Source: Pseudaminobacter salicylatoxidans | Lineage (GTDB): Bacteria; Pseudomonadota; Alphaproteobacteria; Rhizobiales; Rhizobiaceae | Reading direction: 5' to 3' | Length of the DNA: 64,000 bases | Assembly (NCBI RefSeq): GCF_003148475.1 | Contig: NZ_QGGG01000012.1 | Location: forward strand, 62,001-126,000 | In this document: one piece after another, positions 1 to 64,000 of the stretch | Layout: every line of letters starts with the position of its first letter | Numbering within the stretch: the first letter of the stretch is position 1 | Notes under the pieces: generated by a model | What the model saw: the letters and a program-made list of their open reading frames with translations, nothing else | Databases searched by the model: none | Told to the model about the DNA's origin: nothing | Position numbers and translations under genes: made by a program

Positions 1-207
1 CCGGAGCGTGACCGCCGCACCGTCTTTCCGACAACCGGATTTTTCGGGATAAGGTATACGCTTGAGCGGTTTGCCGGAGCCGAGTGGGACATTCACATTT
101 GCGGCTTCAGTTGGGAAGGATGGAAGCGCCACGCCTGGAATGCGGAACGCGAATGGATGCTGCGGCAGGTTGAGGAGCGGAATTTGACGTTTTGGCGCGC
201 CGGCTGA
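1..207 (+). CDS. C-terminal fragment of an unidentified protein, possibly a glycosyltransferase
   Basis: An open frame enters from the left edge and ends at the TGA at 205-207, giving 68 residues. It contains the stretch PTTGFFGIRYTLERF followed by a Trp/His-rich segment (IHICGFSWEGWKRH). A P-S/T-T-G-type motif followed by such a tail is reminiscent of sialyltransferase-like (GT29) C-termini, but this is only a resemblance. The next gene starts 21 bases later and encodes a protein with a DxD-like motif, so the two may form a surface-glycan operon. The N-terminus is outside the window. Confidence 0.55.
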   Translation, partial: PERDRRTVFPTTGFFGIRYTLERFAGAEWDIHICGFSWEGWKRHAWNAEREWMLRQVEERNLTFWRAG

Positions 208-228
208 AAGCAAGCGAGGGAAGAAACG

Positions 229-936
229 TTGGAAGCACGACAAGGACTGGATGTTTACATCGGCTGGGACTCGCGCGAGCCGATTGCCTATGATGTTGCT
301 GAAGCCACGCTGCGTGAGCGCGCATCGGTTCCTGTCAGCGTCTCGCCGATAAAGCTGCAGGAACTGGTGGGGGAAGGCGCGTATACGCGCGAGGTGGACC
401 CGCTTGCCTCGACCGAATTCACCTATTCGCGCTTCTTCACGCCGTGGCTGGCGGGCTACAAGGGATGGGCGCTGTTTTGCGACTGCGATTTCCTGTTTCT
501 CGATGATGTGGCCGGGCTGCTGCAATATCTCGACCCCTCCAAGGCGGTATTGTGCGTGCAGCACGACTACACGCCTTCCGCCACGGTGAAGATGGACGGC
601 AAGGTCCAGACGTCCTATCCGCGCAAGAACTGGTCGTCCTTCATGCTCTTCAACTGCGAGCATCCTTCGACCCGTACCTTGACGCCGGACGTCATCAACC
701 GTGAAAGCGGCGCTTACCTTCACCGGATGCAATGGGCGAAGGATGACGAGATCGGCGCGTTGCCTGTGGACTGGAACTGGCTGGAAGGCTGGAATGAAAA
801 GCCGGCCGGCGGCACGCCCAAGGCGGTGCATTTCACCAATGGCGGTCCCTGGTTCAAGGACTGGCAACACGTCGATTACGGCGACCTTTGGCGCGCGGAG
901 GCATCGCGGATCGATCCGGACTGGAAGCCGATCTGA
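229..936 (+). CDS. Glycosyltransferase-like protein, function unassigned
   Basis: The frame encodes 235 residues from a TTG codon with a GAGGGA ribosome site about 8 bases upstream. The N-terminus (LDVYIGWDSREPIAYDVAE) and the acidic CDCDFLFLDD motif near residue 85 fit a nucleotide-sugar glycosyltransferase with a GT-A fold, in which a DxD motif binds the metal and the sugar nucleotide. There is no signal peptide, so it should act in the cytoplasm. It follows the truncated gene at the left edge closely and is probably co-transcribed with it. The substrate cannot be read from the sequence. The TTG start is the only one that keeps the conserved N-terminus. Confidence 0.7.
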   Translation: MEARQGLDVYIGWDSREPIAYDVAEATLRERASVPVSVSPIKLQELVGEGAYTREVDPLASTEFTYSRFFTPWLAGYKGWALFCDCDFLFLDDVAGLLQYLDPSKAVLCVQHDYTPSATVKMDGKVQTSYPRKNWSSFMLFNCEHPSTRTLTPDVINRESGAYLHRMQWAKDDEIGALPVDWNWLEGWNEKPAGGTPKAVHFTNGGPWFKDWQHVDYGDLWRAEASRIDPDWKPI

Positions 937-996
937 GCTGACGTTCCCTAACAGCTATCATCCATGGCTGTCACGGGATGGTGGTGCCGTGCGTGA

Positions 997-1479
997 TCAG
1001 TCGCTGGTTGCGATCGCGACCAACCCCTCATTCTTGACCTGACGGATGGTGAGGGCGGTGCGCACCGTATCGACATTCGGGGCCGAGGCGAGGTCTTCGA
1101 TGACGAAAGTCTGGAAGGTGGTCAGGTCGCTTGCCACGCAGTGCAGCATGAAGTCGCTGTCGCCCGACACCATCCAGGCCTGACGCACGATCGGCCAGAG
1201 CCGTGTGCGGTCGGCGAAGGCTTTCAGTTCCGCTTCCGCGTGGTGGTGGAGGCCGACCAGGCAAAAGGCCACCACATCCATGCCGAGCGCTGGCGCGTTC
1301 AGCAGCGCGCGATAGCCGCGGATGATGCCGGTATCCTCCAGCCGCTTGACGCGCCGCAGGCACGGTGGCGCGGAGATGCCGACGCGCCGCGACAATTCGA
1401 CATTGGTCATGCGCCCATCGTTCTGGAGTTCCTGCAGGATCTTCCAATCGATAGCATCGAGGTCGGCCTTAAGCGGCAT
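997..1479 (-). CDS. Lrp/AsnC family transcriptional regulator
   Basis: The protein has 160 residues, the normal Lrp/AsnC length. An N-terminal winged helix-turn-helix (DAIDWKILQELQNDGRMTN, then the recognition helix around ISAPPCLRRVKRLE) is followed by a RAM ligand-binding domain (VDTVRTALTIRQVK near the C-terminus). Such proteins sense amino acids and form octamers on DNA. It diverges from trxB across about 260 bases, a layout shared with related rhizobia as I recall. Its effector is not evident. Confidence 0.93.
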   Translation of the reverse strand: MPLKADLDAIDWKILQELQNDGRMTNVELSRRVGISAPPCLRRVKRLEDTGIIRGYRALLNAPALGMDVVAFCLVGLHHHAEAELKAFADRTRLWPIVRQAWMVSGDSDFMLHCVASDLTTFQTFVIEDLASAPNVDTVRTALTIRQVKNEGLVAIATSD

Positions 1480-1739
1480 TTTTATCTTCCCGGTAGAGTG
1501 GTTGGCGCAAGAATCTGTCGCAGTCGCGTAATTAAACTATACAATCGCCGTCGTCAGCCGGAATGGCGCGAATTTTTGACGGTTGGACGCAACTGCGACA
1601 ACGCGTGAGCCCCCAGAGCCAAAGCTTTCCGGGGACTATTGATTCGCCGCCTTGCTGGTGCCGCACGCAACACCTAGATTAGCCCGGATTATCGATTTCA
1701 CATCGCAACGCGCCGTCTCCAGATTCACGAAGGCCCATT

Positions 1740-2714
1740 ATGACGACCAAACACGCGCCCGTTCTTATCATCGGTTCCGGTCCGGCCGGCTACACCGCCG
1801 CCATCTACGCCGCGCGCGCCATGCTGAAACCGGTTCTGGTGGCCGGCCTGGAGCAGGGCGGCCAACTCATGATCACCACCGACGTCGAGAACTATCCGGG
1901 TTTTGCCGATCCTATCCAGGGGCCGTGGCTGATGGGCGAGATGCTGAAGCAGGCCGAGCATGTCGGAACCGAGATCGTCAATGATGTGATCACCGAAGTC
2001 GATCTGAATGTGCGGCCGTTCACGGCGAAGGGTGATTCCGGCACGACCTATACCTGCGACGCGCTGATCATCGCCACGGGCGCCAAGGCCAAGTGGCTGG
2101 GCATTCCGACCGAACAGACCTTCATGGGCTTCGGCGTTTCGGCCTGCGCCACCTGCGACGGCTTCTTCTATCGCGGCAAGGATGTCGCGGTCGTCGGCGG
2201 CGGCAATACGGCGGTGGAGGAGGCGCTTTACCTTTCCAATCTCGCCAAGAGCGTGACGGTGATCCATCGCCGCAGCGAATTCCGCGCCGAGCGCATCCTG
2301 CGCGAGCGGCTTATGCAGAAGGACAACATCAAGGTCATCTGGGATACGGTGGTGGACGAGATCTGCGGCCAGCCCGGCAAGGCGCCGATGCCGCCTTCGG
2401 TCGATGGTCTGAAGCTGCGCAATGTCGTCACCGGTGCCGAAACGCGGCTTCCCATTGATGGCGTGTTCGTGGCGATCGGCCATGCGCCGGCGGTGGAACT
2501 GTTCGAGGGCAAGCTGAAGCAGAAGCCGAACGGCTATCTGTGGACCGCGCCCGATTCGACCCGTACCGACGTGCCCGGCGTGTTCGCCGCCGGCGACGTT
2601 ACCGATGAAGTCTACCGGCAGGCGGTGACGGCGGCGGGGCTGGGCTGTATGGCGGCCCTGGAAGCAGAAAAGTATCTGGCAGGAATTGAAGCACATCGTG
2701 AGGCCGCAGAGTAA
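1740..2714 (+). CDS. trxB: Thioredoxin-disulfide reductase
   Basis: The 324-residue flavoprotein transfers electrons from NADPH through FAD to thioredoxin in the cytoplasm. The FAD-binding GxGPAGY motif lies at the N-terminus (IIGSGPAGYTAAIYAAR), the redox-active CATC motif at about residues 138-141 (SACATCDGFFY), the NADPH-binding GGGNTAVEEA segment follows, and the C-terminal FAD motif is FAAGDVTD. The length is typical. The gene is followed after 43 bases by the LysR gene, an arrangement known from Sinorhizobium and Brucella, where that regulator is linked to oxidative stress and thiol balance. Confidence 0.97.
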   Translation: MTTKHAPVLIIGSGPAGYTAAIYAARAMLKPVLVAGLEQGGQLMITTDVENYPGFADPIQGPWLMGEMLKQAEHVGTEIVNDVITEVDLNVRPFTAKGDSGTTYTCDALIIATGAKAKWLGIPTEQTFMGFGVSACATCDGFFYRGKDVAVVGGGNTAVEEALYLSNLAKSVTVIHRRSEFRAERILRERLMQKDNIKVIWDTVVDEICGQPGKAPMPPSVDGLKLRNVVTGAETRLPIDGVFVAIGHAPAVELFEGKLKQKPNGYLWTAPDSTRTDVPGVFAAGDVTDEVYRQAVTAAGLGCMAALEAEKYLAGIEAHREAAE

Positions 2715-2757
2715 AGCGGAGCGCGCCGGCAAGGCAGCCCGGCGCAATGAGGGGAAC

Positions 2758-3654
2758 ATGGCACTCGACTGGGACAAGCTACGCGTGTTTCACGCCGCGG
2801 CAGAGGCGGGATCGTTCACGCATGCAGCCGAGACTTTGCGTCTGTCGCAATCGGCGATCTCGCGGCAGGTGAGCGCGCTCGAGCATGATGTCGGCGTGCC
2901 GCTGTTCCATCGGCATGCGCGTGGCCTGGTGCTGACCGAGCAGGGCGAAATGCTGTTTCGCACCGCCCATGACGTGCTGATGAAGCTGGAGTCGATCAAG
3001 ACCCGTCTCACCGAGACCAAGGATCGGCCGTCCGGCGTCCTGCGTGTGACCACGACCGTCGGCCTCGGGGCGGGCTGGCTTACCGAGCGTGTGCAGGAGT
3101 TTCTCGAGCTTTATCCCGAGATCAACCTGCAACTCATCCTCGCCAATGAGGAACTGGACCTGACCATGCGTCAGGCCGACTGCGCGCTGCGTCTGCGTCA
3201 GCCGCAGCAGCCGGACCTCATCCAGCGGCGGCTTTTCACGGTGCATTTCCACCTCTACGCGTCGCCGTCCTATGTCAGCAAGCATGGCAAGCCGTCCTCC
3301 ATCGCCGACCTCAAGAACCACCGCATCGTCACCTTCGGCGTGCCGGTTCCTTCCCATCTCAGCGAGCTGAACTGGCTGGAAACGGTCGGCGATTTCGAAA
3401 GCGGCCAGCGCATCGCCAACCTGCAGATCAACGACATCCTGTCGATCAAGCGGGCGGTGCAGACCGGGGCGGGCATCGCCATGCTGCCCGACTATGTGGT
3501 CAGCAAGGATTCGGGCCTCGTGCAGCTTCTGGACGAGACCGAGGTGCCGTCCTTCGACACCTATTTCTGCTATCCCGACACGATGAAGAACCAGGCCAAG
3601 CTGCAGGTCTTCCGTGACTTCGTCATCGCCAAGGCGCGCAACTGGTCCTACTGA
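2758..3654 (+). CDS. lsrB: LysR family regulator of the LsrB/VtlR group
   Basis: The start chosen is the ATG at 2758 behind GAGGGG; a longer frame from 2686 would run into trxB and add an unconserved leader. The product has 298 residues with an N-terminal LysR helix-turn-helix (MALDWDKLRVFHAAAEAG onward) and a periplasmic-binding-protein-like effector domain. The N-terminus matches, as I remember them, Sinorhizobium LsrB and Brucella VtlR, which control oxidative stress, cell envelope and small transporter genes and activate an AbcR sRNA. An AbcR-like sRNA lies downstream here, which supports the assignment. Confidence 0.85.
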   Translation: MALDWDKLRVFHAAAEAGSFTHAAETLRLSQSAISRQVSALEHDVGVPLFHRHARGLVLTEQGEMLFRTAHDVLMKLESIKTRLTETKDRPSGVLRVTTTVGLGAGWLTERVQEFLELYPEINLQLILANEELDLTMRQADCALRLRQPQQPDLIQRRLFTVHFHLYASPSYVSKHGKPSSIADLKNHRIVTFGVPVPSHLSELNWLETVGDFESGQRIANLQINDILSIKRAVQTGAGIAMLPDYVVSKDSGLVQLLDETEVPSFDTYFCYPDTMKNQAKLQVFRDFVIAKARNWSY

Positions 3655-4024
3655 TGCAGTCGCCGGTTGGCGCGTCTTTGTGCGTCGTGTCGCGTGTGGA
3701 TGAGAATGGCGGACCATAACGCCGGCTTAATCGATAGGGGGCGGCCTGCAGCAACTCGCGGGTTGCTGCGTCGAGAGCGTTCGGCCTCACGGTGGTTCGT
3801 TTCGACTTTCTGAACACTTACGCACGATGATCGTCAGCAGCACGCTCGTGCCTGTTTTCGCGCCAGCCTTTCAAGTTGCCGTCGCCGAACTGACCCGGAT
3901 CGACCATCCGTTTTTGCTGCGCGCGCGTGGGCAATCGGGTGTAAATCGAACTGGATCAATGGAGTGATCCAGGGCTTGGGCCACAGCCTGCGTCATTTTG
4001 CATGGGTGCCTTGCAAGGAAACTG

Positions 4025-4054
4025 CTTGTTTCTTGGGCATGGGTAGCCCATATA
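4025..4054 (+). promoter_or_regulatory. Predicted sigma-70 promoter of the AbcR-like sRNA
   Basis: CTTGTT (4025-4030) and CATATA (4049-4054) are separated by 18 bases, similar to alphaproteobacterial CTTGAC/CTATAT promoters. Transcription would begin near 4061-4063, just before the first sRNA stem. The LysR protein encoded upstream is a candidate activator, because VtlR activates AbcR2 in Brucella. Confidence 0.5.
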
Positions 4055-4061
4055 ACAACCA

Positions 4062-4176
4062 TCTCCTGGGCGCGTTCCTCCTCCCATTAGCGCCCTAGAG
4101 TGTTCCCCTCTGGAGGTTTAGCCTTAATCGGCACTTCCAATCAAACTTAGCCGGGTCATTTGATCCGGCTTTTTTT
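4062..4176 (+). ncRNA. abcR: AbcR-like trans-acting small RNA (alpha-r15 family)
   Basis: The stretch folds into three hairpins. GGGCGC (4068-4073) pairs with GCGCCC (4090-4095) and exposes a loop containing CCTCCTCCC, an anti-Shine-Dalgarno sequence. A second weak stem presents TTCCCC. The 3' end is a 9-bp terminator stem (AGCCGGGTC with GATCCGGCT) followed by seven T. Loops with CUCC-type motifs, a terminator of this sequence and a place next to the lsrB/vtlR gene are traits of AbcR sRNAs, which repress ABC-transporter mRNAs with Hfq. Only one clear copy is seen, whereas several relatives carry two. Exact ends are inferred. Confidence 0.8.
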
Positions 4177-4177
4177 G
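4149..4177 (+). terminator. Intrinsic terminator of the AbcR-like sRNA
   Basis: A GC-rich stem (AGCCGGGTC, loop ATTT, GATCCGGCT) is followed directly by a run of seven T. Confidence 0.85.
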
Positions 4178-4363
4178 TGCGCGAAATTCACCGCCAACCT
4201 GTCATGGCGCTCCGGGCCTCATGTGAAGTGCTATATTCCGGTGAATATTACGTTCTGCCGCGAGCCGATTAGGCGGCGTAACAGTGACATGTAACCCCCT
4301 GTAACCTGCCGGACAGACGCCCGTTTTGCTAGGCAAGCTAAGGACGCGGCGTTGGGCGGCCGG

Positions 4364-4555
4364 GGGATGGGGGCATCACCCGTTCGGACCAGGGCTCAGG
4401 CAGCCGCCGCGTCCGACCGGTCAATCGCGTGCTGCGGCGGTACCGGGAAACAGAGTTCTGCGGCGGACCTGACGTGCTGCTTTCCTCCCCCCATTCATCC
4501 TGGGCGGCACGGTCCGCAAAACGGCGCCCGGATTTCCTCCCGGGCGCCGTTTTTC
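4364..4555 (+). ncRNA. Possible second structured RNA between lsrB and the EF-G-like gene
   Basis: No protein frame is convincing in 4180-4575. The segment holds nested complementary stretches: GCGGACC (4463-4469) with GGTCCGC (4511-4517), enclosing GTGCTGC with GCGGCAC, and a terminal loop rich in TTTCCTCCCCCC. It ends in a 12-bp perfect hairpin with a TTTCCTC loop and a T run. Two loops sharing TTTCCTCC recall the anti-Shine-Dalgarno loops of rhizobial sRNAs (AbcR2 or the suhB/alpha-r14 type). I do not recognise the family and no clean promoter was found, so this is a tentative call. Confidence 0.35.
4519..4555. terminator. Bidirectional intrinsic terminator
   Basis: AACGGCGCCCGG and CCGGGCGCCGTT form a perfect 12-bp stem, flanked by five T on the plus side and four on the minus side. 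It lies 20 bases beyond the stop of the minus-strand EF-G-like gene and can also end plus-strand RNA. Confidence 0.8.
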
Positions 4556-4575
4556 GTTGATTCGGCAATGTGCTT

Positions 4576-6627
4576 TCAGGCCGCCTTGCCGTTGGCGCTC
4601 ATCACGTCGTCGGCGAGCCTGCCGGTCAATTCCGCCATATGGTCGAAATTCGCCTGATAGCTGGCCACGCCGGCGGTTGCAGAGCGCAGATCGACGATCA
4701 GGCTGCCGATTTCGGCCTGCGGCATGGTCGCCTCCACCACGTCCCAGCCGGGCCAGTCAGGTCGTGGGTTGTAACCCAGTATCTGGCCGCGATGTTGTGG
4801 AACGATGCCGGTGATCCGCGCGGTGGCGTCCGAAGGCGTGAAGATCTCGACCTTCATGATCGGCTCCAGCAGCACCGGCGAGCACGCGACCATGCCCTCC
4901 TTCATGGCGAGCTTTGCCGCCATCTGGAAGGCCATGTCGGAGGAATCGACCGTATGATAGGAGCCGTCCGACAGGTTGACCGCCACATCCACCACGGGAA
5001 AGCCGAGCGGGCCGTTGCGCAGATAGTCGCGGATGCCCGTCTCGACCGACTGGATATAGGTCTTGGGCACGACGCCGCCGGTGATGGTGTCTGAAAACTG
5101 GAAACCGGTGCCGCGTGGCAGTGGCTTGATGTCCAGCACCACGTCGCCGAACTGGCCATGCCCGCCCGACTGCTTCTTGTGACGGCCGCGCTGCTGCACG
5201 CCCTTGCGGATCGTCTCGCGGTAGGGGACCGCAGGCGCCCGCGCATCGACGGCGATCTGGTATTTGCCCTCGAGCCGCTCCACGCTGACGCGCAGATGCA
5301 TTTCGCCGTGTCCGGAAAGGACGGTTTCGCTGGAATCCTGCCGGTGGCGCAGAGAGAGGGAAGGGTCTTCTTCCGACAGCCGCTGGATTGCCGCCGACAT
5401 CCTCACGTCGTCCTTGCGTTCCTTCGGCCGCATCGAAAAAGAGAACACGGGCGGCGGTGGGTCCAGGACGACGAGCGGTTCCAGTCCGCTCCTGGCGGAG
5501 GTCAGCGTCTGCCCGGTGCGGACATTGTCCAGCTTGCCGAGCGCGACGGTCTCTCCGGACTCGGCCGATGGCTGCTTGGTCTGATCCTTGCCGAACATGC
5601 GATAGAGTCCGGACACCTTGGCGCTTGCGCCGCCGGGCAGGAACAGTTCGGCACCATCGGCCACCGTGCCGGACAGGATGCGCGCTACCGAAAGCTTGCC
5701 GCCATGCGGGGTGTGAATGGTCTTCATCACCTGTGCGATCATCTGGCCGTCATCCGGCGCGCCAAGGCGCCGACGCGTCACCTCGACATCGGGGGCGTCG
5801 TGGCGGATCGCCTTGAGAAGGCGCAGCACCCCATTGCCCTTTTCGGCCGAACCGATCAGCACCGGCGTTACCTTGCCGTCGCGCAGATCGGCGGCGAGAT
5901 CGTCGAAGATCGTGTCTTTCGGCGGCTCGATTTCCTCCAGCAATTGCTCCATCAGGGCGTCGTCATGGTCAGCCAGCGTTTCCAGCATGGAAAAGCGGGC
6001 CTCTATCTCCCGTGCCTTTTCGTCGCCTGGAATATCGGCGATCTCGCTCTCGGCATGTTCGCGGTAGATGTAGGCGCGCTCCAGCGCCAGGTCGATCGAA
6101 CCGATCACGATGCCGTTCTTGCGCAGCGGTATCTGGCGCAGCAAAAGCGGGGAACTGCTTGTCGGCTGCAGCAGCTTCAGCGTTTCGCGCACGCCGCCTT
6201 CGGCCTTGTCCATCTTGTTGAGGAACAGCATGCGCGGCACGCCAAGCTCGTCGAGCTTGCGCATGATGAGCTGCAGCGCGGGGATCTTCTTCTCGTCCGG
6301 CTCGGCCACCACGATCGCGATATCGCTGGCGGCAAGTACCGGCTCCGTCTCGAAGGCGAACTCCACCGAGCCGGGGCAGTCGACGAAAGTCATGCTTTCG
6401 CCCATGAATTCGGTGGTGGCGAAGGTGGCTTCCACGCTCATGGCGTGGGCGCGGGCCTCTGGCGAGAAATCGGAAACCGTGCTGCCCGATGAGATGGAAT
6501 TCTGGCGTGCTATGGCGCCCGTGCGAGCAAGAATGGCTTCCAGCAGCGTGGTTTTACCGCTTGCGAAGGGACCGATAATGGCGATGCATTTCGGCCCCGT
6601 TCGTCTTCCTCCTGCGCGTTTTCCCAT
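4576..6627 (-). CDS. Elongation factor G-like GTPase (second EF-G type)
   Basis: The protein has 683 residues and the full EF-G layout: a GTPase domain with G1 GPFASGKTT (about residue 19), G3 DCPGS and G4 NKMDK, a domain II beta barrel, and domains III to V. Ordinary EF-G starts with a GHVDAGKTT-type motif; the GPFASGKTT version marks the EF-G-like paralogue common in alphaproteobacteria, outside the rpsL-rpsG-fusA-tuf operon. It may act in a special step of translation or ribosome recycling; the role is not settled. The gene stands alone with a terminator behind it. A related gene lies next to vtlR in Brucella as far as I recall. Confidence 0.88.
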   Translation of the reverse strand: MGKRAGGRRTGPKCIAIIGPFASGKTTLLEAILARTGAIARQNSISSGSTVSDFSPEARAHAMSVEATFATTEFMGESMTFVDCPGSVEFAFETEPVLAASDIAIVVAEPDEKKIPALQLIMRKLDELGVPRMLFLNKMDKAEGGVRETLKLLQPTSSSPLLLRQIPLRKNGIVIGSIDLALERAYIYREHAESEIADIPGDEKAREIEARFSMLETLADHDDALMEQLLEEIEPPKDTIFDDLAADLRDGKVTPVLIGSAEKGNGVLRLLKAIRHDAPDVEVTRRRLGAPDDGQMIAQVMKTIHTPHGGKLSVARILSGTVADGAELFLPGGASAKVSGLYRMFGKDQTKQPSAESGETVALGKLDNVRTGQTLTSARSGLEPLVVLDPPPPVFSFSMRPKERKDDVRMSAAIQRLSEEDPSLSLRHRQDSSETVLSGHGEMHLRVSVERLEGKYQIAVDARAPAVPYRETIRKGVQQRGRHKKQSGGHGQFGDVVLDIKPLPRGTGFQFSDTITGGVVPKTYIQSVETGIRDYLRNGPLGFPVVDVAVNLSDGSYHTVDSSDMAFQMAAKLAMKEGMVACSPVLLEPIMKVEIFTPSDATARITGIVPQHRGQILGYNPRPDWPGWDVVEATMPQAEIGSLIVDLRSATAGVASYQANFDHMAELTGRLADDVMSANGKAA

Positions 6628-6961
6628 GGTGAGACAACCTCCTCCTGATGCGTGAACACCGGGGCGGCGGCCGGCCTCTCCGGCCGTCGCGCGGCGGGCC
6701 GTCCGGCCCGCCTGAAAGCATCGTCACACGGGCCGGGGGCGAGGGCAAGGGAATTGCGAATCGATGTTTCCGCTCCGCGAGGAGCTTCGTGCAGCTGTGT
6801 CTGGATTTCCGGCGTTTTGCCGCTGACGACAGGGTGCGTGTTTCTTTTGCGCCGTTTGATGTCGTAGGCTGCCCGGCGAGGGCATTTGGGCGCCAGTCAC
6901 TATTCCGGATACGGGACAATAAGCACAGTACCCGTTCGCAATGAGGAGGAGGAACCGAAAC
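6628..6961. other. Divergent intergenic region without a gene
   Basis: About 330 bases separate the EF-G-like gene from the binding-protein gene. No frame has coding character, and no clear sRNA or riboswitch was seen. It must carry both promoters; the only clear element is the GAGGAGGAGG ribosome site at 6943-6952. Confidence 0.5.
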
Positions 6962-8551
6962 ATGTCCAAAGAACTTGAATTCCTGAGCCGGGAAGTCGCG
7001 CGCGGGCGGCTGTCGCGCCGCGATTTCCTCGGTCGCGCCGCTGCGTTGGGCGTTGCTGCGACATTCGCCAATTCGCTGATCGGCAGCGTCGCGCGCGCCG
7101 AAGGACCGGTGAAGGGTGGCATATTGAGAGCGGGCATGGTCGGTGGCGAATCCACCAACAGCCTCGATCCGGGCACATGGGCCAGCCAGGTGCCCTATAC
7201 GCTCGGCCGCTGCTGGGGTGAGCAGATGCTGGAGGTTTCGCCGACGGGCGAGATCGAGATGCGTCTGGCCGAGGAATACGACGCCTCGCCCGACGCCAGG
7301 ACCTGGACCTTCAAGATCCGCAAGGGCGTGACTTTCCATAACGGCAAGGATCTGACGCCGGCCGACGTGGTGGCGACGCTGGAGCGCCATGCCGACGAGA
7401 ACTCCAAATCCGCGGCCTTGCCTTTCGTCAGCGGCTTCGAAAGCATGAAGGTGGACGGGCAGAATGTCGTCATCACGCTGAAGGAGCCGAATGCGGACTT
7501 GCCCTATGTGGTGGGCGACTATCATTTGATGATCCAACCCAATGGCGGCAAGGACAATCCTGCCGAGGGTATCGGTACCGGCCCTTACAGGATTGTTGCC
7601 AACGAGCCGGGCGTGCGCCATGTCGGTGAGCGATTCAAGGATTATTGGGCGCCCGAAGTGCGCGGCCATGCCGACCAGATCGAAATCGTCGTCATCAACG
7701 ATGCCACCGCGCGCGTGTCGGCCTTGCAGGGCGGGCAGGTGCACCTCATCAATCGCATCGAGCCGAAGATCATCGATCTCGTCAAGCGTGCGCCCGGCGT
7801 GACGATCCGCAACGTGCCGGGCAAGGGGCACTATGTGTTCATTGCTCATTGCGACACCGCGCCCTTCGACAACTACGACCTGAGGCTGGCGCTGAAATAT
7901 GCCGTCGATCGCGAAGAACTGGTGCAGAAAATCCTGCATGGCTATGGCACGGTCGGCAACGATATGCCGGTGATGTCGGGCTATGCGCTGTTCCCGGAGG
8001 ACATCGAGCAGCGCCCGTATGATCCCGACAAGGCGAAGTTCCACTTCAAGAAATCCGGCCATGACGGCCCGGTGCTGCTGCGCACCTCCGACGTGGCGTT
8101 TCCCGGCGCGGTGGATGCTGCCCAGCTTTACCAGCAGAGCGCGGCAAAGGCCGGCATCACCCTCGACATCAAGCGCGAGCCGGGCGACGGATACTGGTCG
8201 GAAGTGTGGAACAAGCAGCCCTTCTCGATGTCCTACTGGACCGGGCGCCCGATCCAGGATCAGGTCTACTCGATCGCCTATCTCTCCAACGCCGAGTGGA
8301 ACGACACGCGCTTCTTCCGGCCGGATTTCGACAAGCTGATCCTGGGTGCGCGCGGCGAACTCGACACGGCCAAGCGCAAGCAGATGTATCACGACGCCGC
8401 GGTCATCCTGCGCGACGAGGGCGGGGTGATCGTGCCGATGTTCAACAACTATGTCGATGCGACCAGTGACAAGGTTGGTGGCTGGGTGGATGATCCCAAC
8501 GGCGAACTGATGGGCTCGAAGGCGCTCGTCTACTGCTGGCTGAACGCATAG
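6962..8551 (+). CDS. Peptide/opine-type ABC transporter substrate-binding protein, Tat-exported
   Basis: The start is ATG 6962 behind a strong GAGGAGGAGG site; the longer frame would place that site inside the gene. The 529-residue product starts with a Tat signal (SRRDFLGRAAALG, cleavage near VARAEG) and continues as a family 5 solute-binding protein (DppA/OppA type), with the typical EDGRTWTFKIRKGV-like core (here DARTWTFKIRKGVTFHNG). It would bind a peptide or similar solute in the periplasm. No permease or ATPase genes lie beside it, so it is an orphan that must use a transporter encoded elsewhere. Confidence 0.92.
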   Translation: MSKELEFLSREVARGRLSRRDFLGRAAALGVAATFANSLIGSVARAEGPVKGGILRAGMVGGESTNSLDPGTWASQVPYTLGRCWGEQMLEVSPTGEIEMRLAEEYDASPDARTWTFKIRKGVTFHNGKDLTPADVVATLERHADENSKSAALPFVSGFESMKVDGQNVVITLKEPNADLPYVVGDYHLMIQPNGGKDNPAEGIGTGPYRIVANEPGVRHVGERFKDYWAPEVRGHADQIEIVVINDATARVSALQGGQVHLINRIEPKIIDLVKRAPGVTIRNVPGKGHYVFIAHCDTAPFDNYDLRLALKYAVDREELVQKILHGYGTVGNDMPVMSGYALFPEDIEQRPYDPDKAKFHFKKSGHDGPVLLRTSDVAFPGAVDAAQLYQQSAAKAGITLDIKREPGDGYWSEVWNKQPFSMSYWTGRPIQDQVYSIAYLSNAEWNDTRFFRPDFDKLILGARGELDTAKRKQMYHDAAVILRDEGGVIVPMFNNYVDATSDKVGGWVDDPNGELMGSKALVYCWLNA

Positions 8552-8678
8552 ACCATGTTGCCGAAAAGCGCGAAGCGGGCATCATGGGCTATCTAATTGA
8601 TTTTGCCGCATGGGTGCGACGCCAGGTGTTTCTACTTGGCTGCAACATTCCCTAGCGGCGCGCGATCATGCGATGAAA

Positions 8679-8708
8679 CCGCCCGTGAGCCCATGCGCTC
8701 GCGGGCGG
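8679..8708. terminator. Hairpin between convergent genes, probable terminator
   Basis: CCGCCCG (8679-8685) and CGGGCGG (8702-8708) frame a 16-base loop that itself contains GAGC/GCTC. It lies between the stop of the binding-protein gene and the stop of the TetR gene. The T runs are poor on both sides, so termination is inferred from position. Confidence 0.4.
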
Positions 8709-8715
8709 CGTTCTC

Positions 8716-9366
8716 TTAACCGGCCTGCCGGTTGGTTCCAAGCATCCGCAGGAACAGTTCGGAAAGATGGGCGGAAAGCCTGTCGCCATCCTTTTCATCA
8801 TTGGCGATTGCGTCATCCACCGCCCCGTGCAGCCCCTGAAACAGGACGATGGCGGTGAGGCGGGGATCATCCAGCTTCCAGGCTGCGGCCCGTGCGCCTG
8901 CCGTCAGCATCATGGCGAGGTCCGTCACAACGATATTTTCGCCCTTCATCTGCCGGAAATGAGGGCGGTAGTCGTGGAAAACCACGTCATGCAACTCATA
9001 GCCGTCCAGATAGGCGCCGACTGCGCTCGCGACCCATGCGTTCAAGCGCTCGGGCCAGTCTTCCTGCCCGCAGGAGTCGAGGGCCGTGCGGATGCGAGCG
9101 CGAAACCCTTCGATGAAGCGTTCGCGCAACGCGATCACGATCTCCGGTTTGGAGGCAAAATAGAGATAGAAGGTGCCCTTGGCGACGCCCGCGGCAAGGG
9201 TGATCTCCTCGACGGTGGTTTCCTCGACGCCCTGGGCGATGAACAGCCTTGCGGCGGCATCCAGCAGTTCGCTCCGGCGCACCTCGGAGGGCTTGGTGCG
9301 CGGCTTGGGCCGCTGCTTGCGTGACGTCCGTTGCCCGATGGGGGGCATTTCCTTGCCGTCCACCAT
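8716..9366 (-). CDS. TetR family transcriptional repressor of the adjacent efflux gene
   Basis: The start at 9366 (MVDGKEMPP) follows a GGGAGCGAGG site; the upstream extension (to 9432) is hydrophobic and unconserved. The N-terminal helix-turn-helix reads EEITLAAGVAKGTFYLYFASK, the classic TetR signature; the C-terminal part is the ligand-binding, dimerising domain. The gene diverges from a DHA2 efflux pump, and a palindrome-like sequence lies between them, so it probably represses the pump until the pump's substrate binds. Confidence 0.92.
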   Translation of the reverse strand: MVDGKEMPPIGQRTSRKQRPKPRTKPSEVRRSELLDAAARLFIAQGVEETTVEEITLAAGVAKGTFYLYFASKPEIVIALRERFIEGFRARIRTALDSCGQEDWPERLNAWVASAVGAYLDGYELHDVVFHDYRPHFRQMKGENIVVTDLAMMLTAGARAAAWKLDDPRLTAIVLFQGLHGAVDDAIANDEKDGDRLSAHLSELFLRMLGTNRQAG

Positions 9367-9433
9367 GCCTCGCTCCCTGATGGATAGTGCTATTTGAAGG
9401 GAATTTATAAAGATAATAAAGGAGTTGTCCATA

Positions 9434-9453
9434 TTGACTGACTGGTGGTCATT
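9434..9453. promoter_or_regulatory. Candidate TetR operator between the regulator and the efflux gene
   Basis: TTGACTGACTGGTGGTCATT resembles the TGACTGACTGGTCAGTCA-type palindromes used by TetR regulators of efflux pumps; the right half is imperfect (GTGGTCA). It lies midway in the divergent spacer. Confidence 0.45.
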
Positions 9454-9490
9454 GCCTTAACTCGATCTTTTCAACGCAGCGAATGATCCG

Positions 9491-10993
9491 ATGACCACCT
9501 CCCGCCGCCCCATGCTTGTTGCTGCCGTCTATCTCGGCACGTTCATCGCTGTTCTGGACGTCAGCATCGTCAATGTCGCTTTGCCCACGCTGCAGCGCGC
9601 GCTCGATACCGATCTTGCCGGCCTGCAGTGGGTGGTCGATTCCTACACGCTGTGCCTGTCGGCATTCATGCTGTCGGCGGGGGCCATCAGCGACCGCTAC
9701 GGCCGCAAGCGTTCGTGGATGATCGGTGTCGGCGTGTTCACGCTGGGGTCGGCGATCTGCGCGGCCGCGCCCAATCTCGCCGTGCTTCTGACCGGGCGTG
9801 TCGTGCAGGGCATTGCAGGTGCGTTGCTCATTCCGGGCGCCTTGTCGATCCTGGTTCAAGCCTTTCCGGACACCCGTCAACGCGCCAGCGTGATAGGCGG
9901 CTGGTCGTCCTTTACCGCGCTCTCGCTCATCGTCGGACCGATTCTCGGCGGCACGCTGGTCGATCTCGTCGGCTGGCAAAGCATCTTCCTGATCAACCTG
10001 CCGCTCGGCGCCATTGCGATGTTGCTCGGCGGCAGTTCGATGCAGGAAACCGCGCATCCCGAACATGCCGCACTCGATCCCGCCGGGCAGTTGCTCAGCA
10101 TCGTCTGGCTGGGTGCTCTCACCTTTGCGTTCATCGAAGCGGGTGAAGCCGGCTGGACCGCACCTTTGACGCTCTCGGCGCTTGCGGTGGGCATTATCGG
10201 GCTGGCGGCCTTCCTGACCGTCGAGGCAAGAGCCCGCAAGCCCATGCTGCCGCTTGGCTTTTTCCGCGATACAAGCTTCACCGTCACCAATGTTGCATCC
10301 TTTGCGCTCGGCTTTGCCTCCTACAGCAGCGTGTTTTTCTTCTCGCTGTTCTTCCAGCAGGTGCAGGGCATGTCACCGGTGATGGCAGGCTTGCACATGT
10401 CGCCGCAATTCATCGCGCAGGTTCTGGTAGCGCCGACGACCGGGCGGCTCACCGCGCGCTTCGGCCATCGCGTGGTGATGATCGTGGGCTATCTGCTTTT
10501 GGGCGGCTCGATGCTGGCTATGTTCCGGGTCGGCGCCGAAACGTCTTACGCCTATTTCGGCACGCTGCTGGCCATCACGGGCATCGGCACCGGATTGGCC
10601 ATTCCGACCACAAGCGCGGCGGCCATGCTTTCGGCGCCTCGCGAGCGTTCGGGCATGGCGTCGGCGATCGTCAACGCCACACGCCAGACCGGAACGGCCA
10701 TAGGCATTGCGCTGCTTGGCGCTTTCATGAGCCAGCGGGCCATCTGGCTGCTGACCGACGGGCTGGAACTTGCCGGCGTTTCCGGTGCCGCCGACGTGGC
10801 GCGGGCTGCGGTGTCCCGGCATGACTTTGCCACCGACGCTGCATTGGGCGAGAGCGGGGTACAGGTGCTTTTCCTCGACGCCTATGCGGGCGGCTTCCAA
10901 TTGGCGATGCTGGTCGCGGGAGCGGTGAGCTTGCTCGCGGCCATCCTGTTGCTGGTCGTCAGGTCGCGCCCGCAGCTGGCAACCGCGCAATAG
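9491..10993 (+). CDS. DHA2-family drug:H+ antiporter (MFS, 14 membrane segments)
   Basis: The 500-residue protein has the EmrB/QacA plan: motif D1 in the first segments (TFIAVLDVSIVNVALPTLQ), loop motif A after segment 2 (GAISDRYGRKRSWMIG) and motif C in segment 5. About 14 hydrophobic segments can be counted. It should expel hydrophobic compounds in exchange for protons across the inner membrane. No membrane-fusion partner gene (EmrA) is adjacent, so it probably works alone. Expression is likely controlled by the divergent TetR gene. Confidence 0.93.
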   Translation: MTTSRRPMLVAAVYLGTFIAVLDVSIVNVALPTLQRALDTDLAGLQWVVDSYTLCLSAFMLSAGAISDRYGRKRSWMIGVGVFTLGSAICAAAPNLAVLLTGRVVQGIAGALLIPGALSILVQAFPDTRQRASVIGGWSSFTALSLIVGPILGGTLVDLVGWQSIFLINLPLGAIAMLLGGSSMQETAHPEHAALDPAGQLLSIVWLGALTFAFIEAGEAGWTAPLTLSALAVGIIGLAAFLTVEARARKPMLPLGFFRDTSFTVTNVASFALGFASYSSVFFFSLFFQQVQGMSPVMAGLHMSPQFIAQVLVAPTTGRLTARFGHRVVMIVGYLLLGGSMLAMFRVGAETSYAYFGTLLAITGIGTGLAIPTTSAAAMLSAPRERSGMASAIVNATRQTGTAIGIALLGAFMSQRAIWLLTDGLELAGVSGAADVARAAVSRHDFATDAALGESGVQVLFLDAYAGGFQLAMLVAGAVSLLAAILLLVVRSRPQLATAQ

Positions 10994-11024
10994 AGCAGTC
11001 TGCCTGAGAACGGTTCGAGCCAAC

Positions 11025-11052
11025 AAAAAACCCGGCGCGAGGCCGGGTTTTT
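11025..11052. terminator. Bidirectional intrinsic terminator
   Basis: AAAAAACCCGGC, loop GCGAG, GCCGGGTTTTT: a perfect GC stem with A and T tails, between two convergent genes (MFS and aminotransferase). Confidence 0.9.
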
Positions 11053-11073
11053 CGTGTTTCGATTTGTTCTCGC

Positions 11074-12282
<1,209 letters not shown>

Positions 12283-12453
12283 TCATCTCCATTGCAATGG
12301 GGCGGCCTGAATTTCGGCCGCGCATGTCATGTCGGATTGTGCGGCAATTCGCAAGTGTCGCGTGGCGTTGGTCTCGTTTAATTCGCGCTGTGGCTGGTTC
12401 GGATCAATGTCCGCACAAGCCTCACATGCGTTAACAAGGAATAAAACCTTGGC

Positions 12454-13365
12454 ATGTCATTATCCGCCGTCAACCCGGAGCAAACAATTATCGTGTCGCG
12501 AAACGTCGGAACCGGCCGCATCATCCGACAGGACAACGGTATCGCAACCGGCTCCTGGGGCGCGTTCTTGCTGGAAACGGCATTCCAGCCGATTTTCGCC
12601 TTTCAGCCGGGGGAAAAACCCAGGCTGGTCGCCTATGAGGGGCTGGTGCGACCGTCGCTCGGGGGCGAGCGTATTTCGCCGATGATCTTCTTCAGCGCCA
12701 TTGCGGCGGGAGAGCGGCTTGACGTCGAAACGATGACGCGGACGCTGCATCTGCTCAATGGTGCGGCATGGCTGCCGCAGGATACTTCCATTTTCGTGAA
12801 CTTCGATCCCTCGCTGTTCACCGAGCGCGCGGTGGCCGACAGTGCGCTGCGCGACATGCGCCTTGTGATGGAGGAGGCGGGGATCGCTCCCGGCCGCGTC
12901 GTTTGCGAACTGACCGAGCAGAAGGCCCCCTCGGCGGCTGCGCTTCGCGCCTTTGTCGAGGCGCTGCGCGCCAACGGATTGAGGGTGGCCATCGACGACT
13001 ACGGCGCGGAGAACTCCGACATCCGGCGCGTCAAGGCGTTGCAGCCGGATATCGTGAAGTTCGACGCACAATGGATCGGCCGGCTGATGGTAACCGGGGC
13101 GGGCTTTGCGCTGCTGACCGCCATGGTTGAAAAATTTGCCGAACAGGGCATCACCACCGTGTTCGAGGGGATCGAGGAAAGCTGGCAACTGGAACTTGCC
13201 GAGAAGTCCGGCGCTTCCATGGTGCAGGGCTATGTGCTGGCGCGGCCGGAAATCGTGTCGCCGGGTTTTGGCGGACGCGTAAAGGAAGCGGCGGGCGCGG
13301 CGTCCGCGCGCCAGGCTCCTTCCGGCTCGACCGTGGCGCGTACTACCCGGAAAAAATCGTCATGA
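12454..13365 (+). CDS. EAL-domain protein with partly preserved c-di-GMP phosphodiesterase motifs
   Basis: The 303-residue protein is essentially one EAL domain with no sensor. The signature is altered to EGL (YEGLVRP, about residue 65), while FVNFDP, CELTEQ, IDDYGAENSD (the DDFG loop) and FEGIEE are retained. The DDYG loop and several metal ligands are thus present, so hydrolysis of c-di-GMP is possible but not certain. It overlaps the next gene by four bases (ATGA), so the two are translated together. Confidence 0.85.
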   Translation: MSLSAVNPEQTIIVSRNVGTGRIIRQDNGIATGSWGAFLLETAFQPIFAFQPGEKPRLVAYEGLVRPSLGGERISPMIFFSAIAAGERLDVETMTRTLHLLNGAAWLPQDTSIFVNFDPSLFTERAVADSALRDMRLVMEEAGIAPGRVVCELTEQKAPSAAALRAFVEALRANGLRVAIDDYGAENSDIRRVKALQPDIVKFDAQWIGRLMVTGAGFALLTAMVEKFAEQGITTVFEGIEESWQLELAEKSGASMVQGYVLARPEIVSPGFGGRVKEAAGAASARQAPSGSTVARTTRKKSS

Positions 13366-14171
13366 TGCAGGATCATTATCTGCCGGCGGTAATCGATCAG
13401 GCGATCCGCGTCGACGAGTTGGACATCGCAACGGGCATAGTCGGCGGATTTAGGATGGCCTGCGCCTATCAGCCCATCTTTTCGCGCTACAGCAATTTTT
13501 TGCGACCGTCCGGTCTTGCCGGCATTGCGGGGCCGGTTCCCGCCGATGCGTTCGCTGCGGCGACGGTGCAGGATGCCGATTTCGCTGCCATTCTGGGCAT
13601 GGCGCTGCTGATCCGTAATTACGGTCATACCGGAATTGCCGGGCTCGACCTGCATGTGAGTTGCAGCCTCGATCGGATCGCCAATCTTCTGCCGCTTCTC
13701 GACAGCCCCAGCACGGCGGGGTGGGAGGACGTCGCATTGGGACCGGAAAAACTGGTTTGCGAAATCGCTGGCGATGCGGAGCCTTCCTGTGAGATCCTCG
13801 ACGCGCTGGAAGAATTGAGCTGGAAAGGCGTGCGCATGGCGTGCGTCTTTGGCGGCGCGCAGCCTCTGACCACGACTGTCGATGCCGATGTCATTCGCCT
13901 GGAACGGGCCTGGTTCCGCAAGATCTGCGCCGAGCCGACCGCGCGCCTGCTGGGATCGATGATCTCGGTCTGGCATAGCCGTGGCCTCAAGGTGCTGGTG
14001 GACGGGATCGGCACCGCCGCGCAGCTTCGCATTGCGCTCGACGCCAATGCCGACCATTTTCAGGGTGATTTCCTTGCCTCGGCTGCGCCCGCAGGCGCCA
14101 TTTTCGATGACAGGCCGGTTCCGATCTCGGCAATTCTGGACGACGGCAAGGCAATCTCACTGCGTGGATAG
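13362..14171 (+). CDS. Degenerate EAL-domain protein
   Basis: The 269-residue frame follows the same plan as its neighbour (AYQPIFSRY at the N-terminus, LDLHVSCSLDRI in the place of FVNF, LVCEIAG in the place of CELTE, DADVIRLERAWF in the place of the KFD strand), but the EAL triad, the DDFG loop and the catalytic lysine/glutamate are gone. It is therefore probably not an enzyme and may bind c-di-GMP or its partner. The ATGA overlap with the intact gene suggests a catalytic/non-catalytic pair that arose by tandem duplication. Confidence 0.75.
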   Translation: MMQDHYLPAVIDQAIRVDELDIATGIVGGFRMACAYQPIFSRYSNFLRPSGLAGIAGPVPADAFAAATVQDADFAAILGMALLIRNYGHTGIAGLDLHVSCSLDRIANLLPLLDSPSTAGWEDVALGPEKLVCEIAGDAEPSCEILDALEELSWKGVRMACVFGGAQPLTTTVDADVIRLERAWFRKICAEPTARLLGSMISVWHSRGLKVLVDGIGTAAQLRIALDANADHFQGDFLASAAPAGAIFDDRPVPISAILDDGKAISLRG

Positions 14172-14302
14172 ATCCTGACCCGGATTTGCCGCACGACGTG
14201 CGCAATCTGTCAGCGGCGTTGAAGAAAGCTGCAAAACTTATCATTGGATGCCTGGTCCGATCCGCGCGATAACGCGACGGGATCGCACGACAAGGAGGCG
14301 CC

Positions 14303-14914
14303 ATGATCAGGATCTACGGGATGACCGAGAGCGGCAATTGCTACAAGCCGCGCCTCTTGCTGGCCAAGCTGGACCTGCCGTTCGAGCATGTCGAGGTGAG
14401 TTCACGCAGCGGCGCAACCCGATCCGCCAACTATCTTGCCAGAAATCCCAACGGCATGGTGCCGCTGCTGGAAATCGAGGACGGCCGCATGCTGGCCGAG
14501 TCCAACGCCATGTTGCTCTATCTGGCTGAGGGAACGCGGTTCCTGCCGGCCGACCCCTACCGGCGCGGACTGGCCTATCAATGGCTGTTCTTCGAGCAAT
14601 ACAGCCATGAGCCGTATATTGCGGTGCGCAAGGCGTTGCTGACCTTCCCCGAACGGGCAAAGGACGCGACACCAGAGCGCCTGGCAGTGACGCTGGAGCG
14701 CGGCAACAAGGCGCTCGGCGTGATGGAAAAGCATCTGGCGGGCAATGCGTTCTTCGCTGGCGATGCAATGAGTGTCGCCGACATTGCGCTCTACGCTTAC
14801 ACCCATGCTGCCGGGGAGGGCGGCTTCGATCTCGCCGCATATCCGGCCGTCAGCACCTGGCTGAAGCGGGTGCGCGCCGATCCGGGCCATGTGTCGATAG
14901 ACTGGCTGCCATGA
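14303..14914 (+). CDS. Glutathione S-transferase family protein
   Basis: The product has 203 residues with a thioredoxin-like N-terminal domain (IRIYGMTESGNCYKPRLLLA) and an alpha-helical C-terminal domain (FFAGDAMSVADIALYAY, the N-capping motif). The ESNAMLLYLAE segment is the glutathione gamma-glutamyl site. The candidate catalytic residue near the N-terminus is Ser10 or Asn11, not a clear tyrosine, so the class is uncertain. ATG follows AAGGAGG. It would conjugate or reduce electrophiles in the cytoplasm. Confidence 0.9.
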   Translation: MIRIYGMTESGNCYKPRLLLAKLDLPFEHVEVSSRSGATRSANYLARNPNGMVPLLEIEDGRMLAESNAMLLYLAEGTRFLPADPYRRGLAYQWLFFEQYSHEPYIAVRKALLTFPERAKDATPERLAVTLERGNKALGVMEKHLAGNAFFAGDAMSVADIALYAYTHAAGEGGFDLAAYPAVSTWLKRVRADPGHVSIDWLP

Positions 14915-14960
14915 AGAAGCCGGTTTGCTGGCTTTCTCGCCCGGCGCTTTGATCTGAAAT

Positions 14961-14987
14961 AAAAAAGGCGGGGAATTACCCCGCCTT
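14961..14987 (-). terminator. Intrinsic terminator serving the minus strand
   Basis: AAGGCGGGG, loop AATTA, CCCCGCCTT. The T run (six) follows the stem only on the minus strand, so it is the likely end of the cold-shock transcript, about 160 bases past its stop codon. Confidence 0.75.
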
Positions 14988-15147
14988 CGTTGTCCAAACG
15001 GACTGATCTGGAATTCATTGCCCAGGTCTGGCGGCTATCTGCCGCGTCAGGCTCCTGGTCTTGACCTCCGGCGCGCTTGACGCGCGGCCGCCAGTACATC
15101 CGTGACTTGCCGCGCGCTTTGAGCTTTCGGCCCAGCGCGCTTTGCGA

Positions 15148-15360
15148 TCAGCCGACCTTGGACAGAGATCCAGCAGCGGACTTGCCGGTGCGGCGGTCCT
15201 GCTCGATCTCGAAATTGATTTTCTGGCCTTCGACCAGATTGGAAAGACCAGCGCGCTCCACAGCGGAGATGTGGACGAAAACGTCCGCGCCGCCAGTGTC
15301 GGGCTGGATGAAGCCGAAGCCCTTGGTCGAATTGAACCACTTTACGGTGCCGATAGGCAT
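15148..15360 (-). CDS. cspA: CspA-family cold-shock protein
   Basis: The 70-residue protein is one OB-fold cold-shock domain. RNP1 is KGFGFIQ (about residues 13-19) and RNP2 is VFVHIS (about 27-32), both nucleic-acid-binding faces, and the N-terminal GTVKWFN is standard. It would act as an RNA chaperone. The promoter predicted about 150 bases upstream leaves a long 5' leader, as in other cspA genes, whose folding commonly sets translation at low temperature. Confidence 0.95.
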
Positions 15361-15510
15361 GTTTGTATTCCTTGCGTTTGCACGTTGGTTGACCGGATGC
15401 CAGATGGCCGAACTCCAGTCGTTAGTATCGAGATTTTGGAGATAGACGTCAGCAAACGCGACAGAATCGCGAGACTACCAGATCGATCGGCCGAAATATC
15501 AACAATCCCG

Positions 15511-15539
15511 ATATAGGGGTTGCCTGTCACAAGCACAAG
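15511..15539 (-). promoter_or_regulatory. Predicted promoter of the cold-shock gene
   Basis: On the minus strand CTTGTG and CTATAT stand 17 bases apart. The start site would be near 15504, giving a leader of about 145 bases before the ATG at 15360. The rest of the 15361-15745 gap shows no gene. Confidence 0.6.
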
Positions 15540-15745
15540 GGGCATCGGCAACAATCTTGGCGGAGGGGCGCAAGGCTATCCACCGGCATCCCCGACCGTA
15601 AAACGCTTGAAAACGCAGATCATTCCGGCCCAAGGCTCTATCCACCGTTTTCGGAAGCACTCTGCGTTTTCGCCATTCTTCCGGCCATTTCCGGCCATAG
15701 CGCGGAGACGCCGGCGGGGATGCACCGGCGCTTATGGAGGTGTTG

Positions 15746-16069
15746 GTGAAACGCGTATTGCTTGCCTTTTTCCTGTCGCTGCTTGCTGCCAAGGCGCAGG
15801 CGATTTCCCGTTACGATACTAAGGATATGAGTTGCGGGCAGGTGCAGTCGGCAATCGAGCGCGAGGGCGCGGTGATCCTGCGCTACCGCTCGCCGCGGGA
15901 CCCCTCCGCCTTGCGTTTCGACCGCTACGTGCGCGACCGGCAATTCTGCCGGCACAATGAGCGTGCCGAAACCACCCTCGTGCCTGCCGCCGACCGCAAG
16001 GCCTGCCCGGTGCGAGAGTGCCGCCCGGCGGAGCCGGGGCGCCGCCTGCGTCTGCCGAGCCGTCCCTGA
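15746..16069 (+). CDS. Small secreted protein of unknown function
   Basis: The GTG at 15746 follows GGAGG by five bases, a better fit than the ATG at 15734, which overlaps that site. The 107-residue product has a signal peptide (VKRVLLAFFLSLLAAKAQA) and four cysteines in the mature part (SCGQV, QFC, ACPVREC), suggesting two disulfides in the periplasm. Similar short Cys-containing exported proteins are common in Hyphomicrobiales, but I cannot name a function. Confidence 0.7.
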   Translation: MKRVLLAFFLSLLAAKAQAISRYDTKDMSCGQVQSAIEREGAVILRYRSPRDPSALRFDRYVRDRQFCRHNERAETTLVPAADRKACPVRECRPAEPGRRLRLPSRP

Positions 16070-16088
16070 TCCAGGCGGGTTGCGGCCC

Positions 16089-16670
16089 TCAGAAGGCGAA
16101 CGAACCCTGCGCGGACGGAGGTGGGCCGACCTGAACGCCTTCCAGATTCAGCAGCCTTTCCTTCGTGACCGAGCCGCCGGGAGCCGAAAAGCCGCCGATC
16201 TTGCCGCCCGCGGCGAGGATGCGGTGGCAGGGCACCACAATGGGCACCGGATTTTGTCCCAGCGCCTGGCCAGTTTCGCGCGCCAGCCCGGCATGGCCGG
16301 CCCGCGCTGCCAGTTCGCCATAGGTGACGGTTTCGCCGAAGCCGAGCCCTCGCGCGGCATCATAAATGGCGAGGCGAAAATCGTCCGCATCGCCCAGATC
16401 GACCGCAATGTCGGTAAAATCGACGGTTTCACCCGCTGCATAGCGCCTGATCGCCGCGACTGCTTCGGCGATGGCCGCCGGCAGTTGCTCCGCGCTCTGT
16501 TCCGCAGGGTGCGCGGCCTGCGCGCGCGGCAGCGTGGCCACAAGCCGCCTTTCGGTCGCGGCGCGGTCGCGCTCGGGCAGTTGCACCCGCGACAGGCCGC
16601 GCTCGCTCCAGGCAATGCCGATCCAGCCGAGAGGCGTTTCGAAGAGATGATAGGGAAAGGCGGAAGACAT
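16089..16670 (-). CDS. ogt: Methylated-DNA--protein-cysteine methyltransferase
   Basis: The start at 16670 (MSSAFPYHLFETPLG) follows an AGGAACGAGG site. The 193-residue protein removes methyl groups from O6-methylguanine in DNA by a suicidal transfer to its cysteine. The active-site PCHR motif lies in IVVPCHRILAAGGKIGGF, with the arginine-finger/helix-turn-helix segment GETVTYGELAARAG before it. The Ada N-terminal regulatory domain is absent, so this is the Ogt type. Confidence 0.94.
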   Translation of the reverse strand: MSSAFPYHLFETPLGWIGIAWSERGLSRVQLPERDRAATERRLVATLPRAQAAHPAEQSAEQLPAAIAEAVAAIRRYAAGETVDFTDIAVDLGDADDFRLAIYDAARGLGFGETVTYGELAARAGHAGLARETGQALGQNPVPIVVPCHRILAAGGKIGGFSAPGGSVTKERLLNLEGVQVGPPPSAQGSFAF

Positions 16671-16865
16671 GGGCCTCGTTCCTGATGCTTCCAGATTTGT
16701 ATCATGCAAGTGATCAAGTACAAATGGGGAACAAATACTTTTCCGCAACACTCTGACACATCTGTTGATCAGCCCCGTTGTCGTGGGCCGCGGCGGCAGG
16801 TTGCCCGCACCAGACGGCTCATGTAAGAGATTTTTCTCTGGGACGAGCCTTTTTAACGATTTGCA

Positions 16866-17726
16866 GTGAGAGCGGGTTTGCCGAATTTGCGGATTTTTCT
16901 GGCTATCGGCGTTGCGATCTCCGCAGCGAGCCTGTCAGCCTGCACCTCCACCGGCAATGGCGCGTCGCCTGAATTAGCTCTCAACGCCACCCCCGCGGAC
17001 GAGCAAAGCGCGGACTTCCCGCTTCCCGAAACCGTGGCCGTGCTGCCCACTTCCTACGCGCCTGTCGACGGCGCGCCGGTGCTGTTGGTGGCGCAGGCCG
17101 AGGGCATCCAGGGCCAATTGCCTACGCAGGTCGGTTCGGACCTGCCCGGCACGCAGGTCGCCTCGCTGGAGCCAATGCTGCCGGCCAGTGCCTATGCCGG
17201 CGCCGCCACGGCCGGGTCGCTCGCCGCACCCCAGCCCGGACCGGCGGAAATCGAGACGCTGATCGTCAAATACGCGTCCATCTACGACGTGCCGGTCGGT
17301 CTGGTGCGCCATGTGGTGAACCGCGAAAGCACCTTCAATCCGCTGGCCTACAACAAGGGTCATTGGGGCCTCATGCAGATCAAGCATGCCACCGCGCGCG
17401 GCATGGGCTATGACGGCCCGGCGCGCGGGTTGCTGGATGCCGAGACCAATCTGAAATATGCGGTCAAATATCTGCGCGGGGCCTATCTGGTGGCCGATGG
17501 CGACCACAAGCGCGCCGACAAGCTCTACCAGCGCGGCTATTATTACGATGCCAAACGCAAGGGCATGCTGGAGATCACCGGCCTCGGTAGGGATCGTCAT
17601 CGCATGCGCCGCCAGCCGACCGCGACCGATCCGACCGCGACGGCCGTGATCCCGGTTTCCGCGCCGGTCATAACACCGGACACCGCGCCCGTGCCGGCGC
17701 TGGCTTCCGTGACGCCCGGCGCCTGA
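16866..17726 (+). CDS. Lipoprotein lytic transglycosylase (SLT domain)
   Basis: The 286-residue frame starts at GTG. A lipoprotein signal with lipobox LSAC (cysteine near residue 26) anchors it in the envelope. After a Pro/Ala-rich linker the SLT/goose-lysozyme domain spans about residues 120-225; the catalytic glutamate is in NRESTFNP, followed by GHWGLMQIKHATARGMGY and NLKYAVKYLRG. It would cleave peptidoglycan glycan strands, forming 1,6-anhydro ends. The tail after residue 240 is low-complexity Thr/Pro/Ala. Confidence 0.9.
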   Translation: MRAGLPNLRIFLAIGVAISAASLSACTSTGNGASPELALNATPADEQSADFPLPETVAVLPTSYAPVDGAPVLLVAQAEGIQGQLPTQVGSDLPGTQVASLEPMLPASAYAGAATAGSLAAPQPGPAEIETLIVKYASIYDVPVGLVRHVVNRESTFNPLAYNKGHWGLMQIKHATARGMGYDGPARGLLDAETNLKYAVKYLRGAYLVADGDHKRADKLYQRGYYYDAKRKGMLEITGLGRDRHRMRRQPTATDPTATAVIPVSAPVITPDTAPVPALASVTPGA

Positions 17727-17744
17727 ACCGCCGGCGCGTTTTTT
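17719..17744 (+). terminator. Weak intrinsic terminator after the transglycosylase gene
   Basis: GCGCC and GGCGC can pair around the stop codon and are followed by six T (17739-17744). The stem is only five base pairs, so the call is tentative. Confidence 0.4.
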
Positions 17745-17817
17745 ACTCCGTTTCAGCATCGGCCAGGGATGAAGTTTTGCGGTGCGGCCTTGCGACCGCC
17801 CGCGGCAGTATCTCCGG

Positions 17818-18141
17818 CTATGTGCCCGTGCTCGACAGTTTCATGAGCACGATGCCGGACACGATCAGGGCTCCGGCTGCAAGGCGCATCAGGGTTGCGG
17901 CCTCGCCGAGCACGACGATGCCTACGGCGAAGGCGCCGACCGCCCCGATGCCGGTCCAGATCGTGTAAGCGGTTCCGAGCGGCAGCGACTTCATCGAGAT
18001 CGACAGAAGCGCGAAGCTTGCGATCATTGTGATGATGGTGATGGCGCTCGGCACCAGCAGGGTGAAGCCATCGGACTTCTTCATGAAGAACGCCCATACG
18101 ATTTCGAGAAAACCGGCAAGTGCCAGATAAATCCAGGCCAT
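17818..18141 (-). CDS. gdx: Guanidinium exporter, small multidrug resistance family
   Basis: The 107-residue protein has four membrane segments. The first carries the essential glutamate (AGFLEIVWAFFMKKSDGF), and the KSLPLGTAYTIWTGIGAVGA segment is almost that of E. coli SugE, now called Gdx, which exchanges protons for guanidinium. The functional unit is a dual-topology dimer in the inner membrane. The gene is directly preceded by a guanidine-II riboswitch, which independently supports guanidinium as substrate. It lies 97 bases behind the atpB-like gene on the same strand. Confidence 0.93.
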   Translation of the reverse strand: MAWIYLALAGFLEIVWAFFMKKSDGFTLLVPSAITIITMIASFALLSISMKSLPLGTAYTIWTGIGAVGAFAVGIVVLGEAATLMRLAAGALIVSGIVLMKLSSTGT

Positions 18142-18149
18142 GGCGAGGC

Positions 18150-18210
18150 CCTCCTTTCAGGGCCGGGCCGTCCCGGTCGTTCGATTGCGGTTGAGAGGTC
18201 GTCCTCTCGC
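18150..18210 (-). promoter_or_regulatory. Guanidine-II (mini-ykkC) riboswitch upstream of gdx
   Basis: On the minus strand, GAGAGG-ACGA-CCTCTC (18208-18193) and CCGGG-ACGG-CCCGG (18176-18163) form two stems with ACGR loops, separated by 16 bases, then AAAGGAGGG and the gdx ATG. Two ACGR-loop hairpins just upstream of the ribosome site define this class: guanidine binding to the two loops frees the ribosome site and turns translation on. Confidence 0.88.
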
Positions 18211-18238
18211 CGTTACGTGGAAGCGTTGCTGCGAACAG

Positions 18239-18985
18239 TCAATGCCCCGGATGCAGGGCATCGTTGAGATACATGCAAGTCAGCATTGTGAAAATGTAAG
18301 CCTGGATGACTGACATCAACAATTCCAGGCCTGTCAGGCCGACGGTCATGGCAAGCGGCAGTATCGCGCCGGCGATACCCAGTGCGCCCAGCCCACCAAG
18401 CGAAACCACAAAGCCTGCGAACACCTTCAGCGTGATGTGACCGGCCAACATGACCGCGAACAGGCGCACCGAATGACTCACCGGCCGGGATATGTAGGAG
18501 ACGACCTCGATGGGAACGAGGATGGGGGCGAGTGCCAGCGGAACGCCGGGCGGCATGAACAGGCGCAGAAAGCCGAGCCCGTTGCGCATCAGCCCATAGA
18601 TCGTGACGGTGAGAAACACCAGCATGGCGAGCGTAAAGGTGATGGCGATGTGGCTGGTGACTGTGAAGGCGTAGGGGAACATCCCGATCAGATTGGCGAC
18701 CAGCACAAACATGAACAAAGAAAAAACCAGTGGGAAGAAGCGCATTCCTTCCTCGCCGGTATTGTCGCGCAGTGTTTTGGCTATGAGCTCGAACAGTAGT
18801 TCGGCACAGGATTGCAGCCGGCCCGGCACGATCGCCCGACGCTTCGTCGCCAACAGCAGGAAGCCAGACGCAAGCGCCACGGTGAGCACCATATAGGCCG
18901 ACGAATTGGTGAAGCTGAGGTCGAATCCGCCGATCTCGACCGGTACAATCCGGGAAATCTCGAACTGTTCGATTGGTCCGGCCAT
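18239..18985 (-). CDS. atpB: Stand-alone F0 ATP synthase subunit a (AtpB-like paralogue)
   Basis: The 248-residue protein is a full-length a subunit: N-terminal [20 protein letters not shown], the [20 protein letters not shown] segment, the arginine helix [15 protein letters not shown] and the C-terminal [20 protein letters not shown] helix. The essential arginine (E. coli Arg210) is present, as are the His and Glu that replace Glu219/His245 in alphaproteobacteria and mitochondria. The residue four after the arginine, almost always Asn (Asn214), is Val. Rhizobial atpB normally sits in atpIBEF; here no other atp gene is near, so a paralogue is inferred. A guanidine-II riboswitch precedes it. 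Confidence 0.9.
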
Positions 18986-18992
18986 AGCGCGG

Positions 18993-19053
18993 CCCTCCTT
19001 TGAGTGGCCGGGCCGTCCCGGAATCGTATGCTAGCGTGAGGGTCGTCCCTCGC
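18993..19053 (-). promoter_or_regulatory. Guanidine-II (mini-ykkC) riboswitch upstream of the atpB-like gene
   Basis: On the minus strand, GAGGG-ACGA-CCCTC (19051-19038) and CCGGG-ACGG-CCCGG (19021-19008) are separated by 16 bases and followed by AAAGGAGGG and the ATG at 18985. The second hairpin and ribosome site are the same as in the gdx element and the spacing is equal, so the two elements are probably duplicates. An a-subunit gene is, to my knowledge, not a usual target of this class. Confidence 0.87.
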
Positions 19054-19066
19054 GGGGTTCCGATTA

Positions 19067-19104
19067 GCGATCGCCGTGCCCTTCGTCAATGGCAAGGCGA
19101 TCGC
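19067..19104. repeat. Long inverted repeat between carB and the riboswitch
   Basis: GCGATCGCCGTGCC (19067-19080) and GGCAAGGCGATCGC (19091-19104) pair over 14 positions with one mismatch around a 10-base loop. There is no T run, so a terminator is not obvious; it could shield or process the RNA. Confidence 0.6.
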
Positions 19105-19112
19105 AATATTGA

Positions 19113-19153
19113 CCTTTCCCCCTTGCTCCGATCTCTGGGCAAGGGGGGAAAGG
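19113..19153. terminator. GC-rich inverted repeat directly after carB
   Basis: CCTTTCCCCCTTGC and GCAAGGGGGGAAAGG form a 14-bp stem with one bulge, starting two bases beyond the carB stop codon. A T run is lacking, so it may be a processing or stabilising hairpin more than a terminator. Confidence 0.5.
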
Positions 19154-19154
19154 C

Positions 19155-22640
<3,486 letters not shown>

Positions 22641-22970
22641 GGGCAGGGGTCCATTCGTCGTTGGCTCTGCGCAAAACCCCGGCGCGGGAATGCCCGGCCG
22701 GTGGGGTGCAGAGTCTGTTGTCAGGCTAAGGGCGCCTTATAGGCAAATGCTGCCGCGCTTGTAACCCCGAAAATGCGGGAATCTTTGCGACCTTTGTGCA
22801 TGGCAGCCATGCGGGCAAGGGAGAGGGCTAAATCGCAGCTCTGCTTCGGCTGTTGGACGCTTGCAGGACGTGTGGCGAGGCTGGTGTGATTTGGGTTGCC
22901 GTTGGTGTGGGAAAGCTGCTTGCGACCTCCAAGCAGGCACTTTTATTAGGATCGCATCGCGCCAATGCGG
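22641..22970. other. Intergenic region upstream of carB
   Basis: About 330 bases between the carB start and the stop of a LysR gene. No coding frame or known RNA was recognised. It must contain the carB promoter; an imperfect GC-rich inverted repeat (CCGGCGCGGG with CCCGGCCGG) lies at about 22679-22703. Confidence 0.4.
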
Positions 22971-23882
22971 TCATTGTAGAGCACTCTCGATCGTGAACTT
23001 CCGTACTTCGTCAGTTATCCAATTTCTGAACGCGCGGACCTTTGGATCGTCCTGATTACCCGTCCGGTAGACGAGATCATATCCCCATTCGACGTCCAGC
23101 TTGGCTTGCGGGAATAAGCTCACGAGGCGGCCTGCCACGATGTCTTCGGCGACCAGCACGCTCCGCCCAAGCGCCACGCCTTCCCCTCGAATCGCGGCTT
23201 CGATGGACATGCTCCCGAGTGTGTAGCCCGGACCTCGCATCTTCGGATAAGGCAGTCCCATCGTCGAGAACCAGCGTTCCCACGTCGTGGTCATGCCGAT
23301 TTCATGGATAAGTTGGCATCCGCCCAGGTCGGCCGGAGACAAAAGCCCGCCCATGCGGTCGCGATAGTCTGGCGTACAAACGGGAGAGACGGTCTCGTTC
23401 ATGATGCGCTCGGCCGCCGCCGCGGGATATTGGCCAGCACCATAGCGCAGGGCGACATCGACATGACCGGCGGCGAAATCAATCGGGGCGTCAGCGACTT
23501 CCAGAAGGACATCGAAATCCGGATAGCGCGCCATCAGCCTGTGCAGGCGCGACGTCAGCCACTTGCTCGCGAAGGAGACGCCCGAATTCACGACAAGGCG
23601 ATTGTCGTCGTTCCGGCGGCGCACGTTTTCCGCCTCGCGCGCGAGTTCGGAAAGCAGACGGGTAACGGCACTGAAGAAGGATAAGCCCGCCTCTGTCAGC
23701 TCGATCCTGCGGGTCAGGCGGCTGAAAAGCTGAACCCCCAGGCTGCCTTCCAGCGCCTTGATCTGGCGGCTAACCGCGCCGTGGGTCAGGTGCAGTTCCT
23801 TCGCCGCCAGCGTCATACTCAGCCTTCGGCCGGTCGCCTCGAAGGCCCGGAGCGTTTGCAATGGAGGAAGTTGGTCGGACAT
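22971..23882 (-). CDS. LysR family regulator, GcvA-like
   Basis: The 303-residue protein has the LysR helix-turn-helix (LQTLRAFEATGRRLSMTLAA, then LTHGAVSRQIKALEGSLG) and an effector domain resembling the GcvA/AmpR branch (CTPDYRDRM, ALRYGAGQYP). It diverges from an EamA-family exporter gene across about 125 bases and most likely controls it. The effector is unknown. Confidence 0.9.
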   Translation of the reverse strand: MSDQLPPLQTLRAFEATGRRLSMTLAAKELHLTHGAVSRQIKALEGSLGVQLFSRLTRRIELTEAGLSFFSAVTRLLSELAREAENVRRRNDDNRLVVNSGVSFASKWLTSRLHRLMARYPDFDVLLEVADAPIDFAAGHVDVALRYGAGQYPAAAAERIMNETVSPVCTPDYRDRMGGLLSPADLGGCQLIHEIGMTTTWERWFSTMGLPYPKMRGPGYTLGSMSIEAAIRGEGVALGRSVLVAEDIVAGRLVSLFPQAKLDVEWGYDLVYRTGNQDDPKVRAFRNWITDEVRKFTIESALQ

Positions 23883-24008
23883 CGGGTTCTTATGCGTGAT
23901 GTGTCTTCACGTATCATGTGAGAACAAATGGTTTGTCGGCGGGGTTCAGCGGCCGTTAGACATGACACAGATGCACGCTTTCGCCAATCACATCAATCGA
24001 AGCAGACC

Positions 24009-24968
24009 ATGACGCAGAACGCTACCGACGCCGCAGTCGTCTCTCCTGCCGCTCTCGCTGCTCACTCGCCGTCCGCGAAGAGCATCGGCGCGATGCTATT
24101 GCTTGCGATCATGTGGGGTCTGTCGATCCCGATCACCAAGCTGGGCCTCGAAACGATCCCGCCGATAACGCTGACCGCCATACGTTTCGTTGTCGCTGTC
24201 CCTCTGTTCATGATCCTGGCGGCGGGCCGGCTTCGCGTGCCGTGGCAAGCTATCCCAAGTATCATCGCGCTCGGTGTGATGGGCATTACGCTCGGCAATG
24301 TCGCACAATCCTTCGGCGTGCGAGGCACATCGGCATCGGCCGGAACGATCATCTCGGCGACGATCCCGATCTTCATCGTGATTTTCGCGGCAATCCGCCT
24401 CAAACAGCCCGTTGCGGGGCGACAGTGGATCGGCCTGCTTGGGGCCTTCGCCGGAATTGCATTGGTGGCGGCAGGAAGCGGATCGGGCGTTGACGACTTG
24501 ACGAGAACAACAGCCACCGGCGTGGCCTGGATGCTCGTTTCGGCCGTCGCCATCGCCTTCTACTACATCTGGAGCGCTGAACTTACCGAGAAATATGGCA
24601 CCTTGCCCGTAGCCGCATGGAACGCCTTGGCTGGTCTTGTCGCAATCCTGCCTCTGGCCGGTTGGGAAATGGCGCATGAGCCCGTGCAGGTCACGATGCA
24701 GGCGATGTGGGCAATCGTCTATCTCGGCGTCATGGTGACGGTCGCGGGCCTGCTGCTGTGGCTATATCTGCTGCGAACCGTTCCGGCGCGGGTCGCGGCG
24801 AGCGTCCAGTATCTTCAGCCAGTCTTCGGGATTGCCGCCGCGTCGGCAATCTTTGGCGACCAACTCGGCCCAATGTTTGCGGCAGGCGTCATCCTGATTT
24901 TGGGCGGACTCGCTTTGGCGGTTGCCAACAAGCGACCAACTCCCGAGGAAGCAGTACCTCACGAATAA
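24009..24968 (+). CDS. EamA/DMT-family exporter
   Basis: The start ATG 24009 (MTQNATDA) is preferred to the upstream in-frame start at 23928 because the extension is polar and lies in the divergent promoter. The 319-residue protein has ten hydrophobic segments in two EamA repeats (MWGLSIPITKLGLETIPP in the first, and a second repeat from about residue 165). Members move amino acids or other metabolites out of the cell. Its likely regulator is the divergent LysR gene. Confidence 0.88.
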   Translation: MTQNATDAAVVSPAALAAHSPSAKSIGAMLLLAIMWGLSIPITKLGLETIPPITLTAIRFVVAVPLFMILAAGRLRVPWQAIPSIIALGVMGITLGNVAQSFGVRGTSASAGTIISATIPIFIVIFAAIRLKQPVAGRQWIGLLGAFAGIALVAAGSGSGVDDLTRTTATGVAWMLVSAVAIAFYYIWSAELTEKYGTLPVAAWNALAGLVAILPLAGWEMAHEPVQVTMQAMWAIVYLGVMVTVAGLLLWLYLLRTVPARVAASVQYLQPVFGIAAASAIFGDQLGPMFAAGVILILGGLALAVANKRPTPEEAVPHE

Positions 24969-25214
24969 GCCGGACGACTGCTTACCTGTGTTCCATGCCA
25001 AAAACCGCCGACCTGCTTCCCACCACATTGCTGAACTCTGGGATGTCCCAATGTCTGGTGAGATCGACAACATCCCTCTCCATTTCGGGCTTCGCCCTCG
25101 ACACCTCTCCCCAATTTCGTGAGGGCGAGGAAATGCAAGTCGCAGAAGCCGTAAGGCGAAGAACGGTTCGGTTGCGAAAATTGATCCAGCGGGCGCGCAG
25201 GTCGAGCGTTCAGA

Positions 25215-25895
25215 TCACGCCGACTTCCGCCGTCGCTCCATTTCCGCCAGTCCGCGCCGGCGTTCCAGTTCCGCCTCGCTTGGATGTTCCGCCCCGAAAT
25301 TGCCGGTCTCGACCTCGCCGGCGCGCTCGTAGGCCGCGACGATCACGCCCTTGGGCGTCACCAGGCTATCGGTCAGCTTGAGCGCTGCCGGCATGGCGCC
25401 GGTGCCGAACAACTTCTTGCCGTTGCCGAGAATGACCGGAATGACGACAAGCTGGAAGCGGTCGATCAGGTCGTGTTCCAGCAGTTCCTGAATGAGTTCG
25501 CTGGAGCCCTGGATGAGCAGGTCGGGTCCATCGTCCTGCCTGAGCTTGCGCAGTGCCGCGGGAACATCCTTGCCCAGCCATTCGCTGTTCTGCCAGGTGA
25601 GGCTTTCGGGATCATGGGTGGCGACGTATTTGGTCACGCGATCGAACATCGGGCCGATCGGATCATCCTTCACGTAGGGCCAGTGGGCGGCGAAGATGTC
25701 GTAGGTGCGGCGTCCCAGAAGCAGGTCGAACGGCTTTTCGAACAGCTTGCCCATGACGCCGAACAGTGCTTCGTCGAAATGGGGCGCGACCCAGCCTTCA
25801 TGGCGGAAGCCCCCGGTGGGGTCTTCCTGCGGGCCTCCCGGCGCCTGCATGACGCTGTCGAGGCTGACGAAAACGGCTGCTACGATCCTTCTCAT
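25215..25895 (-). CDS. Dihydrofolate reductase-family (RibD C-terminal-like) protein
   Basis: From ATG 25895 (MRRIVAAVFVSLDSVMQAPGG) the protein has 226 residues; the upstream extension is not conserved. It shows the RibD_C/DHFR fold: the N-terminal strand, GRRTYDIF, and DLLIQGSSELIQELLEHDLIDRFQL-type core (quoted in part as LIQGSSELIQELLEHDLI). Such YwjB/YyaP-type proteins reduce unknown pterin- or flavin-like substrates with NADPH. The C-terminal 40 residues are charged and not part of the domain. Confidence 0.88.
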   Translation of the reverse strand: MRRIVAAVFVSLDSVMQAPGGPQEDPTGGFRHEGWVAPHFDEALFGVMGKLFEKPFDLLLGRRTYDIFAAHWPYVKDDPIGPMFDRVTKYVATHDPESLTWQNSEWLGKDVPAALRKLRQDDGPDLLIQGSSELIQELLEHDLIDRFQLVVIPVILGNGKKLFGTGAMPAALKLTDSLVTPKGVIVAAYERAGEVETGNFGAEHPSEAELERRRGLAEMERRRKSA

Positions 25896-26048
25896 GATGT
25901 CTCTCCCGAATGGGCCGGGCGTCTTCAGGTCCGGCAATGTTTCGAGGACGCGCGCAGGCAGGCGATCCCGACATGCGCGGCTCCGGTTATTTCGTTCGCA
26001 CGGCTTATCCGGCAAGAACCGGTTTCGGTCAGGCCTCTTCCTGCCGGA

Positions 26049-27398
26049 TCAGCTCAGCAGGAAATCGTAGATCAGCTTGAGGTTCAGCAGCGCGATCACG
26101 ATGGCGATGAACATGGCGAAGGCCGTGAGCCAGCGCGGCGCCACCAGCGGCCCCATCTTGGTCTTGCTGGCGGTGAAGATGACCAGCGGGAATACCGCGA
26201 AGGAAAGCTGGAGACTGAGCACCACCTGGCTGAGGATGAGCAGGCGCGCCGTGCCGGCCTCGCCATACCAGATGGTAACGGCTGCTGCCGGTACGATGGC
26301 GATGGCGCGTGTGATGAGCCGGCGCAGCCATTGCGGCAGCCGCATGTGCAGAAAACCTTCCATGACGATCTGACCGGCAAGGGTGGCCGTGACGCTGGAA
26401 TTGATGCCGCAGCAGATCAGCGCGATGCCGAACAGCACCGGCGCGACCGAAAGGCCGAGCAGGGGGCTGAGCAGCGCATGCGCCTGCGCGATATCCTCGA
26501 CATTGGTCTGGCCGGTCCGGTGGAAGGTGGAGGCGGCGAGGATCAGGATCGAGGCGTTGATGATCAGCGCGAAGGTCAGCGCGATGGTGGAATCCCACGT
26601 GGCGAATTTCAGCGCCTCGCGCTTCTCCGGGGTGGTGTGGCCGTAGTCTCTGGTCTGCACGATGCCCGAATGCAGGTAGAGATTGTGCGGCATGACCGTC
26701 GCGCCGAGGATGCCGAGCGCCAGATACAGCATATCAGGACTGGTCAGAAGCTCGGTGGTGGGGGCAAAGCCGCGGATGACACTGCCCCAGTCGGGATCGG
26801 CCAGCGCGATCTGGATGGCGAAACAGGCGGCGATGACGGCAAGCAGCGCGATGATCATGGCTTCCACCCAGCGGAAGCCGAGCCGCTGCAGATAAAGGAT
26901 CAGGAAGACATCCAGCGCGGTGATGACGACGCCGATTTCCAGCGGAATGCCGAAGATGAGATTGAGGCCGATGGCCGTGCCGATGACCTCGGCAAGGTCG
27001 GTGGCGATGATGGCGATCTCGGCCAGGAACCAGAGAACGTAGGAAACCTGCTTGCCGTAGGCGTCGCGGCATGCCTGGGCGAGGTCCCGGCCCGAGCCGA
27101 TGGCCAGGCGTGCGCACAGCGCCTGCAGCACCACCGCCATGATGTTGGAAATCAGCGCGACGAACAGCAGCGTGTAGCCGAATTTCGACCCGCCGGCGAG
27201 CGATGTGGCCCAGTTGCCGGGGTCCATATAGCCAACGGCGACGAGATAGCCGGGGCCGATAAAAGCGATGGCCCGACGCCAGGTCGGGCCGCCTGTTCGG
27301 ACCGCTATGGAGCGATGTACATCCGATAGGGAGGCTTCGCCGCGTGGCTGGCGCCATCCATCTTCGGTTTTGGTGGCGGTCTGGCTGGAAATATCCAT
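26049..27398 (-). CDS. mntH: Nramp-family Mn2+/divalent metal transporter
   Basis: The 449-residue protein has about 11 membrane segments. The metal-site motifs are present: DPGNWATS in segment 1 (Asp and Asn ligands) and [10 protein letters not shown] in segment 6. It imports Mn2+ with protons. The box TTGCAAATCATTAGCAA just upstream fits control by the manganese-sensing Fur relative Mur of rhizobia. Confidence 0.94.
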
Positions 27399-27425
27399 TC
27401 TGCTGGCTTTGCGGATTATTCGCTA

Positions 27426-27442
27426 TTGCAAATCATTAGCAA
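27426..27442 (-). promoter_or_regulatory. Candidate Mur/Fur-type box upstream of mntH
   Basis: TTGCAAATCATTAGCAA is an imperfect palindrome (TTGC...GCAA) 28 bases before the mntH start, close to a TATATT that could be the -10. It resembles Mur-responsive sequences described in rhizobia. Confidence 0.5.
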
Positions 27443-27554
27443 TATAAATCGGGCGACATCAAGGTGAGCGCAAGGGGAGGAACGAAGATTTTTCGGTGGA
27501 ACGCGGGGTCGTGTCACGCTTTGGCGTGTTCCTATGCAGGTAAGGAGCGACACC

Positions 27555-27740
27555 ATGGGCGTGAAGGAAGCACCGACGCGGAAGGGCAAGGAAGCGGCAA
27601 AGGGCTTGCGGCAGGCGGCTGCCGGCGATGAGCGCAAGACAGAAGCCCGCAAGGGCAGCGAGATGAAGAAGGGAGCGGAGCGCTTCGAAGAACGCGCCAA
27701 AAGTTCGGACGGAAAGAGCGCCGGGACCAAGCAGCGCTGA
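27555..27740 (+). CDS. Small, highly charged hypothetical protein
   Basis: ATG 27555 follows AAGGAG at a good distance and gives 61 residues (MGVKEAPTRKGKEAAK at the start). About half the residues are Lys, Arg, Glu or Asp, with Ala and Gly making up most of the rest; no cysteines and few hydrophobics. It is probably disordered and may be a stress-associated protein. No family is recognised. Confidence 0.6.
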   Translation: MGVKEAPTRKGKEAAKGLRQAAAGDERKTEARKGSEMKKGAERFEERAKSSDGKSAGTKQR

Positions 27741-27883
27741 AACTTTGCCTGAAGAGCTGTGCAGGGCGAGCGGTTTGTGCTGGCGCTAAAAACCCTGTGA
27801 CTTGATGCAACCGTTGGAATAGATTTCGATTTGATATCAACGGCCGCTTCGGCCGGATCGTGAACGAGCACGAGGTTGCGCGC

Positions 27884-28786
27884 ATGCTGTGGAAAGGTCG
27901 CCGTCAAAGTCAGAACGTGGAAGACGAGCGGGGGGCAGGCGGTGGCTTCGGCGGCGGCATGGGGCCGGGCGGGGGCTTTCGCATCCCCATCGGTGGCGCG
28001 GCCGGCGGCGGCGGGCTGTCGGGCCTGATCATCCTGGTGGTGCTGTTCTTCGTCCTGCGCGCCTGCGGTATCGATCCGCTGGCGATCCTCGACGAGAGTG
28101 GCTCGCTCGGACCCGGTGGCGGGCAGGTCACGCAAGGCACTCAGTCCAATGACGAGATGAAGCAGTTTGTTTCCACTGTCCTGGCGGAGACCGAAGACGT
28201 CTGGAACGGGATTTTCCAGGCCAATGGCCTGAAATATGAAGAGCCGACGCTGGTGCTGTTTTCGGGCCAGACGCGTTCGGGCTGCGGCTATGCCTCGTCG
28301 GCTGCGGGGCCGTTCTATTGCCCGGAAGACCGCAAGGTCTATATCGACCTGTCCTTCTACAACCAGCTCGACCGCCAGTTCGGTGCTTCTGGCGATTTCG
28401 CGCAGGCCTATGTGCTGGCGCACGAGGTCGGCCACCATGTGCAGAACCTCATCGGCGTGCTGCCCAAATTCAACCGGATGCGGCCGTCGATGAGCGAAGC
28501 CGACGCCAATGCGATGTCGGTGCGCGTCGAATTGCAGGCCGACTGCTTTGCCGGCATCTGGGGCCATTTTACCGCGCAGAAAGGGCTGGTTGAGCAGGGC
28601 GACCTCGAAGAGGCGCTCAATGCCGCAAAGCAGATCGGCGACGATACGCTGCAGCGGCGCACGCAGGGTTATGTCGTCCCCGACAGCTTCAACCACGGTA
28701 CCTCGGCGCAGCGCATGAACTGGTTCAATCGCGGCTTCCAGAGCGGCAAGCTGCAGGATTGCGATACCTTCAACGGTGAGCCTTGA
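27884..28786 (+). CDS. ypfJ: YpfJ-type neutral zinc metallopeptidase
   Basis: ATG 27884 (MLWKGRRQSQNVEDERG) matches the usual N-terminus of the family; the GTG at 27860 adds eight residues without support. The 300-residue protein has a Gly-rich region, one membrane segment (about residues 45-65) and a zinc site HEVGHH in VLAHEVGHHVQNL (about residue 180) with a downstream glutamate in ELQADCFAG. The catalytic domain would lie outside the inner membrane. Substrates are unknown. Confidence 0.9.
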   Translation: MLWKGRRQSQNVEDERGAGGGFGGGMGPGGGFRIPIGGAAGGGGLSGLIILVVLFFVLRACGIDPLAILDESGSLGPGGGQVTQGTQSNDEMKQFVSTVLAETEDVWNGIFQANGLKYEEPTLVLFSGQTRSGCGYASSAAGPFYCPEDRKVYIDLSFYNQLDRQFGASGDFAQAYVLAHEVGHHVQNLIGVLPKFNRMRPSMSEADANAMSVRVELQADCFAGIWGHFTAQKGLVEQGDLEEALNAAKQIGDDTLQRRTQGYVVPDSFNHGTSAQRMNWFNRGFQSGKLQDCDTFNGEP

Positions 28787-28823
28787 GCGCACTGCCCGGA
28801 AGCGGGCGGAAGCCTGAACCGAC

Positions 28824-28855
28824 AAAAAAGCCGCCCCGAGAGGCGGCTTTTTTTT
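28824..28855. terminator. Bidirectional intrinsic terminator
   Basis: AAAAAAGCCGCC, loop CCGAGA, GGCGGCTTTTTTTT, between the convergent ypfJ and carA genes. Confidence 0.92.
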
Positions 28856-28882
28856 GAACTTCTGGCAGCGGCCGGAGCGATT

Positions 28883-30079
28883 TCAGGCCAGCGCCGGCTC
28901 ACCCTTGCGTGCACGAATGAGGTTGGCGAAGCGGCGGAACAGATAGTGGGAATCCTGCGGGCCGGGCGAGGCCTCGGGGTGGTGCTGCACCGAAAACACC
29001 GGGCGTCCGGTGATCGCGATGCCACAATTGGAGCCGTCGAACAACGAAATGTGAGTCTCTTCAACGCCTTCCGGCAGGGATTTGGAGTCGACCGCGAAGC
29101 CGTGATTCATCGACACGATCTCGACCTTGCCGGTCGTGTGATCCTTCACCGGATGGTTGGCGCCGTGGTGGCCCTGATGCATCTTCTCGGTCTTGCCGCC
29201 GACGGCCAGCGCCAGCATCTGGTGGCCGAGGCAGATGCCGAAGATGGGCAGGTCGGTCTTGAGCAGGTCCTGGATCACCGGCACGGCATATTCGCCGGTG
29301 GCAGCCGGATCGCCGGGGCCGTTGGATAGGAAAACGCCGTCCGGCTTCATGGCGAGGATGTCTTCGGCGCTGGTGCTGGCCGGCACGACCGTGACCTTGG
29401 CGCCCAGGCCGGCAATGAGGCGCAGGATGCTGCGCTTCACGCCATAATCCACGGCCACCACATGCATGGACGGCGCGTCCTGCTCGCCATAGCCTTCGTT
29501 CCAAACCCAAGGGGTCTCCTTCCAGACCGAGGACTGGCCCGAGGTGACTTCACCAGCCAGATCGAGACCGACCAGTCCCGACCACGCTGCAGCGCGCGCC
29601 TTGAGGTCTTCCAGATCGAACTTGCCATCGGACGCGTGCGCGATAACGGCGTTGGCTGCACCCTTCTGGCGGATCAGAGCGGTGAGGGCGCGCGTGTCGA
29701 TGCCCGAGATGGCGACGACGCCGCGCCGCTTCAGCCATTGGTCGAGGTCGCCGGCGGCGCGGTAGTTTGACGGGTTGGTCACGTCGGCCTTGAGCACCAC
29801 GCCGACCGCGCCATTGCGGGCGGCCGGGTTCAGATCTTCGCTGTCTTCGTCGTTGGTGCCGATATTGCCGATATGCGGGAAGGTGAAGGTGATGATCTGA
29901 CCGGCATAGGACGGATCGGTGAGGATTTCCTGATAGCCGGTCAGAGCGGTGTTGAAGCACACTTCGCCGACCGCGCTGCCGGTGGCGCCGAGGCCGCGGC
30001 CCTCGATGACCGTCCCGTCGGCCAGAACCAGTATTGCGGTCGGCACTTCGGTTGCCCAGGGGGCGGTATTGGTGGCCAT
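28883..30079 (-). CDS. carA: Carbamoyl-phosphate synthase small subunit
   Basis: The 398-residue glutamine amidotransferase subunit supplies ammonia to CarB. The N-terminal CPSase domain contains GEVCFNTALTGYQEILTDPS; the C-terminal class I amidotransferase has the nucleophile in GICLGHQMLALA (cysteine near residue 282) and the His-Glu pair in VQHHPEASPGP. It is separate from carB but on the same strand. A predicted promoter and an attenuator-like hairpin lie in its roughly 170-base leader. Confidence 0.97.
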   Translation of the reverse strand: MATNTAPWATEVPTAILVLADGTVIEGRGLGATGSAVGEVCFNTALTGYQEILTDPSYAGQIITFTFPHIGNIGTNDEDSEDLNPAARNGAVGVVLKADVTNPSNYRAAGDLDQWLKRRGVVAISGIDTRALTALIRQKGAANAVIAHASDGKFDLEDLKARAAAWSGLVGLDLAGEVTSGQSSVWKETPWVWNEGYGEQDAPSMHVVAVDYGVKRSILRLIAGLGAKVTVVPASTSAEDILAMKPDGVFLSNGPGDPAATGEYAVPVIQDLLKTDLPIFGICLGHQMLALAVGGKTEKMHQGHHGANHPVKDHTTGKVEIVSMNHGFAVDSKSLPEGVEETHISLFDGSNCGIAITGRPVFSVQHHPEASPGPQDSHYLFRRFANLIRARKGEPALA

Positions 30080-30186
30080 CTCGGCTACTCCATCTGCTAT
30101 CTTGTTGCGGCAGGCTTCGTCAGCGGGCGGGCGGCATGCGGCTGTTGCCAGGCGGAGCTATCCGAAGGCGAGCGCGCAGCACAAAA

Positions 30187-30221
30187 CACGGGGTGCAGCG
30201 CATTCGCGCAAAATCCCCGTG
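30187..30221 (-). promoter_or_regulatory. Attenuator-like hairpin in the carA leader
   Basis: On the minus strand CACGGGG and CCCCGTG enclose a 21-base loop that holds a smaller GCGCGAATGCGC-type stem, followed by TTTTGTG. It lies about 25 bases after the predicted start site and 108 before carA. A short leader frame starts at the ATG complementary to 30241-30243 and runs through the hairpin (41 residues, several Arg). Attenuation is an inference. Confidence 0.45.
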
Positions 30222-30253
30222 CATACCCATAAACAAGTCCATGCAAGGCACGG

Positions 30254-30282
30254 ACAATAGGCGAAGGGCCGCACAGGGTCAA
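30254..30282 (-). promoter_or_regulatory. Predicted sigma-70 promoter of carA
   Basis: TTGACC (30282-30277) and TATTGT (30259-30254) lie 17 bases apart on the minus strand. Start of transcription would be near 30247, about 168 bases before the carA ATG. Confidence 0.65.
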
Positions 30283-30542
30283 TGTTAGGGCGAGTGTCTG
30301 CAAAGAAATATTTTGCAGCGCAATATGAGCAAGCAGACATTTGCTTTCGCATCGACCGGGTCTCCGGTTGAGTATCGAGTAAACCGAAAAACCGAATTCC
30401 ACTTTCGGCGCGAATCCCCTAGACGGGTGTCCCGTCTGGAAACGGGAAGTCATTGAAATTTTGCGCGGGGCGCACGCGGACACATCTTTCCCGGCCAGGG
30501 GGATCGTGATCTATTGTCTCGCGGTTCCCAGGAGTTGACGCC
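30283..30542. other. Remainder of the carA/yqeY divergent spacer
   Basis: No gene is seen. A small perfect hairpin, AGACGGG-TGT-CCCGTCT, lies at about 30420-30436. Confidence 0.4.
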
Positions 30543-30992
30543 ATGCGCGAGACCATCGCCCAAGCTTTGAAAAACGCGCTCAAGGCGCAGGACAAGCTGC
30601 GTATCTCGACATTGCGGCTGGTCAACGCCGCCATCCAGGATCGCGACATTTCCAATCGCGGCACTGGCAAGGACCCGGTCAACGATGACGACATCCTGCA
30701 GATTCTCGCCAAGATGGTGAAGCAGCGCGAGGAATCGGCCAAGGCGTTCGAAGACGGCAACCGGCTGGAGCTTGCCCAGCAGGAGCGTGATGAAATCGAG
30801 ATCATCCGCGAATTCCTGCCCAGGCAGATGGACGAGGACGCAGTGAGAAAGGCCGTGACCGATGCGATCGCCGAAACCGGCGCGGCGGGCCTGCGCGACA
30901 TGGGCCGGGTGATGGCCCTGCTCAAGGAGCGCTACACCGGCCAGATGGATTTCACCAGGGCCAGCGCGCTCGTCAAGGCGTCGCTGCAATAG
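30543..30992 (+). CDS. yqeY: GatB/YqeY-domain protein
   Basis: The 149-residue protein consists of the YqeY domain related to the tail of the GatB amidotransferase: MRETIAQALKNALKAQDKLR at the start and EFLPRQMDEDAVRKAV in the middle, ending with the TGQMDFTRASALVKASL helix. The domain binds tRNA in GatB; the free-standing form has no settled role. The ATG follows an AGGAG site. The GNAT gene begins 33 bases later. Confidence 0.93.
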   Translation: MRETIAQALKNALKAQDKLRISTLRLVNAAIQDRDISNRGTGKDPVNDDDILQILAKMVKQREESAKAFEDGNRLELAQQERDEIEIIREFLPRQMDEDAVRKAVTDAIAETGAAGLRDMGRVMALLKERYTGQMDFTRASALVKASLQ

Positions 30993-31025
30993 CTGCCCGC
31001 CGTATGGGCGGCCAATGGACAAGCC

Positions 31026-31586
31026 ATGACGATAGAGCTGGTAAAACCCGCGCTCGAACATCTGCCTTCCTATGTGGATGCACTTCAGCGCGGCTGGTCG
31101 CCGGACAATGTGCAGCCGGAGGTGACGGCGCGCGAGCATCTTGCGGCGATTGCGGCCGATCCGCTTGCCTTTATCGAAAGCCTCGACGATCCCGAAGCCA
31201 AGGGGCCTGCGCTCACTCTTCCGGATGGCACTACGGTGCCGCGTCTGCCGGGCTATCGACGCTTCATCTGGGACGGTGAAGTGGCCGGCTCCATCGGTTT
31301 TCGCTGGCAGGAGGGCACGTCGGCGCTGCCGTCCCATGTGCTGGGGCATATCGGCTATGCGATCGTGCCGTGGAAGCGCGGTCACGGCTACGCCACCCGC
31401 GCGCTCGCGCTGATGCTGGACGAAGCGCGGGCGAGGGGGCTCGATTATGTCGAGATCACCGCCCAGCCTGACAACGTTGCCTCCCACAAGGTGATCCTTG
31501 CCAATGGCGGCATGCTTTTAGAGCGGTTTTTGGAAGACGCGGCCTATGGAGGGGCCGAGAGCCTGCGTTTCCGGGTGGATTTATAG
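31026..31586 (+). CDS. GNAT-family N-acetyltransferase
   Basis: The 186-residue protein has the GNAT fold with the acetyl-CoA pyrophosphate loop in VPWKRGHGYATRALALML (motif R/Q-x-x-G-x-G/A) and the following DYVEITAQPDNVASHKVILANG-type segment, quoted here as DNVASHKVILANGG, where the CoA-binding helix lies. The acceptor is unknown. It probably shares a transcript with yqeY. Confidence 0.9.
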   Translation: MTIELVKPALEHLPSYVDALQRGWSPDNVQPEVTAREHLAAIAADPLAFIESLDDPEAKGPALTLPDGTTVPRLPGYRRFIWDGEVAGSIGFRWQEGTSALPSHVLGHIGYAIVPWKRGHGYATRALALMLDEARARGLDYVEITAQPDNVASHKVILANGGMLLERFLEDAAYGGAESLRFRVDL

Positions 31587-31613
31587 GGGCGACGCCGAAC
31601 AGCGCGCGCCGCG

Positions 31614-33278
31614 TCAGCTCGCCTTCAGCCGGGTCTTCTGCAGCAGCCCCTGTTCCTCCAGCACCGGATAGACCATGGAGGTCAGCAGGGAGTTGATCTG
31701 CTTGAGGTCGCGGATGGTGTCGAGGTGGATGGCGCTGGTTTCGACGCTGCGCTCTGCGCCCTCGCGCAGGCGTGCAAAGTGCGAATGGCTGGTTTCCTTC
31801 TCGAAATCACGCAGCCGGTCCTTCTCCACCACGAGCTGGCGCGCCGAATCCGGATCGCGCGAGATCAGCACGTTGAAGGCGAGCCGCGCATTGGCCAGCA
31901 CCGTGGCATGGAAGGTGGAAAGCTCCCGCCAGCCCTCGGGCGTGAATTCCAGCCCGCGCTGCATCTTCTTTTGCACATGCACCAGCATGTTGCGCACGAT
32001 GATGTCGCCGACCTGCTCTAGCCTGACGCAGGCGCCGAGCAGTTCCTGGCAGCGCAGTGCTTCATCCTCGGTCATCTGCTGGATGGTGGCCTTGGCCAGA
32101 TAGAGCTTTATCGCGGCTGTCTTGTCGTCGACGCGGTCGTCGAGCGCGGCAAGCGCCGTGACCTTGTCGGTGTTGGCGCTCTCGTAAAGCTCGATGATGC
32201 GCTTGAGCATGATCTCGACGGTTTCGCACACACGCACGGTTTCGCGCGTCGCGTTGGCAAGTGCCAGGCTCGGCGTGCCCAGGTCGGCCTGGTTGAGCGC
32301 GCTGAGTTCGACCATGGCGAGCGATTCCGCCGGCTTGGCCGAAGTCCCCAGCGCGACAAGAGCCTGCGAGGCGCGATAGACCAGAGGCGAGCAGGGAATG
32401 CCGGCGACCAGCACGATGACGTTGAACAGGATGTGCGCATTGATGATCTGGTCGGTGCTGGTCGCGCCGATGAGCGCAGGCGAGGGCTTGAAGGTCAGGA
32501 AAGCCGCCAGCATCACCAATGAGCCGAGGCCGCGCATGAGGAGGTTGCCGATCGGCACCACGCGCACTTCCGGCTCGGCCCCGCGCGTCAGCAGTGGCGC
32601 AATGATCGAGCTGCCGAGATTGACGCCCAGCACCAGCACGATGCCGAGTTCCGGCGGGATCAGGCCGCGCCCCGCAAGCTGGACCACCAGAAGCACGCCG
32701 GCGATGCTGGAATGGAACAGCCAGGTTATCAGCGCAGCAAGTAGATAAGCGGTCACCGGATCCCCGGAGAAATAGTCGATGATGACAGGCAGAAGCTTGC
32801 TGTCGCGCAAGGGTTCGGACGCCTGACCGATCATTTCAAGCGAAAGCAGCAGCAGCCCGATGCCGACGAGGATACGGCCAAACTGGCGCCATGTGCGCCG
32901 CTCGGTGGCAAGGAATATCGCGGTGCCGCCGGCGATACAGATCGGCACCAGCAGGGTGAGGTCGAAGGACAGGATCTTGACCACAAGCGCCGAGCCGATT
33001 TCGGCCCCGCGCACGGCAAGCTGCCCGGCCATGCCGCTGACGATGCCGGCGCCCGCAAAAGACCCCACCAGCAGCGTCACCGCCGTCGAGCTTTGCAGTG
33101 CGATCGCCAGCGCGGTGCCGACGATGACCGCCATGAAGGGGTTGCGCATGGTGGAGCGGAGCTTCTGGCGCAGCAGGTCGCCATAGGCGCGCTCCACGCC
33201 GGTGCGCACCATGCGCGTGGCATAAAGCATCAGCGCGACTGCGCCGGCCAGATGCAGCAGCACGACCGATCCGCTCAT
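31614..33278 (-). CDS. Na+/phosphate cotransporter family protein with PhoU-like tail
   Basis: The 554-residue protein has two Na/Pi-cotransport repeats in its first 310 residues (ALQSSTAVTLLVGSFAGAG and the second QSS-like repeat around LFHSSIAGVLLVVQLAG), followed by a helical PhoU-like cytoplasmic domain. YjbB-type proteins of this kind export or import phosphate with sodium. In the second repeat the usual QSS reads HSS, a small departure from the family. The gene stands alone. Confidence 0.9.
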   Translation of the reverse strand: MSGSVVLLHLAGAVALMLYATRMVRTGVERAYGDLLRQKLRSTMRNPFMAVIVGTALAIALQSSTAVTLLVGSFAGAGIVSGMAGQLAVRGAEIGSALVVKILSFDLTLLVPICIAGGTAIFLATERRTWRQFGRILVGIGLLLLSLEMIGQASEPLRDSKLLPVIIDYFSGDPVTAYLLAALITWLFHSSIAGVLLVVQLAGRGLIPPELGIVLVLGVNLGSSIIAPLLTRGAEPEVRVVPIGNLLMRGLGSLVMLAAFLTFKPSPALIGATSTDQIINAHILFNVIVLVAGIPCSPLVYRASQALVALGTSAKPAESLAMVELSALNQADLGTPSLALANATRETVRVCETVEIMLKRIIELYESANTDKVTALAALDDRVDDKTAAIKLYLAKATIQQMTEDEALRCQELLGACVRLEQVGDIIVRNMLVHVQKKMQRGLEFTPEGWRELSTFHATVLANARLAFNVLISRDPDSARQLVVEKDRLRDFEKETSHSHFARLREGAERSVETSAIHLDTIRDLKQINSLLTSMVYPVLEEQGLLQKTRLKAS

Positions 33279-33540
33279 GCCGCCACCTTTTGGGCAGGCG
33301 CCGTCGCCGCCATGATGAACTGGCGTTTCAGGTGGCCGGTTACGGTACGAATCAGGATCATGGCTCTGTCTGCGTTTAGATTAGCCGGATAATATTTTTC
33401 GTCCAATCGCGGTGCATGGTCAATGGCGTCGCAAAGCGTCGGAAATGAAGCGCCTGCTTGTGAAAAGCGGGCATTGTTCAATCCGGGAGTCGTATCGCGG
33501 GACAGTCATGGTTATATGGGGCGGAAAGTGAGCCACTTCC

Positions 33541-35466
33541 ATGCGCTTCCAGCCTTCCTTCCTTGACGAGATACGCGACCGGGTGCCGATTTCGGCGATT
33601 ATCGGCCAGCGTGTCGCGTGGGATCGCCGCAAGACCAACGCTTCGCGCGGCGATTTCTGGGCCTGCTGCCCTTTCCACGGCGAGAAGACGCCGAGTTTCC
33701 ATTGCGAGGACCGCAAGGGTCGCTACCACTGCTTCGGTTGCGGCGTTTCGGGCGATCATTTCCGTTTCCTGACCGAACTCGACGGCATGAGCTTTCCCGA
33801 AGCGGTGGAACGCATCGCGGATATGGCCGGCGTGCCCATGCCGGCACGCGACGAGGCGGAGGAACGGCGCGAGCGCGAGCGCGCCTCACTGCATGACGTC
33901 ATGGAGATGGCGGCGAGATTCTTCGAGGAGCAATTGCAGTCGGCCGCTGGCGCCAAGGCGCGCGCCTATCTGCGCGACCGCGGGCTGACGTCGGTGACGC
34001 AGCAGAAATTCCGTCTCGGCTATGCACCCGACAGCCGCAATGCGCTGAAGGAATATCTTGCCTCCAAAGGGGTGGAGAAGGCGCAGATCGAGGCGTGCGG
34101 CCTGGTGCGGCACGGGCCGGACATTCCCGTTTCCTATGACTGGTTCCGCGACCGCGTGATGTTTCCGATCGAGGATGCGCGCGGCAAGGTAATCGCCTTC
34201 GGCGGGCGGGCTCTGTCGGCCGACGCGATGGCCAAGTATATGAATTCGCCCGATACCGAACTCTTCCACAAGGGCAACGTGCTCTACAATTTCGCCCGCG
34301 CCCGCAAGGGCATGGGCCGTGAGGGTACGGTGATCGCGGTCGAGGGCTATATGGACGTGATCGCGCTGGCGCAGGCCGGGTTCGACAATGCCGTGGCCCC
34401 GCTCGGCACCGCGCTGACCGAGAACCAGCTTGAAATCCTGTGGCGCATGACCGGCGAGCCGGTCCTGTGCTTCGACGGCGATCAGGCAGGCTTGCGCGCG
34501 GCCTGGCGCGTGGCCGACATGGTGCTGCCATTGGTCCAGGCAGGCCACACGGCGCGCTTTGCGCTGCTGCCGGAAGGCAAGGACCCTGACGATCTGGTGA
34601 AGGCCGAGGGGCCGGATGCCTTCAAGGCAGTGCTGGCCGAAGCGCGGCCGCTGGCCGATCTCCTGTGGATGCGCGAGACTTCGGGCGGGGTGTTCGATAC
34701 GCCCGAGCGGCGGGCCGAGCTGGAAAAGACGCTGCGCGAACTCACCAATCGCATCAAGGACGAGAGCGTGCGCTATCACTACGCGCAGGAAATGCGCGAC
34801 CGGGTGATGAGCTTTTTTGGCGCGCAGCGTGCCCGGCCGCAGCAGCAGGGCGGCGGTGGCAACCGTTATGCCGGCCAGCGCGGTGGTAGCAGGCCCGGTA
34901 TCGCGGCCGGGCGGCTGGCGGTTTCGGAGAGCCTTGCGCGTTCGGCGCTGGTCAGGCGTGCCAGCGGCGTAATGCCGCTGCGTGAGGCGGCGCTCGTGGT
35001 GACGCTCATCAATCATCCGATCCTGATCGACGAGCATTTCGAACATATCGAGGAACTCGACCTGACCGATCCGGATCTGCGGCTGCTGCACAATGCGGCG
35101 ATAGACGCCGTGGCGCATGAAGCGGAAGAGCGCGGCGCCATCGCGGCGCATATCGTGCAGGCGGGTTTGGAGGAGATATGGCAGCGCGCCATCGCGCTGG
35201 TGCGCAAGGCGAGGATGTGGCCGGCGCTTGAGGATGCAGCCATCGAAGATGCGCGCGATGCTTTCGGTCAGGCGCTGCACTTGCACCGTAGCGCCCGAAC
35301 TCTACATAAGGAGCTGAAAGTAGCGGAAACGGCATTGGCCACCGATCCAACCGATGAAAATTATCGACATCTGGTGGAAGTCCAGGCCCAGTTTCGTGAC
35401 GTTCAGGCTACCGAGGCGCTGATTGAAGGCTTCGGTATATCTTCGGGTCGCACCGATCGAAACTGA
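33541..35466 (+). CDS. dnaG: DNA primase
   Basis: The 641-residue primase makes RNA primers at the replication fork. The N-terminal zinc domain shows CCPFHGEKTPSFHC and YHCFGCG (residues about 40-64). The TOPRIM core includes VIAVEGYMDVIALAQAG (the catalytic glutamate) and CFDGDQAGLRAA (the metal-binding DxD). The C-terminal helicase-interaction domain follows a Gly/Arg-rich linker (about residues 430-460). rpoD lies downstream, as in the classical rpsU-dnaG-rpoD order. Confidence 0.97.
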   Translation: MRFQPSFLDEIRDRVPISAIIGQRVAWDRRKTNASRGDFWACCPFHGEKTPSFHCEDRKGRYHCFGCGVSGDHFRFLTELDGMSFPEAVERIADMAGVPMPARDEAEERRERERASLHDVMEMAARFFEEQLQSAAGAKARAYLRDRGLTSVTQQKFRLGYAPDSRNALKEYLASKGVEKAQIEACGLVRHGPDIPVSYDWFRDRVMFPIEDARGKVIAFGGRALSADAMAKYMNSPDTELFHKGNVLYNFARARKGMGREGTVIAVEGYMDVIALAQAGFDNAVAPLGTALTENQLEILWRMTGEPVLCFDGDQAGLRAAWRVADMVLPLVQAGHTARFALLPEGKDPDDLVKAEGPDAFKAVLAEARPLADLLWMRETSGGVFDTPERRAELEKTLRELTNRIKDESVRYHYAQEMRDRVMSFFGAQRARPQQQGGGGNRYAGQRGGSRPGIAAGRLAVSESLARSALVRRASGVMPLREAALVVTLINHPILIDEHFEHIEELDLTDPDLRLLHNAAIDAVAHEAEERGAIAAHIVQAGLEEIWQRAIALVRKARMWPALEDAAIEDARDAFGQALHLHRSARTLHKELKVAETALATDPTDENYRHLVEVQAQFRDVQATEALIEGFGISSGRTDRN

Positions 35467-35504
35467 CGGGCCACCGGCCGGCAGCAAGGAAGTTGGGCGG
35501 AAAC

Positions 35505-35588
35505 GAATCGCATTTGATTCGCTTTTATGGTGCGAATCATGCGACAGGCGCTTGACCTATGGTCCGAATGGCGGAATCAGAACGATTC
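35505..35588. promoter_or_regulatory. Cluster of five GANTC (CcrM) sites in the probable rpoD promoter
   Basis: GANTC occurs at 35505, 35516, 35534, 35574 and 35584, five times in 84 bases, against one expected per 256 for random sequence. CTTGAC at 35551-35556 is followed after 17 bases by GAATCA, so one site falls in the putative -10 region. GANTC is methylated by CcrM in alphaproteobacteria and read by GcrA. The rest of 35467-35799 holds no gene. Confidence 0.6.
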
Positions 35589-35799
35589 GAAGTTTGAGAA
35601 CGCGGAACGACCCGCACCCGAATTGGCAGAATGGGAAGCTGATCTGGACGGCAAGCACAAGCTGCCCCAGATATTAGGGTTAATCAGGAGGTAACTGACG
35701 CACTGCTAACGGCTTGATCAAGCCGCAGTGCCGGTGATTTGTTACCCGGTCGGAGAGCTTGGGGCTCCGTACGGCCGATCGCTTGGAGAAAGCAGAAGA

Positions 35800-37830
35800 A
35801 TGGCGATTAAGGAAAAGGAAGAGGTCGAGAACGAACGCGAAGGCGCCACCGATGGCCCTCTGCTCGACCTTTCCGATGATGCTGTCAAGAAGATGATCAA
35901 GGCCGCGAAGAAGCGCGGCTATGTCACCATGGACGAACTGAATTCGGTCCTGCCCTCGGAGGAAGTCACCTCCGAACAGATCGAGGACACGATGGCCATG
36001 CTTTCGGACATGGGCATCAATGTCGTCGAGGATGACGAGGCCGGCGAGGAAAACGAGGCCGAAGCCTCCGGCGATGCCGAGGAAGACGCCAACGAGCTTG
36101 CCGAGCAGACCGGCACGGCTGTTGCCGCCACCACGACGAAGAAGGAACCGACGGACCGTACCGACGATCCGGTGCGCATGTATCTGCGCGAAATGGGGTC
36201 GGTCGAGCTGCTGTCACGCGAGGGCGAAATCGCTATCGCCAAGCGCATCGAGGCCGGTCGCGAGACCATGATCGCGGGCCTGTGCGAGAGCCCGCTGACC
36301 TTCCAGGCCATCATCATCTGGCGCGACGAGCTCAACGAAGCGAAGATCCTGCTGCGCGAGATCATCGACCTCGAAGCCACCTATGCCGGGCCGGAAGCCA
36401 AGCAGGCCCCGGTGCTCGACCGCGAGGAGCTGGAGCGGCCCAAGACCCCGGAAGATCGCAATCCGCCCCGACGTGCGCGCAGCAATGACGACGACGACAT
36501 CACCAATGTCGGCGGCGAGAACCGCACGGAAGAGGACGAAGAGGACGAGGACGAGACCAACCTGTCGCTCGCGGCCATGGAAGCCGAGCTTCGCCCGCAG
36601 GTGATGGAAACGCTCGACGTCATCGCCGACACCTACAAGAAGCTGCGCAAGCTGCAGGACCAGCAGGTGGAAAGCCGGCTGGCCGACGCCGACACGCTGT
36701 CGCCCAGCCAGGATCGTCGCCTGAAGGAGCTGAAGGACCAGCTCATCACGGCCGTGAAGTCGCTATCGCTCAACAATGCCCGCATCGAGGCGCTGGTGGA
36801 GCAGCTCTACGACATCAACAAGCGTCTGGTGCAGAACGAAGGCAAGCTGCTGCGTCTGGCCGAAAGCTTCGGCGTGCGCCGCGACGAGTTCCTGCGGGAG
36901 TATCAGGGCTCCGAGCTCGATCCCAATTGGGCGTCGAACATTGCCAAGCTCCCCAGCCGCGGCTGGAAGGAATTTACGCAGAAGGAAACCTCCACAATCA
37001 ACGATCTGCGTTCGGAAATCCAGAATCTGGCGACCGAAACTGCGATTTCCATCGCCGAATTCCGCAAGATCGTGAACCAGGTGCAGAAGGGTGAGCGCGA
37101 AGCGGCCATCGCCAAGAAGGAGATGGTGGAAGCGAACCTGCGTCTCGTCATCTCCATCGCCAAGAAGTACACGAACCGCGGCCTGCAGTTCCTGGACCTC
37201 ATCCAGGAAGGCAATATCGGCCTGATGAAGGCGGTCGACAAGTTCGAATACCGCCGCGGCTACAAGTTCTCGACCTACGCAACCTGGTGGATCAGGCAGG
37301 CGATCACCCGGTCGATCGCCGACCAGGCCCGCACGATCCGCATTCCGGTGCATATGATCGAGACGATCAACAAGATCGTGCGCACCTCGCGCCAGATGCT
37401 GCACGAGATCGGCCGCGAGCCGACGCCGGAAGAACTGGCTGAAAAGCTCGCAATGCCGCTCGAAAAGGTGCGCAAGGTGCTGAAGATCGCCAAGGAGCCG
37501 ATCTCCCTCGAGACGCCGGTGGGCGACGAGGAGGATTCGCACCTCGGAGACTTCATCGAGGACAAGAATGCGCTCTTGCCGATCGACGCCGCCATTCAGG
37601 CGAACCTGCGCGAGACGACGACCCGCGTTCTGGCATCGCTCACGCCGCGCGAGGAACGGGTGCTGCGCATGCGCTTCGGCATCGGCATGAACACCGACCA
37701 CACGCTGGAAGAAGTCGGCCAGCAGTTTTCGGTCACGCGCGAGCGTATCCGCCAGATCGAGGCGAAGGCGTTGCGCAAGCTCAAGCATCCGAGCCGCTCG
37801 CGCAAGCTGAGAAGCTTCCTCGACAGCTGA
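35800..37830 (+). CDS. rpoD: Primary RNA polymerase sigma factor (sigma-70)
   Basis: The ATG at 35800 ([15 protein letters not shown]) with GGAGAAAG upstream is the likely start; the GTG at 35728 adds 24 unsupported residues. The 676-residue protein has region 1.1 ([20 protein letters not shown]), an acidic non-conserved region (about 215-265), region 2 ([20 protein letters not shown]), region 3 and the region 4 helix-turn-helix ([18 protein letters not shown]) that reads the -35 box. It recruits core polymerase to housekeeping promoters. Confidence 0.97.
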
Positions 37831-37838
37831 GATATAAG

Positions 37839-37868
37839 AGAGCCCGGGCATGCCCCGGGCTCTTTTCT
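37839..37868 (+). terminator. Intrinsic terminator of rpoD
   Basis: AGAGCCCGGG, loop CATGC, CCCGGGCTCT, followed by TTTCTTTTC, nine bases beyond the rpoD stop codon. Confidence 0.88.
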
Positions 37869-37897
37869 TTTCGGGGGAAAGGGAAGGAGGCAGGCAG

Positions 37898-38185
37898 ATG
37901 GCAATCAGCCTGAAAGCACGCAGTGCCGTGATGATCCTCACCCTGACCGCAGCGGTTGGCTGTTCGCCGAACAAGCCGCAGGCCGGAGTGATCTATCTGC
38001 ACAATGCGGCGGTGGATTATTGCCTTTATATCGGCGGGCAGCCGGACAGTCGCCAGACCCGCGCCGGCAAGCAGTTCGGCTTCTGCCGTCTGCTGGATGG
38101 CAGCGTGTGCGAGGAATGGACATTGCTGCGCCACGACAGATGCGTGCCGCCACGCGGCGGCAGAATCTGGGACGACTGGTCCTGA
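37898..38185 (+). CDS. DUF333-family lipoprotein
   Basis: ATG 37898 follows GGAAGGAGG. The 95-residue product has a lipoprotein signal (lipobox AVGC, cysteine at about residue 22) and then one DUF333 domain with its typical pattern: a cysteine before an IGG turn (DYCLYIGGQ), FGFCRLLDGSVCEEW and a final RC. DUF333 proteins are often mislabelled hemolysins; their real role is unknown. Confidence 0.82.
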   Translation: MAISLKARSAVMILTLTAAVGCSPNKPQAGVIYLHNAAVDYCLYIGGQPDSRQTRAGKQFGFCRLLDGSVCEEWTLLRHDRCVPPRGGRIWDDWS

Positions 38186-38322
38186 AGCGGTTCGGGACAA
38201 CATGATGTGTCGGCGCATGCTTGTCCTCGACCATACGGGAGCCATATCTCGTTTCGGGGGGGAGAGGGTTGCCGGCGCCCGCGCCGCTTGTCTTCGCGTT
38301 ACGGCGCCAAAGGAGGTGTGTC

Positions 38323-38616
38323 GTGACAACCTACATCATGCTGATGAAGTGGACCGAACAGGGCGTAAGGAATGTGCGGGAATCGCCGCGCCGGCTCGAC
38401 GCGGCCAAGAAGCAGCTCCAGGACATGGGCGGCAGCTTCAAGCATTTTTACCTCACCATGGGCGAATACGACATGGTGGCCGTATGCGAGGCGCCTGATG
38501 ATGCGGTGGCCGCGCGTTTTGCCTTGCAGATCGGCCAGGCCGGAAATGTCCGTAGCTGTACGCTCAAGGCATTTCCGGAGGCCGCCTATCGGGAAATCAT
38601 CGCCACGCTCGAATAA
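38323..38616 (+). CDS. GYD-domain protein
   Basis: The GTG at 38323 with AAAGGAGG eight bases before it is the likely start, because earlier in-frame residues lie in a non-coding stretch. The 97-residue protein is a single GYD domain (TTYIMLMKWTEQGVRNVRE; the central GEYDMVAVCEAPDD gives the family its name). It is a dimeric alpha-beta-barrel protein of unknown function, cytoplasmic. Confidence 0.88.
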   Translation: MTTYIMLMKWTEQGVRNVRESPRRLDAAKKQLQDMGGSFKHFYLTMGEYDMVAVCEAPDDAVAARFALQIGQAGNVRSCTLKAFPEAAYREIIATLE

Positions 38617-38835
38617 CGCCATCGCCGGTACCCGAACGGCGGATGCGCCCTATGTGTGGACTTCGTGTGTCGCGCGCGACAATTGGCGCCGCCGCGGCGT
38701 GAGTCTCTCCGTCGCTATGCGTCGGAGAACCGAAAACGATCCGGCGGAAATCAGCATCGGATATTCCGAAAACCGGATTCCCCTTTTCGCTCCGATGCTC
38801 TAGCCTTTAAGTATTGAATCCAGGACGAGGTGCAT

Positions 38836-39123
38836 ATGTCTTTTTTCAAACGTCTTTTCGGCGGGGGCGGCGAAGCCGACAAGACCTCGGAAACCGCAGT
38901 CAAGGAGATCGAGTACAACGGCTTCCGCATTCGCGCCACGCCGTTCAAGGAAGGCGGCCAGTTCCAGACCTGCGGCATCATCTCCAAGGAGGTCGGCGAG
39001 GCGGTGAAGGAGCATCGCTTCATCCGAGCTGACCGTTTCGCCTCGCTTGATGATGCGGTCGAGGTATCCTTCAAAAAGGGCAAGCAGATCATCGACGAGC
39101 AGGGCGAGTCGATATTCGGCTGA
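38836..39123 (+). CDS. HlyU-family protein
   Basis: The 95-residue protein starts MSFFKRLFGGG, as HlyU relatives do, and keeps the family core (EYNGFRIRATPFKEGGQFQT, HRFIRADRFASLDDAV). HlyU of Vibrio is named as a regulator of hemolysin, but this short family lacks a helix-turn-helix and is a different group from the ArsR-type HlyU; its role is unclear. A strong terminator follows. Confidence 0.85.
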   Translation: MSFFKRLFGGGGEADKTSETAVKEIEYNGFRIRATPFKEGGQFQTCGIISKEVGEAVKEHRFIRADRFASLDDAVEVSFKKGKQIIDEQGESIFG

Positions 39124-39148
39124 CCCAGTTGCGGCGCAACCCGCCGAC

Positions 39149-39172
39149 AAGAGCGCTTCGGCGCTCTTTTTT
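39149..39172 (+). terminator. Intrinsic terminator after the HlyU-family gene
   Basis: AAGAGCGC-TTCG-GCGCTCTTTTTT, a UUCG-capped stem with six T. Confidence 0.9.
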
Positions 39173-39195
39173 GTGCGTCGCCTGCGCACAAAACG

Positions 39196-39789
39196 TCAAT
39201 CGGCCATCAGCCCGTCGATGAGCGCGGCAAGTGCCCGCAAATGATCGTCCGGGCAAGCGCCCGCCTCCACCGCCAGCGCCGCGCGATCGAAGGCGGCAGA
39301 GAGCAGGGTGGTGATCGCGTCGAGCGGCAGCTTCTTCATTTCGCCTTCACGCATAGCGATGGCGATGCCGGTGCGCAGCGTGCGGGCGCTGTGGCGCGCA
39401 TCGATGTCGTCCATCTCGGCGCGGCCCAGAACCGCCGGGCCATCCAGCAACAGCAGGCGCGTGCGCCCCGGTTCGCGCATGGCGGCCATGAAGGCTTCGG
39501 CGCCCTGCAGCAGCGCCCGGCGTGCCGACAGGTTGGCGGGTGTCGCGTTCTCGATCTCGTCCGCGACGGCGGCCGCTTCCTGTTCCACGACCGCGCGAAA
39601 CAGAGCCTGTTTGTCGCTGAAATGATGATAGAGCGCGCCGCGGGTGACGCCTGCAGCGCTGACGATCTCGGGCGTTCCCGTCTCGGCATAGGATTTTTCG
39701 GTGAACAGCCGCCGTGCGGCCGCAATCAGCTCCGCGCGCGTAGCCTCGGTGCGTTCACGGTTGGAGCGACGGCCGGTTGGTTGTTGCAT
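39196..39789 (-). CDS. TetR family repressor
   Basis: The 197-residue protein has an N-terminal TetR helix-turn-helix (GTPEIVSAAGVTRGALYHHF) and a helical ligand domain. It diverges from a glyoxalase-family gene, and two near-identical 17-bp palindromes lie in the 69-base spacer, one touching its own start codon. It should therefore repress both itself and the neighbour. Confidence 0.92.
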   Translation of the reverse strand: MQQPTGRRSNRERTEATRAELIAAARRLFTEKSYAETGTPEIVSAAGVTRGALYHHFSDKQALFRAVVEQEAAAVADEIENATPANLSARRALLQGAEAFMAAMREPGRTRLLLLDGPAVLGRAEMDDIDARHSARTLRTGIAIAMREGEMKKLPLDAITTLLSAAFDRAALAVEAGACPDDHLRALAALIDGLMAD

Positions 39790-39835
39790 ACATGCAGCCT
39801 GTATGTTAATAGAGCTTCACATGCAGACTGTATGT
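39790..39835. promoter_or_regulatory. Two TetR operators in the divergent spacer
   Basis: ACATGCAGCCTGTATGT (39790-39806) and ACATGCAGACTGTATGT (39819-39835) differ at one position and are each nearly palindromic (ACATRCAG-N-CTGYATGT). Their start-to-start distance is 29 bases. Confidence 0.8.
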
Positions 39836-39858
39836 AAATTCCATGGAGATTGAAAGCC

Positions 39859-40284
39859 ATGAAAACCACCAGCTACTACCCCGTGATCATGACAGACGAC
39901 GTTGCCGCGACCGCCGTCTTCTATACCGAGCATTTCGGCTTCGCGCCCTTGTTCGAGAGCGACTGGTATGTGCATCTCCAGTCGACGGAGGACCGGCGGG
40001 TAAATCTCGGCATCGTGCAGGCCGATCATGAGACGATACCCGAGCCCGCGCGCGGCAAGAGTGCAGCCGGCCTGCTGATCAATTTCGAGGTGAAGGACCC
40101 CGACGCGCACTATGAGCGCGCTCAGGCGGCGGGCCTGCCGATCCTGCTGACGCTGCGCGACGAGGCCTTTGGCCAGCGCCATTTCATCACCGCCGATCCA
40201 AATGGCGTCTTGATCGACATCATCAAGCCGATCGCGCCAAGCGAGGAGTTCGCCGCGCAATATCTGGAAGGCAGCGCGCTGTAG
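39859..40284 (+). CDS. Glyoxalase/bleomycin-resistance (VOC) family protein
   Basis: From ATG 39859 the 141-residue protein has two beta-alpha-beta-beta-beta units ([20 protein letters not shown]; second unit from [18 protein letters not shown] to [16 protein letters not shown]). The metal ligands cannot be fixed from sequence. VOC proteins of this kind bind or transform small electrophiles or antibiotics. Control by the divergent TetR protein is expected from the paired operators. Confidence 0.88.
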
Positions 40285-40335
40285 TGAGGCGATCCTCCGA
40301 GCCCACCTTTCTTTCCAAGCCCCTGTTTGTGACGA

Positions 40336-40364
40336 ATGATCCCGGACCGTCGGTCCGGGATCAT
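40336..40364. terminator. Perfect inverted repeat after the VOC gene
   Basis: ATGATCCCGGACC-GTC-GGTCCGGGATCAT, a perfect 13-bp stem with a 3-base loop. No T run follows, so termination is likely but not certain. Confidence 0.5.
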
Positions 40365-40438
40365 GTTCTTGCGCGCCGCGAAAGAGCGAATTCTTGATCC
40401 TTGTCGCAAAGCCGGGAACAATAGGGCAGGAGAAGATC

Positions 40439-40648
40439 ATGAAGCCATTGCCGAAAAGATTCATCCATTTGGCGTTTGCCGCAGGTGTCTCGACGGCTGT
40501 TCTGTCGGGTTGCGCGGTGGGCGGCGGGGTGTTCGGCACGCACGTTTCCAACGGGACGGCAACCACCTCGGTGAAGGCGGGTTCCGTTTCCGTAGATGGA
40601 GCCGGCGTTGCGGTGAGGACCACGGAAGAGACAGTCACCACCGATTGA
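40439..40648 (+). CDS. Small lipoprotein of unknown function
   Basis: ATG 40439 follows GCAGGAG and yields 69 residues. The signal (KRFIHLAFAAGVSTAVLSGC) ends in a lipobox LSGC; the mature part is Gly/Thr/Val-rich (AVGGGVFGTHVSNGTATTS) and has no known domain. It may be an envelope structural or stress protein. It lies 50 bases ahead of the SDR gene. Confidence 0.65.
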   Translation: MKPLPKRFIHLAFAAGVSTAVLSGCAVGGGVFGTHVSNGTATTSVKAGSVSVDGAGVAVRTTEETVTTD

Positions 40649-40698
40649 CGCGAAGAGGAGCCCGCCACACACTGGCCCGGCAACGAGGAGAGATTGCC

Positions 40699-41565
40699 GT
40701 GTCGCTGAAGAACAAGACGCTTTTCATTTCGGGCGGATCGCGGGGCATCGGCCTTGCGATTGCATTGCGAGCCGCGCGCGACGGCGCCAATGTGACGATT
40801 GCGGCCAAGACGGCCGAGCCGCATCCCAAACTGCCGGGCACGATCTATACGGCGGCCGGGGAAATCGAGAAAGCTGGCGGCAAGGTTCTTCCGGTGGTGT
40901 GCGACATTCGCGATGAACAACAGGTGGCGGATGCAGTGGCCAGGACCGTCGAGCGTTTCGGCGGCATCGACATCTGCATCAACAATGCCAGCGCCATCCA
41001 GCTTACCGGCACGCTGGAAACGGATATGAAGCGCTATGATCTGATGCACCAGATCAATACGCGCGGCACGTTCCTCGTTTCCAAAATGTGCATTCCACAT
41101 CTGAAGTTGGCGCAAAATCCTCATATTTTGAATCTGGCACCGCCGCTGGACATGGATGCCAAGTGGTTCAAGAACCATGTCGCCTACACCATGGCCAAAT
41201 TCGGCATGTCGATGTGCACGTTGGGCATGAGCGCCGAGTTCGCCGGGGACGGCATTGCGGTCAATTCGCTGTGGCCGCTGACGACCATCGACACCGCCGC
41301 GGTACGCAACCTTCTGGGCGGCGCGGCCATGGCCGATATGAGCCGCACCCCGGAGATCATGGCCGATGCGGCGCATGTCATCCTCACCAGCCCGTCGCGC
41401 GAGAGGACCGGCAATTTCTACATAGACGAACTGGTGCTGCGCGAAGCGGGCGTCACCGACTTCTCAAAATACGCGCCCGGCGTGACGGGCGCGCTGGCCG
41501 GCGATTTCTTCGTGCCGGATACAGTGCTGGAGCAGACGCAAACGGAAGTGACCCGCCCCTGGTAA
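40699..41565 (+). CDS. Short-chain dehydrogenase/reductase, HSDL2-like
   Basis: GTG 40699 follows GAGGAGAG and places the Rossmann strand at the N-terminus; the longer frame to 40336 would cross the lipoprotein gene. The 288-residue protein has SGGSRGIGLAIALRAA (cofactor loop), the NNAS motif, and an active site YxxxK in HVAYTMAKFGMS. Long substrate-binding insertions and the KTAEPHPKLPGTIYTAA segment match the HSDL2 type of SDR. The substrate is likely a lipid or hydroxyacyl compound, unproven. Confidence 0.9.
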   Translation: MSLKNKTLFISGGSRGIGLAIALRAARDGANVTIAAKTAEPHPKLPGTIYTAAGEIEKAGGKVLPVVCDIRDEQQVADAVARTVERFGGIDICINNASAIQLTGTLETDMKRYDLMHQINTRGTFLVSKMCIPHLKLAQNPHILNLAPPLDMDAKWFKNHVAYTMAKFGMSMCTLGMSAEFAGDGIAVNSLWPLTTIDTAAVRNLLGGAAMADMSRTPEIMADAAHVILTSPSRERTGNFYIDELVLREAGVTDFSKYAPGVTGALAGDFFVPDTVLEQTQTEVTRPW

Positions 41566-41661
41566 AGGTCTGTGTGGGCAAGATCCAAGCCGATTTACCG
41601 ATCGCTGGTGAAGCGATACTGACAGGAGCTTTTGCCTCGCCTGCAGGTTCCCTGCGGCAGA

Positions 41662-42201
41662 TTACAAGCCCGGTTCCTGCGGGGCCTTGAGGTCCTTTCC
41701 GCCCTTCTTTGAAAGGCCGGTGATCCTGTCGATATAGGCCAGGATGAAGGCGGAGACCACGAAAGTGAGATGCATCAGCGTCAGCCACATGATCTGCTCG
41801 CTGGTGTAGCTGGCGTGGTTGAGAAAGACCTGCAGCAGGTGGATCGAGGAGATCGCCACGATTGTGGAAGCGACCTTGATCTTGAGCGACCCGACATCGA
41901 TGGTACCCAGCCAATGCACTTCGCCATCATGGTTGTCGAAGCGGCTGACGAAGTTTTCATAGCCGGAGATGATGACCATCACCACCAGGCTTGCCACGAG
42001 CGCGGCGTCAATCAAGCCGAGAATCTTCAGGATCGTATCGGTTTCGTGCAGCACCATCACGTTGGTGGTGAATTCGAACAGCTTCTTCCCGAACGAAAGC
42101 GCGTAGACCGCCAGCGCCACGGCCAGCCCGAGATAGAACGCGACCAGTAGCCAGCGCGAGGCGAGAATGATGGATTCGATGGCGAGTTCGAGACGTTTCA
42201 T
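41662..42201 (-). CDS. yqhA: YqhA-family (UPF0114) membrane protein
   Basis: ATG 42201 (MKRLELAIESIILASRW) is the likely start; upstream codons are unconserved. The 179-residue protein has four membrane segments (about residues 13-35, 55-80, 108-130, 138-160), the conserved FVSRFDNHD loop and the SIHLLQVFLN segment. UPF0114 proteins are inner-membrane proteins without an established role. Confidence 0.9.
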   Translation of the reverse strand: MKRLELAIESIILASRWLLVAFYLGLAVALAVYALSFGKKLFEFTTNVMVLHETDTILKILGLIDAALVASLVVMVIISGYENFVSRFDNHDGEVHWLGTIDVGSLKIKVASTIVAISSIHLLQVFLNHASYTSEQIMWLTLMHLTFVVSAFILAYIDRITGLSKKGGKDLKAPQEPGL

Positions 42202-42604
42202 GGAGCCTTCCGTTAGAGCCTGCTGCAACCAGGTCGAATCACCTGGCGGCGCGTACATGTGGCAAAATCACCTGGATAGACCATGATGTCGTGCGAAACC
42301 GCACTTTTTCGCATCGTGGTCTGGAGAGAAAGCGCGTATTTCAGGGACCGCGCAACGCTTTTCAAGAGCCGATCGCGAGGCAGATTGCCGCTTTTCCAGA
42401 AAGGAAAAGCCCGGCCGGGGAGGGGGGAACCGGCCGGGCTTTCGCCGCAGTCCCCCGGCTAGGGGGACGGGGCAGGGAACTACGCACCAATTGAACTGGT
42501 GCTATGGGCCGGGCGCGTCAATGACCTCGGGGCCGGCTCGCGAAACCGTGATCGACAGCGAGTATCGACCAGGAATCTGGCAAAACCGGGTCGAAAGGCC
42601 ATAG
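42202..42604. other. Intergenic region between yqhA and the OmpA-family gene
   Basis: About 400 bases without a credible gene. The only strong element is the terminator at 42406-42442; the remainder carries the yqhA promoter and nothing else that I could identify. Confidence 0.5.
42406..42442 (-). terminator. Intrinsic terminator of the OmpA-family gene
   Basis: AAAGCCCGGCCGG and CCGGCCGGGCTTT form a perfect 13-bp stem with an 11-base loop; on the minus strand it is followed by TTTTCCTTT. Confidence 0.75.
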
Positions 42605-44692
42605 TCAGCCCCCGTTGCTGGCGACCGGCGCCACCAGCGGCGTGATGCGCCGGATGACCACACGGCGGTTCTGGCGTTCGGGCGCGTCGGTTCCCACCTT
42701 CAGGAACTGCTCGCCATAGCCCTGCGTTGCCAGGTTCTCCGGCGGAATGTCGAAGACATTGGTGAGCGCGTCGGCAACCGATTCCGCTCGTTTGTCCGAC
42801 AACGCCAGATTGGCGAGATCGGAACCCACGGCGTCGGTGTGTCCTTCGATCAGGAAGGTTTCGGCCGGGTTCCGCTCCAGAATGCGTTCGATCGCGGTCG
42901 CCACGCCTTCCAGGCGCTGAATCTCGTTCTCGGCGATTGAGGCCGAGCCGAAATCGAAAGTGATGGTGTCGAGGTCGATGCGCCGCGTCTTGTCGCGGAT
43001 GCGCGCAGAACGCTTGACCTCGTCAATGGAATAAAGGCGCTCGACCGGCTCGACCGGTGGCTGTTCGAGGAAGCGATAATACATATCCGGGTCGCGCGCA
43101 CGCTCGGCCGTCAGCACATATTCGTCCTCGGGAATGTCGAGCCGAAGCGGCGGCAGGTCGAGACCGGGATCGCGCCAGTCGCGGACGCGGTCGAGATCCT
43201 CGTCCTCCACATAGACGAGCACATATTCGCGGCCGTCTGGCGTGATACGTGAACGGCGGATGACGTCGCCATAGCTGTTGCGAATGGTCACGACGCGGGT
43301 GCCGTCGCCACGCTCGATGGTTTCGCGGGTGCGGCCGCGCGACAGATCCTCGTAATAGACGTCCCGCGCGCCATGGCGCATACGCGGGCGGTCATCGCTC
43401 TCCACCATGATCTGCTTGCCGAGTTCGATGATGACGCGATCACCGAATTGCTTGAGCACCTCGGTGCCTTCGGGGCGCTCACGGCGGGAAATGTCGACGC
43501 GCCGTTCCTTGACGCGCTTGCCCTGCTCGGCCGTTACCGGCTCGATCTTTTCGGTGCGCACTTCCCGCTGGGCGGCCTTGTCGTCGGCAGGTGGCGGGCC
43601 GGCTTCCTCCGGCGCGGCCGGACGGCGCTTCTCGCCCCGCTGGCCTCTCTTGCCCTGATCGGGCGTGCCTTCGGCCTGGCCTTCTGCGGGAGCAAGCTTC
43701 TGGCTGTCGGGGACAGGGGCTGCCTTCTGGCTGTCGGGTGTAGGTACGGCCTTACCTTCGCCGGTGGTTTCGGCGGGAGCCTGTTGCTCTTCACCCGTCA
43801 CAGGTTTCTCGGCGGGAGTTGGGGTGGTCGCCTCACTGGGTGCGCCCGGCTGCTCTGTTTCGGGAGCCTGCTGGCCTCCCTTCCTCTTCACACGCTTTTC
43901 CGGCTTTGCCTCTGTCGGTTGCTCGGGAGTGGCCTCCTGCGGTGTTTTCTTTGTTTCCGTCGGCTTTTCGGCGGGTACGGGTGCCGTTTCCTGCTCGGTG
44001 GCTGGCGCTTCCTTACGGTTCTTCTTGCGAGGCTTTTCGGGTGCAGCTTCGGGTTGGGCCTCAGCGGGTGCAGGGGCCATTTCCTGCTCGGCTGCCGGCG
44101 TTTCCTTGCGGTTCTTCTTGCGCGGCTTCTCGGGCATGGCCTCGGGCTGGGCCTCAGCGGGCGCAGGCGCCATCTCCTGCTCGGCTGCCGGCGTTTCCTT
44201 GCGGTTCTTCTTGCGCGGCTTCTCGGGCATGGCCTCGGGCTGGGCCTCAGCGGGCGCAGGCGCCATCTCCTGCTCGGCTGCCGGCGTTTCCTTGCGGTTC
44301 TTCTTGCGCGGCTTCTCAGGCGCGGCCTCGGGCCGGGCCTCAGCGGGCACAGGCGCCATCTCCTGCCCGGCTGCCGGAGCCTCCTTGCGCTCCTTCCGGC
44401 GCGGCTTCATCGGCTGCTCTTCAGCCGGAGCCGCCTCCTGTGCCTGGGGTGCGGCTTCCGGTGCAGCCTCGGCGGGAGCCTGCTCCTTCTTGCGGTGCTT
44501 TTTCGGAAGCACCTCTTCCAAGGGCTGCTCTTCCGCCTGCGCCAGAACGATGGGCGCGGAAAGGTGCGTCGTGAAAGGTGCCTGCACCGCCTCACCAGTG
44601 ACGTTGCCGGGCATCGGCGCTGCAGACAGCGGTGCGGATGCCATGAGCAGGCCGAGCGCGGTGCCCGTCAAAATCCTTGGTTGGCGCTTCAT
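42605..44692 (-). CDS. OmpA-family protein with a long repetitive Pro/Ala/Lys/Glu region
   Basis: ATG 44692 opens a signal peptide (MKRQPRILTGTALGLLMASA, cleavage near LSA-AP); ATG 44707 and 44716 are alternatives. The 695-residue protein has a disordered region (about 45-390) with 31-residue tandem repeats, then a region with R-E-R-rich strands, and a C-terminal OmpA peptidoglycan-binding domain (FDFGSASIAENEIQRLEG, LIEGHTDAVGSDLANLALS, RAESVADAL). It should tie the outer envelope to peptidoglycan. No outer-membrane barrel is seen, so it is probably periplasmic. Confidence 0.87.
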   Translation of the reverse strand: MKRQPRILTGTALGLLMASAPLSAAPMPGNVTGEAVQAPFTTHLSAPIVLAQAEEQPLEEVLPKKHRKKEQAPAEAAPEAAPQAQEAAPAEEQPMKPRRKERKEAPAAGQEMAPVPAEARPEAAPEKPRKKNRKETPAAEQEMAPAPAEAQPEAMPEKPRKKNRKETPAAEQEMAPAPAEAQPEAMPEKPRKKNRKETPAAEQEMAPAPAEAQPEAAPEKPRKKNRKEAPATEQETAPVPAEKPTETKKTPQEATPEQPTEAKPEKRVKRKGGQQAPETEQPGAPSEATTPTPAEKPVTGEEQQAPAETTGEGKAVPTPDSQKAAPVPDSQKLAPAEGQAEGTPDQGKRGQRGEKRRPAAPEEAGPPPADDKAAQREVRTEKIEPVTAEQGKRVKERRVDISRRERPEGTEVLKQFGDRVIIELGKQIMVESDDRPRMRHGARDVYYEDLSRGRTRETIERGDGTRVVTIRNSYGDVIRRSRITPDGREYVLVYVEDEDLDRVRDWRDPGLDLPPLRLDIPEDEYVLTAERARDPDMYYRFLEQPPVEPVERLYSIDEVKRSARIRDKTRRIDLDTITFDFGSASIAENEIQRLEGVATAIERILERNPAETFLIEGHTDAVGSDLANLALSDKRAESVADALTNVFDIPPENLATQGYGEQFLKVGTDAPERQNRRVVIRRITPLVAPVASNGG
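44012..44400 (-). repeat. 93-bp tandem repeats inside the OmpA-family gene
   Basis: The junction motif KNRKE recurs at steps of 93 bases (about 44012, 44105, 44198, 44291, then a diverged copy at 44384). Each unit encodes 31 residues of the pattern EKPRKKNRKETPAAEQEMA plus PAPAEAQPEA. Two middle copies are almost identical at DNA level, pointing to recent expansion. Confidence 0.85.
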
Positions 44693-44881
44693 CAGTGAAT
44701 TCTCCATTGGATGCATAAGTCCCGTCCTGAAAGGAACATAGGACACGAAAATTTGTTCCCCGAAGGCCGCAAAGGGGGCATGAGTGGGGCGATTGCCGGG
44801 CAAACCGGAAGTGTGGGCAAAACCTGCCACAAAGTGCCGGTTTCGCTTGATTTTGGCGTGTTCGCGGGCCACATGCAGGCC

Positions 44882-45328
44882 ATGAACGAACCCTTCTGGA
44901 AAACCACCGAATTGGAGGCGATGACGCCCGAGCAGTGGGAATCCCTGTGCGACGGTTGCGGCAAATGCTGCATGTCGAAGCTCGAGGACGAGGACACCGG
45001 CGACATCTACTGGACGAGCGTGGGCTGCCGCCTTTTCGACGCGGGAACCTGTCGCTGCGCCGACTATCACAACCGTCTCGCGCGCGTGCCCGACTGTGTC
45101 GGCCTCACGCCACAAAATGTGCGCACCATCTCCTGGCTGCCGCAGACCTGTGCCTATCGCCTGGTTGCGGAGGGACGCGATCTCTACTGGTGGCATCCGC
45201 TGATTTCAGGGAATCCCGAGACGGTCCATACAGCCGGCATGTCCATGCGCGGCCGTGTCACGGCGCTGGAAAGCGAACTGGCCGAGCCTGAGGATTTCTT
45301 CGAGCACATGCTCGCCGAGGAGCCCTGA
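44882..45328 (+). CDS. ycgN: YcgN-family cysteine-cluster protein (UPF0260)
   Basis: The 148-residue protein has the family's N-terminal tryptophan helix ([20 protein letters not shown]) and the CxxCxxCC cluster [10 protein letters not shown], then further cysteines in [12 protein letters not shown] and the PDCVGLTP motif, consistent with binding of metal (Zn or Fe-S). Function is unknown. ATG 44873 is an alternative start. It diverges from the OmpA-family gene. Confidence 0.92.
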
Positions 45329-45512
45329 AGGCGACCTCGGAAATCGCGTGCAAACCTCTCTGAACACGTATTATTGCGGATAGTTTTCAATGATTTACTG
45401 CATGAACCGCAGATGAACGGCGGATTCTGGAAACATTCAGCAGAGGTCCGGCATTGTCTCCACATTGCTTCGGCAAGAACCGCCGAACGGTTCAGCCAAA
45501 GAGGAGACACCG

Positions 45513-45881
45513 ATGCTGAATATGCTCAAGACCGCCGCGCTTTCCGCCTTCATCGGGCTCGGCGCCATGGCTGCCCTTCCGGCCAGCGCGCAGGCCGATG
45601 GCATTTACCTCAATCTGGGCAGTGGCGGCGCAGGTGGCGGCTTCTATGTCCGCGATAACGATCATCGGTGGCATCGCCCCGACCGCTGGGATCGTCGTGA
45701 CCGCTGGGACCGCCGCGTCTGCACGCCTGAACGTGCGCTCAACAAGGCCGACCGCATGGGCCTGCACCGTGCCCGCGTCGTTGATGTCAGCCGGCGCACC
45801 ATCACCGTGGTGGGCCGCAAGTTCGGCGACCGCAGGGTCATAACCTTCGGCCGCGCCTCGCACTGCCCGATCCTGCGCTGA
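45513..45881 (+). CDS. Small exported protein with an Arg/Asp/Trp-rich centre
   Basis: ATG 45513 with GAGGAG upstream gives 122 residues. A signal peptide (MLNMLKTAALSAFIGLGAMA, cleavage after ASAQA) precedes a Gly-rich stretch, a motif repeated twice (DRWDRR) and a conserved C-terminal half with two cysteines (VCTPERALNKADRMGLHRA; SHCPIL). Antifreeze-like/RcnB-like exported proteins of rhizobia look similar. No function can be named. Confidence 0.75.
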   Translation: MLNMLKTAALSAFIGLGAMAALPASAQADGIYLNLGSGGAGGGFYVRDNDHRWHRPDRWDRRDRWDRRVCTPERALNKADRMGLHRARVVDVSRRTITVVGRKFGDRRVITFGRASHCPILR

Positions 45882-45906
45882 CGGCAGGCCGGAACCCGGC
45901 GATCAA

Positions 45907-45942
45907 TAAAAAGCCCCGGAGGAGTAATCCCTCGGGGCTTTT
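45907..45942. terminator. Bidirectional intrinsic terminator
   Basis: AAAAAGCCCCGGAGG and CCCTCGGGGCTTTT pair around AGTAAT, between two convergent genes. Confidence 0.85.
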
Positions 45943-45998
45943 CCATGTCCATCGCGAGAAATGCAGGCGCCGCTCGATCCGCCGCCCGCATATGCTGC

Positions 45999-46718
45999 TT
46001 ACTTGATCTCGAAAGTGACGTTGACCTGGACGTTGTAGGAGTTCTCGCCGGCCTGGATCGGAACCGCCCTGGCGCTGTCGAAGGCGACGCTCTTGGCCAT
46101 CGGCATCGGGCGCGGCTGGAAGGACTGGTCCGCGATCTCCAACACGCGACCGAGCTTCACGCCGGCTGCCTCGCTCAGCACCTTGGCTTTGGCGATCGCA
46201 TCCTCAACCGCGAGCTTGCGAGCTTCGGTCAGCACCGCCGAAGGATCGTCATTGGTGAAGTTGATGCCGCCGCCCTGGTTGACGCCGAGTGAAACAGACT
46301 TGTCGAGAATGTCGCCGGCCTTGGCCAGATCGCGCACACGCACCGAAAGCGTGTTGGTGACCTGGTAGGCGACCAACTCCGCCTCCTGGCTGCCATCGGG
46401 TCTGTTGTTGAAATTGTAGCGCGGGGTGATCTGAATGCCTGAAGTCTGCAGGTCGCGGTCCTCGATGCCGGCGGCCTTCATGGCCGCGATCACGGCGGCC
46501 ATGGCGTCGTTGTTGGCGTCCAGGGCCTCGCGTGCGGTCTTGGCCTCGCGCATCACGCTGAGCGAGAGCAGAGCGAGATCGGGCGCGACGGTTTTTTCGC
46601 CTTCGCCGGTGACGATGATGCGCGCCGGTGGCTGATTCTGTGCGGCCTGAGCGTGCGCGGCAGCGGCGGGAAGGGCAATCGCAGCAGCGAGCGCGAGCGG
46701 CAGGTAATGTTTCGTCAT
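45999..46718 (-). CDS. SIMPL-domain (DUF541) periplasmic protein
   Basis: ATG 46718 follows TTGGAG. The 239-residue protein has a signal peptide (MTKHYLPLALAAAIALPAAA) and a SIMPL domain starting at IIVTGEGEKTVAPDLALLS, with GIQITPRYNF in the middle and the AKAKVLSEAAGVKLGRVLEI helix. Family members (BP26/OMP28 of Brucella is one) form oligomeric periplasmic rings; the enzymatic role, if any, is unknown. Confidence 0.9.
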   Translation of the reverse strand: MTKHYLPLALAAAIALPAAAAHAQAAQNQPPARIIVTGEGEKTVAPDLALLSLSVMREAKTAREALDANNDAMAAVIAAMKAAGIEDRDLQTSGIQITPRYNFNNRPDGSQEAELVAYQVTNTLSVRVRDLAKAGDILDKSVSLGVNQGGGINFTNDDPSAVLTEARKLAVEDAIAKAKVLSEAAGVKLGRVLEIADQSFQPRPMPMAKSVAFDSARAVPIQAGENSYNVQVNVTFEIK

Positions 46719-46852
46719 GCAAATCTCCAATATCGTCGTCCCTATGCAAGCGGCACTATGGTGCGATTATGGGTTGAATGCGGCAAGTGCAAAACTGTTT
46801 GCGCGTAAAGCCTTGTGCGCTGCGCAAAAAGACACTATCCAGCCGGTGTGTG

Positions 46853-46928
46853 GGGCCTGTAGCTCAATGGTTAGAGCCGGCGGCTCATAACCGCTTGGTT
46901 GGGGGTTCGAGTCCCTCCGGGCCCACCA
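46853..46928 (+). tRNA. ileX: tRNA-Ile2 with CAU anticodon (lysidine type)
   Basis: A 76-base cloverleaf: acceptor GGGCCTG/CGGGCCC, D arm TAGCTCAATGGTTAGAGC, anticodon loop CTCATAA, T arm GGGGGTTCGAGTCCCTC, encoded CCA. The anticodon stem and variable region (GGCGGCTCATAACCGC, TTGGTTG) follow the isoleucine-2 pattern and not elongator methionine, so C34 would be changed to lysidine by TilS to read AUA. Its 3' end is the prophage attachment site. Confidence 0.85.
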
Positions 46929-46985
46929 AAATTCCTTTAAAATCAATTACTTATTTTGTGGTTAGCCATGAGGTTCGCCAAAGGG

Positions 46986-48098
46986 TTAGCCACGGCGGCG
47001 ATTCACCAGTTTTGTGACCTTGTCCATACCTTCGGTGGCGAGCAGCACCTGCTCTGCCTCGCGCGAATAGAGTTCGGCGTGTTCGATATCATCGTGGCCG
47101 AGAATTTTCATGAGCTGGCGGGTTGATGCGCCGCCCTCTGCCAGCATCTTTCCAAGCGTCTTGCGAAGGCCGTGAAGCGTGTATCCCTTGTCGATCTTTG
47201 CCGCCTTCGTCCAATCGGCCATCCTTCCGGTGATCGACTTTGCCGAGAATGGTTCGCCGTATTGCGTCACCAGCACCGTCTCGCCCTTGCGCAGCGTGGC
47301 CGCTAGAACCTCTTCGAGCATAGGAGTGATGGGCACGAAGACTGCTGCCCCACCCTTTTCCTGTACGACTAAGAAGCCTTCAACCTTTCGGCTCGTCTCG
47401 CCTTGCTGGATCTGCCGCGTGCAGCGCTGATCCCATCGGAGCGTCACGACATCGCTGCGGCGATTCCCGAGCCATAAGGCAAGCGCATAGGTGAGGCGAG
47501 GCGTGGTGCCGATTGGCCATCGCTTTTCGAAAGCCTCCATGGCTTCCGGTGTCCAAGCCTTCCAGCCGATATATTCTGGCCGCCATTTCAGCTTGTAGGA
47601 TGGATCAACCTCTATCCATTCCTCATCGAGCGCGGCATAAATCATCTTCCGGATCGCAACGAGAAGGTGTTTGGCCTTGTGGGGCGTGTCGGAATGGTCC
47701 GCGATGATGTCCTTGAGATGCCGGCGGCGCATGTCCTTCACCGGCACGTCGCGCCATAGAAACGGATCGTCAGGCACGATGCGCGACAGCAAGAATTCCT
47801 CGGCTAGCTTCGAATTCTTGGTCTTGGTCGCGATGCTGTAGGCCTTCCACTCGGCAGACTGCATAACCCGATTCCATGCCGCGCCAAAGGTTTCCGGCAG
47901 CGACGCGCCCGGCATCGCCACAACGGCGGCTTTCTTCGGCGGTTCACGGCCTTCAATCGCCGCTCGATATGCTGCCTCAAAGTCTGGCTCGCCGGGAGAA
48001 CCGGGAAGGCTTCTCGTTCTCCCATTGCGACGAAATCGCCAACGAGTTTTGTCGTGGCGGTCCTGATATGACGAGGCATATGGGTAATCATCGCTCAT
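46986..48098 (-). CDS. int: Phage tyrosine-recombinase integrase
   Basis: The 370-residue protein has an N-terminal DNA-binding part, a core-binding SAM-like domain (about 85-175) and a catalytic domain with the expected Arg (NRRSDVVTLRW), Lys region, HGLRKT (His-x-x-Arg), LGHDDIEHAELY with the second His/Trp position and the nucleophilic Tyr. It would cut and rejoin attP and attB at the adjacent tRNA. The gene is transcribed toward the tRNA and is preceded by the excisionase-like gene after nine bases. Confidence 0.95.
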   Translation of the reverse strand: MSDDYPYASSYQDRHDKTRWRFRRNGRTRSLPGSPGEPDFEAAYRAAIEGREPPKKAAVVAMPGASLPETFGAAWNRVMQSAEWKAYSIATKTKNSKLAEEFLLSRIVPDDPFLWRDVPVKDMRRRHLKDIIADHSDTPHKAKHLLVAIRKMIYAALDEEWIEVDPSYKLKWRPEYIGWKAWTPEAMEAFEKRWPIGTTPRLTYALALWLGNRRSDVVTLRWDQRCTRQIQQGETSRKVEGFLVVQEKGGAAVFVPITPMLEEVLAATLRKGETVLVTQYGEPFSAKSITGRMADWTKAAKIDKGYTLHGLRKTLGKMLAEGGASTRQLMKILGHDDIEHAELYSREAEQVLLATEGMDKVTKLVNRRRG

Positions 48099-48107
48099 GC
48101 AGGCAAG

Positions 48108-48356
48108 TTATGCTGCGCGATTTCGGCGTGACAAGAGCCGGTCGAGCACATTTCCACCGTCATCAGGTAGATCAGTGAATGCCGCATCGAGAGCGATCCG
48201 GTCCCAAACCGTCCGTCCGTCCACCCGTTTCGGTTTCGGCATTCGACCATCCTTGACCATTTCGTCAAACTTGGTCGATCCCACGCCAATGTATCGGGCG
48301 GCTTCTTCCCGGCAAAGTCCGCGGGGCGCATATGCGATGTTGTCCGCCCTACTCAT
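48108..48356 (-). CDS. Excisionase/AlpA-like helix-turn-helix protein
   Basis: ATG 48356 follows GGGAGAG; the 82-residue protein contains a winged-helix of the AlpA/MerR excisionase type (LCREEAARYIGVGSTKFDEM followed by a basic GRMPKPKRVDGRTVW wing). Its place directly ahead of int on the same strand fits a recombination directionality factor or int regulator. The longer frame to 48461 is a shadow over the opposing DUF982 gene. Confidence 0.8.
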   Translation of the reverse strand: MSRADNIAYAPRGLCREEAARYIGVGSTKFDEMVKDGRMPKPKRVDGRTVWDRIALDAAFTDLPDDGGNVLDRLLSRRNRAA

Positions 48357-48399
48357 TCTGCTCTCCCGGAACTTCCTCGACCCATCCGCATTGACGGCG

Positions 48400-48639
48400 A
48401 TGCAAGAACGCTTCGAGCCTGTCACGATAATGCTGACCGTTGGCCAGATGCGCAACGTCACCTCCGTTATCGAGGTCGGCGAGGCGCTGCTTGACGCCAG
48501 ATGGCCGGATAAGAAAAGCCAGGTCTACAAGGATGCGGTTTCGGCCTGCGTGGCGTGGAGCGAAGATCTTGCGACGCTTGAGCAGGTCCGTGAAGCCTTT
48601 CGGGATGCTGCCGCCTTGGCCGATGTGCTGATCAGGTAG
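48400..48639 (+). CDS. DUF982-domain protein
   Basis: ATG 48400 gives 79 residues covering one DUF982 domain (EVGEALLDARWPDKKSQVYK, then ACVAWSEDLATLEQVREAF). The family is almost confined to Hyphomicrobiales and has no known function. The gene is the only plus-strand one in the left arm of the prophage; its ribosome site is weak, so the start is uncertain. Confidence 0.65.
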   Translation: MQERFEPVTIMLTVGQMRNVTSVIEVGEALLDARWPDKKSQVYKDAVSACVAWSEDLATLEQVREAFRDAAALADVLIR

Positions 48640-48841
48640 CATCGTCGGCCTCCAAGGTTGCGCGGCCGGCATTCCAACGGCAAGCAAGCTCGATTGCGAT
48701 AAGTTCGTCTTCGCCGCTATTGCCAAAGGAAACGGATCGCCCGCCAATTGTCAGTATGATCTGGCCACCATACGAATATCCGTCGCCATAGAACCATGGC
48801 AAGCGGCTCACAATTGCCTCTGACTCCGTCAGCTTAGTCAT
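48632..48841 (-). CDS. Small phage protein, unknown function
   Basis: A 69-residue protein (MTKLTESEAIVSRLPWFYGD at the start) with a beta-rich centre (GGQIILTIGGRSVSFGNSGE) and a helical C-terminus ending in EADDAT. It overlaps its upstream neighbour by eight bases, consistent with one long early operon. No family is recognised. Confidence 0.6.
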   Translation of the reverse strand: MTKLTESEAIVSRLPWFYGDGYSYGGQIILTIGGRSVSFGNSGEDELIAIELACRWNAGRATLEADDAT

Positions 48842-49184
48842 CGCGCGCTCCTTCTGCTTCGAGTGAGCGGAGAAGGGCGAGGAGGAGGGCGATTGCTGGC
48901 GTTGCGCCTATCGCCTCCACCACATAGTCAGTGTCTGGCTGATACAACTGCATGTATCCGTCTTCGGCGCGGCCCCAGCCCCACCCCGGCCTCACCCGCC
49001 CCACCAGCGCAACGGCTGCGTCGAGGGAGGCGGTGTAGGCCGGGACATCCCATTCGTCGCGGATGCTGATTTCCAGATTGCGCAGCACTTCGTTCGGCCA
49101 ACAAACCAAGTGGTCGATGATGCGGTCAACCTCCCGATCCGGCGCTGTCAGTTTCTCCAGTCTCGCAATAAGGTCAGCGGTCAT
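48834..49184 (-). CDS. Phage protein of unknown function
   Basis: ATG 49184 follows AAGGAG and gives 116 residues (MTADLIARLEKLTAPDREVD). Short proteins with this N-terminus, followed by a Trp-rich centre and a hydrophobic helix (GATPAIALLLALLRSLEAEG), are common in rhizobial prophages and often contain the phrase TPALALLLALLKA. No function is known. Confidence 0.7.
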   Translation of the reverse strand: MTADLIARLEKLTAPDREVDRIIDHLVCWPNEVLRNLEISIRDEWDVPAYTASLDAAVALVGRVRPGWGWGRAEDGYMQLYQPDTDYVVEAIGATPAIALLLALLRSLEAEGARDD

Positions 49185-49392
49185 GGTTGGCTCCTTCGAG
49201 GTAGTGAAGTTCCCAAGTCGGATGAAATGGCAGCGGGTGCGTGTATTCCATGCCGTCCAAGCGGATGTAGAGCCGACCATCGCGGGCGCTCATGATGGTG
49301 CCGTACTCAGGCGTCTTGCCGCCTGAGTAGATGACGCGACCGCCGCGCTTGGCTGGCACGCCATATCTTTTGCGAACCCAATCCATCGACAT
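49174..49392 (-). CDS. Small phage protein, unknown function
   Basis: A 72-residue basic protein (MSMDWVRKRYGVPAKRGGRV). The centre looks like a small SH3-like beta barrel (GTIMSARDGRLYIRLDG). It starts at an ATG that shares a base with the TGA of the gene before it (TGATG), so translation is coupled. Confidence 0.6.
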   Translation of the reverse strand: MSMDWVRKRYGVPAKRGGRVIYSGGKTPEYGTIMSARDGRLYIRLDGMEYTHPLPFHPTWELHYLEGANHDR

Positions 49393-49781
49393 CACGCGCC
49401 TCCCGGACGGGCAGAGAGCAAATCGTCAGGGGCAAAGCCGTCTGTCTGGCCGTATCCCTTTTCGATATCATCCTTGCTGGCGATCATGATGTTCCAGCCG
49501 CGGCGCGCAACCATACGGTGCTCCCACGTAATCCCGGTCACGTAGAAAACAGCTTCTGGATCGTCCTCTGGGTACGGACTGGTCAAGCGCACCGGCTGCC
49601 CGACGCTGAACGGACATTCATGCGTTGGAACAGGGCTCGCCTCCACCTCTCCAGTGGGAACGATGCTGAAGCCGGCGGCTGCGAGGGAGGTGATTACGGC
49701 GTCGGCAAAGATATTCTCAGTTACGGTCGGTTCCTGGTCTCGCGGTGCAAGCGCGCGCGCTATCGCGTCTCTGGCTGTCAT
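49392..49781 (-). CDS. Phage protein of unknown function
   Basis: A 129-residue protein with an N-terminal helical segment (MTARDAIARALAPRDQEPT, ADAVITSLAAAGFSIVP) and a C-terminal beta-rich part (FSVGQPVRLTSPYPEDD, VFYVTGITWEHRM). The second half resembles KOW/SH3-type small domains in other phage early proteins. The end overlaps the next gene. Confidence 0.6.
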   Translation of the reverse strand: MTARDAIARALAPRDQEPTVTENIFADAVITSLAAAGFSIVPTGEVEASPVPTHECPFSVGQPVRLTSPYPEDDPEAVFYVTGITWEHRMVARRGWNIMIASKDDIEKGYGQTDGFAPDDLLSARPGGA

Positions 49782-50101
49782 GGCTGCTCCTTCGCGACGA
49801 GGGCGGCGCGAAGGCCGTCAAAGTCTACGTCTTCGATTAGATCGACAACAGCGTCGTACCCGCTCGCTTCAATCATGTCCGTGAGCGCGTCGAATGCGTC
49901 GTCGTCGTCGGTGAACCCTCCATGCTTCGCAATTTCCCACGCTCGTGCGAAATTCGTGGTGTCGTCATCGATGCCAAGAGTTTTGATCAACTCACGCGCG
50001 CAGGAGCCGTAAGCTGCGGCCTCCGATGAACTGCCGCCCGACGAACCCCACTCCCATCGAGCGGCCAGCGCGGCCGCTGCTAAGCGTTCACGCTTGTTCA
50101 T
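49778..50101 (-). CDS. Acidic phage protein of unknown function
   Basis: A 107-residue protein starting MNKRERLAAAALAARWEWGS. The C-terminal two thirds are acidic and helical (GFTDDDDAFDALTDMIEASG, VVDLIEDVDFDGLRAAL). High acidity in a small early protein can indicate a DNA mimic, but nothing in the sequence proves this. It overlaps the following gene by four bases. Confidence 0.6.
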   Translation of the reverse strand: MNKRERLAAAALAARWEWGSSGGSSSEAAAYGSCARELIKTLGIDDDTTNFARAWEIAKHGGFTDDDDAFDALTDMIEASGYDAVVDLIEDVDFDGLRAALVAKEQP

Positions 50102-50389
50102 CTACTCGCCCTCCTGCCCCTTGAACGCTCCCCAGCCAGTAACATCGACCCAATCGACCTTTCGACCATCTGTCGCGGCTATCGGTACGCGATCATCAAT
50201 CGGCTCGACATTTCCGTTGAATTCGCCATCTTCTGTCACAAGAAACTGCGGTGCGGACTCCTTGCGGGCCTCCCATGCAGCAATCAGTTCATCAAGCGCC
50301 TGCCTTGATACACCGACTTCGCAGCCGTCCATGTCAAGCTGACGCTGGTTGTTCTTGAGGGCTTCCAGCGCCTTCGGGTCGAGGGTCAT
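50102..50389 (-). CDS. Small phage protein, unknown function
   Basis: A 95-residue protein (MTLDPKALEALKNNQRQLDM). The pattern DGCEVGVSRQALDELIAAWE is typical of short early proteins that sit beside HNH or recombination genes in rhizobial phages. It ends right before the next gene's start and its start overlaps the HNH gene stop. Confidence 0.62.
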   Translation of the reverse strand: MTLDPKALEALKNNQRQLDMDGCEVGVSRQALDELIAAWEARKESAPQFLVTEDGEFNGNVEPIDDRVPIAATDGRKVDWVDVTGWGAFKGQEGE

Positions 50390-50793
50390 TGTGCTATCTC
50401 CTTGAACATGGCGCGGGGTTCGAGAGCCTTGAAGGCGCTCTTGTCGATGGCGGTCTGTTTCGGAAGGGCTTTCGGCGGCGATGGGATGCGGCCCTTGGGG
50501 CGGATCGCGCCCGTGTGCTTGCCGCGCACCTTGGCAACCTTGGCCTTTTCGGCCACATCAGCGGCCGTCTTTTCGGCATGACAGGCGACATGAACCGGCT
50601 TGAGGTTCTTTTCCCGATTTTCGCCGCCGTTGATGAGCGCGGTGACGTGATCCAGCGCCCATTTTTTGCCGATGATGGGCTGGCGGCAGATATGGCACTT
50701 GCCGTCCTCACGGTCGAAGACGCGTTGCCGGACACGGGGCGGTGCGCGCTGGTCGTCGTTGTCGCCGATCCATTCTTTGCGGGTGCGGGCCAT
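50386..50793 (-). CDS. HNH endonuclease
   Basis: The 135-residue protein has a zinc-ribbon HNH fold: CHICRQPI, then LDHVTALINGGENREKNLKP and the second zinc pair in CHAEKT. The His of LDHV and the Asn of the NL motif are the catalytic positions. The tail is basic and Pro/Lys-rich. In an early operon it may cut DNA during recombination or packaging-linked steps; specificity is unknown. Confidence 0.9.
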   Translation of the reverse strand: MARTRKEWIGDNDDQRAPPRVRQRVFDREDGKCHICRQPIIGKKWALDHVTALINGGENREKNLKPVHVACHAEKTAADVAEKAKVAKVRGKHTGAIRPKGRIPSPPKALPKQTAIDKSAFKALEPRAMFKEIAQ

Positions 50794-51262
50794 CTACGCA
50801 CCGCCTTTCGGCGCCGGCAGGAGCGGCTGCAAAGGCTCGCCAGCGTAGGCGGCTGCGATCCGGGGCAGAACATGCTCGGAAACGCTGTGGCCGTCAGGCA
50901 TCTGGATATGGGCGAGGAAAGCGTCCTCGAATGTCTCGATGCCGCTATCGATGCTTTCCAGCTTCGCCTTGATGCAGAGATACAGTGCCCGCCAGCGGGA
51001 CCGGCAAGCCTGTTCCCATGCAGCCATCGCAGAATCGACCGTACGGGTCTTGCCGCGGGCCGTCATGATGAACCGCTTATCCATCTGGCTCGGCAGCGGC
51101 AGGTGAAAGACAATGCGACGGCCCCCCCATCTCGAAAACAAGGATGGCGCGCGTCTGCTCCTCGAACACGCCGAAGCCGGCGGCCTTGTGCTTCCGAAGC
51201 AGGCCGTCGATCTCGCCCTTGGTCTTGGAGACGGCGACGGAAGTAGTTGCCGCATAGGCCAT
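50794..51262 (-). pseudogene. Conserved phage early protein split by a one-base frameshift
   Basis: Two frames together make one protein. Frame 1 starts MAYAATTSVAVSKTKGEIDG and reaches VFEMGG; frame 2 continues as RRIVFHLPLPSQMDKRF to the C-terminus PLLPAPKGGA. The switch falls in a run of seven G (51122-51128 on the opposite strand); six G would restore a single frame of about 155 residues. Whole proteins of this type occur next to recT in related prophages as I recall. Sequencing error, real mutation and slippage are all possible. Confidence 0.78.
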
Positions 51263-52524
51263 CACGCCACCCCCATCCATTTCCGCGCCTGATCCATGAG
51301 GAAAGGCATAGCCTGATCCCGGCCGGCCGGATTTTCGATCAGTCGGGCGCATGCCTTGTAGGCGTTCTGGACGAACTCCTTGTCATCCGGCAGTTCGGAC
51401 AGCCATGCCATCCGGGCCTTGTCCAGACGGTCGGCACGCTCGGCATCAGCTTCGTGGGTTGCCGCGTCGAACATGGAGGTTACGCATTCCTCGAGCAGGA
51501 ACAGCTTTTTCTTCTGTTCGTCGGATAGCTCGGAGGAAGGCGCGGCCTGTTCCGTGGTTACCTGGCCGGGGTTGTCGCCTTCTTCCTTAGTGCCCGCTTC
51601 ATCAGCAGGCGAAGTTTCGGCAGCGGGATCGCCTACGCTGGACATGGTGGCTGTCCCGCTGCCGTCGTCGGTGGAGGGAGCCGACGATTGGGAATTGTCT
51701 TCGGTTTGGGTGCTGGCGGGCTCGCCGTTGGGCGTTTCTCCGTCGGTGTGAGCAAACCCTTCGTGGTACTCGATCGCGTTCTGTGGCCGCCCTGCGGTCA
51801 AGCGGTCGCGTAATGACGGTTGCGGATCAGGTGCGCGGCTCAAATCATAGAGCTCGTTGTCGCGCTGCATCAGGTCGTGGATTTCCGCTGACAGAGGCAG
51901 GCGCTTGGCCAGACGGCGAATTGCCGACTTCTTGGCCATTTCCTCCCACCACTGGACCCACGGCCCCTTATCCTTCGACCGGGAGACGCTTCTGATCTTG
52001 TCGATATCGCGCGGCGTCAGCGTTTCGACATAGACTGATCCGTCCTTCGTCTTCGCCAGCGCGAATACCTGCCGGATCGTGTCATAGTCGGGATGCTCGG
52101 CCTGCTCATAGGCGACATGCTCGCCGTCGTCATCGACCCAGGCACGGAAGGTATCGCCACCATAGACCACCTTAGCCGTGATCATGGCGATCTCGCCGGA
52201 CTGGTGCATCTTCTTGATGATGCCGCCGATCATCGGCATCCACTGGACGACATTGCCGAAGCAGACGAATGCGCCCTCGCGCTTGTCGGGCAGCAATCCA
52301 TCCTGAGCAGCGCGCATTGAGGCTTCCAGAAGCGACTTGCGGTCGGCTCGCATCAATTGCGGATCACCGAGAACGGCCGTCAGCACAATCCGCTGAAAGC
52401 GCTCGGGCTTGATGTGCTCGGGCAGGGCGGCAATGAACTGGTCGCCCATGCGGGTGAGCTCGTCGCGGAATTGCTGCTGCGGAGAGACGGCGCGTCCCTC
52501 GCTGATAGGGGCGATCTGGTTCAT
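51262..52524 (-). CDS. recT: RecT-family single-strand annealing protein
   Basis: The 420-residue protein carries the RecT core in the first 230 residues (LTAVLGDPQLMRADRKSLLE, AAQDGLLPDKREGAFVCFG, WVQWWEEMAKKSAIRRLAKR) and an acidic, Ser/Thr/Glu-rich linker after 260 with a helical tail. It anneals complementary single strands for phage recombination, with the exonuclease encoded upstream. The start overlaps the exonuclease gene by four bases, and its stop overlaps the next start (TGATG). Confidence 0.92.
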   Translation of the reverse strand: MNQIAPISEGRAVSPQQQFRDELTRMGDQFIAALPEHIKPERFQRIVLTAVLGDPQLMRADRKSLLEASMRAAQDGLLPDKREGAFVCFGNVVQWMPMIGGIIKKMHQSGEIAMITAKVVYGGDTFRAWVDDDGEHVAYEQAEHPDYDTIRQVFALAKTKDGSVYVETLTPRDIDKIRSVSRSKDKGPWVQWWEEMAKKSAIRRLAKRLPLSAEIHDLMQRDNELYDLSRAPDPQPSLRDRLTAGRPQNAIEYHEGFAHTDGETPNGEPASTQTEDNSQSSAPSTDDGSGTATMSSVGDPAAETSPADEAGTKEEGDNPGQVTTEQAAPSSELSDEQKKKLFLLEECVTSMFDAATHEADAERADRLDKARMAWLSELPDDKEFVQNAYKACARLIENPAGRDQAMPFLMDQARKWMGVA

Positions 52525-53522
52525 GCTGCCTCGCGATCTTGCTGGTCAAGGAAGGTGTCGAGCCGTTCGGCCGACCAAGTTTTCATGTGAATGGGGCGCT
52601 CCCCGCCGTCGAAGGGACGGGCGCCGGGCCATTCGTTCTTGTCGAGGCATTGCCGGATCGTGTTCAGACACCAGCGGATGGCCCGCTCGCCGCGGTCGAT
52701 TGCGAAGCTGGACATCTCGACGTGAGCCGTGTCGGGCACATCGTCGTTGAGGACATAGACGAGAACGAACGTTTCGAATGGAATGCCGAGTTCGCGGCAG
52801 ACCATGCGGATCATGGCGGCCTGCAGATAATAGCCGGCGTCGAAAATCTGCCGCTCGAGAAAGTCCTCATCGAACTTGCCGGCGGTTTTCAGGTCCGCAA
52901 ACACGCCATCGGCGTTCGGCATGGCGTCGGGGCGGACCTTAAGCCAGATCCCGGTTTCCCGATCCTTCCAGCAGATCGTGCGCTCGACACGGCCGTTGAG
53001 GACACCGAGCTTGACCATTTCATTTGTGCTGGCGTCGGCATGGATTCGCCGGATGCGCTCGATCTGGTCAGGGGTGACGACGGTCTTTCCGGCCTTGCGG
53101 ACGGCATCGCGCCACTCCTGGGCGGCCTTGGTCCGGTAGTCAGGATACTCTTTCGGCCGGAGGGCAAAGCCATCCTCGAAAATCTCGTCGCCAAGCAGGA
53201 GGCAGTGAGCTGCCTTGCCGAAATCCAGCGCCTCGGAAGGCTCCTGCTCGATATGGTTCGGGTTCCATGCCCATCGCCCCCAAAACGCTTTGGGCGAGCC
53301 GCCATGAGCGGGCAGCATCCATTTCAGGATGGACTTAGAAACGGACGGGGCGTCGAACAGGTCGGGCTTGCGGTGGTAGTCCTCGAGAGTGATCCCGGAA
53401 TAGACGCCGCGCGTGGTGATCGGATTGCCGTCCCACTTCCTCTCGATGTTGGCCATCACGCGGTCGATCGGTGCAGATACGTGCTCCATCGCGTCTTGGT
53501 CGATATCAACGTGCCGGTTCAT
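52521..53522 (-). CDS. RecE-like PD-(D/E)XK exonuclease
   Basis: The 333-residue protein has the cas4/RecE-type nuclease core: an N-terminal SVSKSILKWMLPAHGGSP, the DFGKAAHCLLLG helix, and the catalytic strand pair KVRPDAMPNADGVFADLKTA (Asp, then Asp-x-Lys). It should resect double-stranded ends so that RecT can bind the exposed strand. Placement with recT makes a RecET-type pair. Confidence 0.9.
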   Translation of the reverse strand: MNRHVDIDQDAMEHVSAPIDRVMANIERKWDGNPITTRGVYSGITLEDYHRKPDLFDAPSVSKSILKWMLPAHGGSPKAFWGRWAWNPNHIEQEPSEALDFGKAAHCLLLGDEIFEDGFALRPKEYPDYRTKAAQEWRDAVRKAGKTVVTPDQIERIRRIHADASTNEMVKLGVLNGRVERTICWKDRETGIWLKVRPDAMPNADGVFADLKTAGKFDEDFLERQIFDAGYYLQAAMIRMVCRELGIPFETFVLVYVLNDDVPDTAHVEMSSFAIDRGERAIRWCLNTIRQCLDKNEWPGARPFDGGERPIHMKTWSAERLDTFLDQQDREAA

Positions 53523-53704
53523 GCTGCTTCTCCCATGCGAAAGGCTTCGAAGACACGCAGGCAGGCTTTGGCCTCCGCGTAGTGCTGGTCACGGTTTTGC
53601 TGGGGCATCGTTTCGAAGCGGCGTCGGGCCTTGTCCGGGTCGCGCTCACGGCTGAACTCCCGGAAAATGGCGAAGGCCGCTTCGTGGATCGGGTCGCCGT
53701 TCAT
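53519..53704 (-). CDS. Small phage protein, unknown function
   Basis: A 61-residue, mostly helical and charged protein (MNGDPIHEAAFAIFREFSRE). The start at 53704 overlaps the stop of the small membrane protein gene (TGAATG arrangement), and its end overlaps the exonuclease gene. The longer frame to 54019 is a shadow of the PAPS-reductase-like gene. Confidence 0.6.
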   Translation of the reverse strand: MNGDPIHEAAFAIFREFSRERDPDKARRRFETMPQQNRDQHYAEAKACLRVFEAFRMGEAA

Positions 53705-53838
53705 TGCGCAAAAACCCCAATCCAAAGGCCGGCACCGATCAGAAAGACCGTGATCGAAATGCCAGCGATGATGTCGGTGATGGTGCCGGCGAACGTGGCC
53801 GGCTCGTCTGGTGAAGGAGTGCGGAGGAGGCGGGACAT
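53701..53838 (-). CDS. Small membrane protein
   Basis: A 45-residue protein (MSRLLRTPSPDEPATFAGTI) with one hydrophobic segment of about 20 residues (IIAGISITVFLIGAGLWIGV) at its C-terminal half. It is too short for most gene finders but is framed by overlaps on both sides, which supports reality. A single-span early phage protein could act in superinfection exclusion; this is a guess. Confidence 0.55.
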   Translation of the reverse strand: MSRLLRTPSPDEPATFAGTITDIIAGISITVFLIGAGLWIGVFAQ

Positions 53839-54635
53839 CACGCGGCCCTCGCCATGCAGTCCTTGCACATGGGCGCAAAGAGTTCGGATTGACGGCTGTC
53901 GCGGCGAGGGAAGGTATCGCCCCAGCCGAAGCCGTGAAGACGCTTGGCCTCTGCCTCCAGTTCGGAAAGCCACTTGCCCCACTCTGGATAGAGCGCAGCA
54001 GCTTCGGCCCGTTCGCCACTCGTCTGCATCGTGCCGCACATGCACTCGCCGGAGCGGCAAAGCTGGACAGATACCGGGTTGATCGGGGTGCGACGGCTTT
54101 CGAGATAGGCGTCCCGGCTGTCCTGGTCCCAATCGTAGATCAGGCTGAGCCATATGTTGTTCGGTGCCGCCGGATCGCTCCGCCAGACCTGCAGGTTCTT
54201 CTTGCGATTTTCGCTTTCGTCCTTGCGGGCGCCATTGATGAGCAGGATGCGAACATCGCGCCGACGCTGGCGAATGAACTTCGACACCGCCTTGCGGAAA
54301 GGCGTGGCTTTCAGGACGCGATACGCAAAACCATGCGCCCCGATGCCTTTGCCGAAGAAGCCCTTGCGGAGAACGTAATCCTCATAGGCCGTGCCAGCGT
54401 CGGCCTCGACGTAATCACCGAGCTTGCCATAGGTGTCGCGGACGAACTCAGTCGTCTGAGGGATGCCGCAGCGGGTGTTCCCGTGCATCACCATGTCGAT
54501 CTTGACGCCCAGTTCGCGGGCGACCTGATCGGACGCGGCGCTGTCCTTGCCGCCAGAAACCATCGAGACGATGTGCGTCGGGCTGAACTGGTCGATTGCC
54601 TGCCGCAGGATCGCGGCGCTCTTGTCGATGAGCAT
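53838..54635 (-). CDS. Phosphoadenosine-phosphosulfate-reductase-like protein
   Basis: The 265-residue protein has the ATP-pyrophosphatase P-loop SGGKDS (about residue 27) of the PAPS reductase/DndC superfamily, and a C-terminal cysteine set (CRSGECMCGT, MCKDCMA) suitable for an iron-sulfur or zinc site. Free-standing members occur in phages; they have been linked to nucleobase or DNA backbone modification in DndC relatives, but no dnd partner is visible. It lies in the recombination operon, overlapping both neighbours. Confidence 0.85.
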   Translation of the reverse strand: MLIDKSAAILRQAIDQFSPTHIVSMVSGGKDSAASDQVARELGVKIDMVMHGNTRCGIPQTTEFVRDTYGKLGDYVEADAGTAYEDYVLRKGFFGKGIGAHGFAYRVLKATPFRKAVSKFIRQRRRDVRILLINGARKDESENRKKNLQVWRSDPAAPNNIWLSLIYDWDQDSRDAYLESRRTPINPVSVQLCRSGECMCGTMQTSGERAEAAALYPEWGKWLSELEAEAKRLHGFGWGDTFPRRDSRQSELFAPMCKDCMARAA

Positions 54636-54850
54636 CACGCCGTCTCCTTAGTCTGGTTGCCTTCGACTACGAGTGAAGCAAGGAACTGGTCGGCTTCCGC
54701 CGCGACGTTCCGTGCGCGCTCGACGCGTTCCCACTGGCTCTTGCCAAGGCCGGACTGATACCGGACGGCTTCCAGCAATCGGGCGAGGTCGGTGATCGAA
54801 CGGATGGCCGCACAAAGGTGGCTGTCCATTTTGGAGAGACGGTCCGACAT
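54635..54850 (-). CDS. Small phage protein, unknown function
   Basis: A 71-residue helical protein (MSDRLSKMDSHLCAAIRSIT) with a long predicted helix (ARNVAAEADQFLASLVVEGN). Its stop overlaps the start of the PAPS-reductase-like gene (TGATG), so it is translationally coupled. Confidence 0.6.
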   Translation of the reverse strand: MSDRLSKMDSHLCAAIRSITDLARLLEAVRYQSGLGKSQWERVERARNVAAEADQFLASLVVEGNQTKETA

Positions 54851-55074
54851 CACACTGCCTCCTGGCTCTGGCCGAGGGCGGCCTTGATGGATGCATTGAG
54901 GCGGGCGCGGGTCAGCGCGTCGGTCGCCTCAGTGTGAGTGGGATGGCTGGAAACGTGCCGGTATCCGTCATCGGACAGGCGCAGCACCTTGTGCTCGGTC
55001 GGGCGACCAACCTTGGTGTAGCTGCCGGTTCCCCAGCGCTCGAATTCGACAAGAGCGGCTTCGAGGTCGAACAT
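54850..55074 (-). CDS. Small phage protein, unknown function
   Basis: ATG 55074 follows GGGAGGT. The 74-residue protein (MFDLEAALVEFERWGTGSYT) has a helix-then-strand N-terminus and a helical C-terminus (ALTRARLNASIKAALGQSQE). It is coupled to both neighbours by overlaps. Confidence 0.62.
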   Translation of the reverse strand: MFDLEAALVEFERWGTGSYTKVGRPTEHKVLRLSDDGYRHVSSHPTHTEATDALTRARLNASIKAALGQSQEAV

Positions 55075-55370
55075 CAGAACACCTCCCGCGCCATCTGGTG
55101 GAGCCGGTCGCCACGCGAACACGCACGGTCGAAATCCGGGTATTCCGGCTCTTCCTCGACCTCATCCGCGATGAACTCGTCGGTCACGTCCCTGCAGGTG
55201 CCTTCGACGGCGTTGAACCGGACCACCGAATAATCGGTCTGGTCGCTGTTCAGGTCCTTGGCGATGCCATCGGCTTCGCGGCGGGAGTAGGCGACGAGGG
55301 CATCGATATGCTCGCCGGCGAAGATCCAGTGATCGCTGTCGGTCAGCAGTGGGGCGGTGCGGGCAGCCAT
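55074..55370 (-). CDS. Acidic phage protein of unknown function
   Basis: A 98-residue protein (MAARTAPLLTDSDHWIFAGE). The middle is mixed alpha-beta (RREADGIAKDLNSDQTDYSV) and the C-terminal third is strongly acidic (EFIADEVEEEPEYPDFD). The ATG overlaps nothing but comes two bases before the preceding stop, as in a coupled operon. Confidence 0.6.
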   Translation of the reverse strand: MAARTAPLLTDSDHWIFAGEHIDALVAYSRREADGIAKDLNSDQTDYSVVRFNAVEGTCRDVTDEFIADEVEEEPEYPDFDRACSRGDRLHQMAREVF

Positions 55371-55371
55371 C

Positions 55372-55656
55372 TCAGCGGCCCTCCGCCTTGGCAATTGCGG
55401 CGCGCCAGCTAGCCAGCGTTTCGTTGTCCTCGCCATCATGGAAGGCAACCGCCTCTTTCAGAGCGACCAGCAAATCCGGCGCGGCGGAGATCAGGCGGGC
55501 GTTGGCTTCGCCTTGGTCTGTCCTGCCGCTACCTTCGCCGCCGTATGCGACTGCTATGTTTGGATCTATCAGGTGTCCAAATCCCAGTCGGCCAGCGTAG
55601 GTCCACGGCCCCGGAGTGCGCTCCTGCTTGCTCTTTTGTTTGGTGATTGCGTTCAT
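55372..55656 (-). CDS. Conserved phage protein of unknown function
   Basis: From ATG 55656 behind GGAGGG the protein has 94 residues. The core (GEANARLISAAPDLLVALKE) is a frequent signature of small early proteins in many temperate phages (ANARLIAAAPDLLAAL type). A TPGPWTY motif precedes it. Function is unknown. Confidence 0.75.
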   Translation of the reverse strand: MNAITKQKSKQERTPGPWTYAGRLGFGHLIDPNIAVAYGGEGSGRTDQGEANARLISAAPDLLVALKEAVAFHDGEDNETLASWRAAIAKAEGR

Positions 55657-55717
55657 CTCACCCTCCAATTGTTGGAAGCATTCGGGAAACCCGCCCAGAG
55701 GCGGGAAACCGGAAGGC

Positions 55718-56284
55718 TCAGGCCGGTGCTTTCTGGAGTGGTTGGATCATGCTGCGGTCACGACGATCACTTGCTTGATCGTCGGCGCTCTTGACGTTGA
55801 AGACGTCCGAGAGAAGGCGGTTGACCGTCTCGTGCAGTTCGCCGCGAAGTTTGTCCTTGAGCGATCCGCCAAGGTTGACGACGTGTTGCTTCATCTCGCC
55901 TCGGAAGTCGGCGGCGACCAACTGTGTCATCATCCATTCGGCGCGGGTCAGTTCGGCGCCATATCCGTTTGACGGCTTCCCCTGCCTGTCGACCTTGGCG
56001 TTCCAGTAGCCGCCGATCAGCTTTTCCAGTTCGGCCCGGATCGTGGTCTTTTCGCCCTTCTGCTGGCCGAAGCTGTCGACCTTGCAATATTCGCGCTCAA
56101 GGCCATTCGAGATGGCGAGTTCGATCTCGCTGCGAATGCGCGCTTCGGCGACTTCCTTCCAGAGCTTCTCAACGCGGCCGTCAAAGGCGCGCTTGGCGCG
56201 GTCATAGAGAGTTTCATCGCCAATCAGCTTGTCGGCGACCTCCGCAATGATGGCGTCCTCAATGCGTGCTTGGTTCAGTTCCAT
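55718..56284 (-). CDS. First gene of the leftward early operon, unknown function
   Basis: ATG 56284 lies at a good distance from GGAGG. The 188-residue protein is helical and charged (MELNQARIEDAIIAEVADKL; KLWKEVAEARIRSEIELAIS; YWNAKVDRQGKPSNGYGAEL). It has no recognised domain. The operon promoter must lie in the following 280 bases, where operator-like repeats are found. Confidence 0.7.
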   Translation of the reverse strand: MELNQARIEDAIIAEVADKLIGDETLYDRAKRAFDGRVEKLWKEVAEARIRSEIELAISNGLEREYCKVDSFGQQKGEKTTIRAELEKLIGGYWNAKVDRQGKPSNGYGAELTRAEWMMTQLVAADFRGEMKQHVVNLGGSLKDKLRGELHETVNRLLSDVFNVKSADDQASDRRDRSMIQPLQKAPA

Positions 56285-56391
56285 TCCCATTCCCTCCAAT
56301 TGATCGGCAGCGTCTGCTCGAGGCCCGGAACACCGCCGGTTGACCCGGGCGGTGGTTCACATCTCGACCTCCTTGCCCGCTGTGGTTCTGT

Positions 56392-56484
56392 TCAGGTCGC
56401 AACCAGATCGGCCGGGGCTTCTTCGTGGTGGCGATGCCAGATCAGGCTGGTGCCGTCTTCGTGGCTTGCGTGCTGATAGTGCAT
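56392..56484 (-). CDS. Possible very small protein (30 residues)
   Basis: A minus-strand frame from ATG 56484 (or GTG 56493) reads MHYQHASHEDGTSLIWHRHH and ends EEAPADLVAT. The His-rich, non-random composition and lack of stops are suggestive, but there is no clear ribosome site, so this is tentative. It lies in front of the leftward operon. Confidence 0.3.
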   Translation of the reverse strand: MHYQHASHEDGTSLIWHRHHEEAPADLVAT

Positions 56485-56487
56485 CCC

Positions 56488-56527
56488 ATTCACATAATGG
56501 TCAAGCCGAAAAGTGAATGTGATGAAC
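56488..56527. promoter_or_regulatory. Repressor-operator-like repeats in the early divergent region
   Basis: ATTCACAT (56488-56495) faces GTGAATGTGATGAAC (56513-56527). The latter is the exact reverse complement of a 15-base sequence in the immunity region (61865-61879). The region lies between two divergent early operons and likely binds the XRE repressor. Confidence 0.7.
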
Positions 56528-56568
56528 ATTTATTTTGACGAGCACGGAATCGATGCCTAAAAGGGGGC

Positions 56569-57390
56569 ATGTCAAAAACAGCAAGCGACGCCCTGGAGCG
56601 TCACTATCGGGCGCGGCGCACCCGCAAGATTGTGATCGGGCGCTGTGTTCTCGCGGAAATGTCAGAGCGGCGAAGATCCGACTGGAAACCGTCTCTCGAA
56701 TTGATGCGCCTGCGCGAGATCGAAGCGATTATTTTCCACCGTCACGGTTCAATCCTTCCGGAAACGGACGATGCCGATCTCTACATTGAGGCGGCAGCTT
56801 TCGCCCAATCGGATCAAAATATGATCGACTGGTGCCGGAAATGGGCACCGTGGGCCGGCGAGGAGATCGTTGGACCAATTGTCGAGCAGGCGAAGAAGCG
56901 TAGCCGCATGATGCGAGCGGACGGGGTAGCCGGTCTGCTCAGAGTGACGATGAAGGAGCGCGATGACCTCGACCTCAAGACAATCGGCGCATGCGATATG
57001 GCGAAAGGCGACCGACTTGCGCTAGCGAAGGAGCGGAAACGGGCGCGCGATCGCAAGCGGATGCAGAAAAAGCGGTCTGGGAAAAGCCGTAAGGATCGCC
57101 AGACCTATGAGGCCGAATCTGCCGAAACATTGAAACCATGGGAGGCCGAAGGGATCAGCCGAAGAACGTGGTATCGCAGGCGTGGCACAAGTGTGTCGCG
57201 AGTAGATATATATACTATTGGCGACATACCTGTGCCAACGGCCGAAAAGTATGCGCCACCGGTCCCATCGGCCTCGGGGCAAAATACGGACGGCGCAGCC
57301 GACCGTTGCGCGGGTCTGGGGGATCATCCCCCAGCGGGGCGCCAAGGGGCGGAGCCCCATGGGAGCGGCGACAATGAGGCGGCCGCGTAA
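56569..57390 (+). CDS. Phage protein with basic and helix-turn-helix-like segments
   Basis: ATG 56569 follows AAAGGGGG. The 273-residue protein (MSKTASDALERHYRARRTRK) has a very basic centre (ALAKERKRARDRKRMQKKR), and an EGISRRTWYRRRG segment that resembles the resolvase/transposase-like recognition helix used in small rhizobial phage regulators. The tail is Pro/Gly-rich and poorly ordered. It may bind DNA; no firm family is recognised. Confidence 0.65.
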   Translation: MSKTASDALERHYRARRTRKIVIGRCVLAEMSERRRSDWKPSLELMRLREIEAIIFHRHGSILPETDDADLYIEAAAFAQSDQNMIDWCRKWAPWAGEEIVGPIVEQAKKRSRMMRADGVAGLLRVTMKERDDLDLKTIGACDMAKGDRLALAKERKRARDRKRMQKKRSGKSRKDRQTYEAESAETLKPWEAEGISRRTWYRRRGTSVSRVDIYTIGDIPVPTAEKYAPPVPSASGQNTDGAADRCAGLGDHPPAGRQGAEPHGSGDNEAAA

Positions 57391-57686
57391 TGGAAAGGCA
57401 GATGGACCTATTCGATATCAGGGTCGGTGCCGAGATCGTAGCGTTCCCCATCGATCGGCAACTTGTGCGTGTTCGCCGTACCGCGCGGCAACTCGAGCAG
57501 CGGACAGGTGCGTTGGCTGAAAAGTTCTGGAAGACGGAATGTAACCGGCTCTACGCGAGGCTCCAGGTGCAGGGTTTGGAGCATGCCGAAATAAAAGCCG
57601 AGCTCGACCGATTTGCGGATGCCGTTCGTATCGAGATGGAGCGGGCGTTGTTGGCAAGACGCGCGAAAGAAATTCAGGCAGGCTGA
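57390..57686 (+). CDS. DUF6074-like small protein
   Basis: The start ATG shares a base with the TAA before it (TAATG), indicating coupling; ATG 57402 is an alternative. The 98-residue protein has the family pattern IVAFPIDRQLVRVRRTARQL, then a FWKTECNRLYARLQVQGL core and the AVRIEMERAL helix. The family is typical of Hyphomicrobiales and their phages; function unknown. Confidence 0.75.
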   Translation: MERQMDLFDIRVGAEIVAFPIDRQLVRVRRTARQLEQRTGALAEKFWKTECNRLYARLQVQGLEHAEIKAELDRFADAVRIEMERALLARRAKEIQAG

Positions 57687-57796
57687 AACGTAGAAAGGAA
57701 GGCACAATGACGGGCTGGACTCATGGCTCATCAGGTGGTTCCCTATCGGCTAGAAGGTGCCAAGGGACGGCGCCTTGCGCGGGGGGTGTAAACGCA

Positions 57797-59311
57797 ATGG
57801 AACGTTTGGAGTTGCTCAAGCGGCTCAGCTTCGGCTCGCAGGTGGCGGAGGATGAGGTGGCGAGGCTGCAGGAGTATTTTGTTCAGACTGATCAGTGGGG
57901 CCGGATAGAGCGCGGGGAGGTCGATATTGTCCGTGGGGATAAAGGAGCCGGAAAGAGCGCCCTTTATCTATTGCTGGACAAGCGAAAGGATAAGTTATTC
58001 GACCGACGAGTATTGACCGTTTCTGCTGAAAACCCAAGGGGAGCAACGGTTTTTAGGGATCTCATGGCTGACCCGCCTGCGTCGGAGCGGGAATTTGTCG
58101 TTCTGTGGAAGATTTATCTTCTATCTCTCATCGCGCACGAGATGCGCGGATACGGCATTGATAGCCAAGGAGTGTCTTCCGTTTTCGGCGCGCTTGAAGA
58201 TGCGCACCTGCTTGAGAGAGAGCTTAACCTTGCAGGGCTTTTACGTACTGCGCAGTCGTTTGCTCGTAAGCTACTTGGAATCAAGGCAGTTGAGACTGAA
58301 GTTTCTATCGATGCGACAGGGGTGCCAACCGGCGTCATTGGTCGTATTTCGCTGGCAGAGCCAACGGCAGAATTACGGCAATCTGGCATCAATTCCATTG
58401 ATGGGATGCTCGCTAAGCTGAATCAGGCACTAGCAGATCATGACTATACGATTTGGGTTCTCCTCGACCGCCTCGACGTTGCGTTCGCCGACAGTCATGA
58501 TCTTGAGGCGAATGCCATTCGGGCCCTTATCAGGACTTACGGTGATTTTCGTGCCTTTGAACGGTTTTCGCTTAAGATATTCCTTCGCGAAGATATTTGG
58601 GATCGGGTGACGGAAAAGGGTTTCCGTGAGGCGAGCCACGTGACCCGCTACGAGGTGATGAGATGGACATCTCCAATGTTGCTCAACCTGATCCTTCGAA
58701 GAATTCTCAGCAACGATGTCCTTAATCAAGAGTACGGCATCAACAAGGAAGATGTTCTTGGTGATGCCGAAAAGCAGAGTGAACTCTTCAATCGTGTGTT
58801 TCCTCCTCAAGTGGAGCAAGGATCTCGTAAAGCGGCAACTTTTGATTGGATGATTGGTCGATGCGCAGACGGTAGTGGGAAAACCGCTCCGAGAGAGCTT
58901 ATCCATCTGCTTAATTGTCTGCGGGACGAGGAAATTCGTCGCCTGGAACGTGGCGAACAAGTGGCGCCTGATGAGCAGTTGTTCGATCGGTCGGTGTTCA
59001 AGCTGGCGTTGCCAATGGTTTCGGATACTCGGTTGAATACGTACCTCTATGCGGAATATCCGGACGAACGCCCATTCCTCGAAAAGCTTAGAGGTGAAAA
59101 GAGCGAACAATATCCTGAAAGCCTGTCAGAGATATGGAATATGAGCCGTGACGAGGCTCTAAGTAAGGCTCAATTCCTTGAAAAACTTGGGTTCTTTCAA
59201 ATGAGGGGGACGCGCGCTGAACCGTCATTTTGGGTGCCGTTCCTGTATCGGGATGCTCTCAACTTGATTCAGGGTAAGGCGGGTGGCGGAGTTAGTGACG
59301 ACGAAGACTAA
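57797..59311 (+). CDS. P-loop ATPase of the Sll1717 type, probable cargo gene
   Basis: The 504-residue protein starts at ATG 57797 by analogy to the family (RLSFGSQVAEDEVARLQEYF); ATG 57707 has a better AAGGAAGG site and would add 30 low-complexity residues. The P-loop GDKGAGKS is at about residues 47-54, and an IWVLLDRLDVAF strand looks like Walker B. The C-terminal half is helical with no enzyme motif. Its codons are clearly AT-richer than the neighbours, and it lies alone between two phage blocks, so it looks like recently acquired cargo. Defence function is inferred only. Confidence 0.8.
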   Translation: MERLELLKRLSFGSQVAEDEVARLQEYFVQTDQWGRIERGEVDIVRGDKGAGKSALYLLLDKRKDKLFDRRVLTVSAENPRGATVFRDLMADPPASEREFVVLWKIYLLSLIAHEMRGYGIDSQGVSSVFGALEDAHLLERELNLAGLLRTAQSFARKLLGIKAVETEVSIDATGVPTGVIGRISLAEPTAELRQSGINSIDGMLAKLNQALADHDYTIWVLLDRLDVAFADSHDLEANAIRALIRTYGDFRAFERFSLKIFLREDIWDRVTEKGFREASHVTRYEVMRWTSPMLLNLILRRILSNDVLNQEYGINKEDVLGDAEKQSELFNRVFPPQVEQGSRKAATFDWMIGRCADGSGKTAPRELIHLLNCLRDEEIRRLERGEQVAPDEQLFDRSVFKLALPMVSDTRLNTYLYAEYPDERPFLEKLRGEKSEQYPESLSEIWNMSRDEALSKAQFLEKLGFFQMRGTRAEPSFWVPFLYRDALNLIQGKAGGGVSDDED

Positions 59312-59347
59312 AATAAATGCATCGTCGTTCATGCGCGCCGCTACCTT

Positions 59348-59545
59348 TCAGACCGCTTCCCCCTTTAACCCCTTGCGCTGTGCGTCGATTTCGATCCAGT
59401 CACCGGGCTCGACCGGAAATCTAAACCTACGCGCCCCTGCCGCCTTCGTATCCTCGGGTACCTTTACACCATCACTGGATGATGCAGGTCCCCGGCCAGT
59501 CACTGCACTGGCGGCCGGCGCAACCAGTCGATACTGCAGCGACAA
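59348..59545 (-). CDS. Possible overlapping frame behind the small lipoprotein
   Basis: A 65-codon frame overlaps the lipoprotein gene in another register. Its C-terminal part (EDTKAAGARRFRFPVEPGDW, then IEIDAQRKGLKGEAV) has the look of a real protein, while its start is a TTG without a site. It could be the true second half of the lipoprotein, separated by a frameshift, or an independent overlapping gene. Confidence 0.35.
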   Translation of the reverse strand: MSLQYRLVAPAASAVTGRGPASSSDGVKVPEDTKAAGARRFRFPVEPGDWIEIDAQRKGLKGEAV

Positions 59546-59600
59546 GAGCCAAGCTAAGCAGGATCGCGGCAGTTCTGATTGATGGGAGTATCATCTTCAT
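59472..59600 (-). CDS. Small phage lipoprotein
   Basis: ATG 59600 lies four bases after the stop of the gene before it and follows GAGGG. The 42-residue product has a lipoprotein signal (MKMILPSIRTAAILLSLALV, lipobox STGC) and a short Cys-rich mature part (CAGRQCSDWPGTC). Such mini-lipoproteins recall Rz1-type spanin lipoproteins or exclusion proteins, but there is no partner. A different frame continues downstream with protein-like content. Confidence 0.5.
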   Translation of the reverse strand: MKMILPSIRTAAILLSLALVAAVSTGCAGRQCSDWPGTCIIQ

Positions 59601-59604
59601 GCCC

Positions 59605-59787
59605 TCACGCGTTCCCCGCCGTTTCCGCATCCGCGGCAAGCTCGTGCTCGAGTTCCAGATAACCGTTGCTGATCAGCCAGTCACGCAGCGCGGCCGCGGC
59701 GGCCTCGTCCAGCGATAACCCGCGCTCGTTGGCGAGGCGGCGAAGGGCAAGGCGTTCATTGGTGGAAAGTTCCAGTGAAGACTTCAC
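59605..59787 (-). CDS. Ribbon-helix-helix-like small protein
   Basis: A 60-residue protein (MKSSLELSTNERLALRRLAN) whose first part resembles a beta strand and two helices of an RHH fold (LSLDEAAAAALRDWLISNGY). It overlaps the next upstream gene by four bases. It may regulate the small lipoprotein or be an antitoxin-type protein; no toxin is seen. Confidence 0.6.
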   Translation of the reverse strand: MKSSLELSTNERLALRRLANERGLSLDEAAAAALRDWLISNGYLELEHELAADAETAGNA

Positions 59788-60020
59788 GGCCGCAACTGCG
59801 CCTCGATCACCTCGCGCGCCGCTTCGAATACATGGCGCATCTCAGGTTCAGTCCCCTGATGTGTTTCGAGCAGAAGCAGGGCGTTTTCGTAGAGATCCCG
59901 AACCTCTTGATCGGATAGGAGGCCTTTCGAAGCCAGCGTACCTATCAACGATGCAAGCGTTGCAGCGGATGCAAGGTCGCTGGCGGCAACCGCATCTATA
60001 CGAGGATCCCGTTTTGCCAT
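59784..60020 (-). CDS. Small helical phage protein
   Basis: A 78-residue protein (MAKRDPRIDAVAASDLASAA), mostly helical and acidic (LLSDQEVRDLYENALLLLET; HVFEAAREVIEAQLRP). It forms a three-gene operon with the RHH-like protein and the small lipoprotein. No family is recognised. Confidence 0.6.
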   Translation of the reverse strand: MAKRDPRIDAVAASDLASAATLASLIGTLASKGLLSDQEVRDLYENALLLLETHQGTEPEMRHVFEAAREVIEAQLRP

Positions 60021-60139
60021 CCCAAGCTCTCCTTAGGCCTTCAGCTTTTTCCCGCGCCACGCTGTCGGTGGCGGTGCCGTCTGCCCACGCTCCGATAGGC
60101 ATTCGTTGAAGCGAGCCGGTGCCATGCAGAAATCTCCAC

Positions 60140-60691
60140 TTACCTTCCGCCGCGGATGAGGTGTACCACCTCGATTGCTTTTGCAAAGCCGTCCAATGAT
60201 ATCGTCTCATCACGCGTGTAGTCATATGGCCACTCATAGCGGCGCGTGGTCATCGAACTGCCGGTTTTCATTTGTGGCAGGATGCTGGCGGCTGCTACGC
60301 AACCTTCGTTGTCGGTCTGTATCGGCGCATCTGAATCAACACGGATCATTCCGTGTCTGCCGGGGAAATCATGCCCCATGATGCACACCGACTGCGGTGA
60401 CGCTGCTGATCCGTAGTAGACGAAGGGACCACCGGTTTTTGAGGATATATTGCAGTCGCGCTTATCCGTCATGGCGTCGACGCGGCAATCGATAGACCAG
60501 CCATATCCAGTGAGACGGGGAGAGACGTGTGCGCTTCCATCTGGATAGCGCGCTATTTTGAACCCATCCTCAATTGTTTCCGTGCCGCCGTACTTGGCGG
60601 TTATCTGCGCAGAGGATGTTGGAGGTGGTGGTGCGGCTACGCAGCCGGCAACAATTATGAACAATGCCGGTCCACAGATGCGTGGTCTCAT
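60140..60691 (-). CDS. Exported lipoprotein of unknown function
   Basis: The 183-residue protein has a lipoprotein signal (PALFIIVAGC, cysteine near residue 17) followed by a proline stretch and a beta-rich domain with four cysteines (DCRVDAMTDKRDC, VCIMG, EGC). Disulfides suggest a periplasmic location. An exported lipoprotein in the lysogenic region of a prophage could alter the host envelope (for example exclusion of other phages); this is inference. Confidence 0.7.
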   Translation of the reverse strand: MRPRICGPALFIIVAGCVAAPPPPTSSAQITAKYGGTETIEDGFKIARYPDGSAHVSPRLTGYGWSIDCRVDAMTDKRDCNISSKTGGPFVYYGSAASPQSVCIMGHDFPGRHGMIRVDSDAPIQTDNEGCVAAASILPQMKTGSSMTTRRYEWPYDYTRDETISLDGFAKAIEVVHLIRGGR

Positions 60692-60757
60692 TCCAAAGCC
60701 CTCCCCGAACCCAGGTTCAGCATTGCCCGCTAGACGCGAACCTGCAAGCAGGAATTG

Positions 60758-61033
60758 CTACTTTTTCTTGCTGGCCTCGGCCTGTTTCCGACGGTCCTTT
60801 GCTAGAATGCGAGCCGCCGCAATCAGCGTCGCTTGGTCAGCTGCGCTTAGCGTGTCCATCAGTGGTTTGAGGATTTCCGCCAGCCGCACCACGGCATCGT
60901 CTGGGCCCAATGTGCGTTCGAGCCGCTGCACTATTTCCTTGTTCAGGCTTTCGCCCGCTGCGCGTGCTTCCAACTCGTCTTTGATACGCTTTGGCATACG
61001 GACATGGAAATGTGCGATCTCAGGCTTTGTCAT
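60758..61033 (-). CDS. Arc-family ribbon-helix-helix repressor
   Basis: ATG 61033 (MTKPEIAHFHVRMPKRIKDE) gives 91 residues. FHVRMPKRIKDELEARAAGE is the beta strand plus first helix of the Arc fold, and SLNKEIVQRLERTLG the second helix, very close to the pattern of P22 Arc. It should bind DNA as a dimer of dimers. The 22-codon upstream extension is not conserved. A lysine-rich tail follows. Confidence 0.88.
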   Translation of the reverse strand: MTKPEIAHFHVRMPKRIKDELEARAAGESLNKEIVQRLERTLGPDDAVVRLAEILKPLMDTLSAADQATLIAAARILAKDRRKQAEASKKK

Positions 61034-61246
61034 GCCTGACTTATCGCCGAAATGCCGCACGGCTGAAATGGTTCCAAAAACGCGATTGTGGAACCACAAT
61101 ACCCGCTATTCACAGGTAGTCCCTAAAGGTTGAGCGGTTTTGTTAACCGGTCATTGGGTGCGTCACCTGCCACGATGGTTGACAGGGCGGCGAGGACAAT
61201 GTTCCTATTCTGTTCTGGTTTGATTGCGTGGGTTGGGAGGATCGTT

Positions 61247-61492
61247 GTGAAGGATGAATACACGGAAGACATCGAAGCCGTAACGATCAACCGACGTTCG
61301 ATGTTTGCCGGGCTGCTGGCGCTGCCGGTCGCGGGGTCGGCGCATGCCGAAATTGATCCGTTTGAAAGAGTCAGGCGGGATGCGGAAGCGCTGGCGGCTT
61401 CAATGACTATCGCCTTCGGCGGGAAATGGTCACATCAGGTTGGCAGTACCTTCGCTCTTATCCAGAAGGAATTCTCAGAGCCGCCTCGATAA
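61247..61492 (+). CDS. Small exported protein with a twin-arginine-like signal
   Basis: GTG 61247 follows GGGAGGATC. The 81-residue product has NRRSMFAGLLALPVAGSAHA, an RR-containing signal, and then a short helical mature domain (DPFERVRRDAEALAASMTIA). It overlaps the repressor gene at its 3' end by 35 bases on the opposite strand. Function unknown. Confidence 0.6.
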   Translation: MKDEYTEDIEAVTINRRSMFAGLLALPVAGSAHAEIDPFERVRRDAEALAASMTIAFGGKWSHQVGSTFALIQKEFSEPPR

Positions 61493-61796
61493 TGCTCATA
61501 ACATGAGCGCGCCGATCCCCCTCTAATTTCTCGGCTTGCTCGAATAGCTGGACAAGGCTGTCGGGACGACTCGGATTTTGCATCAACAGTTGAGCCGGGC
61601 TGCACCGATATACTTCAGCGATGGCCTCAAGGATTCGCTGCGAATAAGGACTGTCCTTGGTCTCGATCTTTGAGATGGTGGTGCGCGATAAATTGATACG
61701 CTCCGCCAACTCTTCCTGATCGAGTTTGAAATGCTCGCGCCACTCCTTGAGGAAATGATTGCCGAGCGGGCGTAGGTCTTTTTTCACAGGGGCCAT
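61458..61796 (-). CDS. XRE-family phage repressor
   Basis: From ATG 61796 (MAPVKKDLRPLGNHFLKEWR) the 112-residue protein has a helix-turn-helix of the XRE/CI class (KLDQEELAERINLSRTTISK) and a short helical tail without a protease domain, so induction would not be by self-cleavage. It diverges from the Cro-like gene, and the spacer contains repeats of ATTCACAT, one touching the start codon. It is the probable immunity repressor. Confidence 0.88.
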   Translation of the reverse strand: MAPVKKDLRPLGNHFLKEWREHFKLDQEELAERINLSRTTISKIETKDSPYSQRILEAIAEVYRCSPAQLLMQNPSRPDSLVQLFEQAEKLEGDRRAHVMSIIEAALRIPSG

Positions 61797-61881
61797 ATTC
61801 ACATCTTTGCATCGCGACAAAAGACGGTCCATGCAATGTCATTCACATTGTGCTTGACATTCACGTTCATCACATTCACAT
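61797..61881. promoter_or_regulatory. Operator array of ATTCACAT repeats
   Basis: ATTCACAT occurs at 61797, 61841 and 61874 and as ATTCACGT at 61859, all in the same direction within 85 bases. The 15-mer GTTCATCACATTCAC (61865-61879) is repeated in reverse at 56513-56527. Such repeats between divergent repressor and Cro genes are the usual operator layout. Confidence 0.75.
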
Positions 61882-61889
61882 TTGCCGCC

Positions 61890-62099
61890 ATGACCAAGTT
61901 GGCGGAATACCTCAACAGCATCGAAATCACCGACGCAGCCTTTGCTGCAAAGGTCGGATGCGATCGCTCGATGATCACGAAGCTCCGGGCCGGAAAGGCG
62001 ACGCCCTCGCTCCGACTAGCGGCTGCGATCAGTCGCGAAACCGGGCTGCCGATTGAGGCTCTGATCGTCGTCGCCGCCACTTCCGGAGAAGCGGCATGA
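61890..62099 (+). CDS. Cro-like helix-turn-helix regulator
   Basis: ATG 61890 gives 69 residues (MTKLAEYLNSIEITDAAFAA); the helix-turn-helix is FAAKVGCDRSMITKLRAGKA, as in YdaS/Cro-type antirepressors. It is the first rightward gene of the immunity region and overlaps the following gene by four bases (ATGA). It would counteract the XRE repressor. Confidence 0.85.
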   Translation: MTKLAEYLNSIEITDAAFAAKVGCDRSMITKLRAGKATPSLRLAAAISRETGLPIEALIVVAATSGEAA

Positions 62100-63502
62100 C
62101 CTCCTACGGCGAGATCAAGTCGGGCGAGGTGACGGCGGCCGAAGATCACGGCGTTGCCCTCGACGTGATCCAGATCGATGGCGGCACACAATCCCGTGCT
62201 GCGCTCAACGATCAGGTCGTCAACGACTATGCCGACGCGATCAAGGCCGGCGCGACGTTCCCGCCGATCGTCGTATTCTACGATGGAAAGGCGCACTGGC
62301 TGGCCGATGGCTTCCATCGCTTCCATGCCTGTCAGAGGGCGGGCCGGACCAGCATCGCCGCCGATATCCGCCAAGGCACCCGCCGCGATGCGATCCTGCA
62401 CAGCGTCGGCGCGAACGAAACGCATGGCCTTCGTCGAACCAACGACGACAAGCGCCGCGCCGTCCTGACCCTGCTGAACGATGCCGAATGGGGCAAGTGG
62501 ACAGATCGCGAGATAGCACGGAGATGCGCGGTCAGTCCGCAGACGGTCGCGAATGTGCGAGCAGATACTGTCCAAAATGGACAGTCTGACGAACGGACCT
62601 ACGTCCACCCGAAGACGGGCAAGCCGACGACGATGAAGACGGCGGGCATCAATGCCAGCCGCAAGAACGCACGAGAGGCCCTCGTAAACGATGAGCCATC
62701 CCCGGAGGCAGGTCCGCAAGCCGAAGCCTCCCTTGCCGGGACAGGTGCCGGGACGCTTGCGGATCGTGAGGGCCGCCCTGAAGGGGAGGCGGCCTCGGTC
62801 GACCTCCCCGCCATTTCCAAAGCCGAGCGCGATGCCGATGCCATTCAGGGCGAATACGACCGCGCCTGCGACGATGGCCAGGCGCTGTTCCTGGCTCGAA
62901 ACAATCTGACCAATTCGCCGGAAACGGCAGACGAGATGGTGGGCGGCTTTCCGGTTGCTGCAGCGCCATATCATGCGGAGGAAACCGGCGGGCTGCCCGA
63001 GCACGATAATAAAGACGGGCATCGGACCTCGGATGCAGGGGTGACGGGCGGAGAGAGTGCCGCCGATGACGGACGGGACGTTGAAGCCACTGGTGGAGCG
63101 GCGTCCGTCATCACCTATTCCCATTCGGCTGCCCCCGCAGTCGAGGCCGTGGCGGATCCCCAAGCCCCCCAAGTCGCCACGGCCGAAAATTCCCCTGACC
63201 CGCATAACTCCGGGGGCGCGACGGCCGTCCCGGCAACCCAAGCACTGCAGATTCCGGCGCAAAATGACGATGCCCCTCGCGTCGTCGGTCAGGGCGGCCC
63301 AGAGCCGGTGAACATCATCGGACATGCAGTGCAAGAGGACGTCAGCGCGGCACAGGCCGGTAATGAGGTCGGACGTGCGAGCGAGGCTACCGTCACCAAT
63401 TCCAAGCCGGACTGTCTGAACCCGGATAGCTGCAGCCTTCATTTCACATCGGCCCTTTGCTGGAAGTGCAACGACGCGCGGACGCGGAGGAAGTTGGCAT
63501 GA
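62096..63502 (+). CDS. ParB/Srx-domain protein with a cysteine-rich tail
   Basis: The 468-residue protein has an N-terminal ParB/Srx-like domain (ALNDQVVNDYADAIKAGATF, WLADGFHRFHACQRAGRTSI), then a helix-turn-helix (WTDREIARRCAVSPQTVANV), like ParB proteins, then a long low-complexity region (about 190-430), and a C-terminal cysteine motif CLNPDSCSLHF...CWKC that could bind zinc. Phage ParB-like proteins can be nucleases, regulators or partition proteins; no parA is adjacent, so partition is unlikely. Confidence 0.85.
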   Translation: MTSYGEIKSGEVTAAEDHGVALDVIQIDGGTQSRAALNDQVVNDYADAIKAGATFPPIVVFYDGKAHWLADGFHRFHACQRAGRTSIAADIRQGTRRDAILHSVGANETHGLRRTNDDKRRAVLTLLNDAEWGKWTDREIARRCAVSPQTVANVRADTVQNGQSDERTYVHPKTGKPTTMKTAGINASRKNAREALVNDEPSPEAGPQAEASLAGTGAGTLADREGRPEGEAASVDLPAISKAERDADAIQGEYDRACDDGQALFLARNNLTNSPETADEMVGGFPVAAAPYHAEETGGLPEHDNKDGHRTSDAGVTGGESAADDGRDVEATGGAASVITYSHSAAPAVEAVADPQAPQVATAENSPDPHNSGGATAVPATQALQIPAQNDDAPRVVGQGGPEPVNIIGHAVQEDVSAAQAGNEVGRASEATVTNSKPDCLNPDSCSLHFTSALCWKCNDARTRRKLA

Positions 63503-63936
63503 GGCGCGGCCTGAAAGACGACTTCCTGGCCTATGTGAAGCGCAACCCGCACGCCAACACGCGTGAAATAGCTGCGGCGCTGGATTGTCACGAAGCCTAC
63601 GTGCGCAGCACTGCGCGCCGGCAGGGCATCAGGCTCGCGTCGAACGGCAGGCGCGGGCGCCCTGTCGCAGCTGCACCTAAATTTTCGCGTCCCCGCCTTC
63701 GCATCAAAGAATTTCGTGGCACGCCCGAGCAATACGATGCGCTGGCCCGGAAGGTCGCGCTCGTGGACCTTGAGCATCGCGATTGCAGGTGGCCGGTCGG
63801 CGATCCGAGGGACACGGATTTCGGTTTCTGCGGTCATATCAAGGAGCCCGGAAAGCCTTACTGCGCCCATCATCAGCGGCGGAGTGAAGGTGGCGGAACG
63901 CCGGCAGGGCGAAGTGCGCATCGGGTGCAGGCATGA
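63499..63936 (+). CDS. GcrA-family cell-cycle regulator homologue
   Basis: The 145-residue protein overlaps the ParB-like gene by four bases. Its N-terminal half has a helix-turn-helix (NTREIAALDC-type; ANTREIAAALDCHEAYVRST), and the C-terminal part shows the GcrA hallmark DLEHRDCRWPVGDPRDTDFG followed by FCG and a YCAHH metal-like motif. In Caulobacter GcrA binds sigma-70 and GANTC-methylated promoters. A phage copy could redirect the host cell-cycle programme; that is inference. Confidence 0.85.
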   Translation: MRRGLKDDFLAYVKRNPHANTREIAAALDCHEAYVRSTARRQGIRLASNGRRGRPVAAAPKFSRPRLRIKEFRGTPEQYDALARKVALVDLEHRDCRWPVGDPRDTDFGFCGHIKEPGKPYCAHHQRRSEGGGTPAGRSAHRVQA

Positions 63937-64000
63937 CCGCGCTCTGGCTCGCCTCACTGCTCATAGCCTTCGGTGCCGGATGGACCGGATCGCGCATAGC
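63933..64000 (+). CDS. Start of a small membrane protein, cut by the window end
   Basis: ATG 63933 overlaps the stop of the GcrA-like gene (ATGA). The visible 22 residues (MTALWLASLLIAFGAGWTGS at the start) form one membrane segment. The rest lies beyond the window. Confidence 0.6.
   Translation, partial: MTALWLASLLIAFGAGWTGSRI

Follow-up and report, generated by a model that had tools for sequence, protein, structure and literature searches.

Guanidine-II riboswitches (mini-ykkC, RF01068) consist of two hairpins with ACGR loops, and their usual targets are gdx and other SMR transporter genes or genes for guanidine degradation. In the available sections of the review literature, the harm done by guanidine is ascribed to chaotropic effects, and efflux is the only specific stress response known. 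The element described here shares with this class the two ACGR hairpins, the covariation, the position ahead of a start codon and, in the predicted off fold, the pairing of the Shine-Dalgarno sequence with P2, but its target is the a subunit of the F0 sector of the ATP synthase. The Gdx exporters, whose genes stand under the same riboswitch class and are represented here by the next gene, remove guanidine, whereas an a subunit would protect a target.

The replacement of one protein by another under the control of a signal is known from several isozyme swaps, such as MetE under B12 riboswitches or the zinc-free ribosomal proteins under Zur. By analogy, the present case may share with them the production of a substitute part when the ordinary part cannot work; it would differ from them in its signal, a toxic cation, and in the part exchanged, which is the stator of a rotary motor. 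A likeness of another kind exists with the arginine-mimicking inhibitors of F1F0, such as bedaquiline and HM2-16F, for which a common chemistry is proposed, with a cation replacing the a-subunit arginine at the c-ring carboxylate (PMC8873251, as far as available). Those inhibitors are drugs, whereas in the present proposal inhibition comes from free guanidinium and is answered by a riboswitch-controlled a subunit.

No guanidine riboswitch joined with an ATP synthase subunit was found in the open literature (supplements and subscription papers lay outside the search), and the term ATP synthase is absent from the available text of PMC12186494, PMC2864571, PMC3766115, PMC5596092, PMC7736828, and PMC7266159. 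An earlier mention may stand unremarked in an old target list, such as the gene list in Additional file 8 of PMC2864571.

The a-subunit locus and its riboswitches

The window, that is, the whole stretch of 64,000 nucleotides of Pseudaminobacter salicylatoxidans DNA that was analysed, carries on its minus strand, in order of transcription, a guanidine-II element, an a-subunit gene (here atpB'), a second guanidine-II element, and an SMR gene (Table 1). In profile searches the a-subunit reading frame scores far above the cut-offs of its family models, with 218.3 bits against PF00119 (cut-off 33.9) and 370.1 bits against the NCBIfam equivalog for F0F1 ATP synthase subunit A, NF004482 (cut-off 225). 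As a first-pass annotation of the window had stated, the gene is an orphan outside any atp operon; its flanks are carB upstream of the locus, the SMR gene, and a lytic transglycosylase gene downstream on the opposite strand. The same annotation had named the next gene as gdx with the same element, and an SMR protein does follow behind an RF01068 match of its own. Compared with solved SMR sequences, this protein scores 100.2 bits against 8vxu and 96.0 bits against 6wk5, its two closest matches, both of which we take to be Gdx-Clo, and 50.5 bits against the best EmrE; against the SugE equivalog it reaches 119.3 bits, where the model cut-off is 126. The protein is a probable guanidinium exporter Gdx.

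Table 1. Features of the locus, with positions counted from the first nucleotide of the window
Feature	Position	Strand	Description and basis
Paralogous F0 a subunit (AtpB-like), atpB'	18239..18985	-	full-length, 248 aa; PF00119, NF004482
Guanidine-II riboswitch of the a-subunit gene	19008..19054	-	RF01068, 40.3 bits; P1 loop ACGA, P2 loop ACGG
Shine-Dalgarno GGAGGG of the a-subunit gene	18993..18998	-	sequence; minimum-energy fold
Guanidine-II riboswitch of the SMR/gdx-like gene	18163..18210	-	RF01068, 40.9 bits
SMR transporter, probable guanidinium exporter Gdx	17818..18141	-	107 aa; PF00893, 96.5 bits

Elsewhere in the window, an alphaproteobacterial ar15 sRNA was matched at 4061-4176 (RF02345, 48.3 bits), and a tRNA gene followed by integrase-like and phage-type recombination genes, read by eye, occupies 46853-57390, which is probably an integrated prophage or element.

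The source genome (4.84 Mb, 100% complete) holds exactly two PF00119 genes, the window copy and one on contig C3. The latter lies within an atp operon that reads atpI-B-E-b'-b (by eye, with the c subunit confirmed by Pfam), so that the second atpB for which the annotation had proposed to look does exist, and the idea that the window gene is the housekeeping atpB is refuted. Both proteins are 66% identical, an identity at which the fold of the paralogue is not in doubt. The only c-subunit gene of the genome is the one in the C3 operon, and a paralogue active in F0 must therefore share the ordinary c ring. The window protein has in common with alphaproteobacterial AtpB its full length, the essential arginine, the glutamine, and the His/Glu gate pair; it differs in being encoded by an orphan gene behind a riboswitch and in the exchange of Asn for Val in the inlet, to which M224, A106, and H171 are added.

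Both riboswitch elements of the window exceed the RF01068 gathering score of 32 in a covariance-model search, and the one of the a-subunit gene ends 22 nt ahead of the start codon. The two hairpins and their loops, read by eye in the annotation together with the Shine-Dalgarno sequence behind them, are in this way borne out by the model. When the window element was aligned with 68 relatives (69 rows, 57 distinct), standard pairing was found in 93.9% of the pair cells, and changes on both sides in 8 of the 12 pairs of the stems, a number that none of 500 shuffles reached; the outermost pair of P2 is weak, being unpaired in 28 of the 57 rows. A chance match is excluded by this covariation against shuffles and by the low background of the two-hairpin pattern in the loci described below (8 matches in 977,714 bases, or 0.003 per 330 nt).

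The minimum-energy fold of the a-subunit leader (-40.8 kcal/mol, z -3.43) is predicted to keep P1 and to open P2, whose 3' strand GGCCCGGCC pairs with GGAGGGCC, the segment containing the Shine-Dalgarno sequence. The predicted fold of the SMR leader is similar, with the 3' strand of P2 again paired to the Shine-Dalgarno sequence (z -2.43), and an expression platform that hides this sequence is thus present in the predicted folds of both leaders. This is the off state expected of a guanidine-II element acting as a translational on-switch (PMC12186494, in the part available), and, judging by the folding model, the window leaders would act as such switches in response to guanidine. The genome has a third guanidine-II element, on contig C6, about 250 nt ahead of another SMR gene.

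Distribution and genetic context

The arrangement recurs in relatives, where the annotation had suggested that it be looked for, both in a family sample and in a large species collection. A search of 151 genomes of the family with the whole paralogue protein yielded 11 carriers, ten of them intact (the source genome included) and one, G098, with the gene in two pieces. The nine other intact second copies are 71-80% identical to the window protein, against at most 70% for ordinary copies. RF01068 was found upstream of the paralogue start in all 11 carriers, about 20-220 nt away; ten of these elements are over the gathering score, and that of G071 reaches 25.0 bits. The pieces in G098 lie on its contigs C6 and C42, the 3' piece being cut by an insertion at the contig end. 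In this genome the gene is apparently split by the insertion, while the SMR gene and both guanidine-II elements are still in place; the end of C42 reads identical to the Aquamicrobium aerolatum locus L064. In G089 a single ordinary a subunit is divided between two contigs, and its ends account for two partial matches.

In the species collection, a codon scan of 84,980 genomes for a 10-residue motif that includes V178 returned 99 stretches, and the counts that follow come from 80 of them: 77 loci of alphaproteobacterial type and three actinobacterial ones, the latter left out of the counts. The DNA upstream is readable in 73 of the 77 (all except L041, L064, L066, and L069), and a two-hairpin element stands within about 300 nt upstream in 69 of these 73. 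In the other four, three of Pseudochrobactrum type and one of Shinella daejeonensis, no guanidine-II element was found upstream, and their paralogues still keep both Val and Met. One contig labelled Bacillus subtilis SK6B4 (L097) carries a Pseudochrobactrum-like atpB' locus and probably belongs to a contaminated assembly.

Whole-genome searches covered 50 of the 80 loci, namely 49 alphaproteobacterial carriers and one Streptomonospora. Each of the 49 carrier genomes has two a-subunit loci, although in Brucella cytisi both are in pieces. RF01068 lies upstream of the paralogue in 46 of them (43 over gathering, three at 31.6 bits) and beside the housekeeping a subunit in none of the 49, and under strict filters the a-subunit element is the sole RF01068 match in 20. 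The exact motif is present in at least 44 of 394 family genomes, a lower bound, since the paralogue of G096 escapes the motif.

Among the matches listed for a class sample of 289 genomes, which are the best ones, none but that of the source genome exceeds 61% identity, and RF01068 is present in 28 of the 289. A general linkage of guanidine-II elements with any atpB was rejected, as no element stands near an a-subunit gene in the 22 genomes listed (the 27 class genomes with RF01068 besides the source genome, minus G222, G305, G365, G411, and G439), and the closest distance between the two, among the matches listed, is about 62 kb (G295). A total of 19 matches were obtained on plasmids. Of the three retrieved, H1 on pT1293b of Phyllobacterium is a true paralogue and H17 an ordinary copy from an atp operon; H18 belongs to an unannotated Proteus record.

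The annotation had read the a-subunit gene and gdx as one guanidine response. The pairing is present in the window, but it is not general: in 8 kb stretches, some of which end nearby, an SMR gene follows atpB' in 25 of the 77 loci (15 of these SMR genes have, by pattern, their own element), and none was seen in the other 52, four of which end inside the gene. Likewise, no SMR gene was seen in the DNA examined around the a-subunit element in 15 of the 20 genomes where this element is the only one. The a subunit therefore appears to be a guanidine target independently of gdx.

At ten of the 77 loci (L048, L071, L088, L092, L095, L108, L109, L110, L112, and L113), another element lies about 1.4-1.7 kb upstream. 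The reading frames behind it were read in six of the ten and are similar and antiporter-like, one of them split; the one tested by Pfam belongs to PF01699, presumably a ChaA-like antiporter. An antiporter behind its own guanidine-II element is a target left unnamed in the available text of the guanidine-riboswitch literature examined.

The spacing between riboswitch and gene also varies. In 18 of the 69 loci the element immediately precedes atpB', which is also the arrangement of the window; in the remaining 51 the spacing is 98-267 nt, and the simple Shine-Dalgarno mechanism of the window is therefore not transferable to them unchanged. In five Devosia loci (L048, L090, L107, L112, and L113) a membrane protein ORF of 56-59 aa with two helices lies between riboswitch and atpB', and the three of these ORFs that were searched match no Pfam family over cut-off. 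In 40 of the other 46 long-spacer loci there is an open frame that extends to the gene, where single-base shuffles give 28.9 (sd 3.1), an excess that makes a coupled leader peptide likely. This frame is short and poorly conserved, begins just after P2, and reaches or overlaps the start of atpB'; ahead of it there is often a third hairpin (ATCTC...GAGAT). In Afipia massiliensis (L052), the DNA upstream of atpB' may hold a third hairpin with an ACGG loop, placed in tandem with the guanidine-II element.

The proton path and the descent of the paralogue

For the comparison of residues, 75 paralogue rows (70 distinct) were set against 55 housekeeping copies (53 distinct), the latter number remaining after five of the 40 fetched loci and one of 21 earlier ones had been left out. 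The essential arginine R174 (R210 in Escherichia coli) and Q228 (Q252) are invariant in the 75 paralogues, and the gate pair H183/E221, which corresponds in exchanged order to E219/H245 of E. coli, is kept in all 75 and in all 55 housekeeping copies. At position 178, which corresponds to N214 of E. coli and lies in the inlet channel a single helix turn away from the essential arginine, every paralogue row has Val, whereas Asn (53) or Ser (2) stands there in the housekeeping copies. All 75 paralogues carry Met at position 224, four residues ahead of Q228, against Val (53) or Ile (2) in the housekeeping group. Two further positions tend to separate the groups: 106, with Ala in 74 of the 75 paralogues against Phe (52), Thr (2), or Gly (1), and 171, with His in all 75 against Leu (51) or His (4). 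The count for V178 is partly the result of selection, because this residue was in the search motif for 65 of the rows; the ten rows from the whole-protein search all have V178, M224, A106, and H171, the last three never selected for, and seven of these ten group as identical with motif-search rows in the tree. Arg+4 and Gln-4 should stand at a similar height on antiparallel neighbouring helices, and from this helix spacing residues 178 and 224 probably touch. The suggestion, offered as speculation in the annotation, that a paralogous a subunit could alter the proton channel gains specific support from the alignment, with Val in the inlet of all paralogues in place of Asn or Ser.

The corresponding residues of E. 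coli have been studied in detail. The inlet channel ends at aN214 and aQ252, which adjoin aR210 (PMC9447477), and the leading cD61 comes within 3.8 A of the guanidinium of aR210 (PMC8754430). In the available sections of PMC11121307, mutants with Val, Leu, Gln, or Glu at 214 retain growth on succinate but have a significantly reduced ATP-coupled proton conductance, and molecular dynamics predicts that a nonpolar residue there breaks the proton chain, a prediction that would suit a throttled enzyme as well. The growth of the N214V mutant on succinate indicates that the Val of the paralogue is compatible with a working enzyme. Asn is moreover the usual but not the obligatory residue, as glycine or hydrophobic residues occur naturally at 214 (PMC8754430, in part). 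Val is also found at this position in the three actinobacterial loci of the scan (L046, L076, and L086; two Streptomonospora and one Nocardiopsis), with the motif RLFAVM. These genes adjoin other atp genes, and no guanidine-II match was found in the 8 kb around them, so that Val alone is no marker of a guanidine function.

In a tree of the 75 paralogue and 55 housekeeping rows, a single clade (90/98) unites 54 of the 55 housekeeping copies and includes none of the paralogue rows. The exception is the long-branched housekeeping copy of Reyranella, which falls outside the main clade and because of which the paralogue label needs two changes on the tree. The topology is compatible with one old paralogue family, whose monophyly is unproven, and it rejects recent independent duplications. 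The paralogue of Reyranella falls together with the Aquibium ones (99/80) despite the very distant housekeeping copy of its genome, which suggests horizontal transfer. The paralogues are under purifying selection, with a median dN/dS of 0.12 (range 0.01-0.31) over 60 pairs, and a decaying pseudogene is rejected by this constraint.

Proposed function and alternatives

From the features computed here, namely the gene and its paralogy, the riboswitch, the conservation, the residue swap, and the purifying selection, we infer with evenly balanced confidence that atpB' encodes a guanidine-inducible alternative a subunit, which would replace the housekeeping stator subunit and whose altered inlet would tolerate guanidinium. 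In the absence of guanidine, the 3' strand of P2 would mask the Shine-Dalgarno sequence and the paralogue would hardly be translated. As guanidinium rises, it would bind the ACGR loops, P1 and P2 would kiss, and the Shine-Dalgarno sequence would be released for translation of the paralogue, accompanied in this genome by that of the exporter Gdx. The subunit so produced would then join the only c ring of the cell, its b subunits, and F1 and displace its housekeeping counterpart. Guanidinium is the functional group in the side chain of the essential arginine, and in the housekeeping enzyme it may penetrate the water-filled inlet half-channel, lodge among a-Asn214, a-Gln252, and the c-ring carboxylate, and bring the rotor to a halt. 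The change from Asn to Val, together with the neighbouring change from Val to Met, would lay an apolar and tight layer at the arginine, past which protons would pass more slowly and from which guanidinium would be excluded. It is proposed that the paralogue is made only on demand because this tolerance costs proton flow.

The chemistry of such a block has some precedent. Arginine mimics, including an acylguanidine, are F1F0 inhibitors thought to act where the a-subunit arginine and the c-ring carboxylate meet, and interest in the acylguanidine HM2-16F as such an inhibitor arose from the likeness of its guanidine group to that arginine, a likeness shared by the amine of bedaquiline (PMC8873251, in the sections available). 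The same authors note that the a-c interface admits only certain guanidine-like chemotypes, which counts against a block by free guanidinium. Two further points weigh on that side: no experiment in which free guanidine inhibits a bacterial F0 was found in the available text of the literature examined, and the guanide drugs are there placed mainly at complex I. Against the reading as a whole also count the Val of the three actinobacterial a subunits, the four paralogues with no element found upstream, the 51 loci with long spacers, and the predicted break of the proton chain by a nonpolar residue at 214. Older work by Hollunger (1955) and Pressman (1963) is said, by its titles, to concern guanidines and mitochondrial energy transfer. 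The broader claim that F0 is a main physiological target of guanidine, and that an alphaproteobacterial lineage exchanges its a subunit by riboswitch for one with a guanidinium-excluding inlet, is held more tentatively, a little short of an even balance.

The main rival of target protection, with which it shares the prediction of assembly into F0, is rather unlikely. It holds that a slow or pKa-shifted a subunit limits or retunes the proton flow of F0 during guanidinium export, since antiport by Gdx and its relatives uses up protons and brings them into the cytoplasm; guanidinium need not touch F0. The lowered proton conductance of N214V and N214L in E. coli and the shifted channel pKas of N214L agree with this (PMC11121307 and PMC8754430, both in part), as do guanidine-II partners that look proton-coupled, with SMR genes at 25 and an upstream cation antiporter, by pattern, at 10 of the 77 loci. 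Against it stand the 20 of 49 genomes in which the a-subunit element is the sole match, 15 of them with no SMR gene seen nearby, and the invariance of the catalytic residues, which leaves V178 as the one mark of a weak enzyme. A change of cation selectivity, by which the altered inlet would use or refuse another cation accompanying guanidine stress, is improbable: antiporters of the Na/Ca exchanger type do share guanidine control in some genomes, but the ion site lies in the c ring, which is the ordinary one encoded by a single gene, and the proton-path residues are retained in the paralogue.

Slightly less probable still is a role outside the ATP synthase, in which the protein would, for example, stand free in the membrane or sequester c rings or b subunits as a decoy; the orphan position of the gene, with carB and the SMR and lytic transglycosylase genes as neighbours, would suit such a role. 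The rotor-facing arginine and glutamine and the gate residues are, however, kept in 75 of 75 rows under constraint, and a protein without a c ring would have no need of them. It is very improbable that atpB' is a mere passenger in the path of a riboswitch serving gdx or a leader peptide; the excess of short frames that reach the gene in the long-spacer loci would fit this, but the element stands directly before atpB' in the window and in 18 of 69 loci, gdx has its own element in the window, and no SMR gene was seen after atpB' in most loci. A housekeeping atpB, or a decaying copy of it, has next to no probability: the family name, F0F1 ATP synthase subunit A, is all that speaks for it, against the second copy in the atp operon, the position of the paralogues outside the housekeeping clade, and their constrained coding sequences.

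Guanidine-sensing RNAs are widespread, yet the damage that guanidine does inside the cell is unsettled, and the conserved a subunit behind such an RNA, with its specific substitution in the channel, points to the proton path of the ATP synthase. With it, the guanidine regulon would gain a component of this enzyme. The paralogue would also offer a natural, evolved probe of the inlet half-channel, in which the change from Asn to Val is kept together with that from Val to Met in all 75 rows. If target protection is true, the locus would be a case in which a riboswitch drives the exchange of a subunit in a rotary ATPase, and the guanidine response would have a target-protection arm. That many soil and plant-associated bacteria hold a second a subunit behind a guanidine switch suggests that guanidine attacks the energy motor of the cell and that these bacteria exchange the affected part for a tolerant one.
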